The notes under the pieces are model-generated. The model saw only the letters and a list, made by a program, of their open reading frames with translations. It did not search any database and was not told where the DNA came from. Shown here piece after piece: positions 1 through 64,000 of a stretch of DNA of 64,000 bases (its first letter is position 1; every line of letters begins with the position of its first letter). Both the position numbers and the translations under genes were made by a program. Source of the DNA: Thozetella sp. PMI_491 (Eukaryota; Ascomycota; Sordariomycetes; Chaetosphaeriales; Chaetosphaeriaceae); assembly GCA_021432635.1 (NCBI GenBank), contig MU270019.1:496001-560000 (forward strand), written 5' to 3'.

Positions 1-2319
1 GGCGACAACGGCGTCTACTTCATCTGTGGCAAAGCCGGGTCTGGGAAGTCGACTTTAATGAAGTTCCTCGGCCAAGACGTGACCGTCCGGGATGCACTGG
101 AAGACTGGGCAGGCAGTAAGATGCTTGTCGCTGGGCACTTTTACTTCTGGAAATCCGGAGATAAGCTCCAAATGTCTCTCGAGGGGTTATACAGGTCCCT
201 TCTATTTACAGCCCTCTCAAAATGCCCGAGTCTCTTGCCGGAGATATTCCCGGACGACTGGGAGATCGGCTCGGTACCACATCTGACCAACAGGCCATTC
301 AGACCTCGGGAGCTCCAAAAAGCGGTGGAGAATCTTATGGCTATGAAGAATTCCTTCGGCTATAGATTCTACTTTTTTATCGATGGCCTAGATGAATATA
401 AAGGCGACAGCGTCGAATACTTTCGTCTCGCTCGGCAACTCCGACAATGGGCGGCCAACGCAGATGTCAAGGTGATCTGTTCCGCCAGGCCGTATACGGA
501 ATTTTTAAACACGCTCAATGGCGAACACCACATACTACAACTTCATGAGTTGACCAGAAGCGATATCCGTCGGTTTGCCACCGTGGAGCTCGAGCGTTCG
601 AGTTCCTACGATGTGCAAACCGGATTTGAGTACGAATCTATCGTCGAAGAGATTATACGAAACGCCGACGGAATCTTCCTCTGGGCTCGCCTTGTTGTTC
701 GCTCGGTACTAGATGGTATTGCGCATGGAGACTCCTGCCAGTCCCTCCAGGACCGAATCGATAATTCACCAAGGGATCTTAATCGCTTGTTTGCCCAAAT
801 GTTGCAGAGTGTAGACCCTGCGACCCGGTCGCAATCCACAAGAATGCTACTCCTAGCGTTGGATAACCCGCACTCGCAACCTTTGAGCGCTCTTGCCTTC
901 TCCTGGATCGAAGATGTCGACCATGGAACCTTCCCTCTTGACTTGCCCATTCGGTCTTATAGCGACGGGGAGCTAAGCCAAAGAAGAGACCGCGTTGCGC
1001 GTCAGCTCGCAGCCTACACCGGTGGTCTCCTTGAGGTAGATGATGCGCGATACTCCCAGCCGAGCGTGCAGTTCTTGCACCGGACTGTCCGTGACTATTT
1101 CGAAAGTGACACAGGACGGGCCAAGCTGCGAAAAGATCGTAAAGCATTCAAAATTCCTTCGGCCGAGGTTTATTTTCGGCTGCAACTAGCAGAGCTCAAG
1201 TGCGGGCTCGATGCCGAGGACTCCTTTTCTGGACTCTACGACTTGATGTCTGCACCGGGATATAATAGCTACTCGTTCCCTTCGCACTATCTGGACGAGC
1301 TCGAGGCAGTCCATCGCAGGATGTCGGAAATCTATTTGCAAAGGCATGGCCACCGCTCTACGAATGTCAGCGACGTCTCGGGCCATTTCCTTGACGGGAG
1401 GCTGCGTAAGTATATGATGAACGACCGCGGCTCAGTCAAGCCTGACTCCATTTCTGCACCCTTCGGCGAGTTTTGGAGAGTAGACTCTCTAGCGAACCAC
1501 CTTCTTTTGGGTCAATCAGCTTATGTTGTGGCGAGACTGGAACGCCTCGGGTCGAACTTTGGCACCGAAGAGGCACTGCGGCTGTTCATTGCGTCCTGGG
1601 AGAACCCTCATTGTTGTATGGATGTTGTAGAGCTTTGTCTCCGTCGCTTTATTAGTCCCGATGACCAGGTGCCTGTGCTACGATGGTGTCAGAGTCGCAC
1701 TGCCATTGGGGAAATCCCCACATACAAATTTGTAAGGGGAAAGCCGGCCTCGATCTGGCTAGTATATCTGCGTTTTCTAGCCGGTAACGTCTTGGCGAGG
1801 CTCAAGGACCGATCACTTGTGGAGGAATGGATTCAAGACGGCCAGCTCCTGTGCTATCTCCAGATTCTAGGACACTTCTACCGCCACGGTGCCGATCTAT
1901 CCGCTACCATCATCCTACGGAATGAGGATTGGACAAAGCCGCCTTACCAAAAGTCAACACTCCCACTTCGCCAATTTCTCCATCCCGGCGAAGATCTCTT
2001 CTATATTAAAATATCCCAGCTTCTTACTCTACTCAGCGACTGCATAGTGATTCACTCTACGCCTAGGCCCTTATGCGCGAAAGATGAGCGCTGCAGCAGA
2101 GTCTCGTCCCAGATAACTGACCTCCTTAGTCTCCTGGCTAGCCATACGTGCCGAGGAGACATGGAAATCTCGAGAAGTGTTAGTTATAAGCCGGTGGGCC
2201 AAGAGTTGCTGCATGATCTCGGCGCATGGAGTATCTATGGTGCTGCCTCGGATTCGGGCACTTTAATCGGAATGTTCTACTATCCTTTATGGACAATAGC
2301 AGCTCGAAAAAGCTGTTAG
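1..2319 (+). CDS. NACHT/NLR-like P-loop NTPase, 5'-truncated by window edge
   Basis: The reading frame is open from base 1, so the gene begins outside the window. The Walker A loop GKAGSGKST lies at about bases 28-57. A Walker B-type stretch (FYFFIDGLDE) follows about 100 codons later, then an SARPY sensor-like segment and the IFLWARLVVRS helix typical of fungal NACHT proteins of the vegetative-incompatibility type. These proteins are signalling NTPases thought to work in self/non-self recognition and cell death. About 770 codons are visible. The C-terminal 400 residues show no WD40, ankyrin or TPR periodicity that I can recognise. The N-terminal effector domain is off the window. The NTPase family call is solid; the biological role is inferred from the family. 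Confidence 0.85.
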   Translation, partial: GDNGVYFICGKAGSGKSTLMKFLGQDVTVRDALEDWAGSKMLVAGHFYFWKSGDKLQMSLEGLYRSLLFTALSKCPSLLPEIFPDDWEIGSVPHLTNRPFRPRELQKAVENLMAMKNSFGYRFYFFIDGLDEYKGDSVEYFRLARQLRQWAANADVKVICSARPYTEFLNTLNGEHHILQLHELTRSDIRRFATVELERSSSYDVQTGFEYESIVEEIIRNADGIFLWARLVVRSVLDGIAHGDSCQSLQDRIDNSPRDLNRLFAQMLQSVDPATRSQSTRMLLLALDNPHSQPLSALAFSWIEDVDHGTFPLDLPIRSYSDGELSQRRDRVARQLAAYTGGLLEVDDARYSQPSVQFLHRTVRDYFESDTGRAKLRKDRKAFKIPSAEVYFRLQLAELKCGLDAEDSFSGLYDLMSAPGYNSYSFPSHYLDELEAVHRRMSEIYLQRHGHRSTNVSDVSGHFLDGRLRKYMMNDRGSVKPDSISAPFGEFWRVDSLANHLLLGQSAYVVARLERLGSNFGTEEALRLFIASWENPHCCMDVVELCLRRFISPDDQVPVLRWCQSRTAIGEIPTYKFVRGKPASIWLVYLRFLAGNVLARLKDRSLVEEWIQDGQLLCYLQILGHFYRHGADLSATIILRNEDWTKPPYQKSTLPLRQFLHPGEDLFYIKISQLLTLLSDCIVIHSTPRPLCAKDERCSRVSSQITDLLSLLASHTCRGDMEISRSVSYKPVGQELLHDLGAWSIYGAASDSGTLIGMFYYPLWTIAARKSC

Positions 2320-3148
2320 AAGATATCTAGTCTTTCCTAGCTATAGCAGTTATATGATGTATACTATTTAACTCTCTTTCTACTTGATATTAAAGATCTT
2401 TGGAGCACCCCCCCACGCGCTACAATATTGAGGCGGGCTCTCACTTACAGAGCTGACTCGAGCAGGCATAAGGTTCCGACCTATGCCCACCCATGGCCCG
2501 TTGGTAGGCAGGTTGTGGTAGCAGGCGCAGCTTTCGTTTATTTTGCGGACTGTGAACGAATTGCTCTACCTACCTAGTTTCCGAGGAACGAGGAGGCGAA
2601 GAGAGGTGTGTTTCCACCCTTGACAGCTTGGAATAAACTAGGAGGGCTTGGGAGTCCAGTGGTAATTACCTTAGGGGCCGGAAAGAAATGTGATGTGTGG
2701 CCTGTGCTGTGTGGCTGCGGCGATCGTTGCCAAGAGCCGCCAACGAGCCAAGAGTCCCGGTCGCACTATGTCTGAGAACCCGCTTGGACCCCACTCTTTG
2801 CCGCTTTCGGGTACACTAGCAGTGGGTTTGGGGGAGCGAACTACCCTACAGCTAATTACAGGAGCTTGGGTGTTGTTGTAGGTGCCTAGCACGATCCTTC
2901 CACCTCCGCCTCAGCCAGGGGTTTAATTCCGGACCGGCTAAGGCGGGACGTGCCTAGTAGTTGTTTCTCCCTTTTCCCTCTCTTCTCCCTTACCACGGAG
3001 CGCGGGCTAGGAAAAGCCGGATGAGAATACACGACGACCAGCGACACCTCGGCAGAGAAAAGTGGTAGGGAAGGCGTGCGAGTGGCAGTTGGCCTCCGGA
3101 GACGAACCGCATTAATTACTGGTCAAGTCCACAGTACGCTCGCTCAAT
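2320..3148. other. Intergenic region, no gene seen
   Basis: This gap lies between the stop of the NACHT gene and the start of the GH72 gene. Both strands hold only short frames without recognisable motifs. It should contain the GH72 promoter. A pyrimidine-rich run at about 2965-2995 is the only promoter-like texture I see. Confidence 0.5.
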
Positions 3149-5007
3149 ATGGCCCGGCTCGCGCTGCCCATTCTCGTGCGTGCCGCGGCGGTCCTCTTCG
3201 TCGCACGCCTCGCCGGCGCGCTCGCCCCCATTTCGGTCAAAGGCACGAAGTTTTACGACCAGGCAGGCAACCAGTTCTTCATCAAAGGTAGCCTTTGCCC
3301 TGCCCGCTCATGCTGCCCGTTCCTCTCGCGCTGACGCCTTGCAGGAGTGGCCTATTCGAGCGGCAACATCCGCATGGATCCTCTCCTGGACACCGATCAG
3401 TGCCAGATCGACGCCGGTCTTATGAAGGCGATGGGCGTCAACACCATCCGCGTCTACACCGTCGATGGCTCCCAGAAGCACGATGGCTGCATGCAAGCTT
3501 TCGCCAGTCAGGGCATCTACGTGGGTTTGGATTTACCCAATCCTGTCGAATCTATCAATCGGGTGAGTGACGAATGGGGTTGGCAGGAACGACGGGACGC
3601 AGTCTGACCGCTGCATCGCAGAACACTCCCTCTTGGACCAAGGAGCTTTACACCAACTGGACTGGCACGGTAGACGCCTTTGCAGGCTACGACAACCTGC
3701 TATTCTTTAACATTGGCAACGAAGTTATTAGTGATGCAGGTGGGTCATTTGCGCATATTCTAAAGGAGGGGGAACGAAGGGTTGGAAGCTGTTCTGAGTG
3801 CTGATATCTGGCCCTAGGCGATACCACTGCTGCTGCACCCTATATCAAAGCCGCCACACGGGATATCAAGGCGTTCCGAAATGCTAGGGGCTACCGGCCC
3901 ATTCCCGTCGGCTACAGTGCAGCTGACAACGCATTAATCCGGAATACAACTGCCAACTACCTCGCCTGTGGCGACGAGGAAGACACCGTTGAGTTCTATG
4001 GCATGAACATCTACTCATGGTGTGGCAATTCGAGCTACTACATCTCCGGGTATGACAAGCTGTACGAACAGTTCCAGCACCTCAACATCCCAGTTATCTT
4101 CTCCGAGACAGGTTGCAAGCCGGACTCGGGGCATCGGGACTTCTCCGAGGTGTCGACCATGTTGGGGCCTGTCTTTCAGGCTCTATTCTCTGGGGTGGTC
4201 GTTTACGAGTGGACCATGGAAGCGAACGGGTACGGCCTCGTGGAGTATTCCAATTCACGCAACACGGGATTCCCCGGGACACTGGGCGACTACAACGCCC
4301 TTGCGACCGTGTACTCGACTGCGAATCCAACCGGAACGGCCCGGACAGCATACACACCATCCAACTCAGCACCCTCTTGCCCAGGCACAACCACAAAGGT
4401 CTGGTCAGCCAATCCAGACGCGGCACTCCCTACCATTAACGGGCTTGAGATCAGCACTGTCACGGCGCGGACGACTTACACTGCACCCCAAGGGCAAGAG
4501 ACTGGTGGAAGCTCCTCTACTGGGTCTTCCACTCGCAGTAACAGCTCCGCGTCAGGAGATCCAAATGCTGGCGAAACGGCGTCAAGCAGCGGCGGTCTGT
4601 CTACAGGAGCCATCGCTGGGGTAGCAGTGGGTGCTATAGTAGGCGTTCTAGGCGGAGCTGCCTTGATCTTTCTCCTTATTCGCAAGCGCAGGGCTCGCGA
4701 GCTCAGCGAGAAGGGACTTGGAGGTGGGCTCGACGGGAATGGCTCCCAGGGGGGATTCAAGGCCGAACTGCCAGCACAGTCAGTCGGGGTTGCGCAAGCC
4801 CGACAGGAAATGGACGCATCTGGTGTACCTCGGCAGCCTCACGAATACTACGGGGAAGGTTATAAGAATCCCGACGAGACGGCGGCCCAAGCGGTCGCAG
4901 GGCAACCGCCTGTTCACGAAATGGCGGTTGCCGACCAGCATCATTTCCACGAGATGGAGGGCAGCTATCCGGCGGCCGGGATGCCTACGACAACACACGA
5001 GAGGTAA
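3149..5007 (+). CDS. GH72 1,3-beta-glucanosyltransferase with C-terminal transmembrane segment
   Basis: Four exons (3149-3287, 3345-3562, 3622-3739, 3818-5007) with GT-AG introns give 554 aa. A signal peptide covers about residues 1-25. The GH72 catalytic domain follows, with the acid/base Glu in NIGNEV and the nucleophile Glu in FSETGC. This Gas/Gel/Epd family splices and elongates beta-1,3-glucan at the cell wall. After a Ser/Thr-rich stretch comes a hydrophobic helix (AIAGVAVGAIVGVLGGAALI), then an RKRRAR stop-transfer and a tail of about 110 residues. Family members usually end in a GPI-anchor signal, so this is an unusual membrane attachment. No X8/CBM43 cysteine module is visible after the catalytic domain. 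The splice sites keep the frame throughout and the start precedes the signal peptide. Confidence 0.92.
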
Positions 5008-5147
5008 TAAATCGTGGTAATCATAGAGCTAAACAAAAATAAATGCGTACAAATTACTCCCGTTCCCCTGGTATACCGTTCCTCGCAGATATGCCCCAAC
5101 CAAACACAGATACACCAGCAAGACCACGCTTGTCTCTGATAATACCT

Positions 5148-5714
5148 TCACGAGCAGACAAAGTATGTCGCTGCTATCACCTGGCCAAGCTCTGCCTTCT
5201 TCTCAAATCCCTCCTGGTTCCACCGAACTCGTCCGCCTATACCGACCTCCTCGGGGAGCTCGAGCCGGGTTCGGATGTCGGCGCCCGTCAGCCCTTCGGG
5301 CTGCTCCCAGAGGAGGAATAGGTAGCGATGTGGCGATGAAAGTGGGGGCGGGGCCGGTCCCACGTACGTGACGACAGGCTTCGTGGTGGCCTTGAGTGCC
5401 AGCCAGCCTTTGGAGGCTTCGGTCGATTCCAGCTGCAGGTCCGCCTGGATGCCGTGTAGGAGGGGGCCCAGGACCGGCATGGAGGGGTAGGGAGGGTCGA
5501 GGTCGAGGCAAGCCGCAATGTACTTCTTGGCCGTGCTGAGGTTGGGCAGTTGGGATGAGACGGTAAGGACCGGCTGCTCAGCGGCCGAGGTGCGCGAGAT
5601 CTGGACGGCTGGCTTGTTGACTGTGACGTCGGGGAAGTGGACACGCATCAAGGAGTTCTTGTGCTTGTCGAGCTCGGAAAGGGCGAACTTGATGCTCTCG
5701 GTGTAAGGCGCCAT
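5148..5714 (-). CDS. Phosphatidylethanolamine-binding protein (PEBP) family, intracellular
   Basis: A single exon encodes 188 aa. The PEBP core is seen in YVGPAPPPLSSPHRYLFLLW, matching the conserved GP..P.G.HRY.F segment that lines the anion-binding pocket. Yeast relatives such as Tfs1 inhibit carboxypeptidase Y and modulate Ras/PKA signalling; the ligand here is unknown. I chose the ATG at 5714 (MAPYTES...) because it matches the usual family start. An in-frame ATG at 5750 would add 12 hydrophobic residues. The usual D.DAP motif region is diverged (DLDPPYPS). The next gene on the other strand is also a PEBP, arranged head to head. Confidence 0.85.
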   Translation of the reverse strand: MAPYTESIKFALSELDKHKNSLMRVHFPDVTVNKPAVQISRTSAAEQPVLTVSSQLPNLSTAKKYIAACLDLDPPYPSMPVLGPLLHGIQADLQLESTEASKGWLALKATTKPVVTYVGPAPPPLSSPHRYLFLLWEQPEGLTGADIRTRLELPEEVGIGGRVRWNQEGFEKKAELGQVIAATYFVCS

Positions 5715-6385
5715 CGTAATTTGGTGTAATAGTGGTAGAAGGGATAACAAAGTTTGAAGGCTTCTTATGTGGTAAAGGTGTGACGGTAATTATTGTGGTA
5801 GATGTTGACTGACTGCAAGGACGATGCTTCATCTAGATTTCCATGCCTTCTTGGACCGCCGAAGCAGCCATATATACTCCAGACATACCACCGACCCCCA
5901 TGGTGTACCCTCGATCTTCTCCCGCGCAAAGTCCTTAAAATCCGCATCACTGCCGATGGCGGATGCTCAGATTAGAGGCCTAGTCCGGCGTAAACAGGGG
6001 TAGATCGCGCCGCTAGTCCCGATCTAGTAGGTTTCGCTAGCGTGAAACCCCACCTGCAGCCCGCTGATTGGACACTATTTGCAATACAACGGGCGTGCAG
6101 TCGAGATGGATGCGAACTGAAGCCAGACAAGCTGTTTAGAAGTCCGAGTAGGAGACAAAGGAAAGGACCGCCGGAGATCGCTCCTGGAAATACAACATCG
6201 CTAATTCCTATCGCCAGTCCGAATATATTTGTTTTCGGTCCGTATGGCTCCACGGTGGAGCGCCGCATGCAAGATATAAGGCTGGCTGGGAGCCGCAACA
6301 TTGTGCAAACACGGCTACCAGCAGACAACTATCCACCACCGCTGAAAACCTTCTTCGCCGACCTCTCCATCAAATCTCTTTCATA
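5715..6385. promoter_or_regulatory. Divergent intergenic region between two PEBP genes
   Basis: A 670-bp gap lies between the start codons of two oppositely oriented PEBP genes and must hold both promoters. A TATA-like TATAAG sits at about 6275, roughly 110 bp before the plus-strand start. No convincing gene is visible within the gap. Confidence 0.45.
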
Positions 6386-7180
6386 ATGATTGCCTCATAC
6401 TCTCTCGCTGCCAGCGCCGTTGTGGCCTTGAGCAATGTCAGCTACGTGCTCGGCCAGACGCCATCGGGCTTCTCTCCTTCCATTAACAAGACGCTCGCGG
6501 TTTCGTTCGGCGGCACGCCCATCACCACTGGTGGCTCGGTAGCTCTTGACCGTAGGAAACTCTACTCCTCGTTTCATTTCGTCGGCGATACTGATTAGGA
6601 TGAATCCGCAGTAACCCAGGCGTCTCCTGCCGTGACCCTTCCGAAACTCTCGACCAACTCTTCCTCCTATGTGCTGCTGATGATTGACCTCGACGCCCCC
6701 GGGGGCATCACCGGCACCGACCACTCTTATGCGCCGTTCCTACACTGGCTGACAGCTTCGACCGCTGCTTCGACCGAGCTCCCTGCCAACGAGACTTCCA
6801 CTTCCGACGTGGCCCCGTACGTCGGCCCCGCCCCGCCCACCGGCACAGGCAAGCACCGCTACGTTTTCCTCCTGTTCTCCGCTCCGACCTCGCCATTCCA
6901 GTGGCCTTCGAGCGTTCCGACCTTCGATGCCACCAAGCTGGAGTCGAGAATCCAGTTCGCCGTCGATAATCTCGCCACCGCCGGGCAGCTGCAGCTTGTG
7001 GCTGCCAACTGGTTCACGACGGAGAATGTTACAGCGGACGCCACCACGGGTGGTAGCACATCGAAGAATACTTCCACCCCCGTTTATACTGCTGATGCTT
7101 CTGGAATGCACAGCGGGGAATTGGCTTCTGCCTTCGCGACCGTGGCAGCTCTCGTTGCAGTCACTATGGCATACCTGTAG
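6386..7180 (+). CDS. Secreted, probably GPI-anchored PEBP-family protein
   Basis: Two exons (6386-6551 and 6612-7180, 60-bp intron) encode 244 aa. A signal peptide covers about residues 1-23, ending near VLGQT. The PEBP core has LMIDLDAPGG, matching the D.DAP motif, then HWL and YVGPAPPTGTGKHRYVFLLF. The tail is Ser/Thr-rich and ends in a hydrophobic segment after a small-residue SGE site, which looks like a GPI-attachment signal. It would therefore be an extracellular or cell-surface ligand-binding protein of unknown ligand. It diverges from a cytosolic PEBP gene across a 670-bp promoter region, so the pair may be an old duplication. The splice junction completes a Leu codon and keeps the frame. 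Confidence 0.88.
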
Positions 7181-7354
7181 GCGCGGCGTTAAGCTGAAAA
7201 GTGTATTTTGGGGTGGTCCTTCGCACCGAACATGTTCAGGTGAAAAAATATGGGGGTATATAGACAGGATTGCATTTAATACAGGCTTTGGACAAGATAA
7301 AACTCTGTAATAGACCGTGCACTGCACTGTAGATCTGAGTTTATAATAAATCAC

Positions 7355-8732
7355 CTATCCACTCTCGAGTTTGATACCGTCCGTTGACACACTTTGAGCC
7401 AAACCAACTTGCTCATTTATGATAGCACATACGCCTGTAAACGGAGTAGCTCGTAGCCAGTTTCCAAGGAAGATGTGGGCTGCTGTGCACTGCTCAGACG
7501 ATGTGCTGTGCAGCGAGACCAGGGACAGCGGGAAGCACATCCTCAGGCTTGCGCAGTTGACATGTTGTGTTGACAAGAATGTCGCGCAGTTCAGGATGGC
7601 CTGCCCCTTGTGCTCGATCTCTGCTCTCCGTTCCTCGAGCGGTGCGGGTTGAACAAGATGCCACAGCATCCGCGCAGAAGCGTATAGCGCTACAGTGATG
7701 GCCGTGATGGCATCCGGGAACGATGATTTGCCGCCCAGATCGTATGGGACTTCTCCACGCAGTAGTGCTGTCTCAACATGTATATCGAGCCATATTTCAT
7801 CGAGGCTTTGGCTGATCTGGTCCAGGTTCACGCCGGGTTCGGCGTGGTCTTTGCTAACCAAGAGCTCACCGAGGCGGAAGAGCTCGGTAAACAGCCTGTC
7901 TGACGCGGTAGCCATCGTATTCAGTCGGTACCGAGCAATGCCGTCACATGGATATTCCCGCGCCGCAGCAAGATACGCATCCGGCGCGATAATCATTGTG
8001 AATAGCTAAGGACCGTGTTAGCATGAAAAGCAAGAGGGGTTGTAGTATACGAACCGTCTGACATTGGGTATATACGCCGAGGTCCCGGATGAGCTGGTGC
8101 TGCGATACTCGTAGATCCGCCATGCTCATCATCCTACGGGCGGCCAGGAGGTGGGCTGCGTAAGCCGCGGTGCTGGTTGACCAGATGGTCTCAAAAAGTG
8201 ACAGGATCACCGTCGTGCAAATGGTAGCAACGGTCGGCACTCCCGACGTCTTTGAGATGGCCGTTGACTGCTTGGATAGGGCGTGTCCATACACCTGGCG
8301 CGCCTCCATGACGACGACGTCGTTCTTGGCGAAAATCCCACAAAAGACGGTCGCCGTCGCCTTCAAGGATACATCCAGCGCGGGCCCTCTCTGACTTTGT
8401 GGGATGTCGTCCAGTCCGTAGAGCCATGGTCGCCCCGCAGGACCATCCGTAGCGGGAGTGAGGAAGGTCATGAACTCGGATATGAAGCCCATGGATGTGA
8501 ATACTGCATGTGACGGTTGGGGGGTCATCACTTTGGGGCGCCGGCTCACGGCTGTGGCGCCGGGCTTGTGGCGCGCTGCAATAGCCTGGGTCTGGTCGAT
8601 GATGAGAGCATGTTGCACTGGGCCTGAACATGCTCGATTGGTGATAATGCATTGGCGACAGGACGGCAATCCGCCATCACACCCGATGCGCCGTTGTCTG
8701 CACTCCCCGCAGCCTCGACTGCGCCGGGGCAT
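7355..8732 (-). CDS. Zn2Cys6 fungal transcription factor
   Basis: Two exons (8732-8055 and 8005-7355, 49-bp intron) encode 442 aa. The N-terminal zinc cluster C-x2-C-x6-C-x6-C-x2-C-x6-C is intact (GCGECRQRRIGC then CRQCIITNRAC) and binds CGG-type DNA sites. The remainder resembles the Fungal_trans_2 type regulatory domain of short Zn2Cys6 regulators. The start at 8732 places the cluster at residue 6; an in-frame ATG at 8774 would add 14 residues. Its targets are unknown, and it is not next to an obvious metabolic cluster. Confidence 0.88.
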
Positions 8733-8774
8733 CGCTTTGAAACGGAGTGGTCTTGTTAGATCAGGAGTCTGCAC

Positions 8775-9198
8775 TGGGCGCTCGCCCTGATCTACGAGGC
8801 TCTTGGACTATCGGGCTGTTAGACAGCATTCACTGCGCTAGCCCAAGGTAAGGACTGGCACTTGCTTGAGTATGAGCTGCGACGCGATTCAGATTCGACG
8901 CGATTTAGATTGGAATTGAGAAAGTGGGTTGGCAAACCGTCGAATGCTATTGCGCCTGATTGGGATAGGATATGCAGAATGTAGAATGCAGAATGTAGAA
9001 TGCAGAATGCAGACTGCAGGAAGACGGGGTGTCTGGATGACCAACCAGCTAAGTTTTCCGTTCCAGGTGGTTGGCCGTCGGGTCGGAGCGGATTTTAAGA
9101 AGTGCTACGGGGCAAACCGCGAGCAGGATACCCCTGGCGTGGTCCTAACAGAACACGCTCCTACACGGCCTTAGTGGCCAAACTAGGGGACCCGCCAG
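8775..9198. other. Intergenic region with a small tandem repeat
   Basis: This is the upstream region of the Zn2Cys6 gene. No gene is visible. It contains the 7-bp tandem repeat listed separately. Confidence 0.4.
8974..9019. repeat. Minisatellite with 7-bp unit
   Basis: Six consecutive units of the form GYAGAAT (alternating GCAGAAT and GTAGAAT, the last one GCAGACT) are visible. This is simple slippage-type repeat DNA upstream of the Zn2Cys6 gene. Confidence 0.85.
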
Positions 9199-9575
9199 TC
9201 AGCAGCCGGTGGTCGCACCACCCAGTGCGATGGTCATGGCTAAGGTGAGAAGAAAGGGGCTGACACCACTTCCGATATTCGTCAAGAACACAATAGCGTA
9301 GTTGGTGGCAAAGGCTATGGCCGAAAATTGCTGCATATTGCCGATAGAGAGTGCGAGAAGGGTTCGGCGGAGATTGGGCCCCTGAAGATGAGTATCTATC
9401 CAGGGGGTCTGGTGCTTTCCCTCGCTCAAAGCAGCCTGCAACTTTAGCCCGGTCACCTCAGCTTCAATTTCAGCCTCGCTATAGCCGCGTCGAACCTTCC
9501 GTAAGCTCTTCGTCACGTCATCGTCGCGGCCGTTAGTAAGGTTGAAAGTTGGAGAGCCGGTCAGAGCTAGGTGCC
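9199..9575 (-). pseudogene. MFS sugar transporter fragment
   Basis: About 125 codons match the centre of fungal sugar-porter MFS proteins. Visible are the post-TM6 loop (a GSPTF...GRDDD segment and LRKVRRGYSEAEI), the PNLRRTLLALSIG motif and TM7 (FATNYAIVFLTNIG). The frame stops inside what should be TM8, and no TM1-6 or TM9-12 sequence is found beside it. The piece has no plausible start. I read it as a relic with both ends lost. Confidence 0.75.
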
Positions 9576-10163
9576 GAGGGTAACGACAACCGGGAACGCA
9601 ATTTACAGCTCAAGAGACTACTGATACTACCATTCTTACCGACAGATCTAAGACCATAAATATTTACTGGGAGGTATCTTCTGCCTGGTAGTTGCGATAG
9701 TTAGTGCCTTTCCAGATGAAGTGTTGCCTTTAGCACACGCCAGCCAGTCGATAAGGCGTCACAGCTAGCCGCCTCTAGCAGTCATCTCTGATTGGCGGGC
9801 TAACATCCTTCCAGGTGCCCCTTGTCATCCCCGCACCACATCGGAAGAGCTGGCACAAAATGGTGAAAATGCTGAGACAGCGTGCGACCTAGGCCTCCGC
9901 TCTATCGTGGGACCGTGGGTGGTGCCAGGACGTCATGCACTTCGCCCAACCGAGACTCGCACGCTACTCTACCGAATCTCCGGACGAATCGGTCGGCACG
10001 TCGCCATTGCCAGAGCCCCTCAAGTTCCCCGCCTACACACCGGCCCAAGATGGCTGCGTTTAGCATAAATGGCCGAGTATTTACCTGGCCACGCTTGGGC
10101 CGTGGTCGTAATTTCTATGGCGTTCCTAGCTCATTCCCCTTTCCTGCAACATTGCATTTCTAC
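9576..10163. other. Intergenic region upstream of the carboxylesterase
   Basis: An open frame in phase with the esterase extends upstream to 9882, but it lacks family similarity and I treat it as 5' untranslated sequence. No other gene is seen. Confidence 0.4.
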
Positions 10164-11947
10164 ATGGCTACTCTTGGCTTCACCTTGCTACTTCTCGTGG
10201 CCATACAATGCGTCGCGCCATGGTCGCCAGTGGCCCCCTCTTTCGCAGGTGCTGTAGGGGGACACCGGCTTGCCACGGTTAACTTGGGATACGCAGAATA
10301 CGTGGGCACTGCACTTGGTTCGGGCGTAAATCAGTTCCTGGGGATGCGCTATGCCAGGCCGCCGCTGCGGGACTTGCGATGGAGGGCACCCCAGGAGCCT
10401 GAGGATCAGACGAGTAGCGGACAGTTGCCAGCCAACCAGGTAAGAGCAATGGAATCTGCTGTATCAGCTACTATGGTGTCGCTCATCAATATCTCCTTGT
10501 GCCAGTTCGGGCCACTTTGTATAGGCACCGCACAAGACAGCAGCAGCAGTGCTTACAGCGAAGATTGCCTCTACATTAATGTGTTTGCGCCTGCAAATGC
10601 CACTACCACCTCCAAGTTGCCGGTTTGGTTCTTCATCCAAGGCGGCGGCTATACGGCCAACTCCAACCCAAACTACAACGGAACCAACGTCATCGTGAAA
10701 TCCGGCTACAACATGGTGGTCGTGAACTTCAACTACCGCGTCGGCGCATTTGGATTTCTCGCTAGTGAAAAGATCCGTGCCAACGGCAGTCTGAATGTCG
10801 GCCTTCTAGATCAAAGGATGGCCTTGCACTGGGTACAGAAAAACATTCATCTGGTTCGTGACGATGTTGTCTCACGTGATGCATATTTCTTTTAATACTG
10901 ACCCAGCTCGTCTAGTTTGGAGGAGATCCGAACCACGTGGTCATTCACGGAGCATCCGCAGGGGGCGGGTCCGTCGCGTATCACCTCGCCGCATATGGGG
11001 GACGAGATGATGGCCTCTTCGTGGGAGCCATGCCTGAATCGCCTTTCTTTCCCACTTCCCGTACAGTTGCGGAGTCCGAGTTCCAGTTCAGCCGGCTATC
11101 CAGTCAGACAGGATGCGCCGCAGCATCTGACGAACTGGCTTGTCTTCGCGGGCTCAGTCTCAGTGACATCCAAAAGTACAATGTTATATCGCCCTTTCCC
11201 GGTGCGACTGGAAATCCGAAGTTTTACTTCTTACCCGTAATTGACGGCGATTTCTCGCGGGAGCACATGTATGCGCAGTTCGCCAAGGGTAAATTCGTCA
11301 AGGTGCCGACGATGGTCGGTGGGGATAGCGGCGAAGGCGACACATTTGTGCCTGACGCAAGCACCCAGCAGGCTGGGAATGACTTTCTAGTCAACAATTT
11401 CCCGCACCTTACAGCTGCCAACCTGACTGCTATCGACAATGCCTACCCCCCAGCGGCACGACTGAACCACCAGGCGTACTTCACGCAGGTGTCTGAAGCC
11501 TATGGAAACTCAACCTTCGCCTGCGGCGGACTCGTCATCTCCTCCGCGGTGTCGCGCTACCTGGGGGCTTCTCACAGTTGGAACTATCGATACAACGTCG
11601 TTGAACCGTCAAATGCGGCCAAGGGTATTGGCGTTACCCACACGTCTGAGATTCCTGCTATTTTCGGCGTCGGCTTTGGGGGCGATCCCGCTACCTCCCT
11701 AGGGTCAACCAATGCTGACATTGTGCCTATCATTATGAGGTACTACATCAGTTTTGTCATGAAACTGGACCCCAACGCGCTCAAAAACGAGACTGCACCT
11801 ATTTTTGCCGATTTTGGGAATGGACGAGGTAGTCGATTGGTGCTACAGCTTCCTTTGGCCGAGACAACTATGGAAACTGTACCGGACGCGGAGAATTACG
11901 GTTGTACACTATGGAGGAGCCTTGCGGAGTCTATAACTGAGCAATAG
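10164..11947 (+). CDS. Secreted type-B carboxylesterase/lipase
   Basis: Three exons (10164-10439, 10506-10853, 10916-11947) encode 551 aa. I chose the ATG at 10164 because it directly precedes a hydrophobic signal peptide; an upstream in-frame ATG at 9882 would bury it. Family landmarks are FLGMRYA near the N-terminus, the SEDCLYINVF motif, the oxyanion-hole region FIQGGGY, NYRVGAFGFL, the nucleophile elbow GASAGG, the acidic SGEGD segment and the catalytic His in GVTHTSEIP. All three triad positions are present, so the enzyme is probably active. These enzymes hydrolyse carboxyl esters; the substrate cannot be told from sequence. The first intron is a multiple of three, so the unspliced frame stays open there. 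Confidence 0.9.
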
Positions 11948-12049
11948 AGCCATCAAAGTAGATCGAGCTCGAAGACAGTGGACAGAATTGAGGATAGGGC
12001 TAGAAAAGAAGAGAAAATCTAGATGTTGTTCGGCACAACTTATGGGAAA

Positions 12050-13508
12050 CTAGACGTAAACGTAGCAGAGAGCACCACCGTTGCCCCCCAACTGATCATT
12101 CGCCTCCAATAGCTTAATAGGAGGAGCGAGCCACTCAAGGTCGATAATTGCAGTCTCGGGGCTATCCGACCGCCCATGCACATGCGCCGGCGGAGCCTGA
12201 TCCAAGAAGTTGGGTACGGCATGAATCCTATTTTCGGGGTCTTGCATTTGCCAAATCCACCACACTCGGTCCAGCATCCCATGGTGGAAGTAAAAGACGG
12301 GGTCACCCGGGGAACAGTAGAAGTCACCGCCCGGGTCACCGCCGTGGATATAGTGGCCGGCGGTATGTAGCTGTTTCCTAAAGATTAGCTCTCTTCCGGC
12401 TCCCGGATATGGTTGTACGTACGCCCCATGGATGAGAGTCATTTTTGAGTGGCGGCGACCCTAGATATCGATTGTAAAAGCCATTGATATCTGGATAGTC
12501 CATAATTAAGCTATACGTGTAATTTGCAGTTGCGCCAAGAGCCGAATTGCGGTTCACGTCTCGCCGTAGGCACCGCGGATTCGAGCCTAGGGAGTCTCCG
12601 CGGGGGTTGGGGGGTACATTATCGACCATTGCGCCCATGGGCCCGAGGCCGACGACCATGCTGTTCTTGTGTTAGCTCTCGGCTCTCAGGTTTTCTCTGA
12701 GAAGCGTGCCAAAGGACAATCGACTGACTCTTTGAAAGGGCCTTCGGTAACACATCCTCCACCGCCGGCAGACGGGATCAAATTCGGGTTCTTCCCTTGC
12801 TGGGGATCGCCTTTATAGTTCGGTTCGGGTGCTCCGTTGTCGCCCATACTGGATGCGTTGCCGTTGAACATTGGAGAGTGGATTGGGTCATTAGCATAAC
12901 GATCACAATTCATGTACTGGCAATAATGGCTTCGTTAGTCGCGAATTGCCATGCGATATGATTGGGATGGCCTTACGGGCTGGTAACCGGTATACCCGCA
13001 TTCAGTGCGAAGTGCCTGCTCATACGCATAGATGAAATATTTATGACTGGCGAACAGATGCAACGTATCATGAAGAAGATGTGCTCTCGTCATATGGTAC
13101 GCAACGAAGTCGTCAAAGCGATTCAGGGCCCCCGGAAACTGGTCCTTGGGCGCTCTTGCGGGCTGCTTCATCAAACATAGCACGGCCGCGACGTACTCTT
13201 CTCTCTGTGGCACGCTAAGATCGCTCTACTCTCTCCTTAAGGCGGCATTCTCTAGCGTGCAGTTGTTGTTCGTGCCAGCTGCTATCTTCTTTGCCATCCA
13301 TGCCTCTACCTTGGGCATAGTCGCTTCCTCCAGTTTGTCGACGATGTCAAGTGGATAGTAGCCATTTCCAAAACTGGGGTAAACTCTACATTAGACGAGG
13401 TATTCCAAGAAGCTATATGGTGAGATCGACTCACACTTCGTACCCTGCCACCCCCCGCGCTCCAGCGAGCAGCGAGGGCGGCATCGAGACCACCGTACCC
13501 AGGCGCAT
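12050..13508 (-). pseudogene. Tyrosinase (type-3 copper phenol oxidase) with an in-frame TAG
   Basis: Five exons join in phase (13508-13435, 13373-12977, 12916-12725, 12665-12460, 12392-12050) to 404 codons. They begin with a signal-peptide-like MRLGTVVS... segment. CuA histidines are seen in FVAYH, LLHDT and ASHKYF, followed by ALRTECGYTGYQP. CuB histidines are in LHTAGHY and FYFHHGMLDR. Tyrosinases oxidise phenols to quinones. A TAG at 13226-13228 follows RRE, where relatives have Trp. Two more regions usually rich in Trp are also changed: PWHR reads ASHK and YWDW reads YMNC. WWIWQ near the CuB site is intact. The stop makes this a likely pseudogene, unless it is a sequencing error or read through. 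The boundaries of the fourth intron (12393-12459) are the least certain. Confidence 0.8.
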
Positions 13509-14232
13509 GGGGAATCCGAGTTGAATATTTTATCGACAGTATAGAAACCAATATCGAAAACAGCTAGCTTCGCATAAGCAGCGATGGAATTGGAGTATGT
13601 CGCACAAATTCTTGACCAATTTCCCTGAAAGGACAAGTCCGTTGGGATCTTCAGGATTAAAGAGGTCGCTGCGCGCGCTGGGTCAACCTGGTTCCCGGCA
13701 TCTTCCTTCTCACCGCTTACCTTAGAAGTTCTAGGAGAATTTGATAACGCCGCAATTTGGGGTTCCAATGACAACCGAGCCCTTTACTTAAATACCATAA
13801 TCTCTAAAGAACCATTGGTCAGCTAACCTATCTGCGCGCGGTACTATATTGGAAAACGCATGTTGGAACGTGCTCTATCATTATTTTCCGAAACAGCCTC
13901 AACTCAAGTGCAGAGCCCTGCTGGGATTGGGCGGCTCAGCAGGAACTATTTGCAGAACCTTTGGAACCAAATCAATATGGCCTTACGTGGGTATTGGCGG
14001 TTAATACCCAGCGCCCTACAGGGGCAAATCACAACGAGATATCAGAGGCAGCTGGACCTAACCATCCGACCGAAGGAGTATCGTCATAGCCAGGCTGGAT
14101 AGATCACTGGTTCCAAAATAGTGTAACTAGCCATTGTGTTCCTTGTTTAAATGCAAGGAGAAGAGAATTCTAGATGGGGGGTGAAACAGTTCTCAGGACG
14201 AGGACGCTCGCGAGGTCCGGCGGACCTTTGTC
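13509..14232. other. Intergenic region
   Basis: A 127-codon minus-strand frame (13391-13774) overlaps the tyrosinase start and has no family signature. An 80-codon plus-strand frame at 13860-14102 is also unsupported. I see no gene I can defend here. Confidence 0.4.
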
Positions 14233-15979
14233 TCATAGTGTATACCGAAAGTTTAGGCCCCTATCCTCATCGCCGTACCCATTATTCTCAATTCCTTGAG
14301 CAATCAATTCTTCCTTCTTCCTATCTCGCCGGCGAAGCATCCACCAGATTGCACCAACGCCGAGGCAAGCTACTGCCTCGCAAGCTAGGGAGACTGCGTT
14401 ACCCTTGAGATATCGGGGGCTGTCGCTGCTGGGATATATCTGGCTGGCCACCACACCGCTGATGTTCCCAAGACTAGCAAACAATGGCATACCAACAGAA
14501 CGTTTGTAATCAGGAGCCAGGTTATTGGTGATCCAGGTAAGCATGAGCGCATTGTATGGATAGATGCCTCCTGCGCACAGGAACATAGCGACATATCCAG
14601 CAACGGAGTTCGCCGTCCCGACGGTTATCGCATAGCCAAGAATGCAGGGAATGGGTGCGATAAAAGCACAGAGCGCACGCTTTCCCAAGCGGTCAGATAT
14701 GGAAGTCCATATCACCAGCATAATGCTAGCAAAGATGTAGCAGGGGATGCTCATATAGTTTGCAGCCAAACCGCTATAACCCATACCCGTGAGGAGAGTC
14801 GGCAAAAAGGTGCTCTGACGGCCTGTTAGTTCTCACTTCGAGGCTGGGACCACGAAGACAAGATAGATACCCACAAAACCAAAGATAGCAATGCTTGAGC
14901 AGAAGAAAAGTACCGTCCCGGCGTAGATATATGGATCAGTCAGTCCCTTCCTTGCAATCTTCCACTCGAACTTGTCCGTGCCTGAGTAGGCGGCATTGCG
15001 CTCCTTGCGCGCCCGCATCACGGCCCTTTCGTCTTCGTTCAGGAACCACGCATTCTCCGCAGTCGACGGCAAAGTAAACCATGCGATGCCGCAAATCACG
15101 AAGGAAACGGCGCCTTCGACCACGAACAGCCACCGCCAGGCCGCCAGACCCCGGGCCTCCCCCATATTCTGAATTCCGTATGCGATGAGTCCGCCAAACG
15201 CACCGGCTAGCGCATTCGACATGTACAAGAGACACACGCGCTTGGCTTGGCTGGTGCGGTCAAAGATAGTAGAGATGATGAAGGTGCAGCTGGGGAAGAT
15301 GCCGGACTCACTGGCACCGAGGAGGACGCGCAGCGCCAGAGCATGGCCGTAGTTCTTAGCGAATCCGGTCGCCAGAGTGATGATGGACCAGCACACAATG
15401 GCAACGGCGAGAACATTGCGGGCTCCGAACCGCTTTACGCACATGACCCAGGGCACCTCGAAGACGACGTAGCCCGCATAAAAGACGGTGCTGACATCGT
15501 TGAACTGAGTTCCATGAAGACCGAGACCCTCCTCAAATCCGAACACTTTGGCATTCTAATGCGGTACCATATTAGCCTACTTTGCCACAGCCGCGAGTTG
15601 AGAGTGGAATGTCCTCGTCCAACTCGAAATAGGCCGGCACTAACCCCGATGTTGCTTCGGTCCAAGTCTAGCCATACCCAAGTGTTAGTAATTTCCTGGA
15701 ATGGACGTTTATGTAGCTACCCGGAGCATGTCTCAAGAGAAAGAGCGCAAATGCTCCCGCTATTCGAGGAAAATGGCAATAAAGAACACGGGAATACGGA
15801 CTATTGATGAGAATCATCAGCATGAGCTGTGGCATGACGAACCAATCAAACTTGCGCAAAGTCCGACGCTCCAGTTCGAGATCGGAATACACTTGCACTT
15901 CGCCGTTCTCCGGATCGGACTCTAGAGGCGTGTCTGTAGCGACGTCTACCGGCGTCTTTTTGTCCTTCATAGTGGCCAT
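14233..15979 (-). CDS. MFS anion:cation symporter, Dal5/TNA1 (allantoate/nicotinate permease) family
   Basis: Four exons (15979-15802, 15667-15645, 15555-14860, 14814-14233) encode 492 aa. The second exon is only 23 nt and supplies LDRSNIG, the conserved end of TM1 in this family. Further landmarks are YAGYVVFEVPWV in TM2, LGASESGIFPS in TM4, and GGIYPYNALMLTWITNN in the second half. About 12 membrane spans are predicted by eye. Relatives import carboxylated nutrients such as allantoate, nicotinate, pantothenate or biotin precursors into the cell. An in-frame ATG at 16006 would add nine residues. A TTATAA sequence at about 16055 may be the TATA box. The substrate is unknown. Confidence 0.88.
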
Positions 15980-17519
15980 CGTGATGAATCTTTGGCTGGG
16001 GTGCAAAACTGTACAAGGGGTAATGAGAACTCATCCCCGGCCGAGGAAACTTCCTTATAAAGCACTCCGATCATCGTGCGATCTAGTCGGAGCCGGGTCT
16101 ACTCTTATCTTCGGCACCCACCGCCGAGATCGACACGTCCCCACCCGCCCGTCCTATGCCAAGGTTGCAACCGTGCTTATCAGCAGGGCAGGGGAATCTA
16201 GGAAGGCATTCTTCCTATCATATCCATTTATACACTGCAATATGGAGACCTGTAGCATGCTGAACTTGCATCGAACTCCTCATGGTCACTGGCAGTATGC
16301 CGCGGGCCGTCGGAAGGCCCCCGAAAGATAACCCTTGAATGGACCAGGTACAATCACACCTGGGCGGCGGAATTATGGCGATGAGCCCCTGCGCAATCGT
16401 GGACGGCGCCATCAGTGTGGGAATTTTAAGAGTTGGATCCCTCCTTAATATCTTGTTAGATCTGTCTTGTATTTTCTTGACTGTCAATGTTCTACGGAAC
16501 GGGCTTAATCTACCTTACATTTCGGTCTACTTGCTCCTATATATTAACTTCTAGCAATATCTCAAACAAGGAAAGACCATACTGGATCTAAGACACCGAA
16601 ATATAAATTGTTGCGTCTAGGCGCCCTAGCAGCTAGTTGGTCTCGAAGGATTAGCTCAATCCCAATTCGACTTGATAGGGCCGGGTCTCGTAGCCGACGT
16701 GGAAGACTGGTCATTTCGGGGGGGGTAACCGCATCCGATCTCAGACGGCAGACAACCGATGCTATATTACGCAAGAAAGATACCGATGCTCGGTTCTTGG
16801 AAAGGCGCGGACTGCGCCAGCATCAGCAAGACAGCCGGGCCATGAGGACAAAGACACCTGAAGCGAATAAATCATTGCTAATCTAAAAGTTCAATTGCAA
16901 CGACTACCTGAGGAATTTGGTTATCGCGCCGCGCGTCGAGTCTACCAAATGCGAACCTGACTTTGTTGCGCCTTCTTTATTAAGCCGCCAGCTGCTTAAT
17001 GTTTGTCGCTATAGGCGGGCCAAGACAGCTAAACCTTTCACTTGTTGACGCTACCTACTTGAACACCGAAATCGACCTACCTTATTCGCCTAGCTTCTCA
17101 CTCGGTTAAGCTTGGATGACGGAACCCTAGCTTCCCACATCTGCTCTAGGGCAGATTTTGCACATGCTGAACGCGTTTGCGTCTGCTACCGGCGATTTCC
17201 TGCAATACCAATTGAGTAACGCGTCACACTCAGACGTCAATGTTTGCGCTGACTGTTGCCCGATTCTGTCCTGACAAACAAGACATTGCGTAACTTGGCC
17301 GGCTCGACAGCGTCATGGCGAATACCGACTTGACGAGTGGGGTTAGCAAGATGCCGCTTGGCGGCACGGATGCTCCTAGCAGGCGTCTGACGCGTCTGCC
17401 GGGGTTACAGGATTAGCGTCGGAGTTGGTAAGACGCATCTTGGATGAAATATTTGACAACCTCCTGTCCGATCCTGTCCCTGATGATGTCCAGGTTAATG
17501 CATTGAAGACGAAGCCAGA
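15980..17519. other. Long intergenic region
   Basis: About 1.5 kb lies between divergent genes. It holds only short frames with no motifs. It should contain the promoters of the MFS gene (minus) and the S33 hydrolase gene (plus). Confidence 0.4.
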
Positions 17520-19541
17520 ATGAAGATGCACAATGAGAAGACGGCTTCTCTGCCGCTCTCGCGAAATGACTCCGCGGGATACAAGCACGTAGCAAGGATC
17601 ATCCACGGAATCGTGGTAGCAATCGTTGCATGCCTCAGCTTCATTCTATTCCGCTGGGTTTACGCTGCATCTATCGCCGTCGTGGGTAGCTGGTCCCAGG
17701 CCCCCTCGGTACCGTCGACAGCCTCCACGACGCATGGGGCTGGTGCTTTTGACTGGGAGTCAATCACGCCGTCGCGGGAGCTCACCTACGTCCCATGCGA
17801 CAGTGGCTATCAATGCGCGCGTCTCCTCTTGCCCATGGATTGGACGGCGCCGGAGGAGCGGCAATGGGACCACACTGTCGCGATCGCCGTGATGAAGCTA
17901 CCGGCCAACGTCTCGACTATCACAGACCCACGCTACGGCGGAGAAATCTACGTCAACCCGGGCGGGCCCGGGGCCTCCGCTATTAGCTTTCTCAAGCACC
18001 GAAGTGGCTATCTTGACGAGATTCTCAATACCGAGTCGCGAGTCTTTGACCTCGTTGCGTTCGATCCCCGGGGCATCGTGCACTCTACGCCGCGATTCTC
18101 CTGCTTTCAGGAGGGAAATGTACAGGGCAGAGGTGTTCTCGCCATGACTGAAGGCGCCTACGGCTGGTCGGACGAGGCGCTACCGGCCGTGTGGGCGCGC
18201 GGGGAAGCCTTCAACAGGATGTGCGACCCAGGCAATGAGACAACCGATCAAGCGTTGATCAAGAGCCACATATCGACAGCAAGTGTGGCAAGAGATCTAT
18301 TGGGGATAGTCGAGAAGGCTGGCGAGCTCCGGGTGGCAAGGTTGCAAGAGGAACTGGCATCGTCGGACCAGATCGAGATGCGACTAGACTCCGAGCATCT
18401 GAGCAGGCTAGCCTATCGTCCCGGCCAAGAGAAGCTGCAATATTGGGGTTTCAGCTATGGTACAACCCTTGGTGGGTATTTCGCCTCCATGTTTCCGGAC
18501 AGAATCGAGCGTATGGTTCTCGACGGGAATGCCGACCTCGACGACTGGGCCACCGGCCGGTGGACCGGCTTCCTCAACAACAGTGATGCCAGTTTCCGGA
18601 CCCTATATGGCGCATGCTTTGCGGCCGGGAAGGACAAATGTGCTCTATTCCATCCGGACGGGCCTGATGCAATCGAATATGATGTCCTGTCGACCTTGGA
18701 ACAGCTGAAGACCAGTCCGATACCGGTCTGGGAAGAAGGGATGCGCTATCCGGAAGTTTTGACTTATGAGAAGGTGATCGAGACCCTCTTCATGGCCACC
18801 TACGCCCCATACGCCCGGTTCCCGCCGCTCGCTGAAGGATTAGCGTCAATGAAGCACCGCCACAACATGAGCATAAGCAGCATTCGGGGATTTCTCCCCA
18901 GCCAGGGCGTTCGATGCTCGAATGACTCGTGTGGCTCCATCGATTGTGCCGAAGAGGACAGCGGCGCCTGGTACCACGAGTTCAACGTCGCTGTGAGCTG
19001 CAGCGACACCGATACATCTCTCCGCAACCGCACCTTCTCCCAGTTCAGGGAGTGGGCACACTTTCTTCAAACCCAAAGCAAGCTATTCGGCGGCTTTTTC
19101 GCGTCTGACAGCACTATGTCTTGCCACGAATGGTCAGCTCCGCCCAAGTATCGATTCGATGGACCTTTTGGAGGCCGCACGCACCATCCGCTTATGTTTG
19201 TCGCCAACAAGCTGGACCCGGTGTCTCCAGTGGACAACGCAGAAAAGATGGCAGAGGTGTTCGATGGCGCAGTTATCTTGTCGACGAATGCAGGTGGGCA
19301 CTGCTCCCCGTCAGCCCCAAGTGTGTGTACGGCACTGCACATTCGGGAATACTTTGTCACTGGCAAGCTTCCCGCGCCCGGAACTGTGTGCGAAGTAGAC
19401 TACCCGCTGTTCGAAGAGCCGCTGCAGTCCCGGGATTCAGAGGGCAAGAAGGGTTCGCTATTGAGCGCAATTCAAGCAGCTGCCAAGTCTGATATGATTC
19501 CAAACAGGCTCTTGGCTCGTTATAAAATTCCTAGTTTGTAG
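17520..19541 (+). CDS. S33-family alpha/beta hydrolase (tripeptidyl-aminopeptidase-like) with N-terminal membrane anchor
   Basis: A single exon encodes 673 aa. One hydrophobic segment at about residues 25-46 follows a short charged N-terminus, suggesting a type II membrane protein or uncleaved signal anchor. The hydrolase core shows VNPGGPGAS and FDPRG in the first half, the nucleophile elbow GFSYGT with Ser near residue 312, and the C-terminal TAP-like domain. That domain carries Asp (NKLDPVSP, about 566) and His (NAGGHCS, about 594). The full triad is present. Relatives remove N-terminal peptides or hydrolyse small esters and amides. The exact substrate is unknown. The first ATG of the frame is used. 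Confidence 0.88.
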   Translation: MKMHNEKTASLPLSRNDSAGYKHVARIIHGIVVAIVACLSFILFRWVYAASIAVVGSWSQAPSVPSTASTTHGAGAFDWESITPSRELTYVPCDSGYQCARLLLPMDWTAPEERQWDHTVAIAVMKLPANVSTITDPRYGGEIYVNPGGPGASAISFLKHRSGYLDEILNTESRVFDLVAFDPRGIVHSTPRFSCFQEGNVQGRGVLAMTEGAYGWSDEALPAVWARGEAFNRMCDPGNETTDQALIKSHISTASVARDLLGIVEKAGELRVARLQEELASSDQIEMRLDSEHLSRLAYRPGQEKLQYWGFSYGTTLGGYFASMFPDRIERMVLDGNADLDDWATGRWTGFLNNSDASFRTLYGACFAAGKDKCALFHPDGPDAIEYDVLSTLEQLKTSPIPVWEEGMRYPEVLTYEKVIETLFMATYAPYARFPPLAEGLASMKHRHNMSISSIRGFLPSQGVRCSNDSCGSIDCAEEDSGAWYHEFNVAVSCSDTDTSLRNRTFSQFREWAHFLQTQSKLFGGFFASDSTMSCHEWSAPPKYRFDGPFGGRTHHPLMFVANKLDPVSPVDNAEKMAEVFDGAVILSTNAGGHCSPSAPSVCTALHIREYFVTGKLPAPGTVCEVDYPLFEEPLQSRDSEGKKGSLLSAIQAAAKSDMIPNRLLARYKIPSL

Positions 19542-19982
19542 AGTAGAAGTAAAATATGCGATGCCTCTTGAACACAACACCCGGTTATCGGGAGAGACCA
19601 GGGTTATGTAGAGTAGGGTGGTGTCAATAATAAGCATGCGTTGGGACCGACAGGTGGTAAGACGATTCATGTATGTCCTGGGCTGTATAACGCGCCCGGG
19701 GTGATAACTACCACTAGAAGGCTGATGCTGACTCATGGACATTCCTGGCATTGGACCACAGCCTCGGAGGGGCCAGGGCAACTCTGTCGTATAAGATGAT
19801 GGGCTGCATGAAACCATGCAGCCTATACCTTAGGGCAGCTCTTAGGTGAGCCGCTGCGGCAGTCGGATATGACCCCAGAGGTTGATGCAGTTTCATAAAG
19901 CACGTCTTGGATCTTTTCAAATCTTTACGAGCTCTTCTCGCTTCTCTGTAGAGATGAAATCTTAGCTCGTTAATCTTTCCAG
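19542..19982. other. Intergenic region
   Basis: No gene is seen between the S33 hydrolase stop and the oxidase fragment. Confidence 0.35.
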
Positions 19983-20269
19983 ATGTCTTGCGTCGTTCTC
20001 TCAGACATTCTAACTTCTTTCATACTCCTCCTCGTGGCCGTCGCACATACTTCTGGGACACTTACTAGATTGTCTCCTACCTGTAAATCCATTCCTGGAG
20101 ATGAAGAATACCTAGGACTGGCAAAATGGGCCCGTTTGAACGCGACGGTCCAAGGGCGCTTGATCTCAACGGCCCCAACAGCGAGCATTTGCCATGACCA
20201 GCCATTTCATGATTTTGACGCAGATGCATGTGCCACGGTGTTGGCTGGATGGAATGGTCCGTTACTGAA
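19983..20269 (+). pseudogene. N-terminal exon of a secreted FAD-linked oxidase (BBE/PCMH type)
   Basis: A signal peptide is followed by CKSIPGDEEY, WARLNATVQGRL and CHDQPFHDFDADAC. These match the N-terminus of fungal berberine-bridge-enzyme-like oxidases, which normally run to about 500-600 aa. A good donor (GTGAGT at 20270) follows the WNGPLL codons. No FAD-binding PCMH domain follows downstream; instead there is non-coding sequence and a 29-nt poly-A tract. The C-terminal end of such an enzyme occurs on the same strand at 28.7-28.86 kb. I infer a disrupted gene, though the two pieces might come from different copies. Confidence 0.7.
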
Positions 20270-20273
20270 GTGA

Positions 20274-22404
20274 GTTCGCCGCCTCCGAGCCGCTAAAAAA
20301 CGTAGTTCTGAACATGAAGGCTGTAGCATTGCTTTCCCTTCCGAAATAATGCCTCCCTTTTTCCAAAAAAAAAAAAAAAAAAAAAAAAAAAAACAGCATG
20401 TGTCGTGGTCGGGACTGCCTATTTTGGCTGGGCGGGAGCTGCGGTTTTCGGTAGCCCCTACCACCTCGCCAAGTATATGTGGGTCGGCTCAGATATATCA
20501 CGATACTCGCGCAGTACGGCCATAGCCACGGCAGTGGCATTACAAACGGCAGATTTGACGTTAAACTTTCAGTCTCTACTAGAAACGCATTTATCTACTA
20601 TTACACTAACTACTTTCATGGGCAGTTACAGCAATATACTGACATGTCGTATGTAATTTGATATTCGCGATTCTTTATAGTTTATCTATATCGAATTAGA
20701 GTTTGTTGCCCCGTCAATGGGTCCTCATCTCCATTGTGTGATGAGCTAGCTGCGAGCTTTCAAAATGGTCAAATTAATGCACAGCTAGGCTAAACGAGTT
20801 TCTTAGTCCACGGGGCTGTACGCAGGGCGTTGCTCATTCCTGACCGCCTTCCCCGTTTATTTAAACTAAAACATGGCATCGAAGTTTTTCCATCGAATTC
20901 TGAAATCATAAAGCTCCTGCTGGGCTCTGGAGCATTTATTTACTGTCGAACTGAGCGCCAATTCCGAGCAGATCATGCTCCATGTTGGAAATGGTTGCTC
21001 CACGTTCCTGTTCATTGTTCTCCTGACTGAAGACATCGGCTTGATAGGCAGTAGAATCGCATTGGGTCCTAGTGCTAACATTGTGTTTCTTAGACAATCG
21101 TTTCGGCCTTTTATTAATAAGCTTTAGGTTCCTGAATTCATCTTGCGTTCAGTGGAGATATTCCGTCTTACTCACTTCTTGACCACTTTGGTAGGAGCTG
21201 GGCCCTGCGACGTCATGATGAATGGTATGAAGACTGGTATAGATAGCTTCGGCTTTGGATGATAGTGGGACTGTACGAGCAAAAAGTCTTGAATTTGGGG
21301 GTTGCGGTATAGGCAGAGAGGAAATGTGATGGTGAAGAGGGCAATAGCAACAGCAGAATGAGTTCGGTTTGCCTCTATATATATACACGTGTGTACACTC
21401 CTTGGATGAGGAGCATTCCCTTCTTGTGATGGTATGTACCTACCTAGCTATGCGATTAGCGACCCATACGGCATGTCTAGCAGACATTATGACCCTGTAA
21501 GTTCATAAGCGGATGCAAAGTAGGACGGAAGGTGGCCTCATGCGATGCGGATTCTCGCTCATACCCTGGGCAATGTACTCGGTGAAGGAGCTGGTTCTGC
21601 TCACAGCCAATCAGGTGCCAGCCATACTAAAGAACAGGGGACTCCAGTGGGTCCGCATCGGAAGGACGGGCGTCCAGTGACGATTTGATTTGATTCAGCC
21701 CAATCAAAGTTGCAGAGGAGCCGACCTGGGCAAATAGACATGACTGGGTCGACTGGGGCGGTGGTCTGTAGATTGGAGTGTGAAATATCTTAGCTTGGCG
21801 TTGCATCATATATGGCTGGTAGCCTAGCGTGCCCTGTAGAAAAAGGTTCTCAACTTTACGCGGGTGAAGTTGGGCCGGTGTTTTTAGTCCGAGGGCTTCG
21901 CTGTTTCTTCCTCTTCTGCTGTCTACCACTCAATATTGAGGTTCTAGCGTGCGCGACAGGAATCTAGAGGGCATGAACATATACATTGGGTTGATCCACA
22001 TACAGTTGCAGCGCCTATACTTCGTATCTCGTTGCCTTACGTCTAGCCTCGAAAGGGTAGTTACACAGCATGGAAATGGTGCCGCTCCCAAGCAGAAGCG
22101 CGGGCATCGGTTGAGTGCAGGCCATCAGGCAGCTTTGCATGTGCTGGCTCTGCTCTCGCCCAATGGCAAGACAGGATTGACCTAGGTACGTATTGAGAAA
22201 TTCGAGGCCCCGAGCCTTGGGGAGAATGTGTCCCTAGCTTCCTAACTCCGCTCTCCTCCCCCGAGTTCTCCTCGACAGTCCTACATCCAATCTACCTACC
22301 ACTAATATTTGCTTCAGTCGCCGTATCAAGCCAAATATTCACCTAGCCGCCGCCTTTTTCGCCCCGCCGTAGATACTTTTAAGTTGCCCTGACCTCAGCA
22401 GGAA
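20274..22404. other. Long non-coding stretch with poly-A tract
   Basis: I looked for the missing centre of the FAD oxidase in this 2.1 kb on both strands and did not find it. Several short frames exist, none with recognisable motifs. It must include the promoter of the Clr5/ankyrin gene. Confidence 0.4.
20365..20393. repeat. Poly-A tract of 29 nt
   Basis: An uninterrupted run of 29 A residues lies about 100 bp after the oxidase fragment's exon. It may be a slippage-prone microsatellite or the tail of a retroposed sequence. Confidence 0.9.
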
Positions 22405-25400
22405 ATGGCAAGCATCACAGCCGGGCGACCAGCACGAGCTGCCCAGATACGCAAAGAAGAGTGGGAGTCGAGAAAACCTTTGATCCGCACGCAATACTTA
22501 GTTCAAAACAAGGAAGTCGACCAGGTTGTGACAGAATTAAGCGACCGTGGATTTGTAGTCACGTAAATGGCCCTCTCTATGCTCCGAGCTACTGTGTTTG
22601 GCGGCTAAACCACCTATTAGCAAACCACAGCTCGAAGCTAAGCTTAAATTATGGGGTTTCCGCAAGAAACTGTCTCCAAATATCTGGCGCCATGTTGAAA
22701 GAGCCATCCAAGACCGCCGTAAAGACTTTAAGGAAACAGTCGTGATCTTATCAGGGCGCAAGCTACCCAGGGAGAAAGTCGAGTACGAAACGAAGAGAAA
22801 CAAACTTCTTACTTGGAAACCTGGTAAATACCCTATTTGGTCCGAGGACTAATATCCACCTACCTTGCCTACCTTGGTTTGCTAACCCTAATACCTCCCT
22901 GTAGTGCCAGACCAGCCGCCACACAGCGATGGCGCCTCCCTTTTCCTCTGCACCCCACGTAACTCGAGCACCCACCTAAGCGAGAGCCTAATCTGGCCAG
23001 AGAACCTCCCGTGGATACAATTCACTCGATCGCAATCTGAACCTTTACTTGCCAGAATTGAACCCGTGCGGGAATTTGCACTCATCCAAACCGCGGCAGT
23101 CGAGGTTGATGCAGATGAAATGACGCCGTGGGAAACGGCACACCTAGATGCACTATGGTCTGCGAGAATGGAATCAATGCCAAAAGCTTCCCAAGCCATG
23201 GCAGTCGAGGCCGGTTCAGGTGAAGCTGGGTCGTGGGAAAAGCAACAGATTGTAATGCTACGGCTCGCTCGCTGCGGGCACGCGATCGCAGAGATGGAGC
23301 TGGCGCCATGGCTTTCTGCGGTTATGGAGAGAATTATGCGCCGAAGTTTGGCAATTTTACTTGGATCCGAGAGCATAGCGATGCAACTTTTCCGCCGGAG
23401 GAGCGTTGACCGTCTTGCTGCTCGATTCGACTGGATTATACCGGAGGCCTATCCAGAGGCCAATCTCCAGGCGGCTGCAATGCTAGTACGCAGTGAGCCG
23501 TCAGAGATGGTCCCGGAAATCCTCAGAATCATCATATACCTCGCTTCAAATCGGCTATTAGCGGACAGTCGCCACGGCTACTAGGAATCGCGCTACCTCG
23601 GAGATATACGAACAATCATCAGCCTTTGTCGCTTGTGTGGCTTAGCAAACTCCCGGACGATTCAAAATCTAGTCAATCTTTCTCTACGCAGTCCAACTCT
23701 AACTGCGCTGCTTGACGTTCTGTTTGAGGCCGCAGTGAACGTTGGCGCCGTGGATATCGTGACATATCTCCTTGAATCGGACTGCCGAATAAGTCTAGAC
23801 AGAGAAGTAGGCCGTCCAGACTGGAGAGCCTTGAATGGGGAGCGGCATGCCAAAGGAACGCCTCTTGAAGTCGCTATTACATATAACTCAATTGCGCTAG
23901 CCGCTGTACTCCTCAAACATGGAGCAAATGTCCATCGCCGTTACGATACGAAAGCAATGTCGCTCCTCTCAGCATCAATTTTCACCCGTTGCCATGGCGA
24001 ATCGCTTGAGATGGTCCGAATACTAGTGCAAAACGGCGCAAATGTAAACGAGACACCAGATGGCAACAATATTTCGCCCCTGCAAGCTGCTATTATCATA
24101 GGCGATATGCCACTTATCGAATTATTGGTCAGCAGAGGTGCAGACTTAAACTACATATTTTATACTCACTCCGACTACACTGGAATGCCAAACCGGCTGC
24201 CTAGCAGGTTTGACGGTCTTGATCATGTTAGCTGTTTAGGTCTTGCTGCTTCCTTCAGCAGGTGCGGATACCAGGGATTGGATTCGTTATTCTTGAAAGA
24301 TGAGGAATACGCGTTAAGTCTATGTCGTTGGCTTCTAGCAAATTATTCCATGCATATGGATCTCTCCTCGGCTAATACCTCGGATGCTATGATTTTAGCC
24401 GCGATGCTCGACTATCTAGAGGTCGTATCATTTCTACATCACGGTGCTTCTCAACAACTTCAATCCAAGAACGGTGGTCTCTCTCCCCTTTTAGCGGCAG
24501 TATTTTCCGGTCATCCGGGGACAACCAAGCGACTTCTCGAGCTGGGCGCCCCCATCAATCAAGATCCAGTCCCAATGACCCAGGGAAATCCAGATAAGGT
24601 CAGGAGTTTCACCTCATGTCTTCTTCACGTGGCTGTTGGATCCGGCTCTACGGACGTGGCGAAGGTTTTACTGCGCAATGGAGCGGATGTGAACGAGCCA
24701 GGTGAGGTTTACCTACACGGCAATCAAAGACCGATTTGCTGGAGATTCCCCGTCTATATGACGAACAAGCTCAAAATATCGCCGTTCCGGTTTGCTATGT
24801 ACTCCGGGATGTACGATATTGCCGTCGAATTTGCAGAGTCTGGGGCTAGAATCTCACCTATAGATCTCAGAGCGGCCGCGAAGACGGGGCATCTTCTTCT
24901 TGTCGCACAGCTTGCCACGCAGCTTCTGAATGCTGGTATTCCTCCGGAAACAGCTACTAGTGATTTCACCGCCGCCATTGAGGACGCGCTACTGTGCGAC
25001 CAAGGGCTAGTTGCGGTGCATATATCAGCCGTCATCGGATCGACCCTCGGGTATCACAGTTCCTCGCTAGCCTTCAGCATCCCGGAAGTGCAATACATCC
25101 AAAAACTTCTCCCAGCCGAGTTTCTTCGTGACCCAGCCAAAATACCACGCCATGAGGATAGGTGCTACCTAGAGACTGCTATTCTCACAGAAAGCCAAGA
25201 CGTCGTCGAGTTTGCATTTTCCTTGGACCGCATAGGATATAGCTCGGGCGCTCTTTGCGCCGCAGTGTTCTCCGCCATCCAGTCCAACTTAGACGCTGAA
25301 AACTTTGTGCTTCAAGAGCTTTTACGCCGACGAGATAAGGCAGATCTCCTTACCATGAACCCGACTCTCGAAAACACAGCCCTGTCGATGGCGGCCTGGT

Positions 25401-27118
25401 CTTCGCGGGGAGACTTGGTAGCTCGATTATTGGAAGGACAACCCAGCTCGCTGCCCAATCATCCAGCGGTCGTTCCACGACGCTGCCCTAGAAAAGTCTG
25501 CAAGAATCCGAACCCCGAGAATATACTCACCATATGGGGTTGGCGCTACAGGGAACTCAAAGAATCGGTAGCGCGGAAACTGAAAGATTGGCACACGTCG
25601 TCATATACCCCAATATCGCCTTTGATATTTGCCGTCGACGCAGGTGATGAGGCCATCATCGAAATGCTATTGGAAGCAGGCTACCGGGCTGATGGGTTCA
25701 CCTTGAGGCTGGCAATACTGCGGAAGACACCGCTTCGTCTCCTCGGTGGGTTGATCAGTGAGTGCAATGATCTCCAAGCGGAATGCGTCGTTCCCGCAGA
25801 CCTTTCGAATCACGCATCTGTCACGAAACCGGAACTATACTTCACCCCAACGTTCTTAGCAATACATATGGGGCGTGTCAACACAGTTACGATGCTACTC
25901 GACGCTGGGGTCGATATCAATTATGATAGACAAATAGGAGCATTCGAGACGTATACTTGTCTCAAAGTTGCAATACGCGCAGGCCAACCTTCATTAGTCA
26001 CTTTACTCCTTGACCGAGGCGCAAAGGTTGATCAGCAGTCAACCCACAAGAGGTTTCGCTACAGCACCGACTTACAAATCGCCGCACAGGCTGGCATGAT
26101 TGGTGTTGCGCAAGTGCTTCTCGCGCGAGGCGCAGATATCAATGCACCTCGGAGGTTTTGGGCTGGGAAGACGGCCCTGGAAGGCGCGGCAATCAACGGG
26201 CGCCTCGACATGGTGCAACTTTTGTTATCTTCCGGTGCCGAGACCGAAGGGGATCGCCGGGTGCAGTATGTCAACGCAGTCCTCGAGGCCAACAAACGAG
26301 GCCATGGTGCGGTTGTATCCCTGCTCAGGTCACATAGAAAGTGGACTGAAGAGGACCAAGCGATCGAGGCGGATACTAAAGGGCCAAAAAGAAGGTTTTG
26401 GCGTCAGTTCCCGCACCTCGAAGAGATATCCTGTGCCGACCTCGTTGATACATTAGTGGAAACCAAAGAATTTTGGATACGCCCTTTTGGTTGGATCGGA
26501 AATCGCAGCTGGAAACCACGCAAATGGCATATACGCGTTGCGGTTCAGGTCCAACAATGGTCGGACTATGTCACTGAGGCAAATCTTTACTCTCGCGTGG
26601 ATGCGGTAAAAGAGGCCATATGCATAGCTAGCCAAACTATCATCGAATATGCCTTGAAACATGACAACGTTTCGAGGGAGGCGATGGACATCGCTTCCGT
26701 GGCTCTTGCGTCTTGGGCCGCCGGGCTTACAAGACAGCATCAAGCGGGAGGCGCCATGGACGCCTCGATAGCAGATTTTCCCCACTCTAGCTTTTTAAAC
26801 GACGCTGAGACCATACGGAATAGCTTCTTTACGATGGATTTTCCCGATTGGGAACCCTTAGGCCCAGCCCAATCCTTGACATGCGCCGGATGCCAGCATT
26901 TCGATTCTGACATCGTCGACGAGGGCAGCAGCGGGTGGAGCAGGCTTTACGACCACGAAGTCGGGTTAGATGAAACAAGAGGGCCAGTCCTGGGTCCTAA
27001 GCTCGTGGATGATGATGGGGATGAAGGAGAGGTGGAACTAGAGAAGCGAAGAGCGTTTCGTGAAGACATGGCTGGGGTGAGAGAAGCCCCGTTCATTCCA
27101 GTCAGCTTCGAGTGGTGA
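22405..27118 (+). pseudogene. Clr5-domain ankyrin-repeat protein gene with an in-frame TAG
   Basis: Three exons join in phase (22405-22562, 22621-22823, 22905-27118) to 1,525 codons including the final stop. The N-terminus is a Clr5 domain (KEEWE..., a hydrophobic LIRTQYL helix, then LKLWGFRKK). A long array of degenerate ankyrin repeats follows, for example VLLRNGADVNEPG, LLLDRGAKVDQQS and VLLARGADINAP. Such proteins are probably scaffolds or regulators, and many occur in fungal accessory regions. A TAG at 23582-23584 interrupts a frame that is coding on both sides, at a place where Trp would fit (HGY-stop-ESRYLGDI). Skipping it needs an alternative 76-nt intron (about 23509-23584) that would remove likely coding sequence. 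If the TAG holds, only a 346-residue N-terminal product or a downstream-initiated ankyrin product remains. Confidence 0.75.
23582..23584 (+). other. In-frame TAG inside the ankyrin gene
   Basis: The 17 codons between this TAG and base 23633, and the frame beyond, read on in the same phase with family-like sequence. This is a point nonsense change, not a frameshift. Confidence 0.8.
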
Positions 27119-27892
27119 TTCAATGTCGAACTATCACAATCACCTTAAATACTAATATCTTTTTTTTTTTTTTAAAAAAAAAAAAAAGAAAATACAAACT
27201 TGACTGGTTATAAAAAATAAAAAAGTACAATTTGTAACGGGCTACGCCTAGTTGGTGGCCTCGTTGCCTCTCGGCCGCTCCTGATCGGAGCTGGCGCCTG
27301 CACCCTAGAGCTAGGGTTAGGGTTATCCCACCCGGGGGGGGAGGCGCTAGAGCTCTTGAGCAGTGGACCTACCCCCTGCTTGCCACTATTCCTAGTAGAG
27401 CTGTTACCGTGCCGACGACTATCTGTCCTCTGATCAGAGCCCCCATATCATAGTTTAGATGTTTCTTTCCCTTTTCTCCTTAGATTTACTATACTTGTTG
27501 AGTGGGCTATGGTTAATTAAATAAACTCCTTAAACCCTTACACAATTATTTATAATAAGGCTTAATTATATATTTAGTATAATATTCTTGCTTTTAGCGG
27601 GAATAAGTGAGTTACTAGTGTGGGATAATATAGCTATTTTATAGGGATAAGTAAGTGAATATTTAATATATTGACCCGGCAGCTGCATTAGTAACACTCA
27701 GGAAGGTTGGAGAGGATACCTCAATAGGTGTATATGCAAACGCTCACTGTCCCATCGCTTGCGACCTAATATGACTTAACTAGATCCCAGTCACAGAAGC
27801 GCGGTCTTCGAGGTTACAGCCAATTCCAGGCTTGACACCCATGGGATCATATCAAGTTCGCGTCCTAAACTCAGCCGCCCCCTGCTTTTCGT
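27119..27892. other. AT-rich intergenic block
   Basis: It begins with a T-run followed by an A-run at about 27160-27188. A GC-rich patch with two TTAGGG-like units follows at 27311-27327, then strongly AT-rich sequence from 27480. No gene is seen. The TA-rich texture resembles DNA altered by repeat-induced point mutation. Confidence 0.5.
27311..27327. repeat. Short interstitial telomere-like repeat
   Basis: The sequence CTAGGGTTAGGGTTATCC contains two overlapping TTAGGG-type units, the telomere unit of filamentous ascomycetes. It is too short to imply an ancient chromosome end. Confidence 0.4.
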
Positions 27893-28300
27893 CTATAGAA
27901 ATGATACAAGACCACACCAAACGACAACACTTGCTACAGCCAGGGTAACCCCCAGCCAGGATTCCTCCCTACTTTTGGTAGTGCTCACAGGCATGCACGC
28001 GTCCTGGCTCTAGGCAGCGGGAGCCTCGGTAGTGACAGCCATTATCACCTGCCTATTGCTAGTAATCGTTAGGGTGGATAGATTAGGGCCTATGTTAGAA
28101 CTAGAGGTGTCGTCAGTAATGCCGGCCGACGGGGATATTATAGCTAGTGAAGACAAGGCTATTGGCTTTGCTTAATTACTCGCCTTAGATAAAACCGTCT
28201 AGGTGGCATACTAGCTCCGCCACTCCGTAGGATTAGTAAAGGCTATATACCTAGGTTAGCAATAAATAACCTAATAATAGTATTTTTCTAGGTTATAACT
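27893..28300 (-). pseudogene. Stop-riddled gene remnant with Ser/Thr-rich region and C-terminal hydrophobic helix
   Basis: One minus-strand frame reads through a Ser/Thr-rich segment (SAGITDDTSSSN, then STLTITSN) into a hydrophobic helix SWLGVTLAVASVVVWCGLV and a stop at 27893-27895. The same frame is broken by TAG at 28010-28012, TAA at 28172-28174, TAG at 28199-28201 and TAG at 28211-28213. The 28211 and 28199 stops fit former Trp codons (S-stop-YAT-stop-TVLS). The layout suggests a secreted protein with a membrane or GPI-type tail. The family is not recognised. The 5' limit is unclear. Confidence 0.55.
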
Positions 28301-28660
28301 ATAAGCTACAGTCACGGTCTAGTACCTCATCACAATAGTGATAGTAGCACTATATTTAAGAGATAGGACATAAGGAGTTAATGCAACCTCCTGGAACCCC
28401 TTAACGCACCAGTATATATACCACCTAATATTCTCAGGCAGGGCCTAGCTATAGGCCTTATATATTTAGTAGTAGCCTAGTATAGTAGACGACTATATAG
28501 GCGTTACGCTCTTATATATGTAATTAAGCTAGTAGTATAATGCGTTAGTCTTATTTCTTGAGCCAGGCGGTAGACTAAGGGTGGTATATGTAAGTAGTGT
28601 GTTACAACTAAACAGGCAGGGGATATTGTTAGAGTTAAAAGGGGTGCTGCCGTTGATTGT
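28301..28660. other. AT-rich degenerate DNA
   Basis: TA-rich sequence with frequent stops in all frames, continuing the block above. Probably RIP-altered DNA; no element type can be assigned. Confidence 0.45.
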
Positions 28661-28679
28661 GTCTTTACAAATGACAGGA

Positions 28680-28855
28680 GTTGGAAGTGATTATATCAGA
28701 ACGAGGTGAAGACCTAGTTCAATGGTGCCAACTATCCGCGTCTCGCGGCCATCAAGCAGAAGTATGACCCGGATGGCCTCATCTACGGTGTCACAGGTGT
28801 GGGGAGCGACCAGTTCGCGGTCGATGGAGACGGTAGGCTGTGTAAAGTAGCTTAA
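28680..28855 (+). pseudogene. C-terminal end of an FAD-linked oxidase (BBE type), with in-frame stops
   Basis: The frame ending at TAA 28853-28855 reads NGANYPRLAAIKQKYDPDG, then GVTGVGSDQF and a GRLC terminus. This is the classic C-terminal signature of berberine-bridge-like oxidases. Upstream the same frame holds YQNEV but is cut by TGA at 28688-28690 and TAG at 28715-28717. The TAG lies where relatives have Trp before the F(N/Y)GANY motif. The rest of the enzyme is missing upstream. Its N-terminal counterpart may be the exon at 19983-20269, about 8.4 kb away on the same strand. Confidence 0.8.
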
Positions 28856-29518
28856 TATGAAGCTCATCTCACAACTGGCGCGGGAGGAATGTTGTACGGT
28901 GTATAGCGCCTTGGACTTGAACTGTAGCTATTTGATGCCGAATTTAGCGCCAATAGGGCTTACCCTGCAAGGCAGTCTTTCTTATCTCTATAATGCCGCA
29001 GCGGATCATATACAATGTCATCGACCATCGCTTTGCAGCTGCTATTCTAAGAAGGACGTGAAATGTTATATACCTTGTGGTGACCGGTCTCCGACTCGTT
29101 GCTGACTGGAACGTCAGACGGTATCAACCCCTGAATAACTCGTCATTGCCGCTAGTCTAGAATCCGACCTCGTCGCGCGATCTTAGCGAGGACATACTTA
29201 TTTGTCATGTACTCGAAGTTAGGGGCGAGGTCCTAGGTTAGATACATTGGCAATGAAATGGGGAGTTGGTACGATTTCCCGTTATTTACACTTTGAATAT
29301 CGCGGATAAGCGACCCTATTTCGCGATGAGATCTGCGAGGAGACTCTACCACCGTCTTGTGACACAAATGGCGCGAATTGAGCAAAATATTGTGAATAAT
29401 TCAGTGTGTTATGCAACTATAATCTACCTTATAATCAGACCTGCTATGCAAGTATAACATCCAACCTAATGCAGTCGACTTATAGCCCGCCATACCTAAT
29501 TCTAGATCTAATGGCCCC
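28856..29518. other. Intergenic region
   Basis: No gene is seen. An 82-codon plus-strand frame at 28857-29105 has no motif and starts just after the oxidase remnant's stop. Confidence 0.35.
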
Positions 29519-30222
29519 TTAGCAATCATATCGCATGAACAGACCAAAATTGTATTCCGAGTGATCGACGTCATTTGTCCCAGCCCGGTAGTCCTCTCCA
29601 AATTCAATCAGGTTGTCTGCCGTAACCCAGTCGGGGATTCGGACAAGAAAATCTCCAGAGAACTGATCGCATGGCTCCTTATTAACCACCTGAGCGACAG
29701 ATGTATAGTCCTGGTTCACCCTGAATACGCCCCAAGGGCCGGGGAGAACATCCAGACTTTCGAAGGTAGGATTGGCAGACGAGCTGCCGCCGTTCACTTT
29801 GTGGACACTCAGCAGGTTGTCACCCATGTAGGTGACGCAAGGCCTCCAGCGGCAGGTGTCTGAGCCGGGAAATTTGGCGATGAACTGGCAGTTGCTGTGG
29901 CCGCTGAGGTTCGGGAATCGGACAAGGACGGCCTGTTCCATCTTGGGAGCACCCGACTCTCCTGCGGTGGGTCAGCATCTTTAGATGCAATGAAGAAGAA
30001 CAGCGATTTCTTACCTGGTGGAATGTTCAAAACCTGCGCGTAGACCTCAAGGCCCTGGTTGACCCCCTGACCCTGCCAGTCTTGGTAACGCAGGATCTGA
30101 TACGGAGGGACGATGGAGCCACATGTGGTCGCGGTGGGACCTGTACTGTTGCCAACTGGAACTGCGGATGCAACGCCCAAGAGAACAAGCACCGAAATGA
30201 AGAACGCCTTGAAGGTAGACAT
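29519..30222 (-). CDS. Small secreted protein of unknown family
   Basis: Two exons (30222-30015 and 29961-29519, 53-bp intron) encode 216 aa. A signal peptide covers about residues 1-20, ending near SAVPVG. The mature part has few cysteines (TCGS, NCQF, TCRWRPC, PCDQ and a terminal RYDC) and blocks such as VLVRFPNLSG and DVLPGPWGVFRV. The layout loosely recalls But2-like secreted domains, but I cannot place it firmly. It could be an effector or a cell-wall protein. The splice restores a Gly codon and keeps the frame. Confidence 0.75.
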
Positions 30223-30307
30223 CTTTGACGAGAGCTCTATACCGAGGGGCTTACTTGGTCACCGATAAGGATGCGCAAGAAAACGAAAGACGGTGACAGG
30301 ACGATAG

Positions 30308-30422
30308 GAGGAAAAGAAAAAAAGAGAAAGAAAAAGAAAAGTTTTATGACTTGATGATGGGAAAGAGGATGTTGAGGAGAATAAGTTCAATCCAAGATCT
30401 GCCAATGATTCTCGACTTTATA
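30308..30422 (-). promoter_or_regulatory. Pyrimidine-rich tract and TATA-like box upstream of the small secreted protein
   Basis: Read on the minus strand, a CT-rich run of about 35 nt (30308-30341) and a TATAAA (30417-30422) lie 90-200 bp before the ATG at 30222. Both are common core-promoter features in filamentous fungi. No transcription evidence is available. Confidence 0.4.
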
Positions 30423-31631
30423 CCCTCTGTTGTTTGCCTTGTGTTGAGTCATAGGTGCTCAAGATACAGAATCCCATCAACCAAGCCACCACCATGGAAC
30501 ATGTGCGAATTGGTAGGTTCCATGAGCAAGGAGAGAATAGCCACCACCGACCACAATTTCTCTTCAATCCGGTGTAGGCACACAATGGCTGAAGTGCCGA
30601 AGGCTGACGTTAGCGTAGAATAAACGCCTTCGGAGGGGCTGTGGCGAGGTACTGTGACTTTGCAGTGGGAGGTTTATACTGGCCCACGATACTAGGCGTA
30701 TCATATTTATGATGATGCCATTGGCTGCAAAAAAAAGCCATCGGCAAAGGAGGAATAGTATATAGGCAGCCCTACTCTACGAGCAGCTGATCATTGGTGT
30801 AACGATATAGGGCCGAGATGGTAGGGCTGAAGGACATGGGACGCTAAATTTGGAAACGCAGCCACTATCTCCGAAGCAGCCTCATCGATCGGACTCTACC
30901 AGTTGGCTTCGCTTGATTCACTTGAAGGTCATGAGGCGCTGTTGCAGGTTCAAAAATATAGAACTAAACAGTTTTCTCGCTGCTATTATGTCTAGCCTTG
31001 CAGGCAACGGCTACCTATTTGTGTCCTGCCATTAGTTGTGGACAGTGCTTGGCCTCCTTGGGAACGGATCCTAATAGGATTTGGGCGGACGTGTCTACCT
31101 GTAGCACGCCTGGATGGCCAAGTTGCCCAATCTAAAGTATCTACGTTAGGTTGAAAGTGCCGGGATATGCACAGCTAAAAACGGTTAATCAAGGGAAGCT
31201 CGCCATGATGCTCCACGTATGAGTCGCATCTCTTCCAGAGACGAATCTTGATCGGCGAGATGATGTACGACCGGTTGCCCATTCCTGTGACATGCGCATC
31301 AGCATGGATCTCATTCCTCGGGGCGTCCACAACCGCGTCGCCTCGGCAACAGGCGAGCCGCTGCGTCCCCAATCCCGCGCCCGCCAGTGCTAGCACGGTA
31401 GTCGCAATACCAGCAACTGTGCTATGCTGCTTAATGCGACGAATAAGACTAACTATAATTTTCTTGAAAAAGAGAACATACAAGTCAGATAGCGTATGCT
31501 ACTTATAGACAGTCAAATATAGTCAAAGAAAGAAAAAAGAGAACGGGAGAAAAGGAATAGCTAGACAAGAAAGGCCACTCCCAAGCTTCCTGATCTTTCT
31601 TTTATGGCACGAGGAAGGAGTAGCCAGAGGA
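30423..31631. other. Intergenic region
   Basis: No defensible gene. A 102-codon minus-strand frame at 31175-31483 has a hydrophobic patch but no start context or family motif. Confidence 0.35.
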
Positions 31632-32567
31632 TTAGCCGGAGCAGTATCCAACCTTGGTAGGCTCACAGCCTCCGGCGCAGCCATTGTACATGACACAAGG
31701 GTGGGAGGCGTCAGTGCAAACGTTCTTAAGAGTTGCAGTATCGCCATAGTTGGCGTTAATCCCGGCAACCTCTCCGCCGTTGCGGGCCGTAACTCCTTCG
31801 ATGTATACGTTCCTCTTGCACTGTTTGCTGCACTGTGAAACACCAAGTTAGTCACAGTCATATAGAAGGCCAAACATTGTGCTAGACTAACGTTTCCACA
31901 GGACCGATAGACTTTTCCATAGTCATTAGCATAGAAGTTGATTATCTGGGTACCATAGTTAGTTTCAAGTATTCTGGATCCACGGGTGTAGCCAACTTAC
32001 ATTCACGGTGCCGCACCCGTTGTGCTGGACTATCTTGTCCGCTGCCTTGTATGCTCCACCGCCGATAATCCAGGTATGATCGCCGGCCACGTCGTTTTTC
32101 TACAATGAAGAGCATAAGTTAGATCAGTTATCGGAGAGGTCTGGAGGTCAAACTTACCACAGTGATGGCGTCTTCACACACATCCTCGAACCACACAAAC
32201 TCTAGCGTGCAAGGACCATCACAGTGCACTCCCTCAGCTTGGTTTTTGCCAATGATAACATTCTTGAGAGTCGCGCCTTTTCTTAGGAGGAAAACGGCAT
32301 CGGCATCACCTTTGTAGTCTTTAGTTAAGTATATTCTTAGGTGAGCTTCGACTGCTTACCTCCTTCGGCCTGTTCGTTGCAGGCACCTGATCCGCGGTCG
32401 TACTTGGCCCATCCACCGTCAAATGTAGTGCCAGCTGGAACTTCGATGACCTTAGAGTTGGTCTTTGTAGATGTAGCCACTGGAAGGCCGCCTTCGTAGC
32501 CCAGACAGGCAAAGGCGCCTGGCAGGGCAAAAGCAAAGGCCAGAAACTTTCCGGAAAAGACCATCAT
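31632..32567 (-). CDS. Pectate lyase, polysaccharide lyase family 3
   Basis: Five exons (32567-32360, 32309-32158, 32099-32001, 31945-31892, 31832-31632) encode 237 aa, the usual PL3 size. A signal peptide spans about residues 1-21. PL3 hallmarks are [37 protein letters not shown], the [12 protein letters not shown] segment and the cysteine-rich C-terminus. The enzyme cleaves de-esterified pectin by beta-elimination outside the cell and helps soften plant tissue. All four introns are 48-59 bp with GT-AG ends and keep the frame. A TATA-like ATATATA stretch lies about 100 bp upstream. The gene looks intact. Confidence 0.93.
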
Positions 32568-33452
32568 AGCCAAATTATTTTCGAATTCTAGAAAGATTAA
32601 CCGAAATATGTAGATCTTGAGGCAACGGGAACAAAGCTGAAACTTTAAACAGTCTCTTTTCTCATGGATATATATGTATAACACTTCCATGCATGCGAAC
32701 CCAGCATAACAGGAAAGCCTCGCCACAGGAGTTCAGTCAAGGGAAGAACCTCTCCTTGGAGAGCTAAGGCAGTAATTGGTGGAGTAACCCAATCTTTCGG
32801 TATTATTCTCAAACGAATCACAGAGCCAAGATTCTTGGGTCTGTGCATCTATGAGCTGTTCTATTGGCGGTGATCTATGTATTGAAGGACTCTTCGGTGG
32901 AACCGCCGATGGGCACTATATCGCAATGCGGTATAAATAGGTTTAGCTTAAAGAAGGTATATCAAGGATTATCTCTTAGAAGGCTTGGCTTGTGAGGTTG
33001 GCTTGGCTTGGCGTAAGCGATATGGTTAATCCGTGGCGCGCTTATCGGAGCATTTATCTCGATAGCCATTGTGGCCATACTGTACCTGCTGATTGCCATC
33101 GATGCCTGCACTGCTTCTTGAGCGTTGCAATCTCTTCAGGTTACAGAATAGAGTAGAGTAGCGCGTGTTGAGGTCGCGGTTTGCCAAGGCATGCCCAGAG
33201 CCAGTTCGGAGCTATAATTTCCCACCTCTCTAAAGTCCGACATGCTTCCACTAATGAGCCGTCCCAGTATTCTTGATGTGAAGTACGGAATCTTGACTGA
33301 CTAAATTGATGGTAATTGGCATTAAAAGCTTATGGGATACTGTGGTGCATCGACGGCTCATCAACGGCCGTTCCAGAACAGTAACCAGGGGTATGCCCAG
33401 AAGTGTAAGACTAATGACTTGCAATCGGGAGCTAACTCATGGGATAACTAGA
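32568..33452. other. Intergenic region
   Basis: This holds the pectate lyase promoter on the minus strand and the 3' side of the arrestin gene. A short direct repeat of GGCTTGGCTT-type sequence occurs near 32984-33012. No gene is seen. Confidence 0.35.
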
Positions 33453-34928
33453 TCAAATAATCGCACGAAGAACAGAAGAGGCGATCTGTGCACCAGTGAT
33501 TAGGCCATTCATGAGATCGTCATAGTTCTCCCGCATTCCCTCCTCGCCAAGCGTCTCCTCCAACTGTCGCATCTGCGCCTCCGATGTTGCGATGACCGTC
33601 ACAGGCTGTTCATGGCGGATATTCATCACTTTCTCAGCGCACTCCAATTCCAAGTTGACTGCCAGGTTGTATGACACATGGTAGTTGTATGTACGGAATG
33701 TTGGCTCAATGACGTTTGTCCAATCTTGGCACGGTGCAGACTTTCGACCGCCAACTAAGACGTGATCTTTATGCAGAGTTATGCGCAGCAATGCACCAAG
33801 GCCTAAAGCCCTCTCGGGCGGTGCCATAGTAACAACATTGCGATCTCCCGTCGGCCTATTTGCGTGAGGACCCCTTCCCTCTGGCTCGGCGTTGTCAGCC
33901 TCAGCAGCCCAGCTCGGGGCTACAGGAACGGGCTTGTTGAAGAGTTTGATGCCGGTGAAGTTCAAACTAGCATTCGTCCAGCAGTCCCTGGTGCCGTGAT
34001 TTCCATCAGGAACCCGGAGCCCATAGCTTGCCTTCAAGGCGACCGATGCCGACCTAAGCAAAATGGGGCACTCGGCAGCTCGCGGAACGGTGGTGAATTC
34101 GGGATCGAGAACGGGCATCATCCAAACTCGCATGGGAATGGGATCTGGATGGTCTAGCTGCAGAATGCCAGGCAGCTCAAGGTACACCCTGAAAGAATAC
34201 TTAGAACTGCCGGAGCCGAGGGCCTGCATGAGCTTCTTTCCAAACGACACCTTCCGGGTCTTTGGTTCTGCACCGGAGGGAAGTTTTGAGGACTGAACCA
34301 TATAGCGATATGCTGTGATAGTGGGCTCGTAATTCTGAATAGGTAGCTCGCTCGAGGCGTTACGAATGAGAAGAGGAACCGTGGCAGTCCACCGAAACTT
34401 CTCGTCGTCATTCGTAGTTGCGGTTGCCACGAGGGCATACTCTATGTAGGCTTCAGCATCGGAGACCGTGGCGGCGTTCAGCTCTTTAAAGTATGTGATC
34501 GATGGAAGAAACATGCTGCTCTGGTCGTCGAGGTGAGACAGAAAATTGGGGTCAGGGGGCCACTCGCAGTCGTCATCGGCGGTGAAATCACCCGCAACCG
34601 GGTTGAGAGGCCCATGGTTAGGCTGCTTGGGTAGTACCACTGGATGGGCTGGGATGGTCAAGCTGAATGGCCATGTCGCGCCATCACGTGCGAGATCTAG
34701 GTGAAGTCGTAGCAACGGCGCGCGACCGCGGTATATGCTCTTGAATCGACCCCTTGCCACGCTAAATTTGGATTTTGCGCGGCCGAACAGCTCGAGATGG
34801 ACTGTGGCTGGGGTCGGTGCGTCGGGTTTTAGAGCAACATGGCCGTCGATGTGGTCCCCAGGTTTGAAGGACCGTAGCGGCACCTTGATCTCGATGCCAC
34901 CTTCGTTATTGGCACCTGTGCGAGGCAT
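33453..34928 (-). CDS. Arrestin-like (alpha-arrestin) domain protein
   Basis: A single exon encodes 491 aa from the ATG at 34928. An in-frame ATG at 34982 would add 18 residues. The N-terminal beta-sandwich of arrestins is suggested by EIKVPLRSFKPGDHIDGHV and VHLELFGRAKSKF. A second sandwich follows around PEPIPMRVWMMP-like and LRITLHKDHVLVGG segments. Fungal alpha-arrestins act as adaptors linking plasma-membrane transporters or receptors to ubiquitin ligases. I see no clear PPxY motif, which many such adaptors use. The functional call rests on fold similarity only. Confidence 0.75.
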   Translation of the reverse strand: MPRTGANNEGGIEIKVPLRSFKPGDHIDGHVALKPDAPTPATVHLELFGRAKSKFSVARGRFKSIYRGRAPLLRLHLDLARDGATWPFSLTIPAHPVVLPKQPNHGPLNPVAGDFTADDDCEWPPDPNFLSHLDDQSSMFLPSITYFKELNAATVSDAEAYIEYALVATATTNDDEKFRWTATVPLLIRNASSELPIQNYEPTITAYRYMVQSSKLPSGAEPKTRKVSFGKKLMQALGSGSSKYSFRVYLELPGILQLDHPDPIPMRVWMMPVLDPEFTTVPRAAECPILLRSASVALKASYGLRVPDGNHGTRDCWTNASLNFTGIKLFNKPVPVAPSWAAEADNAEPEGRGPHANRPTGDRNVVTMAPPERALGLGALLRITLHKDHVLVGGRKSAPCQDWTNVIEPTFRTYNYHVSYNLAVNLELECAEKVMNIRHEQPVTVIATSEAQMRQLEETLGEEGMRENYDDLMNGLITGAQIASSVLRAII

Positions 34929-34982
34929 GACTGGAGCGTGGTAGTGGTGTACTGGAGTGGAAGAGAAAATTTGCCAAAACAC

Positions 34983-35880
34983 CTGCCAAGACGAGTGGTA
35001 GCGATGGGAGATATAAATTGCGAGGTCTCATTATATCTAATGTGTGCACGGCCCCCAACCAACGCTACCGTCAGCGATGACTCAGAGCATTCCATGTTTG
35101 TTTGCCAGTCGGGGCCCAGAATCCCTCGCTCACATTAGCTAGGATATGGAACATACGTTCAGTACTGTGTAGAATCATTCCACGCTGGTACACAATTTTG
35201 CCGCCGTCAATTTACAGCAAGTCGGGCAGTCCACTTCTGCTCTCCCTCAAACTCTCATGGTTTTGGCGGAACGAGTCATCTTGAGAGTGTATTTAAATAG
35301 GCGTAGCGCATCTCGACGAACAAGCGACTCCCAACGAATAGTTCCTACGGTAGTTGGTTGATTCTATGCCATTATGCATAAACCCTTGCCAGTGGTAAGC
35401 TTACTGCACCATGGGATACATTCACCGAACGGTGCGCTCGACTTCGTCGGTATAATGGCTTGATGCAAGGCATGAAAATTTTAGCAGTGGCTGCGCTGGC
35501 TGCATTTGCTGGCCGCATTATCTGCCACGGCTGCCATTGACTTGAACGGGTCAAGTTACTTCATTTGTCGTCAGCGAGACCAGGTTTTAGATGCAAGGTA
35601 ATAGCAACTAAGGCTAACTGTCACCCTCTGATAGTGATTTGTTTATATCCAGCAAGCATTCCTTATACTTGCTCGACCATTCTGCGTTCTCAGGCGAGGC
35701 CAGGGCTTGAACCAAATGCCACGCTCGGCTGCTCAGACAAATTCTTGAGTTAGTTCTTTCCCTAAGAGACTTCTCCAGACCGATTTCTAACGTTTGGTCG
35801 GGGAGGTATATCTTTATTACCCACAATCACGCTAAGAGTATGACTATCTTGTTTCGTGAAATACTAGCAATGATTCTCTA
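34983..35880. other. Intergenic region left of the gene cluster
   Basis: No gene is seen. The CCCGTCG(C/T)(G/A) motif that marks the cluster promoters to the right is absent here, which supports placing the cluster edge at the next gene. Confidence 0.45.
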
Positions 35881-37235
35881 CTACACTTCTGCCGCTACCT
35901 CTTTAACGTGTTTAGTAAGATCATAGTCACAAACCTCCTCGATTGTCAGCTTCCCCGGTCTCTCGAGTCCTGTGCTCCATCCTATCCTTTCGTTTAGGTC
36001 TGTTCGCGCCTTCGCGCTTGCGTCCTGCACACGCGTTGCCCTCGGCTTTCGTGTCTTCTCGTATATGGCCAACGCCTTTTGTACATCGCCGCCAAACAAA
36101 TCTTGCCCGAATACCTCACCGAGTACCGCTGCATCTTCGATCGCTTGGCAATATCCCTGGCTCTGGTCTGGTAGCATCGGATGGGCAGCATCTCCAAGCA
36201 GCGCCACTTTCCCCTTGGTCCAATAAGGGTACTCCTGGTGCACGTAGAGGCGCCACATCTTGATATCGTCGGCGTTCAAGAACAGCTTCCTGACACGTGG
36301 GTCTAGCTCCGGGAAGGTATCACAGAGTTCCTGGGCCGTCGCCCCAATATTCCATCCTTCTTTGTCAAGGCCGTTACGTACGCCGGGGTAGAAGCAGTAG
36401 CAACTGACCACCTCTCCGGAATGGCATCCCGAGAGGACGATCTTATCGATCCCAAAACCGCCCCAGAACTCAATGGCCTCGTTGGTAATGAAGTCTTCTA
36501 AACCGAGCTCTCTGAGCTTGTCGGCGCTAATAATGCATCGATAGCAGCATGATTCTGATCGTGTAAATTGCGGTTCGATACCGAGAGCTCGTCGCATAGA
36601 CGAGCGGATCCCATCGGCTGCGATGATGGCGTCGTGGATTGTAGTGACACCATTCTCAAAGATTACGGTGCCGGAAGCCGTGTCCACTTCTTTGGCGTGA
36701 TGGTTGGTGAGGATGACGCAGGGCTCACCGGCGCCCTCTTCCTGTTGGACCGTCCGTTGGAGAACCTGGTGCATATCAATGCGGTGGAAATTGTAGTATT
36801 CCTATTGTATCGGTCAGCTAATGCGCATCCTCGTGACCTCTTTCTCTTTGATCAGGCCGAGCAAGAGAAAGCACTTACAGAGCCAAATTTGGCCTTGTAG
36901 TCGCCCAGTCCATATTGGTTTGTTACCTCGCCCGTTGTCCAGTCATGCATTATGAGATTCCGGAGCACGACGGGCTTGACGGCCTCAATGTCGACATCCC
37001 ACTTGAGCAACCATCGTGACCCATTGGACGCTACGGAGAGTGAAGCGCCAACCTCGCCCGCGAAGTCGTAACGCTCGTACAGCGTAACGCGGTGGCCAGC
37101 TCGGCGGAGGGACAATGCCGCTGTGAGACCTCCCAATCCAGCTCCAATTATTCCAATATTGAGCTGTTTCCATTGCGAATTGCCCATTGAACCCATGATC
37201 GGCAAGAACTGGCCCGTAGGCGTGACCGAGTCCAA
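35881..37235 (-). CDS. FAD-dependent monooxygenase, salicylate-hydroxylase-like
   Basis: Two exons (37235-36879 and 36801-35881, 77-bp intron) encode 425 aa. The Rossmann motif GAGLGGL is near residue 30, the DG motif in AADGIRSSMRR near 160, and the FAD-ribityl motif GDAAHPMLPDQSQG near 310. This group A flavoprotein family hydroxylates, and sometimes decarboxylates, aromatic rings using NAD(P)H and O2. An ATG 14 codons in (MGSMGN) may be the true start. It is the leftmost member of the candidate cluster. Copies of the shared promoter motif lie at 37410 and 37550, 175-315 bp upstream. Confidence 0.9.
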
Positions 37236-37409
37236 ACGGAGAGCAGAATAGGGGTCTTATGATAGTCTGGAGGCGCGTGAGCTTGGAATGCATCTAGTTG
37301 CAGAATCGCTAGGCTATCACCACGGTTTATCTAGGGGCCCTCCAAAGAGCGAAGTCGTATGGTGGAACGAGACCGCGTTGGCTTGGAATACCCTCGACGT
37401 CAGATTAAC

Positions 37410-37418
37410 CCCGTCGTA
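37410..37418 (+). promoter_or_regulatory. Putative cluster regulator site (CCCGTCGTA)
   Basis: One of nine CCCGTCG(C/T)(G/A) copies found in the promoter-containing gaps of the 36-49 kb cluster. Confidence 0.4.
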
Positions 37419-37549
37419 TGTTATCGTAGCCGTATCAGCGCAACCTAGGTTGTGCTTACCAATGGTTGAGGTATACAAAATACCCCATGAGACGATAGAT
37501 AAGATAGAGACGGTGCGTTATTCTATCGTTGCCGCATCTAAAACTATAT

Positions 37550-37558
37550 CCCGTCGCG
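37550..37558 (+). promoter_or_regulatory. Putative cluster regulator site (TATCCCGTCGCG)
   Basis: Exact CCCGTCGCG core preceded by ATAT, the same context as the copy at 39306 and similar to 46574. Confidence 0.5.
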
Positions 37559-37916
37559 AGCGGAGGCGGGGACCGGCCATTTCCGTGCACATACGACGGC
37601 TTTTGTAATACCCCTTCCCCGCCATGGCCGCGTGCTCGGCGCCGGCTGCGTCAAGATTAGCTTTCCATTTTTCGGCAGAAGATGCGTTAGTGGCAAGCTT
37701 CCTTAGACTTTGGGTCCTGATGCCCGGTACATCGGCACCTTACCGACGATCACTTTTGCCCAATTACTTTGAGGGAGATACAATCTATTGTCCGCGATAG
37801 GTGGCCACCGGTATCGAGTTTACGCAATCTCAGGCTCATCCTGGAGAATAAAAGACATGACTAAGGTATTGTGATGTATCTAGAAGCGACCAGCTTATCT
37901 ATTCTCATTACTCGCG

Positions 37917-39039
37917 CTATGCAGCATCCCTGGCTTCAATATCCGTGACCTGTAGTACAAGTTCTACTACCGTATCCGCTAGACTCTCATCAAGATCCAT
38001 GCTTAAAATTTGGCTAGCTTTGGAGCTGTCCGAAGTAAACACCTTGCCAACGAGTCGATTTTCAGGACTACCCGTGGGCACTCGGGCTTTAATCGACGCA
38101 GGCACAGATGGGGATGCGTGGATAATATCTGCTAGCTCCTGCATATCATAGTTGCCGTTTACGAAGAGCAGTCGCTCTCCTGCCGCCGCTACGGCCTCGA
38201 GGGCATTTACATGGGCCGTCGCAAGACCGGTTACCGAGGTCCATACTAGATTTTCGTGTCCATTATTAGCAATCGCAATCGACAATGAACCTGCCGCCCA
38301 GCAGGCAGCGCAGAGACTTACATGGTGCCTTAGTCGGTGGCATTTCCGTTGCATCCACGAGTCCCCATATCAGTTGGTTGCTTGTGTTCAAGGCCTTAGG
38401 AGACTCCAATGTCCCAGAAAAAGCTGGCCCGAACACCATCCCCGGACAGAGCGTAACCAGCTCCCAATGCGGCCTCTTCTCTCGTAAAAACTGCCACGCC
38501 GTCTCCTCTGCCAGCTTCTTGCTTGCACGGTACGCCTGAGGTATGGGAGCGCCCTTTAGACCATCCTGATAGGTCAGTGGCGACCAGTCATCATCGCGAT
38601 ATACCGTGCCGGGGGATAGCCCCTTGGATGCATCATAAACTGCGGCGAAGCTGCTAGTGAGCACGATTCGCTTGACCGATGGCACCTTTGACGCTGCTAG
38701 GCAGATGGCCTCGGTGCCGCGTATGGAGGGTATCAGCATCTCTTGTTCGGGGTCCTCAATATCATAGCTGAAGGGCGCGGCAAGGTGGAGGACGCCATCA
38801 CAGTCTTGGATCGCATCTCCGTAGCCATCGGGGGAGCTGATGTCCTCGACAATGTACGTCGAAAGGGCCGGGTGGTGCTTATGGGCAGCAGCAACTGCAG
38901 CTGCCTTCGTGGCATTTCGGACGGTACCGACAACAGCGTAGTTGCGCTGCAGCAGTTCTGCCACGCAGTACGCCGCGATGAAACCGTTGGCACCAGTCAC
39001 GAGGATGCGGCCGCGAGGGCTCTGTGTCGAGGCAGTCAT
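37917..39039 (-). CDS. NAD(P)-dependent epimerase/dehydratase, DFR/aldehyde-reductase-like
   Basis: Two exons (39039-38322 and 38245-37917, 76-bp intron) encode 348 aa. An in-frame ATG at 39069 would add ten residues. The extended short-chain-dehydrogenase fold shows the cofactor loop VTGANGFIA, then LHLAAPFS and VLTSSFAAVY, and the catalytic YRASK (YxxxK). Family members resemble dihydroflavonol, cinnamoyl-CoA or methylglyoxal reductases and interconvert carbonyl and alcohol groups. It lies between the first monooxygenase and the divergent hydrolase. A cluster-motif copy is 237-267 bp upstream at 39306. Confidence 0.88.
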
Positions 39040-39069
39040 GGTAGGGAGCTTCGGATGCTGGGTGACCAA

Positions 39070-39766
39070 AAGGCACAGAACAGAAACGATGACGGGCGCT
39101 TGCTTGCTCTCGGTGCAGGTGGTGCAGGTGATGCAAGTGTATCGCGTCGCTTCAGATAGCTATTAAGATATCCGATAACTAACCACATGCTCAGCTTCGT
39201 ATCTGAGCTAGGCCCCCCTGGTCCTTGACGAGCACCAAGCAGAGCTGTCGACTACCCTTGGCGTACCGCGCCAACTGACGCATGACCAATGACATGCTCT
39301 CATATCCCGTCGCGCCAAAAATGAGAGTTGGAGAAAGCCTCAGGGCGGGGTTGGGAACAAGCGCAACCCCGCATTGCTGGCGCTGCTAAGCACTGAGAAC
39401 CCCCGAATTTCAGGGCAGTCTAGGACCCGCCCCGCCTGCGATGGGGACGTTAGTGGCTCCGTTGGCGCTAAGGTGGATCCAGGATTAGGTATCTCGTGCT
39501 CTGACAACCTCCCGCAATACGATAAGCATCCCTTATCGCTTAGGGTAGGTACCAAGACAGCTCAGCCGTAGGGAACCGAGAGCCGATATTGGAGGGGGCT
39601 CGCCTTTGCAACAAGCACTTGTCCTCCTTGCATCAAGGCGTCGAAAGAGTTTAGTTCTCACGTTCCGTCGGTATACAAGAGTTTCCCATCTTTTAACGAC
39701 CAGTCAAGGCATAGAGCGACCCAGACGCTGCAACCACTGCCACCCAACTCGAAATCGCCGACAAGG
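39070..39766. promoter_or_regulatory. Divergent promoter between the reductase and hydrolase genes
   Basis: This gap contains both promoters and one cluster-motif copy at 39306-39314. No gene is seen. Confidence 0.5.
39306..39314 (+). promoter_or_regulatory. Putative cluster regulator site (ATATCCCGTCGCG)
   Basis: Exact CCCGTCGCG core in the divergent promoter of the reductase and the hydrolase, with the same ATAT prefix as the 37550 copy. Confidence 0.5.
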
Positions 39767-40893
39767 ATGGCTTCATCAACAGCGGGCGTCGGCCATGAGG
39801 CATTGAATCCCATCAACCCTGAAATTCTCCCTAGGCTAGAGCCCAGGTTCGTCGAGCTCTACAATACCCACGTCGCCAATACTCCAAACCGACCGATCGA
39901 TCTCGCAGTCTTGCGCAATGTGTACTCGCGACTCTATGGCTACGGAACCGCCCCTGGCCCCGATTGCGAGCGGGAGTACGAGATGGAAGTAGCTGGATGG
40001 TCTAAATATCCAGGCAACATCAAAATTCGGGTCTATGTACCGAAAGGCGAGCGGCCGGAAAAGGGATGGCCGGTACACTTCGACTTCCATGGCGGCGGTG
40101 AGCCTCATCTCCCTTCCCGAGAGCGTGCTGGCAGTACACTGACATATTCGCTTCTTCAGGCTGGGGTCTCGGCGACCTTGAGACGGAATCCCACATTTGC
40201 AGACACATCTGCGCCTTGGCCTCGGTCGTAGTCGTCGATGTAGACTATCGCCTTGTCCCCGAGTTCCCGTTCCCTACAGGCATCTACGACTGTTTCTCGG
40301 TTCTCCAGCACGTGCTCTCACATCCTGCCGAGTTTTCGATCAACCCCGAAATCGTGACCCTTGGCGGCGTGTCAGCGGGCGCCAACATTGCCTTCGCAGT
40401 GGACCACCTGGCACGCGACTCAGGCCTGCGCCGGATTAACGCAGTCGTGGTCGGGACGCCTACAATTGCGGACCTGAGCAAATTCGGTAAACCCGAGGAC
40501 GCACCCTACGCGAGTCTCAAGGAGATGGAATTCGCGCCGCTGCTCAACTGGGCGCGCTTGAAGTGGTTTGATGCGCTCAAGTGGGACTCTTTGTCCAAAG
40601 ACGAGGCAAAGCGAGCTGAGCAGCTTCAGGACGTGGGCTGGTTTCGAGACTTGATGGACGCGCCGAATTGCCAGGGCCTGGCGCACCTGACAGTAGTGAT
40701 GACGGCTGAGTGTGATCCTCTACGGGACGAGGGAGAGGCATACGCGAAGAAGATAGAAAGCTGTGGCAACAAGGTTGTGATTAAGAGGTTCAAGGGGGTT
40801 CCCCACCCCTTTCAGCATATGGATGCGGCCTTGGACCAGGCGAAGGAATTTATCCAGGATACGGTCCAGTACATCAAAGGATGTCAGAACTAG
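39767..40893 (+). CDS. Alpha/beta hydrolase fold-3 (HSL/Aes-type esterase)
   Basis: Two exons (39767-40097 and 40160-40893, 62-bp intron) encode 354 aa. The HGGG oxyanion-hole motif is formed across the splice junction (FDFHGG|GWG). VDYRLVPEFPFP follows, then the nucleophile elbow GVSAGAN, the acidic site in TAECDPLRDEG and the His in VPHPFQH. It therefore has a complete triad and should hydrolyse esters or lactones. No signal peptide is seen, so it acts inside the cell. It sits in the cluster between the reductase and the second monooxygenase, fitting a ring- or ester-opening step. Confidence 0.9.
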
Positions 40894-41092
40894 ATGTACG
40901 TAGGTTGAGCCGTTGATGGGACGGCCGAGATCAGCAACAAGAGCATATTGATCCAGTAATCAAAGCTGGTCATTTCTAATTCACCAGGCTGTTTTTCCAG
41001 GATGTATATTCAGTAGGATGGCAAGGTAGTCACCACACTTGTATATTCTGCAGTTCCTATACATCTACATGCTATGAATCTACCCGAATGAC

Positions 41093-42355
41093 TTAGTTAG
41101 CATCTTTAGCAGGTACAAGAACCCTGGCCCTCTTGCTAACTAGAGGGCTATCCGAAGTGAGATTCCTCAAGTCATGCGCATCAAGACAGGCCTGTCGACT
41201 CAGCAGAACCGCCGGCCGTGTTCTTTCACGCATGTCCTCCTCATACACCGCCACGGCCTCCGATAATGGCCGCCCCTCGTTCCAGGCCGAGATCAGATGG
41301 CCACTTAGCCGTGCTGCATCCGTGATACCGTGGTTAAAGGCTTCGCCGCGATACATGGTCATGGCATGCGCCGCGTCGCCGGCGAGCGTCGCGCGGCCTG
41401 CCCGGTTGTTCCAAACGCGCGGCACCCAGTCCTGGAGTCTGATCTCGAGCACCTCCGAGTCGTCTGGGATTTCATCGATAGCCCTCTTTAGCCGTTCTTC
41501 GAATGGCTGTGCCATTTCCTTCATCTTTGCGACACGCTCCCTGTTCGTCGCTGGTACCTCGTCCGCCTCGGACTTCACCGGCCACGACATGTTCAGCTGG
41601 GCCTCGTAGTAAGCCCCGGCCGCGTCATCGCTGGACCCCGAACCATTGACCTCGGGCGTTGATAGGGTGGAGTACCATAGAAACACTCCTGAGTCTTTAT
41701 GAGACCCTTGGAAGAGGAGGGGGTCGATGCTACGCAGCGGCTTGACCTGGTCGGGGGTTAAACGCATCGTGATGCCCATAAAGCGAATTGGCAGCTGATA
41801 TAGTTCGGATTTGGACGGATCCGACTCGGCGTAAAGTAAGCGACGAGTGCGCGAGCTGGAGCCGTCTGCGCCGACAACAACGGCGCCTGTCGCAGAGGAG
41901 CCGTCTTCGAAATGCGCCGTTACTCCTCCTTGACCACTGTCCTGAGTCTCGAATCGCTGGATGTTCTTCCCCCACTGCACATCGATGCCTGTCGAAAGAA
42001 GCCCACGCAGTTTCCGCCGGTTGATCCTCAGGCGTTCGCTGGGCGGAATCACATAGGCGGGCTCGGCGTTTGCTAGATCCAGGAACACGAACCGCCCGGT
42101 GTCCTTAATCCCTTGCTGGGGATCCACCTGGATACCTCGTAGGCCATCGTATAGCTCTGTTGGGAGGCAGGTCTCAAAAGCTGGAAGGGCCCAATGTACA
42201 GTAATGCCCCAGCCGCCCTCGCTTGCGCTGAAGTCGGGATCCCGCTCGTATACTGCGAAAGGTACCTTGGCTTTTTTGAGCGCTTGTGCGAGCGTCAGCC
42301 CGACGATGCCTCCGCCGATGATGAGAACGGGAAGGTCGGCGCCGCTGGTCGCCAT
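41093..42355 (-). CDS. FAD-dependent monooxygenase (second of the cluster)
   Basis: A single exon encodes 420 aa from the ATG at 42355. An ATG at 42409 would add 18 residues with no family counterpart. Landmarks are LIIGGGIVGLTLAQAL at the N-terminus, the DG motif VVGADGSSSRTRR near residue 170, and LAGDAAHAMTMYRGEAFNHG near residue 330. The enzyme would oxygenate an aromatic or enone substrate with FAD and NAD(P)H. It differs clearly from the first monooxygenase, so the two probably catalyse separate steps. Its end converges with the hydrolase gene across a 199-bp gap that lacks the cluster motif. Confidence 0.9.
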   Translation of the reverse strand: MATSGADLPVLIIGGGIVGLTLAQALKKAKVPFAVYERDPDFSASEGGWGITVHWALPAFETCLPTELYDGLRGIQVDPQQGIKDTGRFVFLDLANAEPAYVIPPSERLRINRRKLRGLLSTGIDVQWGKNIQRFETQDSGQGGVTAHFEDGSSATGAVVVGADGSSSRTRRLLYAESDPSKSELYQLPIRFMGITMRLTPDQVKPLRSIDPLLFQGSHKDSGVFLWYSTLSTPEVNGSGSSDDAAGAYYEAQLNMSWPVKSEADEVPATNRERVAKMKEMAQPFEERLKRAIDEIPDDSEVLEIRLQDWVPRVWNNRAGRATLAGDAAHAMTMYRGEAFNHGITDAARLSGHLISAWNEGRPLSEAVAVYEEDMRERTRPAVLLSRQACLDAHDLRNLTSDSPLVSKRARVLVPAKDAN

Positions 42356-42409
42356 GGCGTATGGCTTGGGGAACACACGTGAGAGGAGATGTGCGCAATA
42401 CGTTCCCAC

Positions 42410-43058
42410 TTTATCCTTCTGCTTTAGCCAGCGGGCAATAATTATACGTCGGTGACCTTAGGCGAAGGTGACGTGTGGTGATTCAGCACGACAAGCCTGG
42501 AAGCAGACGTGAACTTTGTCTCCTCCCAGAACCCAGTTGCCTGGAACTCGTCATTTCACCATGTGCGCAGAGCAACCAACACCCGATTGCATTCCGGGTC
42601 GTCCGACACTAACGCCTGGGCGTGTTAGCAGATAGCCGCCTGCTGCCCAATTTGGTACTCTCCTTCCATCCCGGGGCGGGGGAGGGGCCGCAACATTGAC
42701 CCGAGATAAGCGGCGGCACCGCATCGGCCATCCTCTCTTGGAACTTCAGCTGCACCCTGCAGCTTTCTCCAACGACTGGTCACGCCGCCAGAAGGGGTAG
42801 CTAGGCGATGTCCTCATCAGTTCCACGCTATCGTTAGCGCCGGGTGCGTGTACGGGTACTCCCCACTGCATGACATAGACACTCCTTGAACGCTAACGTA
42901 GTCTCCAACTTTCTCTTATCTGCCGCATTTTCCGTCGTAACCCCCGCGGAGCCTTCCCCGTCGTACTCTGTAATAACCCGTCGCGCACCACCTCACCTCA
43001 TAGGCCACCAATCCAGCTCGGCTGCTGCACCTCCAGATACCTTGTAGGTAGTAGGCAC
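42410..43058. promoter_or_regulatory. Divergent promoter between second monooxygenase and zinc-cluster regulator
   Basis: A 650-bp gap holding three cluster-motif copies within 55 bp, close to the regulator's start. This would allow the regulator to control itself. No gene is seen. Confidence 0.5.
42931..42985 (+). promoter_or_regulatory. Triple cluster-motif site near the regulator gene
   Basis: TCCGTCGTA at 42931-42939, CCCGTCGTA at 42957-42965 and CCCGTCGCG at 42977-42985 are spaced by 26 and 20 bp. They lie 74-128 bp before the ATG of the Zn2Cys6 gene. Confidence 0.5.
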
Positions 43059-45018
43059 ATGGGCCGTAGGAAGACCGCCTGCCAGGCATGCGCGTCAATT
43101 AAGACGCTGTGCTCTAGAGAAGCCCCATGTGCACGCTGCAGGCGCCTATCGCTTCCCTGCAGCCTGCAGGCAGGACAGGGAGGTGTCGCTACGAGGTTGC
43201 ACCACGGGAGCTCCTCCCGATGGGCCGAGGGCGCGGCTGTCCCGAAGACGCGGGCACGGTCTGAACGCTCATACGCAGGTTGCATCAACATACGTCTGGC
43301 CTTGACCTTATGGACATTGATCGCTTGGCTGACTGAACGATACTGTCGACAGCGCCGCAAGAAGTGCGATGAGGCGTATCCTTGCGGGGATTGCACACGG
43401 CTGAGTCTGATTTGCATTCCCAGGTCGTTGGTACAACATGACCAGGGACCATCGAGGCCAGCCGCCTCAACATCCGGAGCCGCCTCTATTCCCGAAATCC
43501 GCGAGGGACTCTCTGTCCTACCATACAAGAGCTCTCTCATTCCCTCCCCTCCGGCACTTACCAGCCATCTGCCAGAATCTTGCCCCGAATTCGCAAGCGA
43601 AGACTCTCCTTACCCAGCTTCACCTTCCCTCTCCCCTCCGGCTTCATTCGACTGGCTACGTGTTATCGACGAAGAATACTCTACATCCTCCGCTCGAGCC
43701 TCCAACCTCGCCGACAGCAGCGCCTTACATGTTCTCCCGTCGGAACGCGCCAGCGACCATGGCCCGCCTGGAGAAGGCTCCATTGCACCACTGTCGGCAG
43801 CACTCGCCAACCTGTCAAGTTTAACACCAGCAGGCCTAGTTGACTGGACCGTGGGAGAGCGTCATCTGCTCCACCACTTTCTGCAGTCCGTTGCGAGAGT
43901 CCTTGTTGTGGTTCCCGATAACGATAATCCATTCTTTAAAGTCGTGGTGCCCATGGCCCTCGAGAGCGCGGTTGTGAAAGATTCGATGGTGGCATTGTCC
44001 GCCTGCCATCTTTCTAAGGTCTATCCAGACTTCGAACGAAATCTTCTCATACATCGCAGTCGGGCATTACTTGGCCTCAAGGCTGGGTTTGAAGAGGGAG
44101 GAATGTCGATCGTTTGGACGTTGACAGCAACGCTTTTGCTATGTCTTTCAGAGGTACACTATGCCGAACCTGGATACTGTCCATAGGCTGACAATGGTCA
44201 AGATCTGCGAAGAAAAGTCTAGAAAATGGCTCCTCTACCTCCACGGGGCTCGCGCACTGCTTGTCGATGCTGAGGCCATAACAAGCCAGCCTCAGTTAGC
44301 TTTCCTGGCTGAGCTGTACAATTATCTATGCTGCGTTGGACCTGTCACTACTGATAACGTTCCCAGGCCACTCAAGGATGAGCTCTTTGGCCACAATAAC
44401 CTCCACGCAGGTCAGGAGAGCTTGCCCCCGCGGGCTCGACCATTCTTCGGTCTGGCCGCGCCGCTATACGGATACCTTGCCGGTGTCAACAGTCTTGCAG
44501 TCTTGCGAGCTGCAGGCAACCCCAGCGGACGCCTCGACGATCATAGCTTTCGGGCCAAGATAGGAGAGATTGAGGTTAAATTACAGGAGTGGAACCCGCC
44601 AGATATCGAGAGCACAGATTCCCACTTATTTGAGACCAGGGCAGTTGCTGTCGCGGTGCAGTGGGCCGTCTTAATGCGGCTACGCCAGGTATCGTCTGCG
44701 TTCCTCCCCGCCCAGGTCTTTGATCTCGTCAATCCGGTAGACCAGGTTCTATCGGCGCTGTCTGTAGTACGACCGGGATCCTCCTCCGAGGCGCGTTTGC
44801 TCTTTCCACTTTTTATCGCTGGTGTTAACAGCATGGCCAAAGCCAATCGGCTCACACTGGAGTTCCGGGTCAACTTATTAAATAACACAATCGGATTCGG
44901 TAATATTGCATGCGCTCACAAACTTCTGGATGAGACGTGGCGAAGAGCAAACGGTGGAGAACTAGCTCGGTGGGAGGACTTGGCACAGGAGATGGCACCC
45001 GGGTTGATATTATTTTGA
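43059..45018 (+). CDS. Zn2Cys6 transcription factor with duplicated zinc-cluster region; likely cluster regulator
   Basis: Two exons (43059-44153 and 44203-45018, 49-bp intron) encode 636 aa. Residues 8-34 hold a complete six-cysteine zinc cluster (CQACASIKTLC then PCARCRRLSLPC). It lacks the usual basic RxRK run. A second cluster near residue 100 has the basic run and five of six cysteines (CRQRRKKC then PCGDCTRLSLIC). A branch-point-like CTGAC and CGACAG just before RRKKC suggest a hidden intron ending at 43352, but no donor in the right phase is clear. The rest matches a Fungal_trans_2-like domain (LLLCLSE, WLLYLHGARALL). It sits inside the cluster with three motif copies at its promoter, so it is the natural candidate regulator. 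Confidence 0.85.
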
Positions 45019-45119
45019 CAGTAGGCGCTATCTAGATTCACAACATTGGAATGCCGAGCCAAAATACAATTGAGCTAAACATCGATCAACAGTGCTGCTA
45101 TGCTTCATATCCCCCACCT

Positions 45120-46097
45120 TCAGTAGGGTTTTGCGCCAGCCAGCTTCAGTAACTGGTCCGTTAGCTCTGGCATGTTGAGAGGCCGATCGCGGTCCTTGGG
45201 ATCCCGTGTCCCATCCTCTAGCAGGGTCTCAGTTGATCGCGCCACAATGTTGTCATGAGGCCAGTTCGTCGTTCCTCCAAATGACTCGAAGACTTGTTTT
45301 TTGAGAGCCATCTGCTCTGGGCTTGCTAGTCGGGCCGGGGTGTACGCCGCATAGATGACGGTGCGGATCTGGGTGCTGCGCTCCGTCGGCTCAGCGCCGT
45401 AATGAATTGTCCGGCTATCCCAGAGGATTAAATCTCCGACGTCGGCGCAGACCTTGAGTGGCCTGCAACCCCTCTCTTCGAACCATCTGAGCTGCGCGTC
45501 GTCGAACATGAAGCGGTCGAGGGGCTTCCAGTCCTTAGAGTCCGTCTTCGTGTCAAAGAACTCATCGTTCAGGAGATGGCTACCTGGGTACACCACCAAG
45601 CCGCCGTCTTCAGGCCCTGCTGGCGAGAGATTGATGATACCCTGCACACAGTGCAGGCCCCTGCGCAGTGGTGACTGGTCGATATGCTCCCACGCGCCTT
45701 TCCGGGGAATATCTCGTCGATTCGGTAGCGTCACGTTCAGACTGTCAAAACTGGCCAGCAGCTCTCGCGTGCCCCACAGTTCGGCAAAAGCATTAAGAAC
45801 TCCTGGCTCCTGACGGGCGTCCCACATAAACTTCTCATGTGCCACGCAGTAACCGTGGAATGTGTTGATCTTGGACTGGACAGGCAGGTTCTCCTTGACC
45901 CATGTGGAGGGATCAGAAAAGTCCAGTGGTGTATCGAACGACTTGAGCCAGGTGTAGGCAGCCTCTTGGTACTGGACAGCACGGTTAAGAGGGATCGCAC
46001 CCTTGACAACACAATAGCCGTTCTTTTGCAGGTCGGCCCTCCAGCCAGTGAGTTTTGATCTGGCGCGAGGTTTAGTGGGAGGGACCGGCAGCGACAT
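45120..46097 (-). CDS. Phytanoyl-CoA dioxygenase (PhyH) family, Fe(II)/2-oxoglutarate oxygenase
   Basis: A single exon encodes 325 aa. The iron-binding facial triad is seen as HxD in WEHIDQSP (near residue 140) and the distal His in DSRTIHYGAEP. An Arg for 2-oxoglutarate follows in QIRTVIYAAY. Such enzymes hydroxylate, desaturate or rearrange small molecules using Fe(II), O2 and 2-oxoglutarate. No targeting signal is obvious. It converges with the zinc-cluster regulator across a 101-bp gap. It is divergent from the MFS gene, and the gap between them has three cluster-motif copies. Confidence 0.9.
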   Translation of the reverse strand: MSLPVPPTKPRARSKLTGWRADLQKNGYCVVKGAIPLNRAVQYQEAAYTWLKSFDTPLDFSDPSTWVKENLPVQSKINTFHGYCVAHEKFMWDARQEPGVLNAFAELWGTRELLASFDSLNVTLPNRRDIPRKGAWEHIDQSPLRRGLHCVQGIINLSPAGPEDGGLVVYPGSHLLNDEFFDTKTDSKDWKPLDRFMFDDAQLRWFEERGCRPLKVCADVGDLILWDSRTIHYGAEPTERSTQIRTVIYAAYTPARLASPEQMALKKQVFESFGGTTNWPHDNIVARSTETLLEDGTRDPKDRDRPLNMPELTDQLLKLAGAKPY

Positions 46098-46517
46098 ATT
46101 GACGAGCTGGCTTACCGAATCTCATCTACAATTGGAGATGGGATGAGTTTAGGAGATCCCTCCGGTGTAATGGCAGAGGGAGCCATGTTTTTCGTACCAA
46201 GCAAGAACGTAGGAGTTGACTTTGGTTGGCGGTGCGTTGATGAAATCATGAATGGTTGGTAAAGGCGAATGGAGATGCAGTATCATCTGGTCATGGTATA
46301 TAAACTACTAGAACTCCGTCGCCACGAAGGCAAAGGAACCAACTCATAAGTGCGTAGGAGCTGTTCTCCCAAGATGCTAAGTGACGTGGAGATCGCATGA
46401 TGGCTCAGACGATGTCCAGTCCGAGGTGAGAATGCCGGGGGAGTGGGGGAGAGCATGCCCTCAGCATTGCCACCTTGTCAGGGTAGCAGAAGACCGCTAC
46501 CAAGCACTTCTCCTTTT

Positions 46518-46526
46518 CCCGTCGTG
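46518..46526 (+). promoter_or_regulatory. Putative cluster regulator site (CCCGTCGTG)
   Basis: Variant copy in the PhyH/MFS divergent promoter. Confidence 0.35.
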
Positions 46527-46573
46527 ACCACCCTCAGGGATAGGACTAGCGTTAAGCAAGACGCTTGAGATAT

Positions 46574-46620
46574 CCCGTCGCAAGGTGGGTCTCCTTGTTT
46601 CCCCGTCGCGAGGTGGGTCT
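46574..46620 (+). promoter_or_regulatory. Paired cluster regulator sites in a direct repeat
   Basis: CCCGTCGCAAGGTGGGTCT at 46574 and CCCGTCGCGAGGTGGGTCT at 46602 differ at one base over 19 bp and are 28 bp apart. The extended match suggests a longer protein-binding footprint than the 9-bp core. Confidence 0.55.
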
Positions 46621-47052
46621 TGCCCCTTTCTTGCAGTGTTCTGACTAGCTAGAGCTGATAACACCCACGTAGACGCAGTGCCTTTGACCTAGCAATTACC
46701 CGAGCGTGGCTAGACTGGGTCTCGATCCCTGCGCGTCACGGTACTAGCGAAGCACCCCAGAATCCGGCGTCCCGGTATCTCTATCTACGCAGGGCCTCTC
46801 TCCCCCGCATTCGTCCATCTTGGCCCCTAGGAGCTGATATCTGATAGCCGCGGGTCAGCGTTCGACCCGCTGGGAGATAGAGCACTTGATCTGAGGTTGC
46901 GACCGCTCTTCTTATCCAGATGTTCTGGGTTCTGACTATAAGAGGAGGGGTGCCAGGAGTTGCCACTCTCGTTGTCTTGCGCACAGTGGAAACAGCAGCC
47001 GCTCTGCTTCTCCGATAACGAACAAGTCGCGTTGCCTTAATACTGTCACATT

Positions 47053-48788
47053 ATGCTGGGACCTAGCGCGGCTGTTCGGCGACAGGCCCAACACCCGCCA
47101 TCAGCGGTCGTGGCCGCGGCCGGCGACGAAACGCCCTGGCACCAGGATGCCGGACTGCGCAAAGTCATAGTCCCCATTGCCCTGATATATCTAACGCAGG
47201 TCTGCACGGGGTTCGACGCCACGTTAACAGCCAACCTGCAAAGCTTTGCAGAGTGGAAACGAGGTGAGAAGCGATGCCAATCGCTCGCCCAGGAAAGATA
47301 ACAGATGAAGGCTGACGTCTTAGAAAGAGATGGGAATGCCCAACTCGTCTGAACTAGGTGTCATTACGGCGATCTATTTTATCGGCTGTCTCGTGGGGAG
47401 CATTCCAGCCTCATGGATTACGGACAAATTGTGAGAAAGACTGCTCCTTGCTGTCTCCCGCCCTAACGCTGACCGTATATCACTGCAGCGGTCGCAAAGT
47501 CGGACTCGCGATCGGCCAGGCACTGACAATTGCCGGAGCCGGATTTCAAGCAGGCTCGCACGGCCGCGGCCAATATATCGGATCACGATTCATTCTTGGC
47601 TTCGGCATTGCCTTTGTCACGTGTGCCGGGCCGGCCCTGCTCAGCGAGTTGGCGCACCCTCGCTTCCGCGGCACTCTTGTGTCCTTCTTCAACCCATTCT
47701 GGTATTTAGGATCTATCATTGTCGCCTGGACCTGCTTCGGCACGAGTCATATGGCTCCAGACAATACGTGGAATTGGCGAATTCCATCGCTGTTGCAAGC
47801 CCTTATCCCCTGCTGCGTGTTGCCTCTCGTGTGGTGGATGCCAGAGAGCCCTCGCTGGCTGGTCTCCAAGGGCCGTAGTGAAGAGGCCTTGGCCATCTTG
47901 GCCAAGTACCATGGGAACGGAAACGCTAGCGACGAACTGGTGGTGGTGCAGTTTGGAGAGATCAAGGACGCCATTGAGCGAGCCCACGAGGGCATCTCAT
48001 GGCGTGCGTTGCTTACACAGAAGATCAACCTGCAGCGGCTGTTCATCGTCGTGACCATGACGTTGATGACGTTGTGGTGTGGTCAAAACATTATCACATT
48101 CTATTTCTCGAGCATCCTAAACAGCATAGGTGTTACCTCGACGACACAACAGTACGTCATTCCTCGCATATATCCCTCACCTTTCACGCGCCTGGACTAA
48201 CCCCATTGCAGGACGGGCATCAACGGTGGGCTTAACATCGCCAATCTGCTCTCCTCTCTCGTTGGTGCCGTTCTGGCTGACCGAATCGGGCGCCGGAAAC
48301 TATGGATGGTCTCCTTTGTCGGCATGATCACCATCTTCGTACCATTCATTGCGCTCTCGGCCATATATTCGCAACGCCAGGGCAACGAAGGCTACGGCGT
48401 TATTGCCTGTCTGTTTCTGTTCGACATAATGTATAATGTCGCCTGCAACCCGTTGCTATACTCATATACGACGGAGATCATGCCATTCTTCATGCGAAGC
48501 AAAGGGCTTGCAGTGAAGAACTTCGTGGGGCAGATCGCCCTCATTATTAATATGTATGTCAACCCGGTAGCGCTTGCCGCTATCGCGTGGCGCTATTATT
48601 TTGTCTTCCTCGCGCTCAACTGTCTATGGCTTTTTCTTATCTGGATGTTCTTTCCGGAAACGAAAGGTTACTCGTTGGAAGAACTGGCTGTGCTATTTGA
48701 CAGTGACGCTATGCCGGTGATTGATGGTTACAAGGAAAAGGAGGAGTCCCCAGCAGCTGAAATTATGGCTGCTGGAAAGCAAGGGTAG
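47053..48788 (+). CDS. MFS sugar-porter-family transporter
   Basis: Four exons (47053-47263, 47328-47430, 47489-48151, 48212-48788) encode 517 aa. Landmarks are TGFDATLTANLQ in TM1, the GRK loop after TM2, WWMPESPRWL before the central loop, LADRIGRRKLW in the second half and PETKGYSLEEL at the end. Twelve spans are expected. Sugar-porter relatives also carry lactose-like sugars, quinate and other plant-derived compounds. As the rightmost cluster member with the shared motif upstream, it could import the pathway's substrate or export its product. The first intron's acceptor (AAAG at 47327) is chosen because only it keeps the frame. Confidence 0.9.
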
Positions 48789-48921
48789 AAAGAGTCTAGC
48801 TAGTCTATGAGATAGTAAGGAACATTCGGATTTGAAACTCTTCTAGTTCTCGAACTGGCTTCGTGTTTATCGACTGGCCAATGTATTCACCGTACAGTTT
48901 CATTGCAGATTACTCGCACCG

Positions 48922-51066
48922 CTATGGTAGCGCGGCGATAAATCTACATTTCTCACTAGAATTGTCAAGATAGACAATATAACTGTTTGCCTCCTTTTCT
49001 ATAATAGAGATGGAATTGCTGTGCTGAAGCTGTGAGAGTTCTGACCCAGACTGGCTAGCAGACCCTTGCTTCCCTGAAAACGGCCCGCGAAGAACTAGAG
49101 GAATGCAAGATGCTTTCCATATCGGCAAATTTTTCCGTGCTGACACAGTTATGGTCATCACGAGGAGAACGATAACCCCAACATCCAAGATCACCGGCAA
49201 GGTTATCCAAACCCAATCAACATTCAGGCATACTGCGTAATGCAAGAGGACGCCGGTTGCGGGGGTACTGTAGTTTCCATGGCCATTTGATCGAATATAA
49301 GCCGTGAACGAGCTTGTGACGTTGTTAAATGTACTCTGAATCCCGGCAAAGGAGATGTCGGAGGAGTTGTAGAGAACCTGGAGATCGCGCGACCCGCCAA
49401 AGGATATCAGTTTCATCGGGTGGACCAGGGTTCTCTCCATTGATCCATATACCGTGCCGATCATGAAGCTGGACTCTCTGAATAGATTCCACAAGGCATA
49501 GTCGATCTGACCATTAAATGCGTAAGCGCACTGTCGAGCAACCAACGATTGAAGGAGTGATGGATTTGACGGAGCCGGGGCAGATAGATTGACTCCGGGA
49601 GGCATATACATTGCTGTCCAAGACTTGTCGGTATCGTGTCCAGCCTTGGCCAAAACGCTCTTTTCTGAGTCTGTTAGGCATTCCATGTCGACAATGACGA
49701 AGTCAGTCCAGTTCACATTCTTCCCATAGCTGTCGGAACTTGCATTCCAGTACGGTATGCTTCGGAGGGTGTCTAGTGTCGTTTGGTTTATCGTTTCTGA
49801 GATGATACCTGCATTGATGGAGATGTTGTATGTTCGAACGCATGGATACATCATGCAGCTTGCCGCGCCGTAACCTCGGCAACGCCAGTCGCTGGGGTTG
49901 GTCCCCTCGCAGTCAGTAACGGCTTCTCCGGTCATGGGGCTCAGCTTGTTCTCAGAGAAGTAAGTTTTACCCATGATGATGTCGAAAGGGCGCGGCTTAT
50001 AGGTGTTTCCCGACACTGATATGTTTCCGGTGAGAGTGTTGCTACTTTGGTAGAAGGTTTCGTTCCACACCATATTGGTGCCCGTCGGTAGGGAAGATAC
50101 AATTATAGCGTCTGCTGACTCGGTTGAGTTACAAGCTTCTTCGTCGCCCCCTACCCAGTTGGGCCCTTGGGTACTGTTGCATCGGTATGTAAATTGCAAC
50201 TCTCCAGATACGTCTTCGCAGCTACTGCAGTAGCCGGCGGAAGAAAAGACAGGAAAAGTACAATTTCCAGTGGAGCAGGATCCTTGCAGAGGCTTCATTG
50301 GGCTAAAGATTCCAGCATTCAATGAGCTCTGAACAGCCGGAAGGAGATCTCGCAATGCCAAGGTAGCGAAGGCCTGGGGGGAGTACAACTGGGCAGCATC
50401 GATATAATTGGTCCGAGCCATCGTAGCAGGTTGTCCTCCAAGAAGGGGTACCGAGCAATCCGAGTGTCGCACGACCTGCTGGAAGGACGGATCTACAGCA
50501 ATCGAAACGATGAAGAGGATGGAGCCGAGAGCTACCAGGGGATGGCGTATGTGGTACTTCCACAACCACTGAGCAGCGCCCCAGGCGCCTCGTCCTGCCG
50601 CGTCATAGCGCGATGCATCTAGCAACGGTCGTTTGGACTCGAACCACAGCCAGGACAGTTGACCGATGCAGGATTGTAGGATCAATGTGACGCAGGACTT
50701 GAACATCAACGAGTAGAGGGAGAGGAGCGCGTTGATTGAGACCTGCAAAGGCCATTCTGGGAGGGGCAGATGCTCGTGAGAGCGAAGGGTAGCCACGACG
50801 GCGATGAGCGCCAGCACGCTCCAAAGGCAGGTGAATGCTTCCCAAGTCCATTCGGTAGGTACTTTAGCCCAGTAATATGCAATCTGTCTTCTGGTATTTA
50901 CACTCAAGAATTTGATCGTTCCGCGCCTAGGAGTCGAGTCGATACGGAGCCGCTGTGTTTCCAACGAGGCATTATCTTGACTTCTCGATGATGGGCTATC
51001 GAATGCCGTGCCTTTTTCGATTTCGGAATCGGATTCGGACAGGTCCTTTGGTTTTTCCACGCCCAT
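48922..51066 (-). CDS. DUF3176 membrane protein
   Basis: A single exon encodes 714 aa. Three hydrophobic segments occur in the first 200 residues (around LWSVLALIAVVATL, LQVSINALLSLYSLMFKS and HPLVALGSILFIVSIAVDP). One more lies near the C-terminus (ITLPVILDVGVIVLLVMTI). The long central part has many N-glycosylation sequons and conserved cysteines (CSTGNCTFP, GYCSSC), so it probably faces outside. This arrangement and the PTEWTWE start block match the fungal DUF3176 family. Its function is unknown. It lies beyond the cluster and lacks the promoter motif. Confidence 0.85.
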   Translation of the reverse strand: MGVEKPKDLSESDSEIEKGTAFDSPSSRSQDNASLETQRLRIDSTPRRGTIKFLSVNTRRQIAYYWAKVPTEWTWEAFTCLWSVLALIAVVATLRSHEHLPLPEWPLQVSINALLSLYSLMFKSCVTLILQSCIGQLSWLWFESKRPLLDASRYDAAGRGAWGAAQWLWKYHIRHPLVALGSILFIVSIAVDPSFQQVVRHSDCSVPLLGGQPATMARTNYIDAAQLYSPQAFATLALRDLLPAVQSSLNAGIFSPMKPLQGSCSTGNCTFPVFSSAGYCSSCEDVSGELQFTYRCNSTQGPNWVGGDEEACNSTESADAIIVSSLPTGTNMVWNETFYQSSNTLTGNISVSGNTYKPRPFDIIMGKTYFSENKLSPMTGEAVTDCEGTNPSDWRCRGYGAASCMMYPCVRTYNISINAGIISETINQTTLDTLRSIPYWNASSDSYGKNVNWTDFVIVDMECLTDSEKSVLAKAGHDTDKSWTAMYMPPGVNLSAPAPSNPSLLQSLVARQCAYAFNGQIDYALWNLFRESSFMIGTVYGSMERTLVHPMKLISFGGSRDLQVLYNSSDISFAGIQSTFNNVTSSFTAYIRSNGHGNYSTPATGVLLHYAVCLNVDWVWITLPVILDVGVIVLLVMTITVSARKNLPIWKASCIPLVLRGPFSGKQGSASQSGSELSQLQHSNSISIIEKEANSYIVYLDNSSEKCRFIAALP

Positions 51067-52024
51067 GTCGGCGGAAATATGCTTTCTTGTATCATCAAGC
51101 CCGCAACACTGCCAAACGTAGGTGCGGCACTAATTGTCCGCCTGGGGTCAACGCATAAAGGTAGCCCTTCTGTACGGTGATTTGAAGACTCCCAGAGTAA
51201 GAAAGCGGTGCATAAATAGATAACATGGACAATTATGTTTAATCTTAATTTCTCCAAAGGCGCCCTTAAACAACACATGAGAATTGCTGATGGTTCTTAT
51301 AAGATCCGTCATCTCACTTCAGCTACGGCTGTTTTCCGACCCCTAAAGAGAGACGCGCGGGGCTCGGTGTGCCCGCGAGACGATCCTAGTTTACTCATGC
51401 TTCTATGCAGGCGGCAGTACCCCAAAACAACTTCTGCGGAATTGCGTATGGCTTAGAGGGGGCGGCGGAGGTTTGTCCAGTAGCATTCATTCGTATTAAC
51501 CATGGCAGCGTGGCGCAGCTCTAAATCTTAGTATGATTCCCACACTCAGCCGCCTGCGTATGCACTCCTTGTCCTATCACGATTCTTCCCCCACCTTCCT
51601 TAACTCGGTCGTGCAGCCGTAGGTAAGTCTTCCCGTTGCCTAAGGTAGGTACCTTAATAATCAACGGTGCGAGGTCCCAATGTACTTCTGGCCTGATTTT
51701 CTTACCAGGATGTCATCCAACTCTTCAGCCTCGTTGATCCAAGTGGGCTATCAGGCATGCCCAGATGAGGTCTGTCTCCTAACATTCGTAGTCACAACAA
51801 GTAGCCCTTGTTTTCCTTAATCATCCTAGAGGAATAGAAGGAAGTCCCTCTACTTTGATATCGCATATCACTTCCGGGTCATCCCTTGGCGCTAATACCT
51901 AGGTAATGCCGTTGCTTACCCGTTACAAAGCTAGGTACGGCGTTTCCTTTACCGGATTTAGTGCGTCGAACCCTAATAGTACATTGGTCATTAATTCTAC
52001 TCCTCTCAATCCAAGTCAGATAAA
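51067..52024. other. Intergenic region
   Basis: No gene is seen. It should hold the DUF3176 promoter. The cluster motif is absent. Confidence 0.4.
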
Positions 52025-53095
52025 TCATAGAGTGGGCCAGCCACTGTCCCAGGTCATCTTGTTCCAGCCGAACTTTGCGTCATCGTAGGCGACTGAGTTT
52101 GGGTCGACTGGAAAATGTGTTAGCATCTACCAAGCTCATTATCAAGTCAAAGAGCTTACCATAATGATAGTATAACACGTCTCCAAGAGTGGGATCGCGG
52201 AATATGCCTTGCCCTCCCGGAGCATACACCTTATCGTGACTCGCCAGGATAGTGCTTCCGCCGCCGTTCAAGCACGAGAGGTTATTCTTGTCTACAAATG
52301 GGCCGATGGGGCTCTTGCTCCGACAGACATTGATGTGGTACTCGTCCCCAGCAGTGGGTTTGGGTGTGTAGGTGCAGCAATCGCCGACGCTGAGGAATAG
52401 ATAGTAGTACCCACCGTTTTCGAAGATGAATGCCCCTTCCATTTGGGGTTTCTTTGGGTCATGCGCTACCTGCCTCTTGTCACCTGTGAGCATGACTTCG
52501 GTACCGCGAATCTCCGCTTGAGATTGGTAAATTTGTTGCCAATACGAGCCCCAGATAAGGTAGAAATTTTCAGTATTGCCATCCTTGACTAAGCTAGGGT
52601 CAATGGCGTTAAATGGCGTGGTTGTGTTAGAAGAAGTGAGGATTGACCCGTGGTCTATCCACGTTCCGGGGTCCATCGAGACAGATGTGGCATATCCGAT
52701 AGCAGAGCTTTGTGAACCAGACGTCGAAACGGCATAGAAGAGATAGTACAGGCCTCCCATATACGACACGTCGGGAGCCTAATCACAGGTTAGCATCCGA
52801 GTAGCGCGCTAAGGGATAGCGGTCACACCCAAAGGACCTTGTTGCCAGGCATATCTATGATGCTCCCGCTGGGCATGACACTCCCAGCCTTCGTCCAAGG
52901 ACCGGCTAGGTTCTTTGAAGTCACAATCTCAATTCCACCCCGCGTTGAATATCGGAAATAGGTTCCGTCATCACGCCTGATGACCGATGGGTCGTGCGTG
53001 AAGCAATATCCTGAGCACTTGCCCGGGCTAGGATAGGCCAATGCAAGGGAATGGCAGAAAGCGGCCAAAGCCACGATAAATGGTGTTCCGATCAT
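52025..53095 (-). CDS. Secreted GH43 endo-1,5-alpha-L-arabinanase
   Basis: Three exons (53095-52829, 52778-52160, 52107-52025) encode 322 aa, the usual size. A signal peptide spans about residues 1-20. The five-bladed GH43 core shows the catalytic base Asp in THDPSV, the pKa-modulating Asp in AIDPSL and the acid Glu in QMEGAF. YYLFLSVGDCC and a WDSGWPTL terminus, typical of arabinanases, are also present. The enzyme would cleave alpha-1,5-arabinan side chains of pectin outside the cell, complementing the pectate lyase 20 kb to the left. Introns are 50 and 52 bp. A TATATA lies about 130 bp upstream. Confidence 0.92.
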
Positions 53096-54245
53096 GATAA
53101 GTTCTTTAACCCTAGAAATTACAGTATGGATTTGAGCAAGATGCTCTCGAGCGTTTGAGTCACGCCCACAGAGGTTGCGGAAGGTGCTGCCTCAAATAGC
53201 CAGCCTTGGGCAATGGCCACTCTGATATATACGTCACTCTTTCACATCATTTGAGTGAAATGCGGCGCAGTGGAGGCAGCAGGAACAAACACTACGCCAC
53301 TGCGTGAGACTGCATTAGTTGTTGCTGATCACCTACCCGACAGCCCGAGGTTCGGCTTTGGCGTCCACAGGACGATCGTTTCCCTCCACCGGTCATCGTC
53401 ATCATATCGCCATTACTGCAACTTGGGTTCCTATAGTCTATTTCCTATTCAGTATTACGTGCCTTAGTATTTTACGGCTTTCTTTGTCTCATTCTAGCGT
53501 CGTACCAGTCGCCAATTCCAGATCCAAATATCCGTCAAATGTGGGCCGATCCAAGCCACCGTTCATCTTAGGAGATTGTTTATCCTTGTTGAAGCCTTGC
53601 TGCCCGGCTAGGAAGAAACACGAGTCATTATAGAAAGTAACCCATAGGCTAGCCAGTGATCAGTTTCAGTACGGGGGAAATTAAAAACACCGACCTCTCT
53701 AGGCGTCAAAGAAAACTGCCAAAATGTGGCACGATTGTTAGACAGATAGGCAACCCACAATAGCAATTTGAAACCTTCCTTCACTGTCTCAAACATTCCC
53801 GGCATGAAATTTGGTTGCCTAACTTACATTTCACGAAGTTAATTAAGGTGCAAAACCCTAACTTATAATTTTCTTAGTAGCACTCTCGTTTCTCTGAGCT
53901 CGGTTGTAATTGCATTGACTCCTAGGCTGTGCCGAGGTTTCATTGACTATTACGGGAGGTTTTAAAGTCTCACTTGCGAAATCATCAGTTGGACTGAGTA
54001 GACTTAGAAGCCTTCGAGAACATCAGTTGCCCTACTCTTCGGTTCAAAGCTTACACAAGACATAGTGGGTAATATCGACCTACTTCCCTCACTGCAGCGA
54101 ATAAACCAAACTCCAATCACGTATAATGATATTCCAGCGAATGTGAGGTTGTAGTGTTCTAAATAATAGACCACTTACGCAAGAAGCAATGTATTGAGGC
54201 CACTTGAGCACTAATTCGAATGTCTTGCTTCGTGCAGCTTAATTG
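53096..54245. other. Intergenic region
   Basis: 1.15 kb with only short frames lacking motifs. It includes the GH43 promoter. Confidence 0.4.
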
Positions 54246-55007
54246 CTACCTGCTCGTGAGTTGGCTATCGGGCCAGCCCGGCTCGCACGCCTTACACCAC
54301 GGCGCGAAATCCGTATGATCACATGGCTCCAACAATTGCTCCCATTCGCCGTTCTTCCCATAGCACGCCCTTCCTTGCGGCTTCGCCTCGGACGCGCCCA
54401 GCGTCGAGTTGTTTGCCTGCAGGCAGAACCAGAGAAAATCTTTCACCTCACACTGCGTAGCACACCGTGTCTCACGGTTGGTTGATTCGCATCTTGTCGG
54501 CTTAATAGCAGGTGGCTTGCAGTTGCCTGGATCCGCACAGCCCGGGGGAATGTATGGCACCATGTCAAAGTCCGATAGAGTCCAGAGGATATAGGTTGCA
54601 TAGGCAGTAATGGTTGTCGCGGGAAGCGCATCAGCTGTTCTGGATGGAGGGAGAACGGTGCGGACTGTGACACGGGTCTGCTTCATGGTATAGGGAAAGG
54701 ACTCGGGGATGGGCGAGACTGGCCAAGGGTCAACGAAGGTAAGGTGGTCAATGGTGGTGGTAGAGGCGCTGACGTATGAGGCGACAGCAGTGCTCGTGAT
54801 AGTAGTAGGGTAGGTGCGATCGGCGGGATCCGTCATTGCTTTAAAAATGTCAATTATTTCCAGAGATATTGTTGCTTGCCACCTACTAATTGTCGTGCTG
54901 TCATATGTGAGGGTTGTAGTCTCCAGAATGGCTGGCATCGCCACGCCTAAGGCGACCCACCAGAATAAAGCCAACGCGGCGCCTGCTACTGATCCCGTTG
55001 ACTTCAT
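54246..55007 (-). CDS. Secreted Thr-rich protein with C-terminal cysteine region, unknown family
   Basis: A hydrophobic signal peptide spans about residues 1-24 (ALFWWVALGVAMP). A Thr/Ser/Pro-rich middle follows, then a C-terminal region with about ten cysteines (PGCADPGNCKPP, CESTNRETRCATQC, GRACYGKNGEW). The frame is continuous at 253 aa. A 48-bp stretch at 54839-54886 has GTAGGT/AAAG ends and a TTGAC branch-like site. Removing it keeps the frame and joins two Thr-rich segments, so I think it is an intron and the protein is 237 aa. It may be a wall-linked protein or effector candidate. No family is recognised. Confidence 0.7.
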   Translation of the reverse strand: MKSTGSVAGAALALFWWVALGVAMPAILETTTLTYDSTTISRWQATISLEIIDIFKAMTDPADRTYPTTITSTAVASYVSASTTTIDHLTFVDPWPVSPIPESFPYTMKQTRVTVRTVLPPSRTADALPATTITAYATYILWTLSDFDMVPYIPPGCADPGNCKPPAIKPTRCESTNRETRCATQCEVKDFLWFCLQANNSTLGASEAKPQGRACYGKNGEWEQLLEPCDHTDFAPWCKACEPGWPDSQLTSR

Positions 55008-55847
55008 CTTGCAAGTCTATTGATGATGCAAATCTAGGTAGCTCCTTGTCACTGCGTGTGTGTGCGGAGAAGAAGTGATGCCCTTAAGAGACCTTGCACG
55101 ATCAATCTCGAACATCAGGCTTATATGATTAGGCCTAGCCTTGTGGAATTTCTGGTCGCTCCGCCTGATTCTGCGCTCCTGCCATTATTGGTTGTTCCCT
55201 GTGCCTACCATCTACATAAGTAGAGCTTAGCCGGAATTCCTAGAGCCCCCTCGCGTGCTCCTCCTTGGAATTGCCGAATGGTATGCAACCTCGTGACTCT
55301 TTGGAAACTTTGTATAGCCGAGCTCCTGCCGTTGCAGATTGCCAAGGCCGCCGATCGTGGCGACGCAAAAACCTCCTCGCGGATGGGGAAATAGGTACTT
55401 GGACCTGACATTGAACCTACGTTGTGTCTTCTGCTCATCTAGACTAGGGCGTCAAAATGGCGAACTGAGGACAATGCAACTATTTAACGCCGAGAAATAT
55501 GGCCATGAGCTCGATTCTACCAGCCGCATAACCCAATCGGATTATGGATGCGCCGGTGTGCTTACTTACGTAGCTGTGCTGCCTCCTCTTGGGGCCCAAC
55601 TAGGCGGGGCGGGTTGACCGCCGAGTGGGCACGCTTCTCTTTCATATTTCAGCCTTCTCTGTATTTCCGTCAAGAGATTTCCCACTGTCTCTTAACACGC
55701 TTTTGGGTTGACTTTAGCATTGATCAGACAGATGTTCGAACAAGCTAAAAAAAAAACCTACGGATCAAATGGCAGACTCGGCGTCATTGCTCAATTCAAA
55801 CGATACCTTACCACAAGCCCACCGGCTCGCCGAAGGTGAATCTCACC
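55008..55847. other. Intergenic region
   Basis: No gene is seen. Confidence 0.35.
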
Positions 55848-56652
55848 ATGGCTGTGTCCCAAAACAAAAGTCTCTTTTTCTCAAGGCTTCCGAGGGGAGT
55901 TAGAGATCTCATATATGGCGAGATATTGCGCTCGTCGGGCCTAGTTCAACATGTTATTCTATACTCCGAGGGGTTGTGGCCGAAGGGGAAGGCATCGACA
56001 CGGTATCGGCATGCTCCATGCACGCGCAGTACAACTCCCTAGATCTTATTTAGCCAGCGCAGAAAGATCAGTATACGCGCAATTCTTCCACGAATGAAGC
56101 GAAACTTGATAAATCGGACGAAGACTGCCTTGAGTGCCGCAAAGAATTTGTAACGATCCCCTCACAGAGAGGTATGGGGTATGCGGGTACCTCGAAGTTC
56201 TCTGCTCATACCAATGCTTCTGTACTGTCAGAGGGCGTAAGTCAAGGGAGACGATACGCCTAACTCAAATAATGACGTAGGGGTCGGTGCCGACATCAGT
56301 TTCAAGCTATCATGAATGGTTCCAAGCTGTGGCCTACAACACCACGTTTGTATTTTTCAGATTGGTCCACGCAACGGAAATTTGGACCGTAGGGCGATTT
56401 CCGCTTTTATACCACCTCCAGACAATGGTCATCGCAGAAAATGTGGCTTGGACCTTGCTCAGCCTTCGCCGAGGAGAGTGGCAGCTGCTCATCGACTGTC
56501 TCTGTGAATTTCCAAACCTACGAAGTGTTACAATCTCGCTAGAAATCGACGATGGCCCTTGGAAACTAAACAAGCCTCGCGTCGAACTTCCAGGGCCGAT
56601 TCTCGGCGTGTATTTCCGGGAGTTCCGCATAATATCGAATTTCGAGTTTTGA
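55848..56652 (+). pseudogene. Broken F-box-like gene
   Basis: The first piece reads FSRLPRGVRDLIYGEIL, the LPxExRxxIY block found at the start of many fungal F-box-like or DUF7730-type proteins, and then stops at about 56040. A second frame at 56287-56652 reads LVHATEIWTVGRFPLLYHLQ and CEFPNLRSVTISLEID, typical of later parts of the same family. No intron set that I can find joins the two pieces. It looks like a decayed copy. Confidence 0.5.
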
Positions 56653-57290
56653 TGACACGAGATATCTGGGAGAAGTACTGGGGGTTTATGATGAATACTT
56701 TCAGGGAGCTTTAACTGAGATCGAGTGAAGCGGACGCAACTGTCCGGGCCCGTCGAGATGCTGTTCCGAGAGCAGGATTTAGTGACGGGAAATAGTATCT
56801 TGCAAAGCGTGAACATCACTCTGTCTAGGTATAGAACCTCAGCTTGGCTGCAGCATGTGTGTGAAACAAGGCAGCCTGAAGAGACGACACTTCGCTTGTT
56901 GAAACAGACTATAAATTGGGCTAGTAGATCAACTATGAAGCTCTTGCATCAACGCCGATAAGGAGACGACTTTCGATTAAGGACTCGCGATTTGTGCCAC
57001 CACCGACAAAGTAGGATGACAAGGCTCAGCTGCATAAAAAAAGTCGGGGACTCTCTCAATGATGAAGTCAGCAGCACGTGATACCGCTTGCAGTTACTGC
57101 AGGCTCCCGTGCATGAGCTGGAGGTGACGCGCCCGAAAAGAGGCTAAGAGGAGAAGAAAGTTGGGCTGCAGCAGTGCTGGCTCAGCCACCACCACACCAT
57201 GAGCTTTTCCGCATCATCATTTCGTGTCTCCGCCTTCTGACCGCTCTAGTGTCTTGATTCATTTTCGCTGCTTGGATATGCCTCTTTACC
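56653..57290. other. Intergenic region
   Basis: No defensible gene. It includes the promoter of the NACHT gene to the right. Confidence 0.35.
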
Positions 57291-60200
57291 ATGGAGCCGC
57301 TCGCAGCTTTAAGCCTCGCCAGCAGCGTAATGCAGCTTATCAGCTTTAGTCGCGAGGTCATTGACGTGGCTCGACAGGTGCACAAGGCTGGGTCAGTCGA
57401 CCACGATCTAACTGACCGTGCTACCGCCCTCGCAGATCTAGCTGCTTCTGTTCGCAGGTCATTGCCACCTGTGCAGCCAACGGGGGCATCTCTTCCACAG
57501 AAAGAGTTGCTTGAAGCAGCTCAGAAGTGTGGTGACTCAGCTACCGACCTGTGTACAGAAGTAGCCAAGGTCAACGCTTCATGGGGCAAAGGGAGTGCAA
57601 CTCGTTCCGTGATAACCTCTCTTAAGACAATATGGAAAAGGCGCAATCTTGAGAAGGCAGAGAAGACGATGCTGCACTGGCAAAGAGTCATGGACTCCGG
57701 ACTTCTTCATCGCATCTGGTAAGGCTCAGCTCAGGATGGAGGAAAAATGATCTGAGTTCATCACATGCTAAAGCTTTTATCTCCGATAGTTCAACAACGG
57801 AAGCCCAGGCTCTTCGGAACCAAGGGGATTTCGATAAGCTAGACGAGACGTTGCGCCGAATGATCGAAGAAGTCGCTCGAGGGCATGCAAAGATCGTCCA
57901 GGCGGCCGCCGCGGAATCTGCTGCTATCCAATCGCATGTGACAGTCGAAATATCCAAGTCTCAAGGTCTTTTGTCGAAAGAACTGAATGGTCTCCGCCTC
58001 GATGCGGCCGCCGAGGCACAAAGAGAGAAACTGCTCAAAAGTCTCAAATTCGACCTCATGAACGAGCGAGAGAATCTAATTGCCGATTCCCACAGCGAAA
58101 CGTTCAAGTGGATATACTTGCCCCCATCCGATTCGAGACCATGGAATGACTTTGCAGAATGGCTCGGCTCGGATCAAAAGCTGTACTGGATCAGTGGAAA
58201 ACCTGGCTCCGGAAAGAGCACACTGATGAAGTTTCTTGTCCATGGAGAACAAACAAGGCAGCTGCTGAAGCCTGACACCATAATCCTGGCCTACTACCTC
58301 TGGAGCCCTGGGCACTCAATGCAGAGGTCTGTTAGAGGGCTTCTTTCCACACTGTGCCACCAAGTCCTCTCCGAAAAAGGCAATCTCACCCAGAGTCTCC
58401 TGGCCCGACAGTCTAGATTTCACACGAAGGACCATCCGTCAGATTGGTCATACCAGGACATGAAACTCTGCCTCTTTGAGTGTCTTCTATCCTGCACCCG
58501 GCCGAAGTGTCTTTTCTTGGATGGCTTGGATGAGATTTCATCGTCTGATGGGCCCGTCGCGCTGCTTGACCTTATTGACGAAATTGCGAGTATACCCGAT
58601 GTCAAGATATGCGTTGCTAGCCGGCCCGAGCCAGTCTTCCAGCGGCACTACGAACTCCTGCCGAAGTTAAGGCTCCAAGATCTAACAGGATCCGATATAC
58701 ACATATTCTGCAAGGAGTCTCTCCAGTCATTTAAGGGTCTCCCAGAAGACCTAACTCTCTCGTACCTAGAGGGCACACGCGCTACAAACATACTCGAACT
58801 CCTCGTTAGGAATTCCGAAGGCGTCTTTCTATGGGTTCATCTTGCACTGAAAAGTATCCAACGAGGCTGCTCGAATTCTGATTCCTCAGATATGATACTC
58901 GAGCGCATCGAGATGCTTCCAACTGGTTTGGATGAGCTTTACCGGGCCATGTGGAACCGAACAAATGTCGACGATGGGCTCTACGAAAAGACAGGTGCTC
59001 AGTATCTCAATTATATTTTAGAAGCCTGTTTCTTAGGTTATCAATACAGCCTCTATAAGCACACCGCCATTTCCGTCTTCGAACTGATGGTAGCCTGCGA
59101 GCCCTCGGCACATAACTGTTTGCTGGATACCTCGGCCGGCCCAACTCCAGAGGAGCTTCAAAGATACTGTTTTACGCTCATGAAAAATATCGAGTCTCAC
59201 TGTGCCGGGCTAGTGGAATTGAATGCGATGGATAACATTGAGGTCTCCTCCAAAGATGACGCTCTGGGCCGATTGACCCGCTTTACCGACATCACGATCA
59301 ATTTTATTCATCGAACTGCGGTGGACTTCTTGACAGACACAAAGGAAGGGAAGCAAATTCTTGCACTTGACACATCTTCCCATGACGAACGGGTAGTCAA
59401 TCTTACTAGAGGTGGTCTTTTTCGGCAAGTTCTATGGCGGCAGTCACTAGGGCATCGAGCTTTTTTCCTTCTACTTCAACAGGAGAGTATGATGAGTCTG
59501 ATCAAGAAAATCAGCCTCGAAATTTCGGACGAGGAGGCACAAATATTTCTGGGCGCCGCGGAAATCATGTATAAAGCTGTATCCAGCAAGATTCGAGCGA
59601 AGCACCCAAACCTTCTATTCCCCGACTTTCTCGGCCTTGTCGCAGGCTGGGGCTTTATTTCTTTCGTTCTAAAAAGAGTAGAGCAACTGGAAGAACTTCG
59701 TGGGCGAAATACTTTACCAGAGTACAGAGGCTATTTGTTGCATCGAGCATCGAGCTACGACAGGAAACCCATACATTGGGATTCGAAGTTTGCTCTTGCT
59801 CGGAAACTCATTGAAGGTGGTGCAGCCTGTGACATGAGACACTTCGCTGTCAGGTACTTGACTTTTAAAACGGATCTGCCTCCTATTCTCACCCCGACAG
59901 TCTCTTTCCTCTATAGCGGAATCAACTATATTGCGGAACAACGACCTACACAGTCATCATGCAGCTCTGAGGTAGACGAATACTTGACGACCGTGGGGCA
60001 ATTCTGTGACCTAATCGGAATACTTGTCCAACGACATTGGGATGGAGGAGAAATTTACATTTTTTTCCTCGGTGGTCGCACCTTGATAGAGGATATTTTT
60101 TTCCTTGATCCCCTTTCCAACGACCGGAGTGCTTCGATTAATCACCACGCCTCGTGTTTACTGGGCAACATCAGCTTCATTTTAGCATTATTCCTCGAAC

Positions 60201-60613
60201 TCGTTGCCGAAACGCTTCCGCGAATAACAGCAACTCGTACATTTGGCGACCTCACAAATTTACTGAACGATGTCAATGCTTCTGAGGGCAAAGTGGAACC
60301 TTACGTCAAACTACTCTGTTACAACCCAGAGGAAGGTCAAGATAAGCCCCTCGTGCCCCTAAGTCCTACTCATTTAGATGTAGGATTTCTGCGATCGGTT
60401 ATTATAGAAAGCGTTGGGCGCGGGAAGGTTTATCACGGCGACATCTGCTTCGATAAGATTATCGACTTCATATCAACAGCTGCTGGAGAAACCCGAAAAG
60501 TGTCAACGTTTGACGAGATAAGGGAGATCATCAAGTCATGCGCCTGGTTCAAGCGCCTGCTTACTGGATCTTTTTCGACGTATCCGCCGTCCCCGTTTAA
60601 TGAAGGAGAATAA
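57291..60613 (+). CDS. NACHT-domain NLR-like protein with fungal N-terminal domain
   Basis: Two exons (57291-57718 and 57790-60613, 71-bp intron) encode 1,083 aa. Residues 1-140 form the helical N-terminal domain found in fungal STAND proteins (MEPLAALSLASSVMQLISF...). The NACHT part has Walker A GKPGSGKST near residue 280, Walker B CLFLDGLDEI near 382, the CVASRPEP sensor and GVFLWVHLALKSI. Such proteins are thought to act in heterokaryon incompatibility and in responses to non-self. The last 600 residues carry no WD40, TPR or ankyrin repeats that I recognise. The acceptor at 57789 was chosen because it has a GCTAA branch site and restores the frame. Confidence 0.88.
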
Positions 60614-61310
60614 AGCACCTTTCTTTTCTTTTCTTTTTGCTCCGTTAGTTTCCACCTGGTAGCGCTGAATACGACTTATTCGTGGGTACCCTTTGCATAC
60701 ACTGAAGATAGATGGGTTGTACCGCGCCGCCTTATACCAAAACGAGCTTCTAAGGCGAACTTAGTCTAGGGGCTCGAACTGTTGAATTGGTGGAATTGAT
60801 AAGTAAGAAATACATAAAACGACAGAGGTTTGTTTCTTCGATTCGTTACCAATTACAACACTATTCACAGCTTTCTTATTAGGATGCAATCCTCAATGCT
60901 TAATTGTAGACGCATGTGGCTAGGTAGGGAGGAACGGGCCATAACCTAACTGCTATTTGCCCGATGGGGTTAGCATGTAGTTCCGTCATACATGATACGG
61001 GGAGTAATGCAAGATTCTACAGGACGAAAGGTCACCTTTGAAGCACAGTGAGGCATTATGAGGTACAGCCGCGGGGTAGACGAATAAAAAGCGAAAGTAT
61101 CTAGGACGGCTTCGGCCGAGCCCAACTATTGGCTATTCACTTCTCAGCTTAGCTACTACTTTACTACGACCCACAGAATGGCGTGTTGTTCGGGGTGTGT
61201 GATGAAACCCGCGAGAATCCTTCTTAAGTTGGCTAACATGAGCACGGACTTCCTCGTCTCCAATATGGGTTTCCCGTACTCCTCTGTGATTATCAGAATT
61301 TCTAAGCCAA
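60614..61310. other. Convergent intergenic region
   Basis: Contains the 3' sides of the NACHT and lectin genes. A TTTTCTTTTCTTTT run follows the NACHT stop. No gene is seen. Confidence 0.4.
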
Positions 61311-61882
61311 TTAACCCCCGACCGCCCATTGCTGAAATACTGAGCCCGAGCATGGAAACATGTCGACATTCTGGAAGTTACCTCCGTCAAGGCAAAATCC
61401 AGTGTCAGTGTTAGCCACGCGCGACTGCCATACGACCGTCTGGCCAGGGACGGCTCCTTGCGCACGGTATAAGGTATTGGAAGGAGCGCCATTGCCCGTC
61501 GATAGGACACAAGAGCCCGCAACTGCGGCCGAGGCTTCGATGACTTTCCGATTTTGATCAGACGCGGTCCACATGCACTGAGAGAAGGAGCTTTGAAGCT
61601 GAAAGATGTTGCTGCCGGAACTTTGAGCGTGTGTGGACCAGAGCTGCTGAATGTTGCTGCTGTCGCAAGTACGTTGAACGACACTGCCAGCTGGGTCGCC
61701 GAAGGCCTGGAGGCAAAGTCCAGTACCAACATTACGGATACCTGGAAAGGTGATAAACTGCGTAACGTTAATAGCGGACGAGGCGGCCGCCATTACCGCT
61801 AGGGAAAATATTTTGCTAGCAATCTACCGTTGAACATGTTAACAGTGGATTGAAAAGCAAGCGAAGAGTAAAGTCTCACCAT
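61311..61882 (-). CDS. Secreted ricin-B-type (beta-trefoil) lectin
   Basis: Exon 1 is only the ATG (61882-61880). A 56-bp intron (61824-61879, GTGAGA...GGTAG) follows, and exon 2 runs 61823-61311. The protein has 171 aa. This splice gives a good signal peptide (MIASKIFSLAVMAAA) that no other start provides. The mature part is a beta-trefoil with QxW-type motifs (NIQQLWS, VFQQWAV) and GLCLQAFG and GFCLDGG blocks that normally bind sugars. There is only the lectin domain and no enzymatic chain. A TATAAAAG box lies about 112-119 bp upstream (61994-62001). Its ligand is unknown; a defensive or glycan-binding role is possible. Confidence 0.85.
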
Positions 61883-61993
61883 GATGTTTGTTTCAAGTTG
61901 CAGGAATCAGGCTGTTGACTTCGTATCTTGAGATAGGTAGCCAGAGTGAAGAATGGTGGAGGATTGTTGTGCTCGGGAAGGACATCAATGGTG

Positions 61994-62001
61994 CTTTTAT
62001 A
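61994..62001 (-). promoter_or_regulatory. TATA box of the lectin gene
   Basis: TATAAAAG on the minus strand, about 112-119 bp upstream of the ATG. Confidence 0.5.
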
Positions 62002-63405
62002 GACGCTTTGGCTTCATATGGGAGGTCCTTGACAGTCTCCAGACTGCTGAGCCGTCGCAATCGTGACCTCGTCAATCTAGGTTTATTGGGGCTTTTCGTC
62101 GTAGAGTTGCAAAGGATTGAGAGCCGGAATCCTCTCTCTCCGCTCTGAAGCTATTCCGAACCAATTATCTTTGAGATACCGGTGTGCCATAGGTTCAGCC
62201 AGTGGTCCCCAAGTTGCAACCGGAGCTGTCGGCGTGCTTGATCCTACTGTATAGGTTACATGACAGGTTGAGGCGTGACTAAAGCTGAATATGTGGCGGG
62301 TGGTGCTGAGTTGTACGGCAAATATTAACTTCGCATCGAGGAGTATTTTAGGAAGGTAATCAAATTACTGCTTTCGCAACTACAGACGGTAAACTAAGTC
62401 GTCGCGCTGCTAGCCATTTCCCGCAGGGTCCCCAAGGGCCAAACTGTAACGCTATAATTTTTACGTTGCATCACAGCCCACTTAGTCGCATACCAGTCGC
62501 TTAACCTTTGTGGTCGAACCACAGCTAATCACATGCTCGCGCTGTTGACTCGTTTCGATGATGGATCGAAAGTCTCCAGCTCTCGCACTGCAAGCCCATT
62601 TTCAAGGTACCTTTTCACAATCCTTACATTGAATTCTAGTAAACTAAAGTATCCTGTCGTAGGAATAAGTCAATGATCGTGGCTATTGGCCTCGCCTTGA
62701 AGCATGCATGTGGAGACCCGGCCAACTCTAAATGGCGAGCACTTAAAATAGTTGTAGTTAAACAGGCATCACAAAGCCCCGATGGATTCTAGGGACAGCT
62801 CTTCTTGACACGCAATGCCACGTAGGGAACTGTATTTCTAAACGGCCGGTACAGTGTCTCGGACGGCTATCTTCGATATCATCAGATTTCATGATGCCGG
62901 AAGTCGTTGAAGTTGGTAGACCGCCCATGAAAGCCTGTGGTGTGATCAATTTGGAATGGAAAGGGCATCTCCGGGAATCCCGAAACTATCGATGCCAATT
63001 CTACGTCTTCCATCATTCAACTCATATCGAAATCTTGCTTGGAGTCGAGTATATAGTCTCCTAGCGACTTGTTCAAGTTAAGAAATCTGCAATTGCTGCT
63101 TTTTACTGAAGAGAACCCCTTCTTACGAAGATGACCGGTATAAATTAACTGAGTAAGAATAGCTTCGACATTGATTACTCTGGCCACAGAGTCCTAGCAC
63201 ATTGTAAGAGGTCTTCAGATGAGCAAGCGCAAAAAGGATTACCTACGCCATGATGCTGAGCCACAGGCAAAATGCAACTTCTTTGTTAAAGGGAAACCGG
63301 TCAAAAAGCTGTGATTTCTATACATGCACATATTACCAAGTTTATAAGTGAATGAAAACTAAATAACTGGCTGCTTAACTGTCTTACTTACCGTACATCG
63401 TCTAA
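62002..63405. other. Intergenic region
   Basis: 1.4 kb without a recognisable gene on either strand. Confidence 0.4.
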
Positions 63406-63990
63406 CTAACCCATGCCTTTATTGCTTCGAGCCGGAGTTATAGTATCAGTTGCAGCAGTAGCGGTAGGAGGTGGAGCAGAATGTGGAGGAGCGTCAATTC
63501 TATCGGACGGCGAATACTCGAGAGTATGAGACCCAATCATCTGACGGATAATTAAGATACGATTTATGAACTGGTGATGACCATCTACTTTATCTCTGGC
63601 ATCGTTGTTTCTGCTAGCGACCTCCGAAGCAGGCCATCGCGTTTCGAAAGTCTGCCGACTAAATTCCTTCTGCTTATTTTTGTCCCATATAGCCATTTCG
63701 GATTCATCTCATTTCATCGGCTTAACATATATGTCCAGCAGGCGAATTCCCACGCCCAGAAACAAATTCTCGACCTCTTGAGGGACACCCATCGTTTTCT
63801 CTTGCTTCCTAATCCCCACATACAGTTCGTAGATCGGCAGGCCATAGGTTTCGTGCGGTCTGTCTAACCCAGACATAAGGAGATTTTGCGCCGTCCCCAG
63901 CGCTCCGATACCGAACAGATGCCATATATCTTCCTCGAGCCCGCCGACCGTGATTAGAAGAAAGATCCACCCGAGGAGCAAGAGCGGCAT
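63406..63990 (-). CDS. C-terminal part of a membrane protein running off the right edge, with an in-frame TGA
   Basis: The minus-strand frame begins outside the window. It shows a hydrophobic segment (LLLLGWIFLLITVGG), then GIGALGTAQNLLMSGL and LPIYELYVG. This resembles the last transmembrane region and cytosolic part of a family of fungal hypothetical membrane proteins. A TGA at 63709-63711 follows KPMK. The same frame continues for another 100 codons (DESEMAIWDKNK...) to a stop at 63406. Either the protein ends at 63709, or a nonsense change has cut it. The coding assignment upstream of the TGA is better supported than that downstream. Confidence 0.5.
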
Positions 63991-64000
63991 GTAAATTTTA

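Follow-up and report, generated by a model that had tools for sequence, protein, structure and literature searches.

A seven-gene cluster in Thozetella sp. PMI_491 carries a shared promoter element, TWYCCCGTCGYR, which is probably the cis-element of the cluster, with the Zn2Cys6/Fungal_trans_2 regulator encoded within it as the predicted binder. The cluster lies in the window analyzed here, i.e., the whole stretch of 64,000 nucleotides from contig MU270019.1. It comprises two FAD monooxygenases, a GRE2-like reductase, a hydrolase, the Zn2Cys6 regulator, a PhyH dioxygenase and a sugar-type transporter (Table 1). Four gaps, three of them divergent, serve these seven genes, and all seven have an upstream site within 650 bp. 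No polyketide synthase, non-ribosomal peptide synthetase or terpene cyclase was recognized by Pfam among the ORFs scanned, which cover part of the window's exons; given this lack of a polyketide, peptide or terpene backbone enzyme in the scanned ORFs, the cluster may be catabolic or tailoring. The PhyH protein has no relative among solved structures at an E-value of 0.01, and our literature search found no description of such a seven-gene oxidative cluster.

Distribution of the sites and limits of the cluster

The nine intergenic positions listed in the preliminary description are correct: eight are exact matches to CCCGTCGYR and the one at 42931 is the variant TCCGTCGTA, with a copy present in all four promoter gaps. 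The count of exact copies in the window is 10 rather than eight, since two more lie inside reading frames, at 36966 on the minus strand in the frame of FAD monooxygenase 1 and at 58553 on the plus strand in a NACHT-type ORF. Hence, the placement of all copies on the plus strand stands for the nine intergenic ones but not for the exact copy at 36966. Similarly, an expectation of less than one copy per window is right for a single 9-mer, but the degenerate word, counted on both strands, has an expectation of 1.85 copies by shuffling and 1.97 by genome count. The sites at 46574 and 46602, spaced 28 bp apart, belong to a local duplication of 19 bp (one mismatch) and, accordingly, the independent copies number seven. 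The exact intergenic copies are uniformly oriented (8/8 on the plus strand, two-sided P 0.008; 7/7 with the duplicate set aside, P 0.016), a feature for which the proposed model offers no explanation.

Both the duplication and the single strand of the intergenic copies could point to the remnant of a repeat or mobile element copied into the gaps, as opposed to selected sites. However, no shared flanking sequence past about 12 bp was seen among the sites other than the duplicated pair, and the extended word is uncommon elsewhere (ATATCCCGTCGC has 14 copies genome-wide), which leaves such an origin scarcely credible. The common strand of the nine copies might also reflect an element acting at the transcript level (a 5' leader or antisense RNA signal) instead of a protein site on DNA, and the three sites at most 120 bp from the start codon of the regulator could be in its leader. 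Against this, the genes served lie on both strands, making the strand of the site sense for some and antisense for others, and the remaining six sites lie 214–528 bp from a start codon; we regard a transcript-level role as highly improbable.

The motif had also been proposed to set the cluster limits. Consistent with this, no copies are found upstream of the flanking genes, either on the arrestin side (853 bp) or at the DUF3176 gene (950 bp), and the proposal agrees with these empty regions as a candidate boundary. The two gaps between convergent gene ends (40894-41092 and 45019-45119) likewise have no copies, as was reported, but being too short (300 bp in total, for which the density of the promoter gaps would predict 0.8 copies) they lend this absence no weight.

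Table 1. Genes, putative intron and motif copies of the cluster (window coordinates; distances are to start codons)
Feature	Position	Strand	Remarks
FAD-dependent monooxygenase 1 (FMO1)	35881..37196	-	FAD_binding_3; one intron inferred by eye
Site CCCGTCGTA	37410..37418	+	214 bp upstream of FMO1; sole exact site without T at -3
Site TATCCCGTCGCG (9-mer at these coordinates)	37550..37558	+	354 bp upstream of FMO1
NAD(P)-dependent reductase, GRE2/dihydroflavonol-reductase-like	37917..39039	-	Epimerase; one intron inferred by eye
Site TATCCCGTCGCG	39306..39314	+	Divergent gap, reductase/hydrolase (-267/-453)
Alpha/beta hydrolase	39767..40893	+	Abhydrolase_3 on second exon; one intron inferred by eye
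FAD-dependent monooxygenase 2 (FMO2)	41093..42355	-	FAD_binding_3
Variant site TCCGTCGTA	42931..42939	+	120 bp upstream of regulator
Site TTCCCCGTCGTA	42957..42965	+	94 bp upstream of regulator, 602 from FMO2
Site TAACCCGTCGCG	42977..42985	+	74 bp upstream of regulator, 622 from FMO2
Regulator	43059..45018	+	Two tandem Zn2Cys6 stretches and Fungal_trans_2; inferred introns 43290-43343 (AT-AC) and 44154-44202 (GT-AG)
Inferred 54-base AT-AC intron	43290..43343	+	Removal completes second Zn2Cys6 cluster; compared with paralogs
PhyH-type dioxygenase	45120..46186	-	Start codon 46186-46184; inferred intron 46060-46115
Site TTTCCCGTCGTG	46518..46526	+	Divergent gap, PhyH/transporter (-332/-528)
Site TATCCCGTCGCA	46574..46582	+	PhyH/transporter gap; duplication copy 1
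Site TTCCCCGTCGCG	46602..46610	+	PhyH/transporter gap; duplication copy 2
MFS transporter	47053..48788	+	Sugar_tr; several introns inferred by eye

Enrichment of the word and conservation of its flank

The promoter gaps (3106 bp) hold eight exact copies of CCCGTCGYR versus 0.095 expected from the genome-wide rate of 2222 copies in 72.3 Mb, a rate that may be somewhat below the true one since part of the genome reads N. As background for the density test and for a GC-matched null we used 140 kb from contig C1 (kept from 20 stretches after excluding the N-reading ones L026, L029, L033, L037, L040 and L041) and, from the window, 50.2 kb lying outside the cluster; these contain seven copies in 190.2 kb. 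The preliminary description had named an equal density in random intergenic sequence as the finding that would tell against the motif; noncoding-like DNA (by proxy, DNA with no stop-to-stop frame of 100 codons) yielded a single copy in 57.7 kb versus the eight in 3.1 kb.

When words were ranked unsupervised, CCCGTCG came first among the 7-mers; of 1000 random four-segment sets, matched for GC and drawn in part from coding DNA, 2 held a 7-mer scoring at least as high. The corresponding figures were 5 of 1000 for 6-mers and, less exceptionally, 42 of 1000 for 8-mers. CCCGTCG did not reach eight copies in any of 5000 sets of gap sequences generated with a second-order Markov model. A first null, built from noncoding-like segments with GC unmatched and overlaps allowed, was dropped; in it, AT-rich segments and repeats yielded far stronger words.

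Across the whole genome there are nine same-strand pairs of CCCGTCGYR with starts at most 70 bp apart, three of which are inside the cluster. Such pairs are not in excess over the word read backwards (9 vs 13 for CCCGTCGYR; 104 vs 244 for CCCGTCG); genome-wide, the unusual feature of the paired word is solely its concentration at the cluster. The copies outside the cluster, 11 of ATATCCCGTCGC and six close CCCGTCGYR pairs, overlap a stop-to-stop frame of 91 codons or more in 17 of 17 cases, an overlap which is no proof of coding.

When the nine sites were aligned with eight flanking bases per side, conservation was confined to a single block of about 12 bases. T-(A/T) at positions -3 and -2 is found in 7 of the 8 exact sites versus 0 of 29 other genomic copies (Fisher P 8e-7), a contrast that is inflated, because the controls left out five copies fetched for ATAT upstream (in L009 and L018-L021) and are for the most part probably coding sequence (long open frames contain 6 of the 7 background copies). 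In light of the flank agreement among the sites, the site is better written as TWYCCCGTCGYR, the reverse of which is YRCGACGGGRWA; it occurs six times in the window, always within the cluster, and not at all in the 140 kb of other genome sequence.

These data also bear on whether chance alone made the word over-represented in the four short gaps, with that over-representation then leading to its choice. The motif was indeed chosen after looking, some random sets do as well (see above), and one site pair is a local duplication. Nevertheless, the flanking positions, which played no part in choosing the word, are shared by the sites but not by the controls, and the share of the genome's close pairs in the cluster and the presence of a copy in each gap further argue against chance, which we consider very unlikely. 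Taken together, the excess, the unsupervised 7-mer, the genome-wide pairs and the conserved flank support well a shared cis-regulatory site of one cluster, as originally claimed.

The regulator, its paralogs and the proposed mode of action

The Zn2Cys6 regulator is the sole DNA-binding protein recognized among the seven genes, making it the natural candidate for the binder. The PF00172 zinc cluster profile scores 43.9 bits over two stretches in the unspliced first exon (Pfam cutoff 21) and 54.7 bits once a 54-base segment is removed, in an N-terminal piece of 119 aa, and PF11951 (Fungal_trans_2) is found on both exon translations. Its relatives of solved structure are weak, namely Upc2 (E 0.024) and Ppr1 (E 0.032). 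The 54-base AT-AC segment is in frame and contains no stop, and its removal leaves both zinc clusters complete. When removals of 35-259 bases were considered throughout 43079-43388, none with GT-AG or GC-AG ends made the second cluster complete. Further removals with non-standard ends do complete it, e.g., that of a 246-base AT-AC segment, which costs the first cluster. We infer that the second zinc cluster of this regulator would be complete only with the 54-base AT-AC intron spliced out. The C8 paralog has two complete six-cysteine clusters without splicing, and the regulator appears to belong to a family with two tandem Zn2Cys6 clusters whose genes lie near PhyH genes at four places in the genome.

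The readable upstream stretches of the paralogous regulator/PhyH loci (1848 bp) contain three CCGTCG cores versus 0.9 expected (P 0.06) and one CCCGTCG versus 0.19 expected (P 0.17). No same-strand CCCGTCG pair falls at the C7, C8, C58 or C64 loci among the matches listed (100 of 104), and no TCCCGTCGCR falls at C7 or C8 among the first 100 of 294 matches (C58 and C64 lie beyond these). The element might be genuine and shared, yet read by a pathway-independent protein encoded elsewhere (e.g., one responding to nutrients or stress), while the regulator of the cluster recognizes a different site. In favor of such a binder are the two paralogous regulators whose readable upstream DNA is without a clear site (one and zero CCGTCG in about 0.7 kb each) and the hundreds of related copies in the genome, like those of TCCCGTCGCR. 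On the other hand, no comparable concentration of paired sites is seen among the matches listed, which is the prediction for a cluster-private rather than a global regulator; we therefore judge a binder from elsewhere unlikely, though deserving of consideration.

Under the preferred reading, with the in-cluster protein as the binder, the regulator would occupy one to three sites in each of the four promoter gaps and, probably as an activator, would switch all seven genes on together; as three gaps are divergent, one occupied gap can serve two genes. With three sites 74–120 bp ahead of its start codon, the regulator may also act on its own promoter (autoregulation). This arrangement is a familiar one, of which the cluster is a new example. 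The asymmetric site is presumably read by a monomer or by both zinc clusters, and not by a dimer on repeated CGG triplets. That the double-zinc-cluster protein reads the compact asymmetric 12-base site with both clusters as a monomer, unlike the dimers on paired CGG, with splicing of a rare AT-AC intron toggling between two-cluster and one-cluster forms, is a more speculative idea that we hold to be rather improbable.

Comparison with known systems

These observations supply a seven-gene oxidative cluster with a concrete site and a candidate boundary, and draw attention to tandem two-zinc-cluster regulators near a PhyH dioxygenase gene at several places in one genome. As in cluster-specific Zn2Cys6 systems, an in-cluster regulator gene is combined with a motif common to the cluster promoters that is usable for delineating limits. 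Gene clusters are predicted on the basis of promoter motifs by CASSIS. The available text of PMC5576322 uses and cites CASSIS as a tool. The present cluster differs from such systems in that no backbone enzyme was recognized in the scanned ORFs and in the asymmetry of its site.

Classical Gal4-type sites are paired CGG triplets in a fixed orientation and spacing. The site described here resembles them in having a CGG on one strand (CGACGGG), but it is one unit of about 12 bases with that single triplet, and no second CGG at a fixed spacing or orientation was found in the nine aligned sites with eight flanking bases on each side. Our literature search found no paper pairing CGACGGG with Zn2Cys6. 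Excerpts of PMC5559640 state that well-studied Zn2Cys6 members typically read CGG triplets in pairs, and describe the fission yeast Pho7 site, TCG(G/C)(A/T)xxTTxAA, two of which are in direct repeat in the pho1 promoter, with binding backed by footprints and gel shifts. As far as these excerpts go, both sites are asymmetric 12-base Zn2Cys6 sites with a CG-containing core and A/T-rich positions on one side, whereas the two differ in the sequence and spacing of their core and flank, and the site here is a predicted one. If a two-cluster protein does read a single asymmetric site, this would extend the recognition modes of a large family of fungal regulators.

In the passages of PMC4192604 and PMC5599776 at hand, the words searched for belong to two separate proteins. 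Two zinc clusters per protein, as predicted for our regulator, are found in an Alternaria regulator with two Zn2Cys6 domains, described with a transmembrane domain (PMC10305253, in part), and a Pleurotus protein whose two Zn2Cys6 domains are C-terminal and accompanied by septin domains (PMC7295025, in part). In contrast to these proteins, as portrayed in those parts, the regulator here would have both clusters at the N-terminus, combined with Fungal_trans_2 and a PhyH gene nearby.

Motif copies in the promoter gaps

The preliminary description placed nine copies of CCCGTCG(C/T)(G/A), hereafter CCCGTCGYR, in the promoter gaps of the cluster, and the sequence bears this out: eight are exact (37410, 37550, 39306, 42957, 42977, 46518, 46574 and 46602) and one, at 42931, differs in its first base. 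Its expectation of less than one copy per window applies to a single 9-mer; for the degenerate word, the count across the 72.3-Mb, 157-contig assembly (1116 + 1106 copies; 3556 for the backwards word), in which the window spans C5:496001-560000, predicts about two per 64 kb. Two further exact copies in the window both lie inside reading frames (see table). The four promoter gaps, totaling 3106 bp, hold eight exact copies versus 0.095 expected at the genome rate. Other intergenic DNA is far from equally dense, with one copy, and six of the 7-mer CCCGTCG, in 57.7 kb of noncoding-like background.

As the motif had been picked after the fact, we asked how frequently any equally strong word arises. 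CCCGTCG is the most enriched of all 7-mers, on both strands, in the gaps (eight copies, 4/4 gaps). Among 1000 null sets, each of four GC-matched segments from a 190.2-kb background, an equally strong 7-mer occurred in two, a 6-mer in five and an 8-mer in 42; none of 5000 trials with second-order Markov versions of the gaps reached eight copies. Same-strand CCCGTCGYR pairs with starts at most 70 bp apart number nine genome-wide, three of them in the cluster, and the looser CCCGTCG forms 104, again three in the cluster. These genome totals show no excess over the backwards controls (13 and 244, respectively); what is unusual is the concentration in the cluster. Elsewhere, a 16.4-kb stretch at C1:2551222-2567590 (another contig) has at least six copies, five of them minus-strand, among the 100 of 2222 matches listed.

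The word is present as described, and the site extends beyond it: across the nine aligned sites, T occupies position -3 in 8/9, A/T position -2 in all and C/T position -1 in 8/9, positions that played no part in choosing the word. T-W at -3,-2 marks 7/8 exact sites versus 0/29 other genomic copies (Fisher P 8e-7), a contrast inflated because these controls are probably mostly coding; they omit copies from loci fetched for an upstream ATAT, five of those outside the cluster. TWYCCCGTCGYR occurs six times in the window, always within the cluster, and is absent from 140 kb elsewhere. Sites 46574 and 46602 fall in a local duplication of CCCGTCGCRAGGTGGGTCT (46574-46620, 28-bp spacing) in the PhyH/transporter promoter. 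All eight exact sites share one orientation (P 0.008).

Cluster genes and limits

At least one site precedes the start codon of each of the seven genes; the closest three lie 74, 94 and 120 bp ahead of the regulator's start. The most likely start of the PhyH gene is 46186 instead of 46097, its first exon then being short.

Features in the window and at loci with paralogs of the regulator and PhyH gene. Cluster genes were called from Pfam and reading frames, most introns being placed by eye.
Feature	Position	Strand	Basis or location
FAD monooxygenase (first)	35881-37196	minus	Pfam + reading frames
GRE2-like reductase	37917-39039	minus	Pfam + reading frames
Alpha/beta hydrolase	39767-40893	plus	Pfam + reading frames
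FAD monooxygenase (second)	41093-42355	minus	Pfam + reading frames
Zn2Cys6 + Fungal_trans_2 regulator	43059-45018	plus	Pfam + reading frames
PhyH dioxygenase	45120-46186	minus	Pfam + reading frames
Sugar-type MFS transporter	47053-48788	plus	Pfam + reading frames
Exact CCCGTCGYR	36966	minus	inside first FAD monooxygenase frame
Exact CCCGTCGYR	58553		inside NACHT-type ORF
Regulator + PhyH paralogs	C8:1110693-1117233		
Regulator + PhyH paralogs	C64:122497-126163		
Regulator + PhyH paralogs	C58:415787-421236		

The flanking promoters are empty, as had been claimed, with no sites in the 853-bp upstream region of the arrestin-like gene (its Arrestin_N match is below Pfam's cutoff) or in that of the DUF3176 gene (950 bp). 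The two convergent gaps also lack sites; the significance given to this does not hold, because their total of 300 bp at promoter-gap density predicts 0.8 copies. The ORFs scanned, which took in part of the exons, included no recognisable backbone enzyme; a catabolic or modifying pathway is therefore as likely as a biosynthetic one. Two NLR-like ORFs with NPHP3_N and DUF7791 lie near the window ends (58-2319 and 57860-60613).

Paralogous loci and the zinc clusters of the regulator

The regulator matches nine other loci in the genome, six weakly and three strongly (contigs C64, C8 and C58; E below 1e-30, 35-49% identity over the main stretch). A PhyH paralog lies within about 5 kb at all three strong loci (65%, 64% and 69%, respectively) and at 0/6 weak ones, which suggests that regulator and oxygenase form a duplicated module. 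A sugar-type transporter match adjoins two of the three (C8, 31%; C64, 29% identity; 138 of 260 candidates scored), and none of the remaining cluster enzymes is matched at these loci. Separately, C7:35295-38114 holds a divergent PhyH/transporter pair arranged as in the window (best stretches 56% and 51% identity), near which the genome search with the regulator gave no match. Three upstream stretches of the paralogous loci (1848 bp) contain three CCGTCG cores versus 0.9 expected (P 0.06) and one CCCGTCG versus 0.19 (P 0.17), the latter being AATCCCGTCGTT in the C64 PhyH promoter; these counts neither confirm nor refute a family-wide site.

The regulator's first exon encodes two Pfam zinc-cluster stretches, the first complete (CX2CX6CX5CX2CX6C) and the second, in the unspliced frame, without its first cysteine. 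The C8 paralog has two complete clusters in a single open frame; in that of C64 the first is complete and the second is split by apparent GT-AG introns (read by eye). Excising 43290-43343 (ATACGT...CTGAC...GATAC, 54 bases, no stop) yields GCINCRQRRKKC, matching the paralogs' GCLSCRQRRKKC and GCSNC, leaves both clusters complete and raises the zinc-cluster score from 43.9 bits (unspliced first exon) to 54.7 (N-terminal piece after joining). Over the range scanned, none of the GT-AG or GC-AG introns 35-259 bases long would complete the second cluster. From its sequence, this segment is a probable AT-AC intron, a class given as 0.019% of annotated fungal introns in PMC7072748.

Proposed regulation and known systems

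The best available interpretation of these sequence patterns is a shared site putatively read by the cluster's own regulator. The regulator would probably bind TWYCCCGTCGYR in the four gaps, activating genes on one or both sides of each gap and also its own gene. A cluster-specific regulator with a shared site is an already familiar kind of arrangement; beside the motif itself, the more surprising part is the tandem-cluster regulator with its apparent AT-AC intron. As a conjecture, CGA-CGG could be covered directly by a monomer, whose single chain carries both zinc clusters. The cluster site differs from paired-CGG sites in being a single asymmetric block, and is in this similar in kind to the fission yeast Pho7 site TCG(G/C)(A/T)xxTTxAA, for which the authors count binding as a monomer, like that of AlcR, among the possibilities (PMC5559640).
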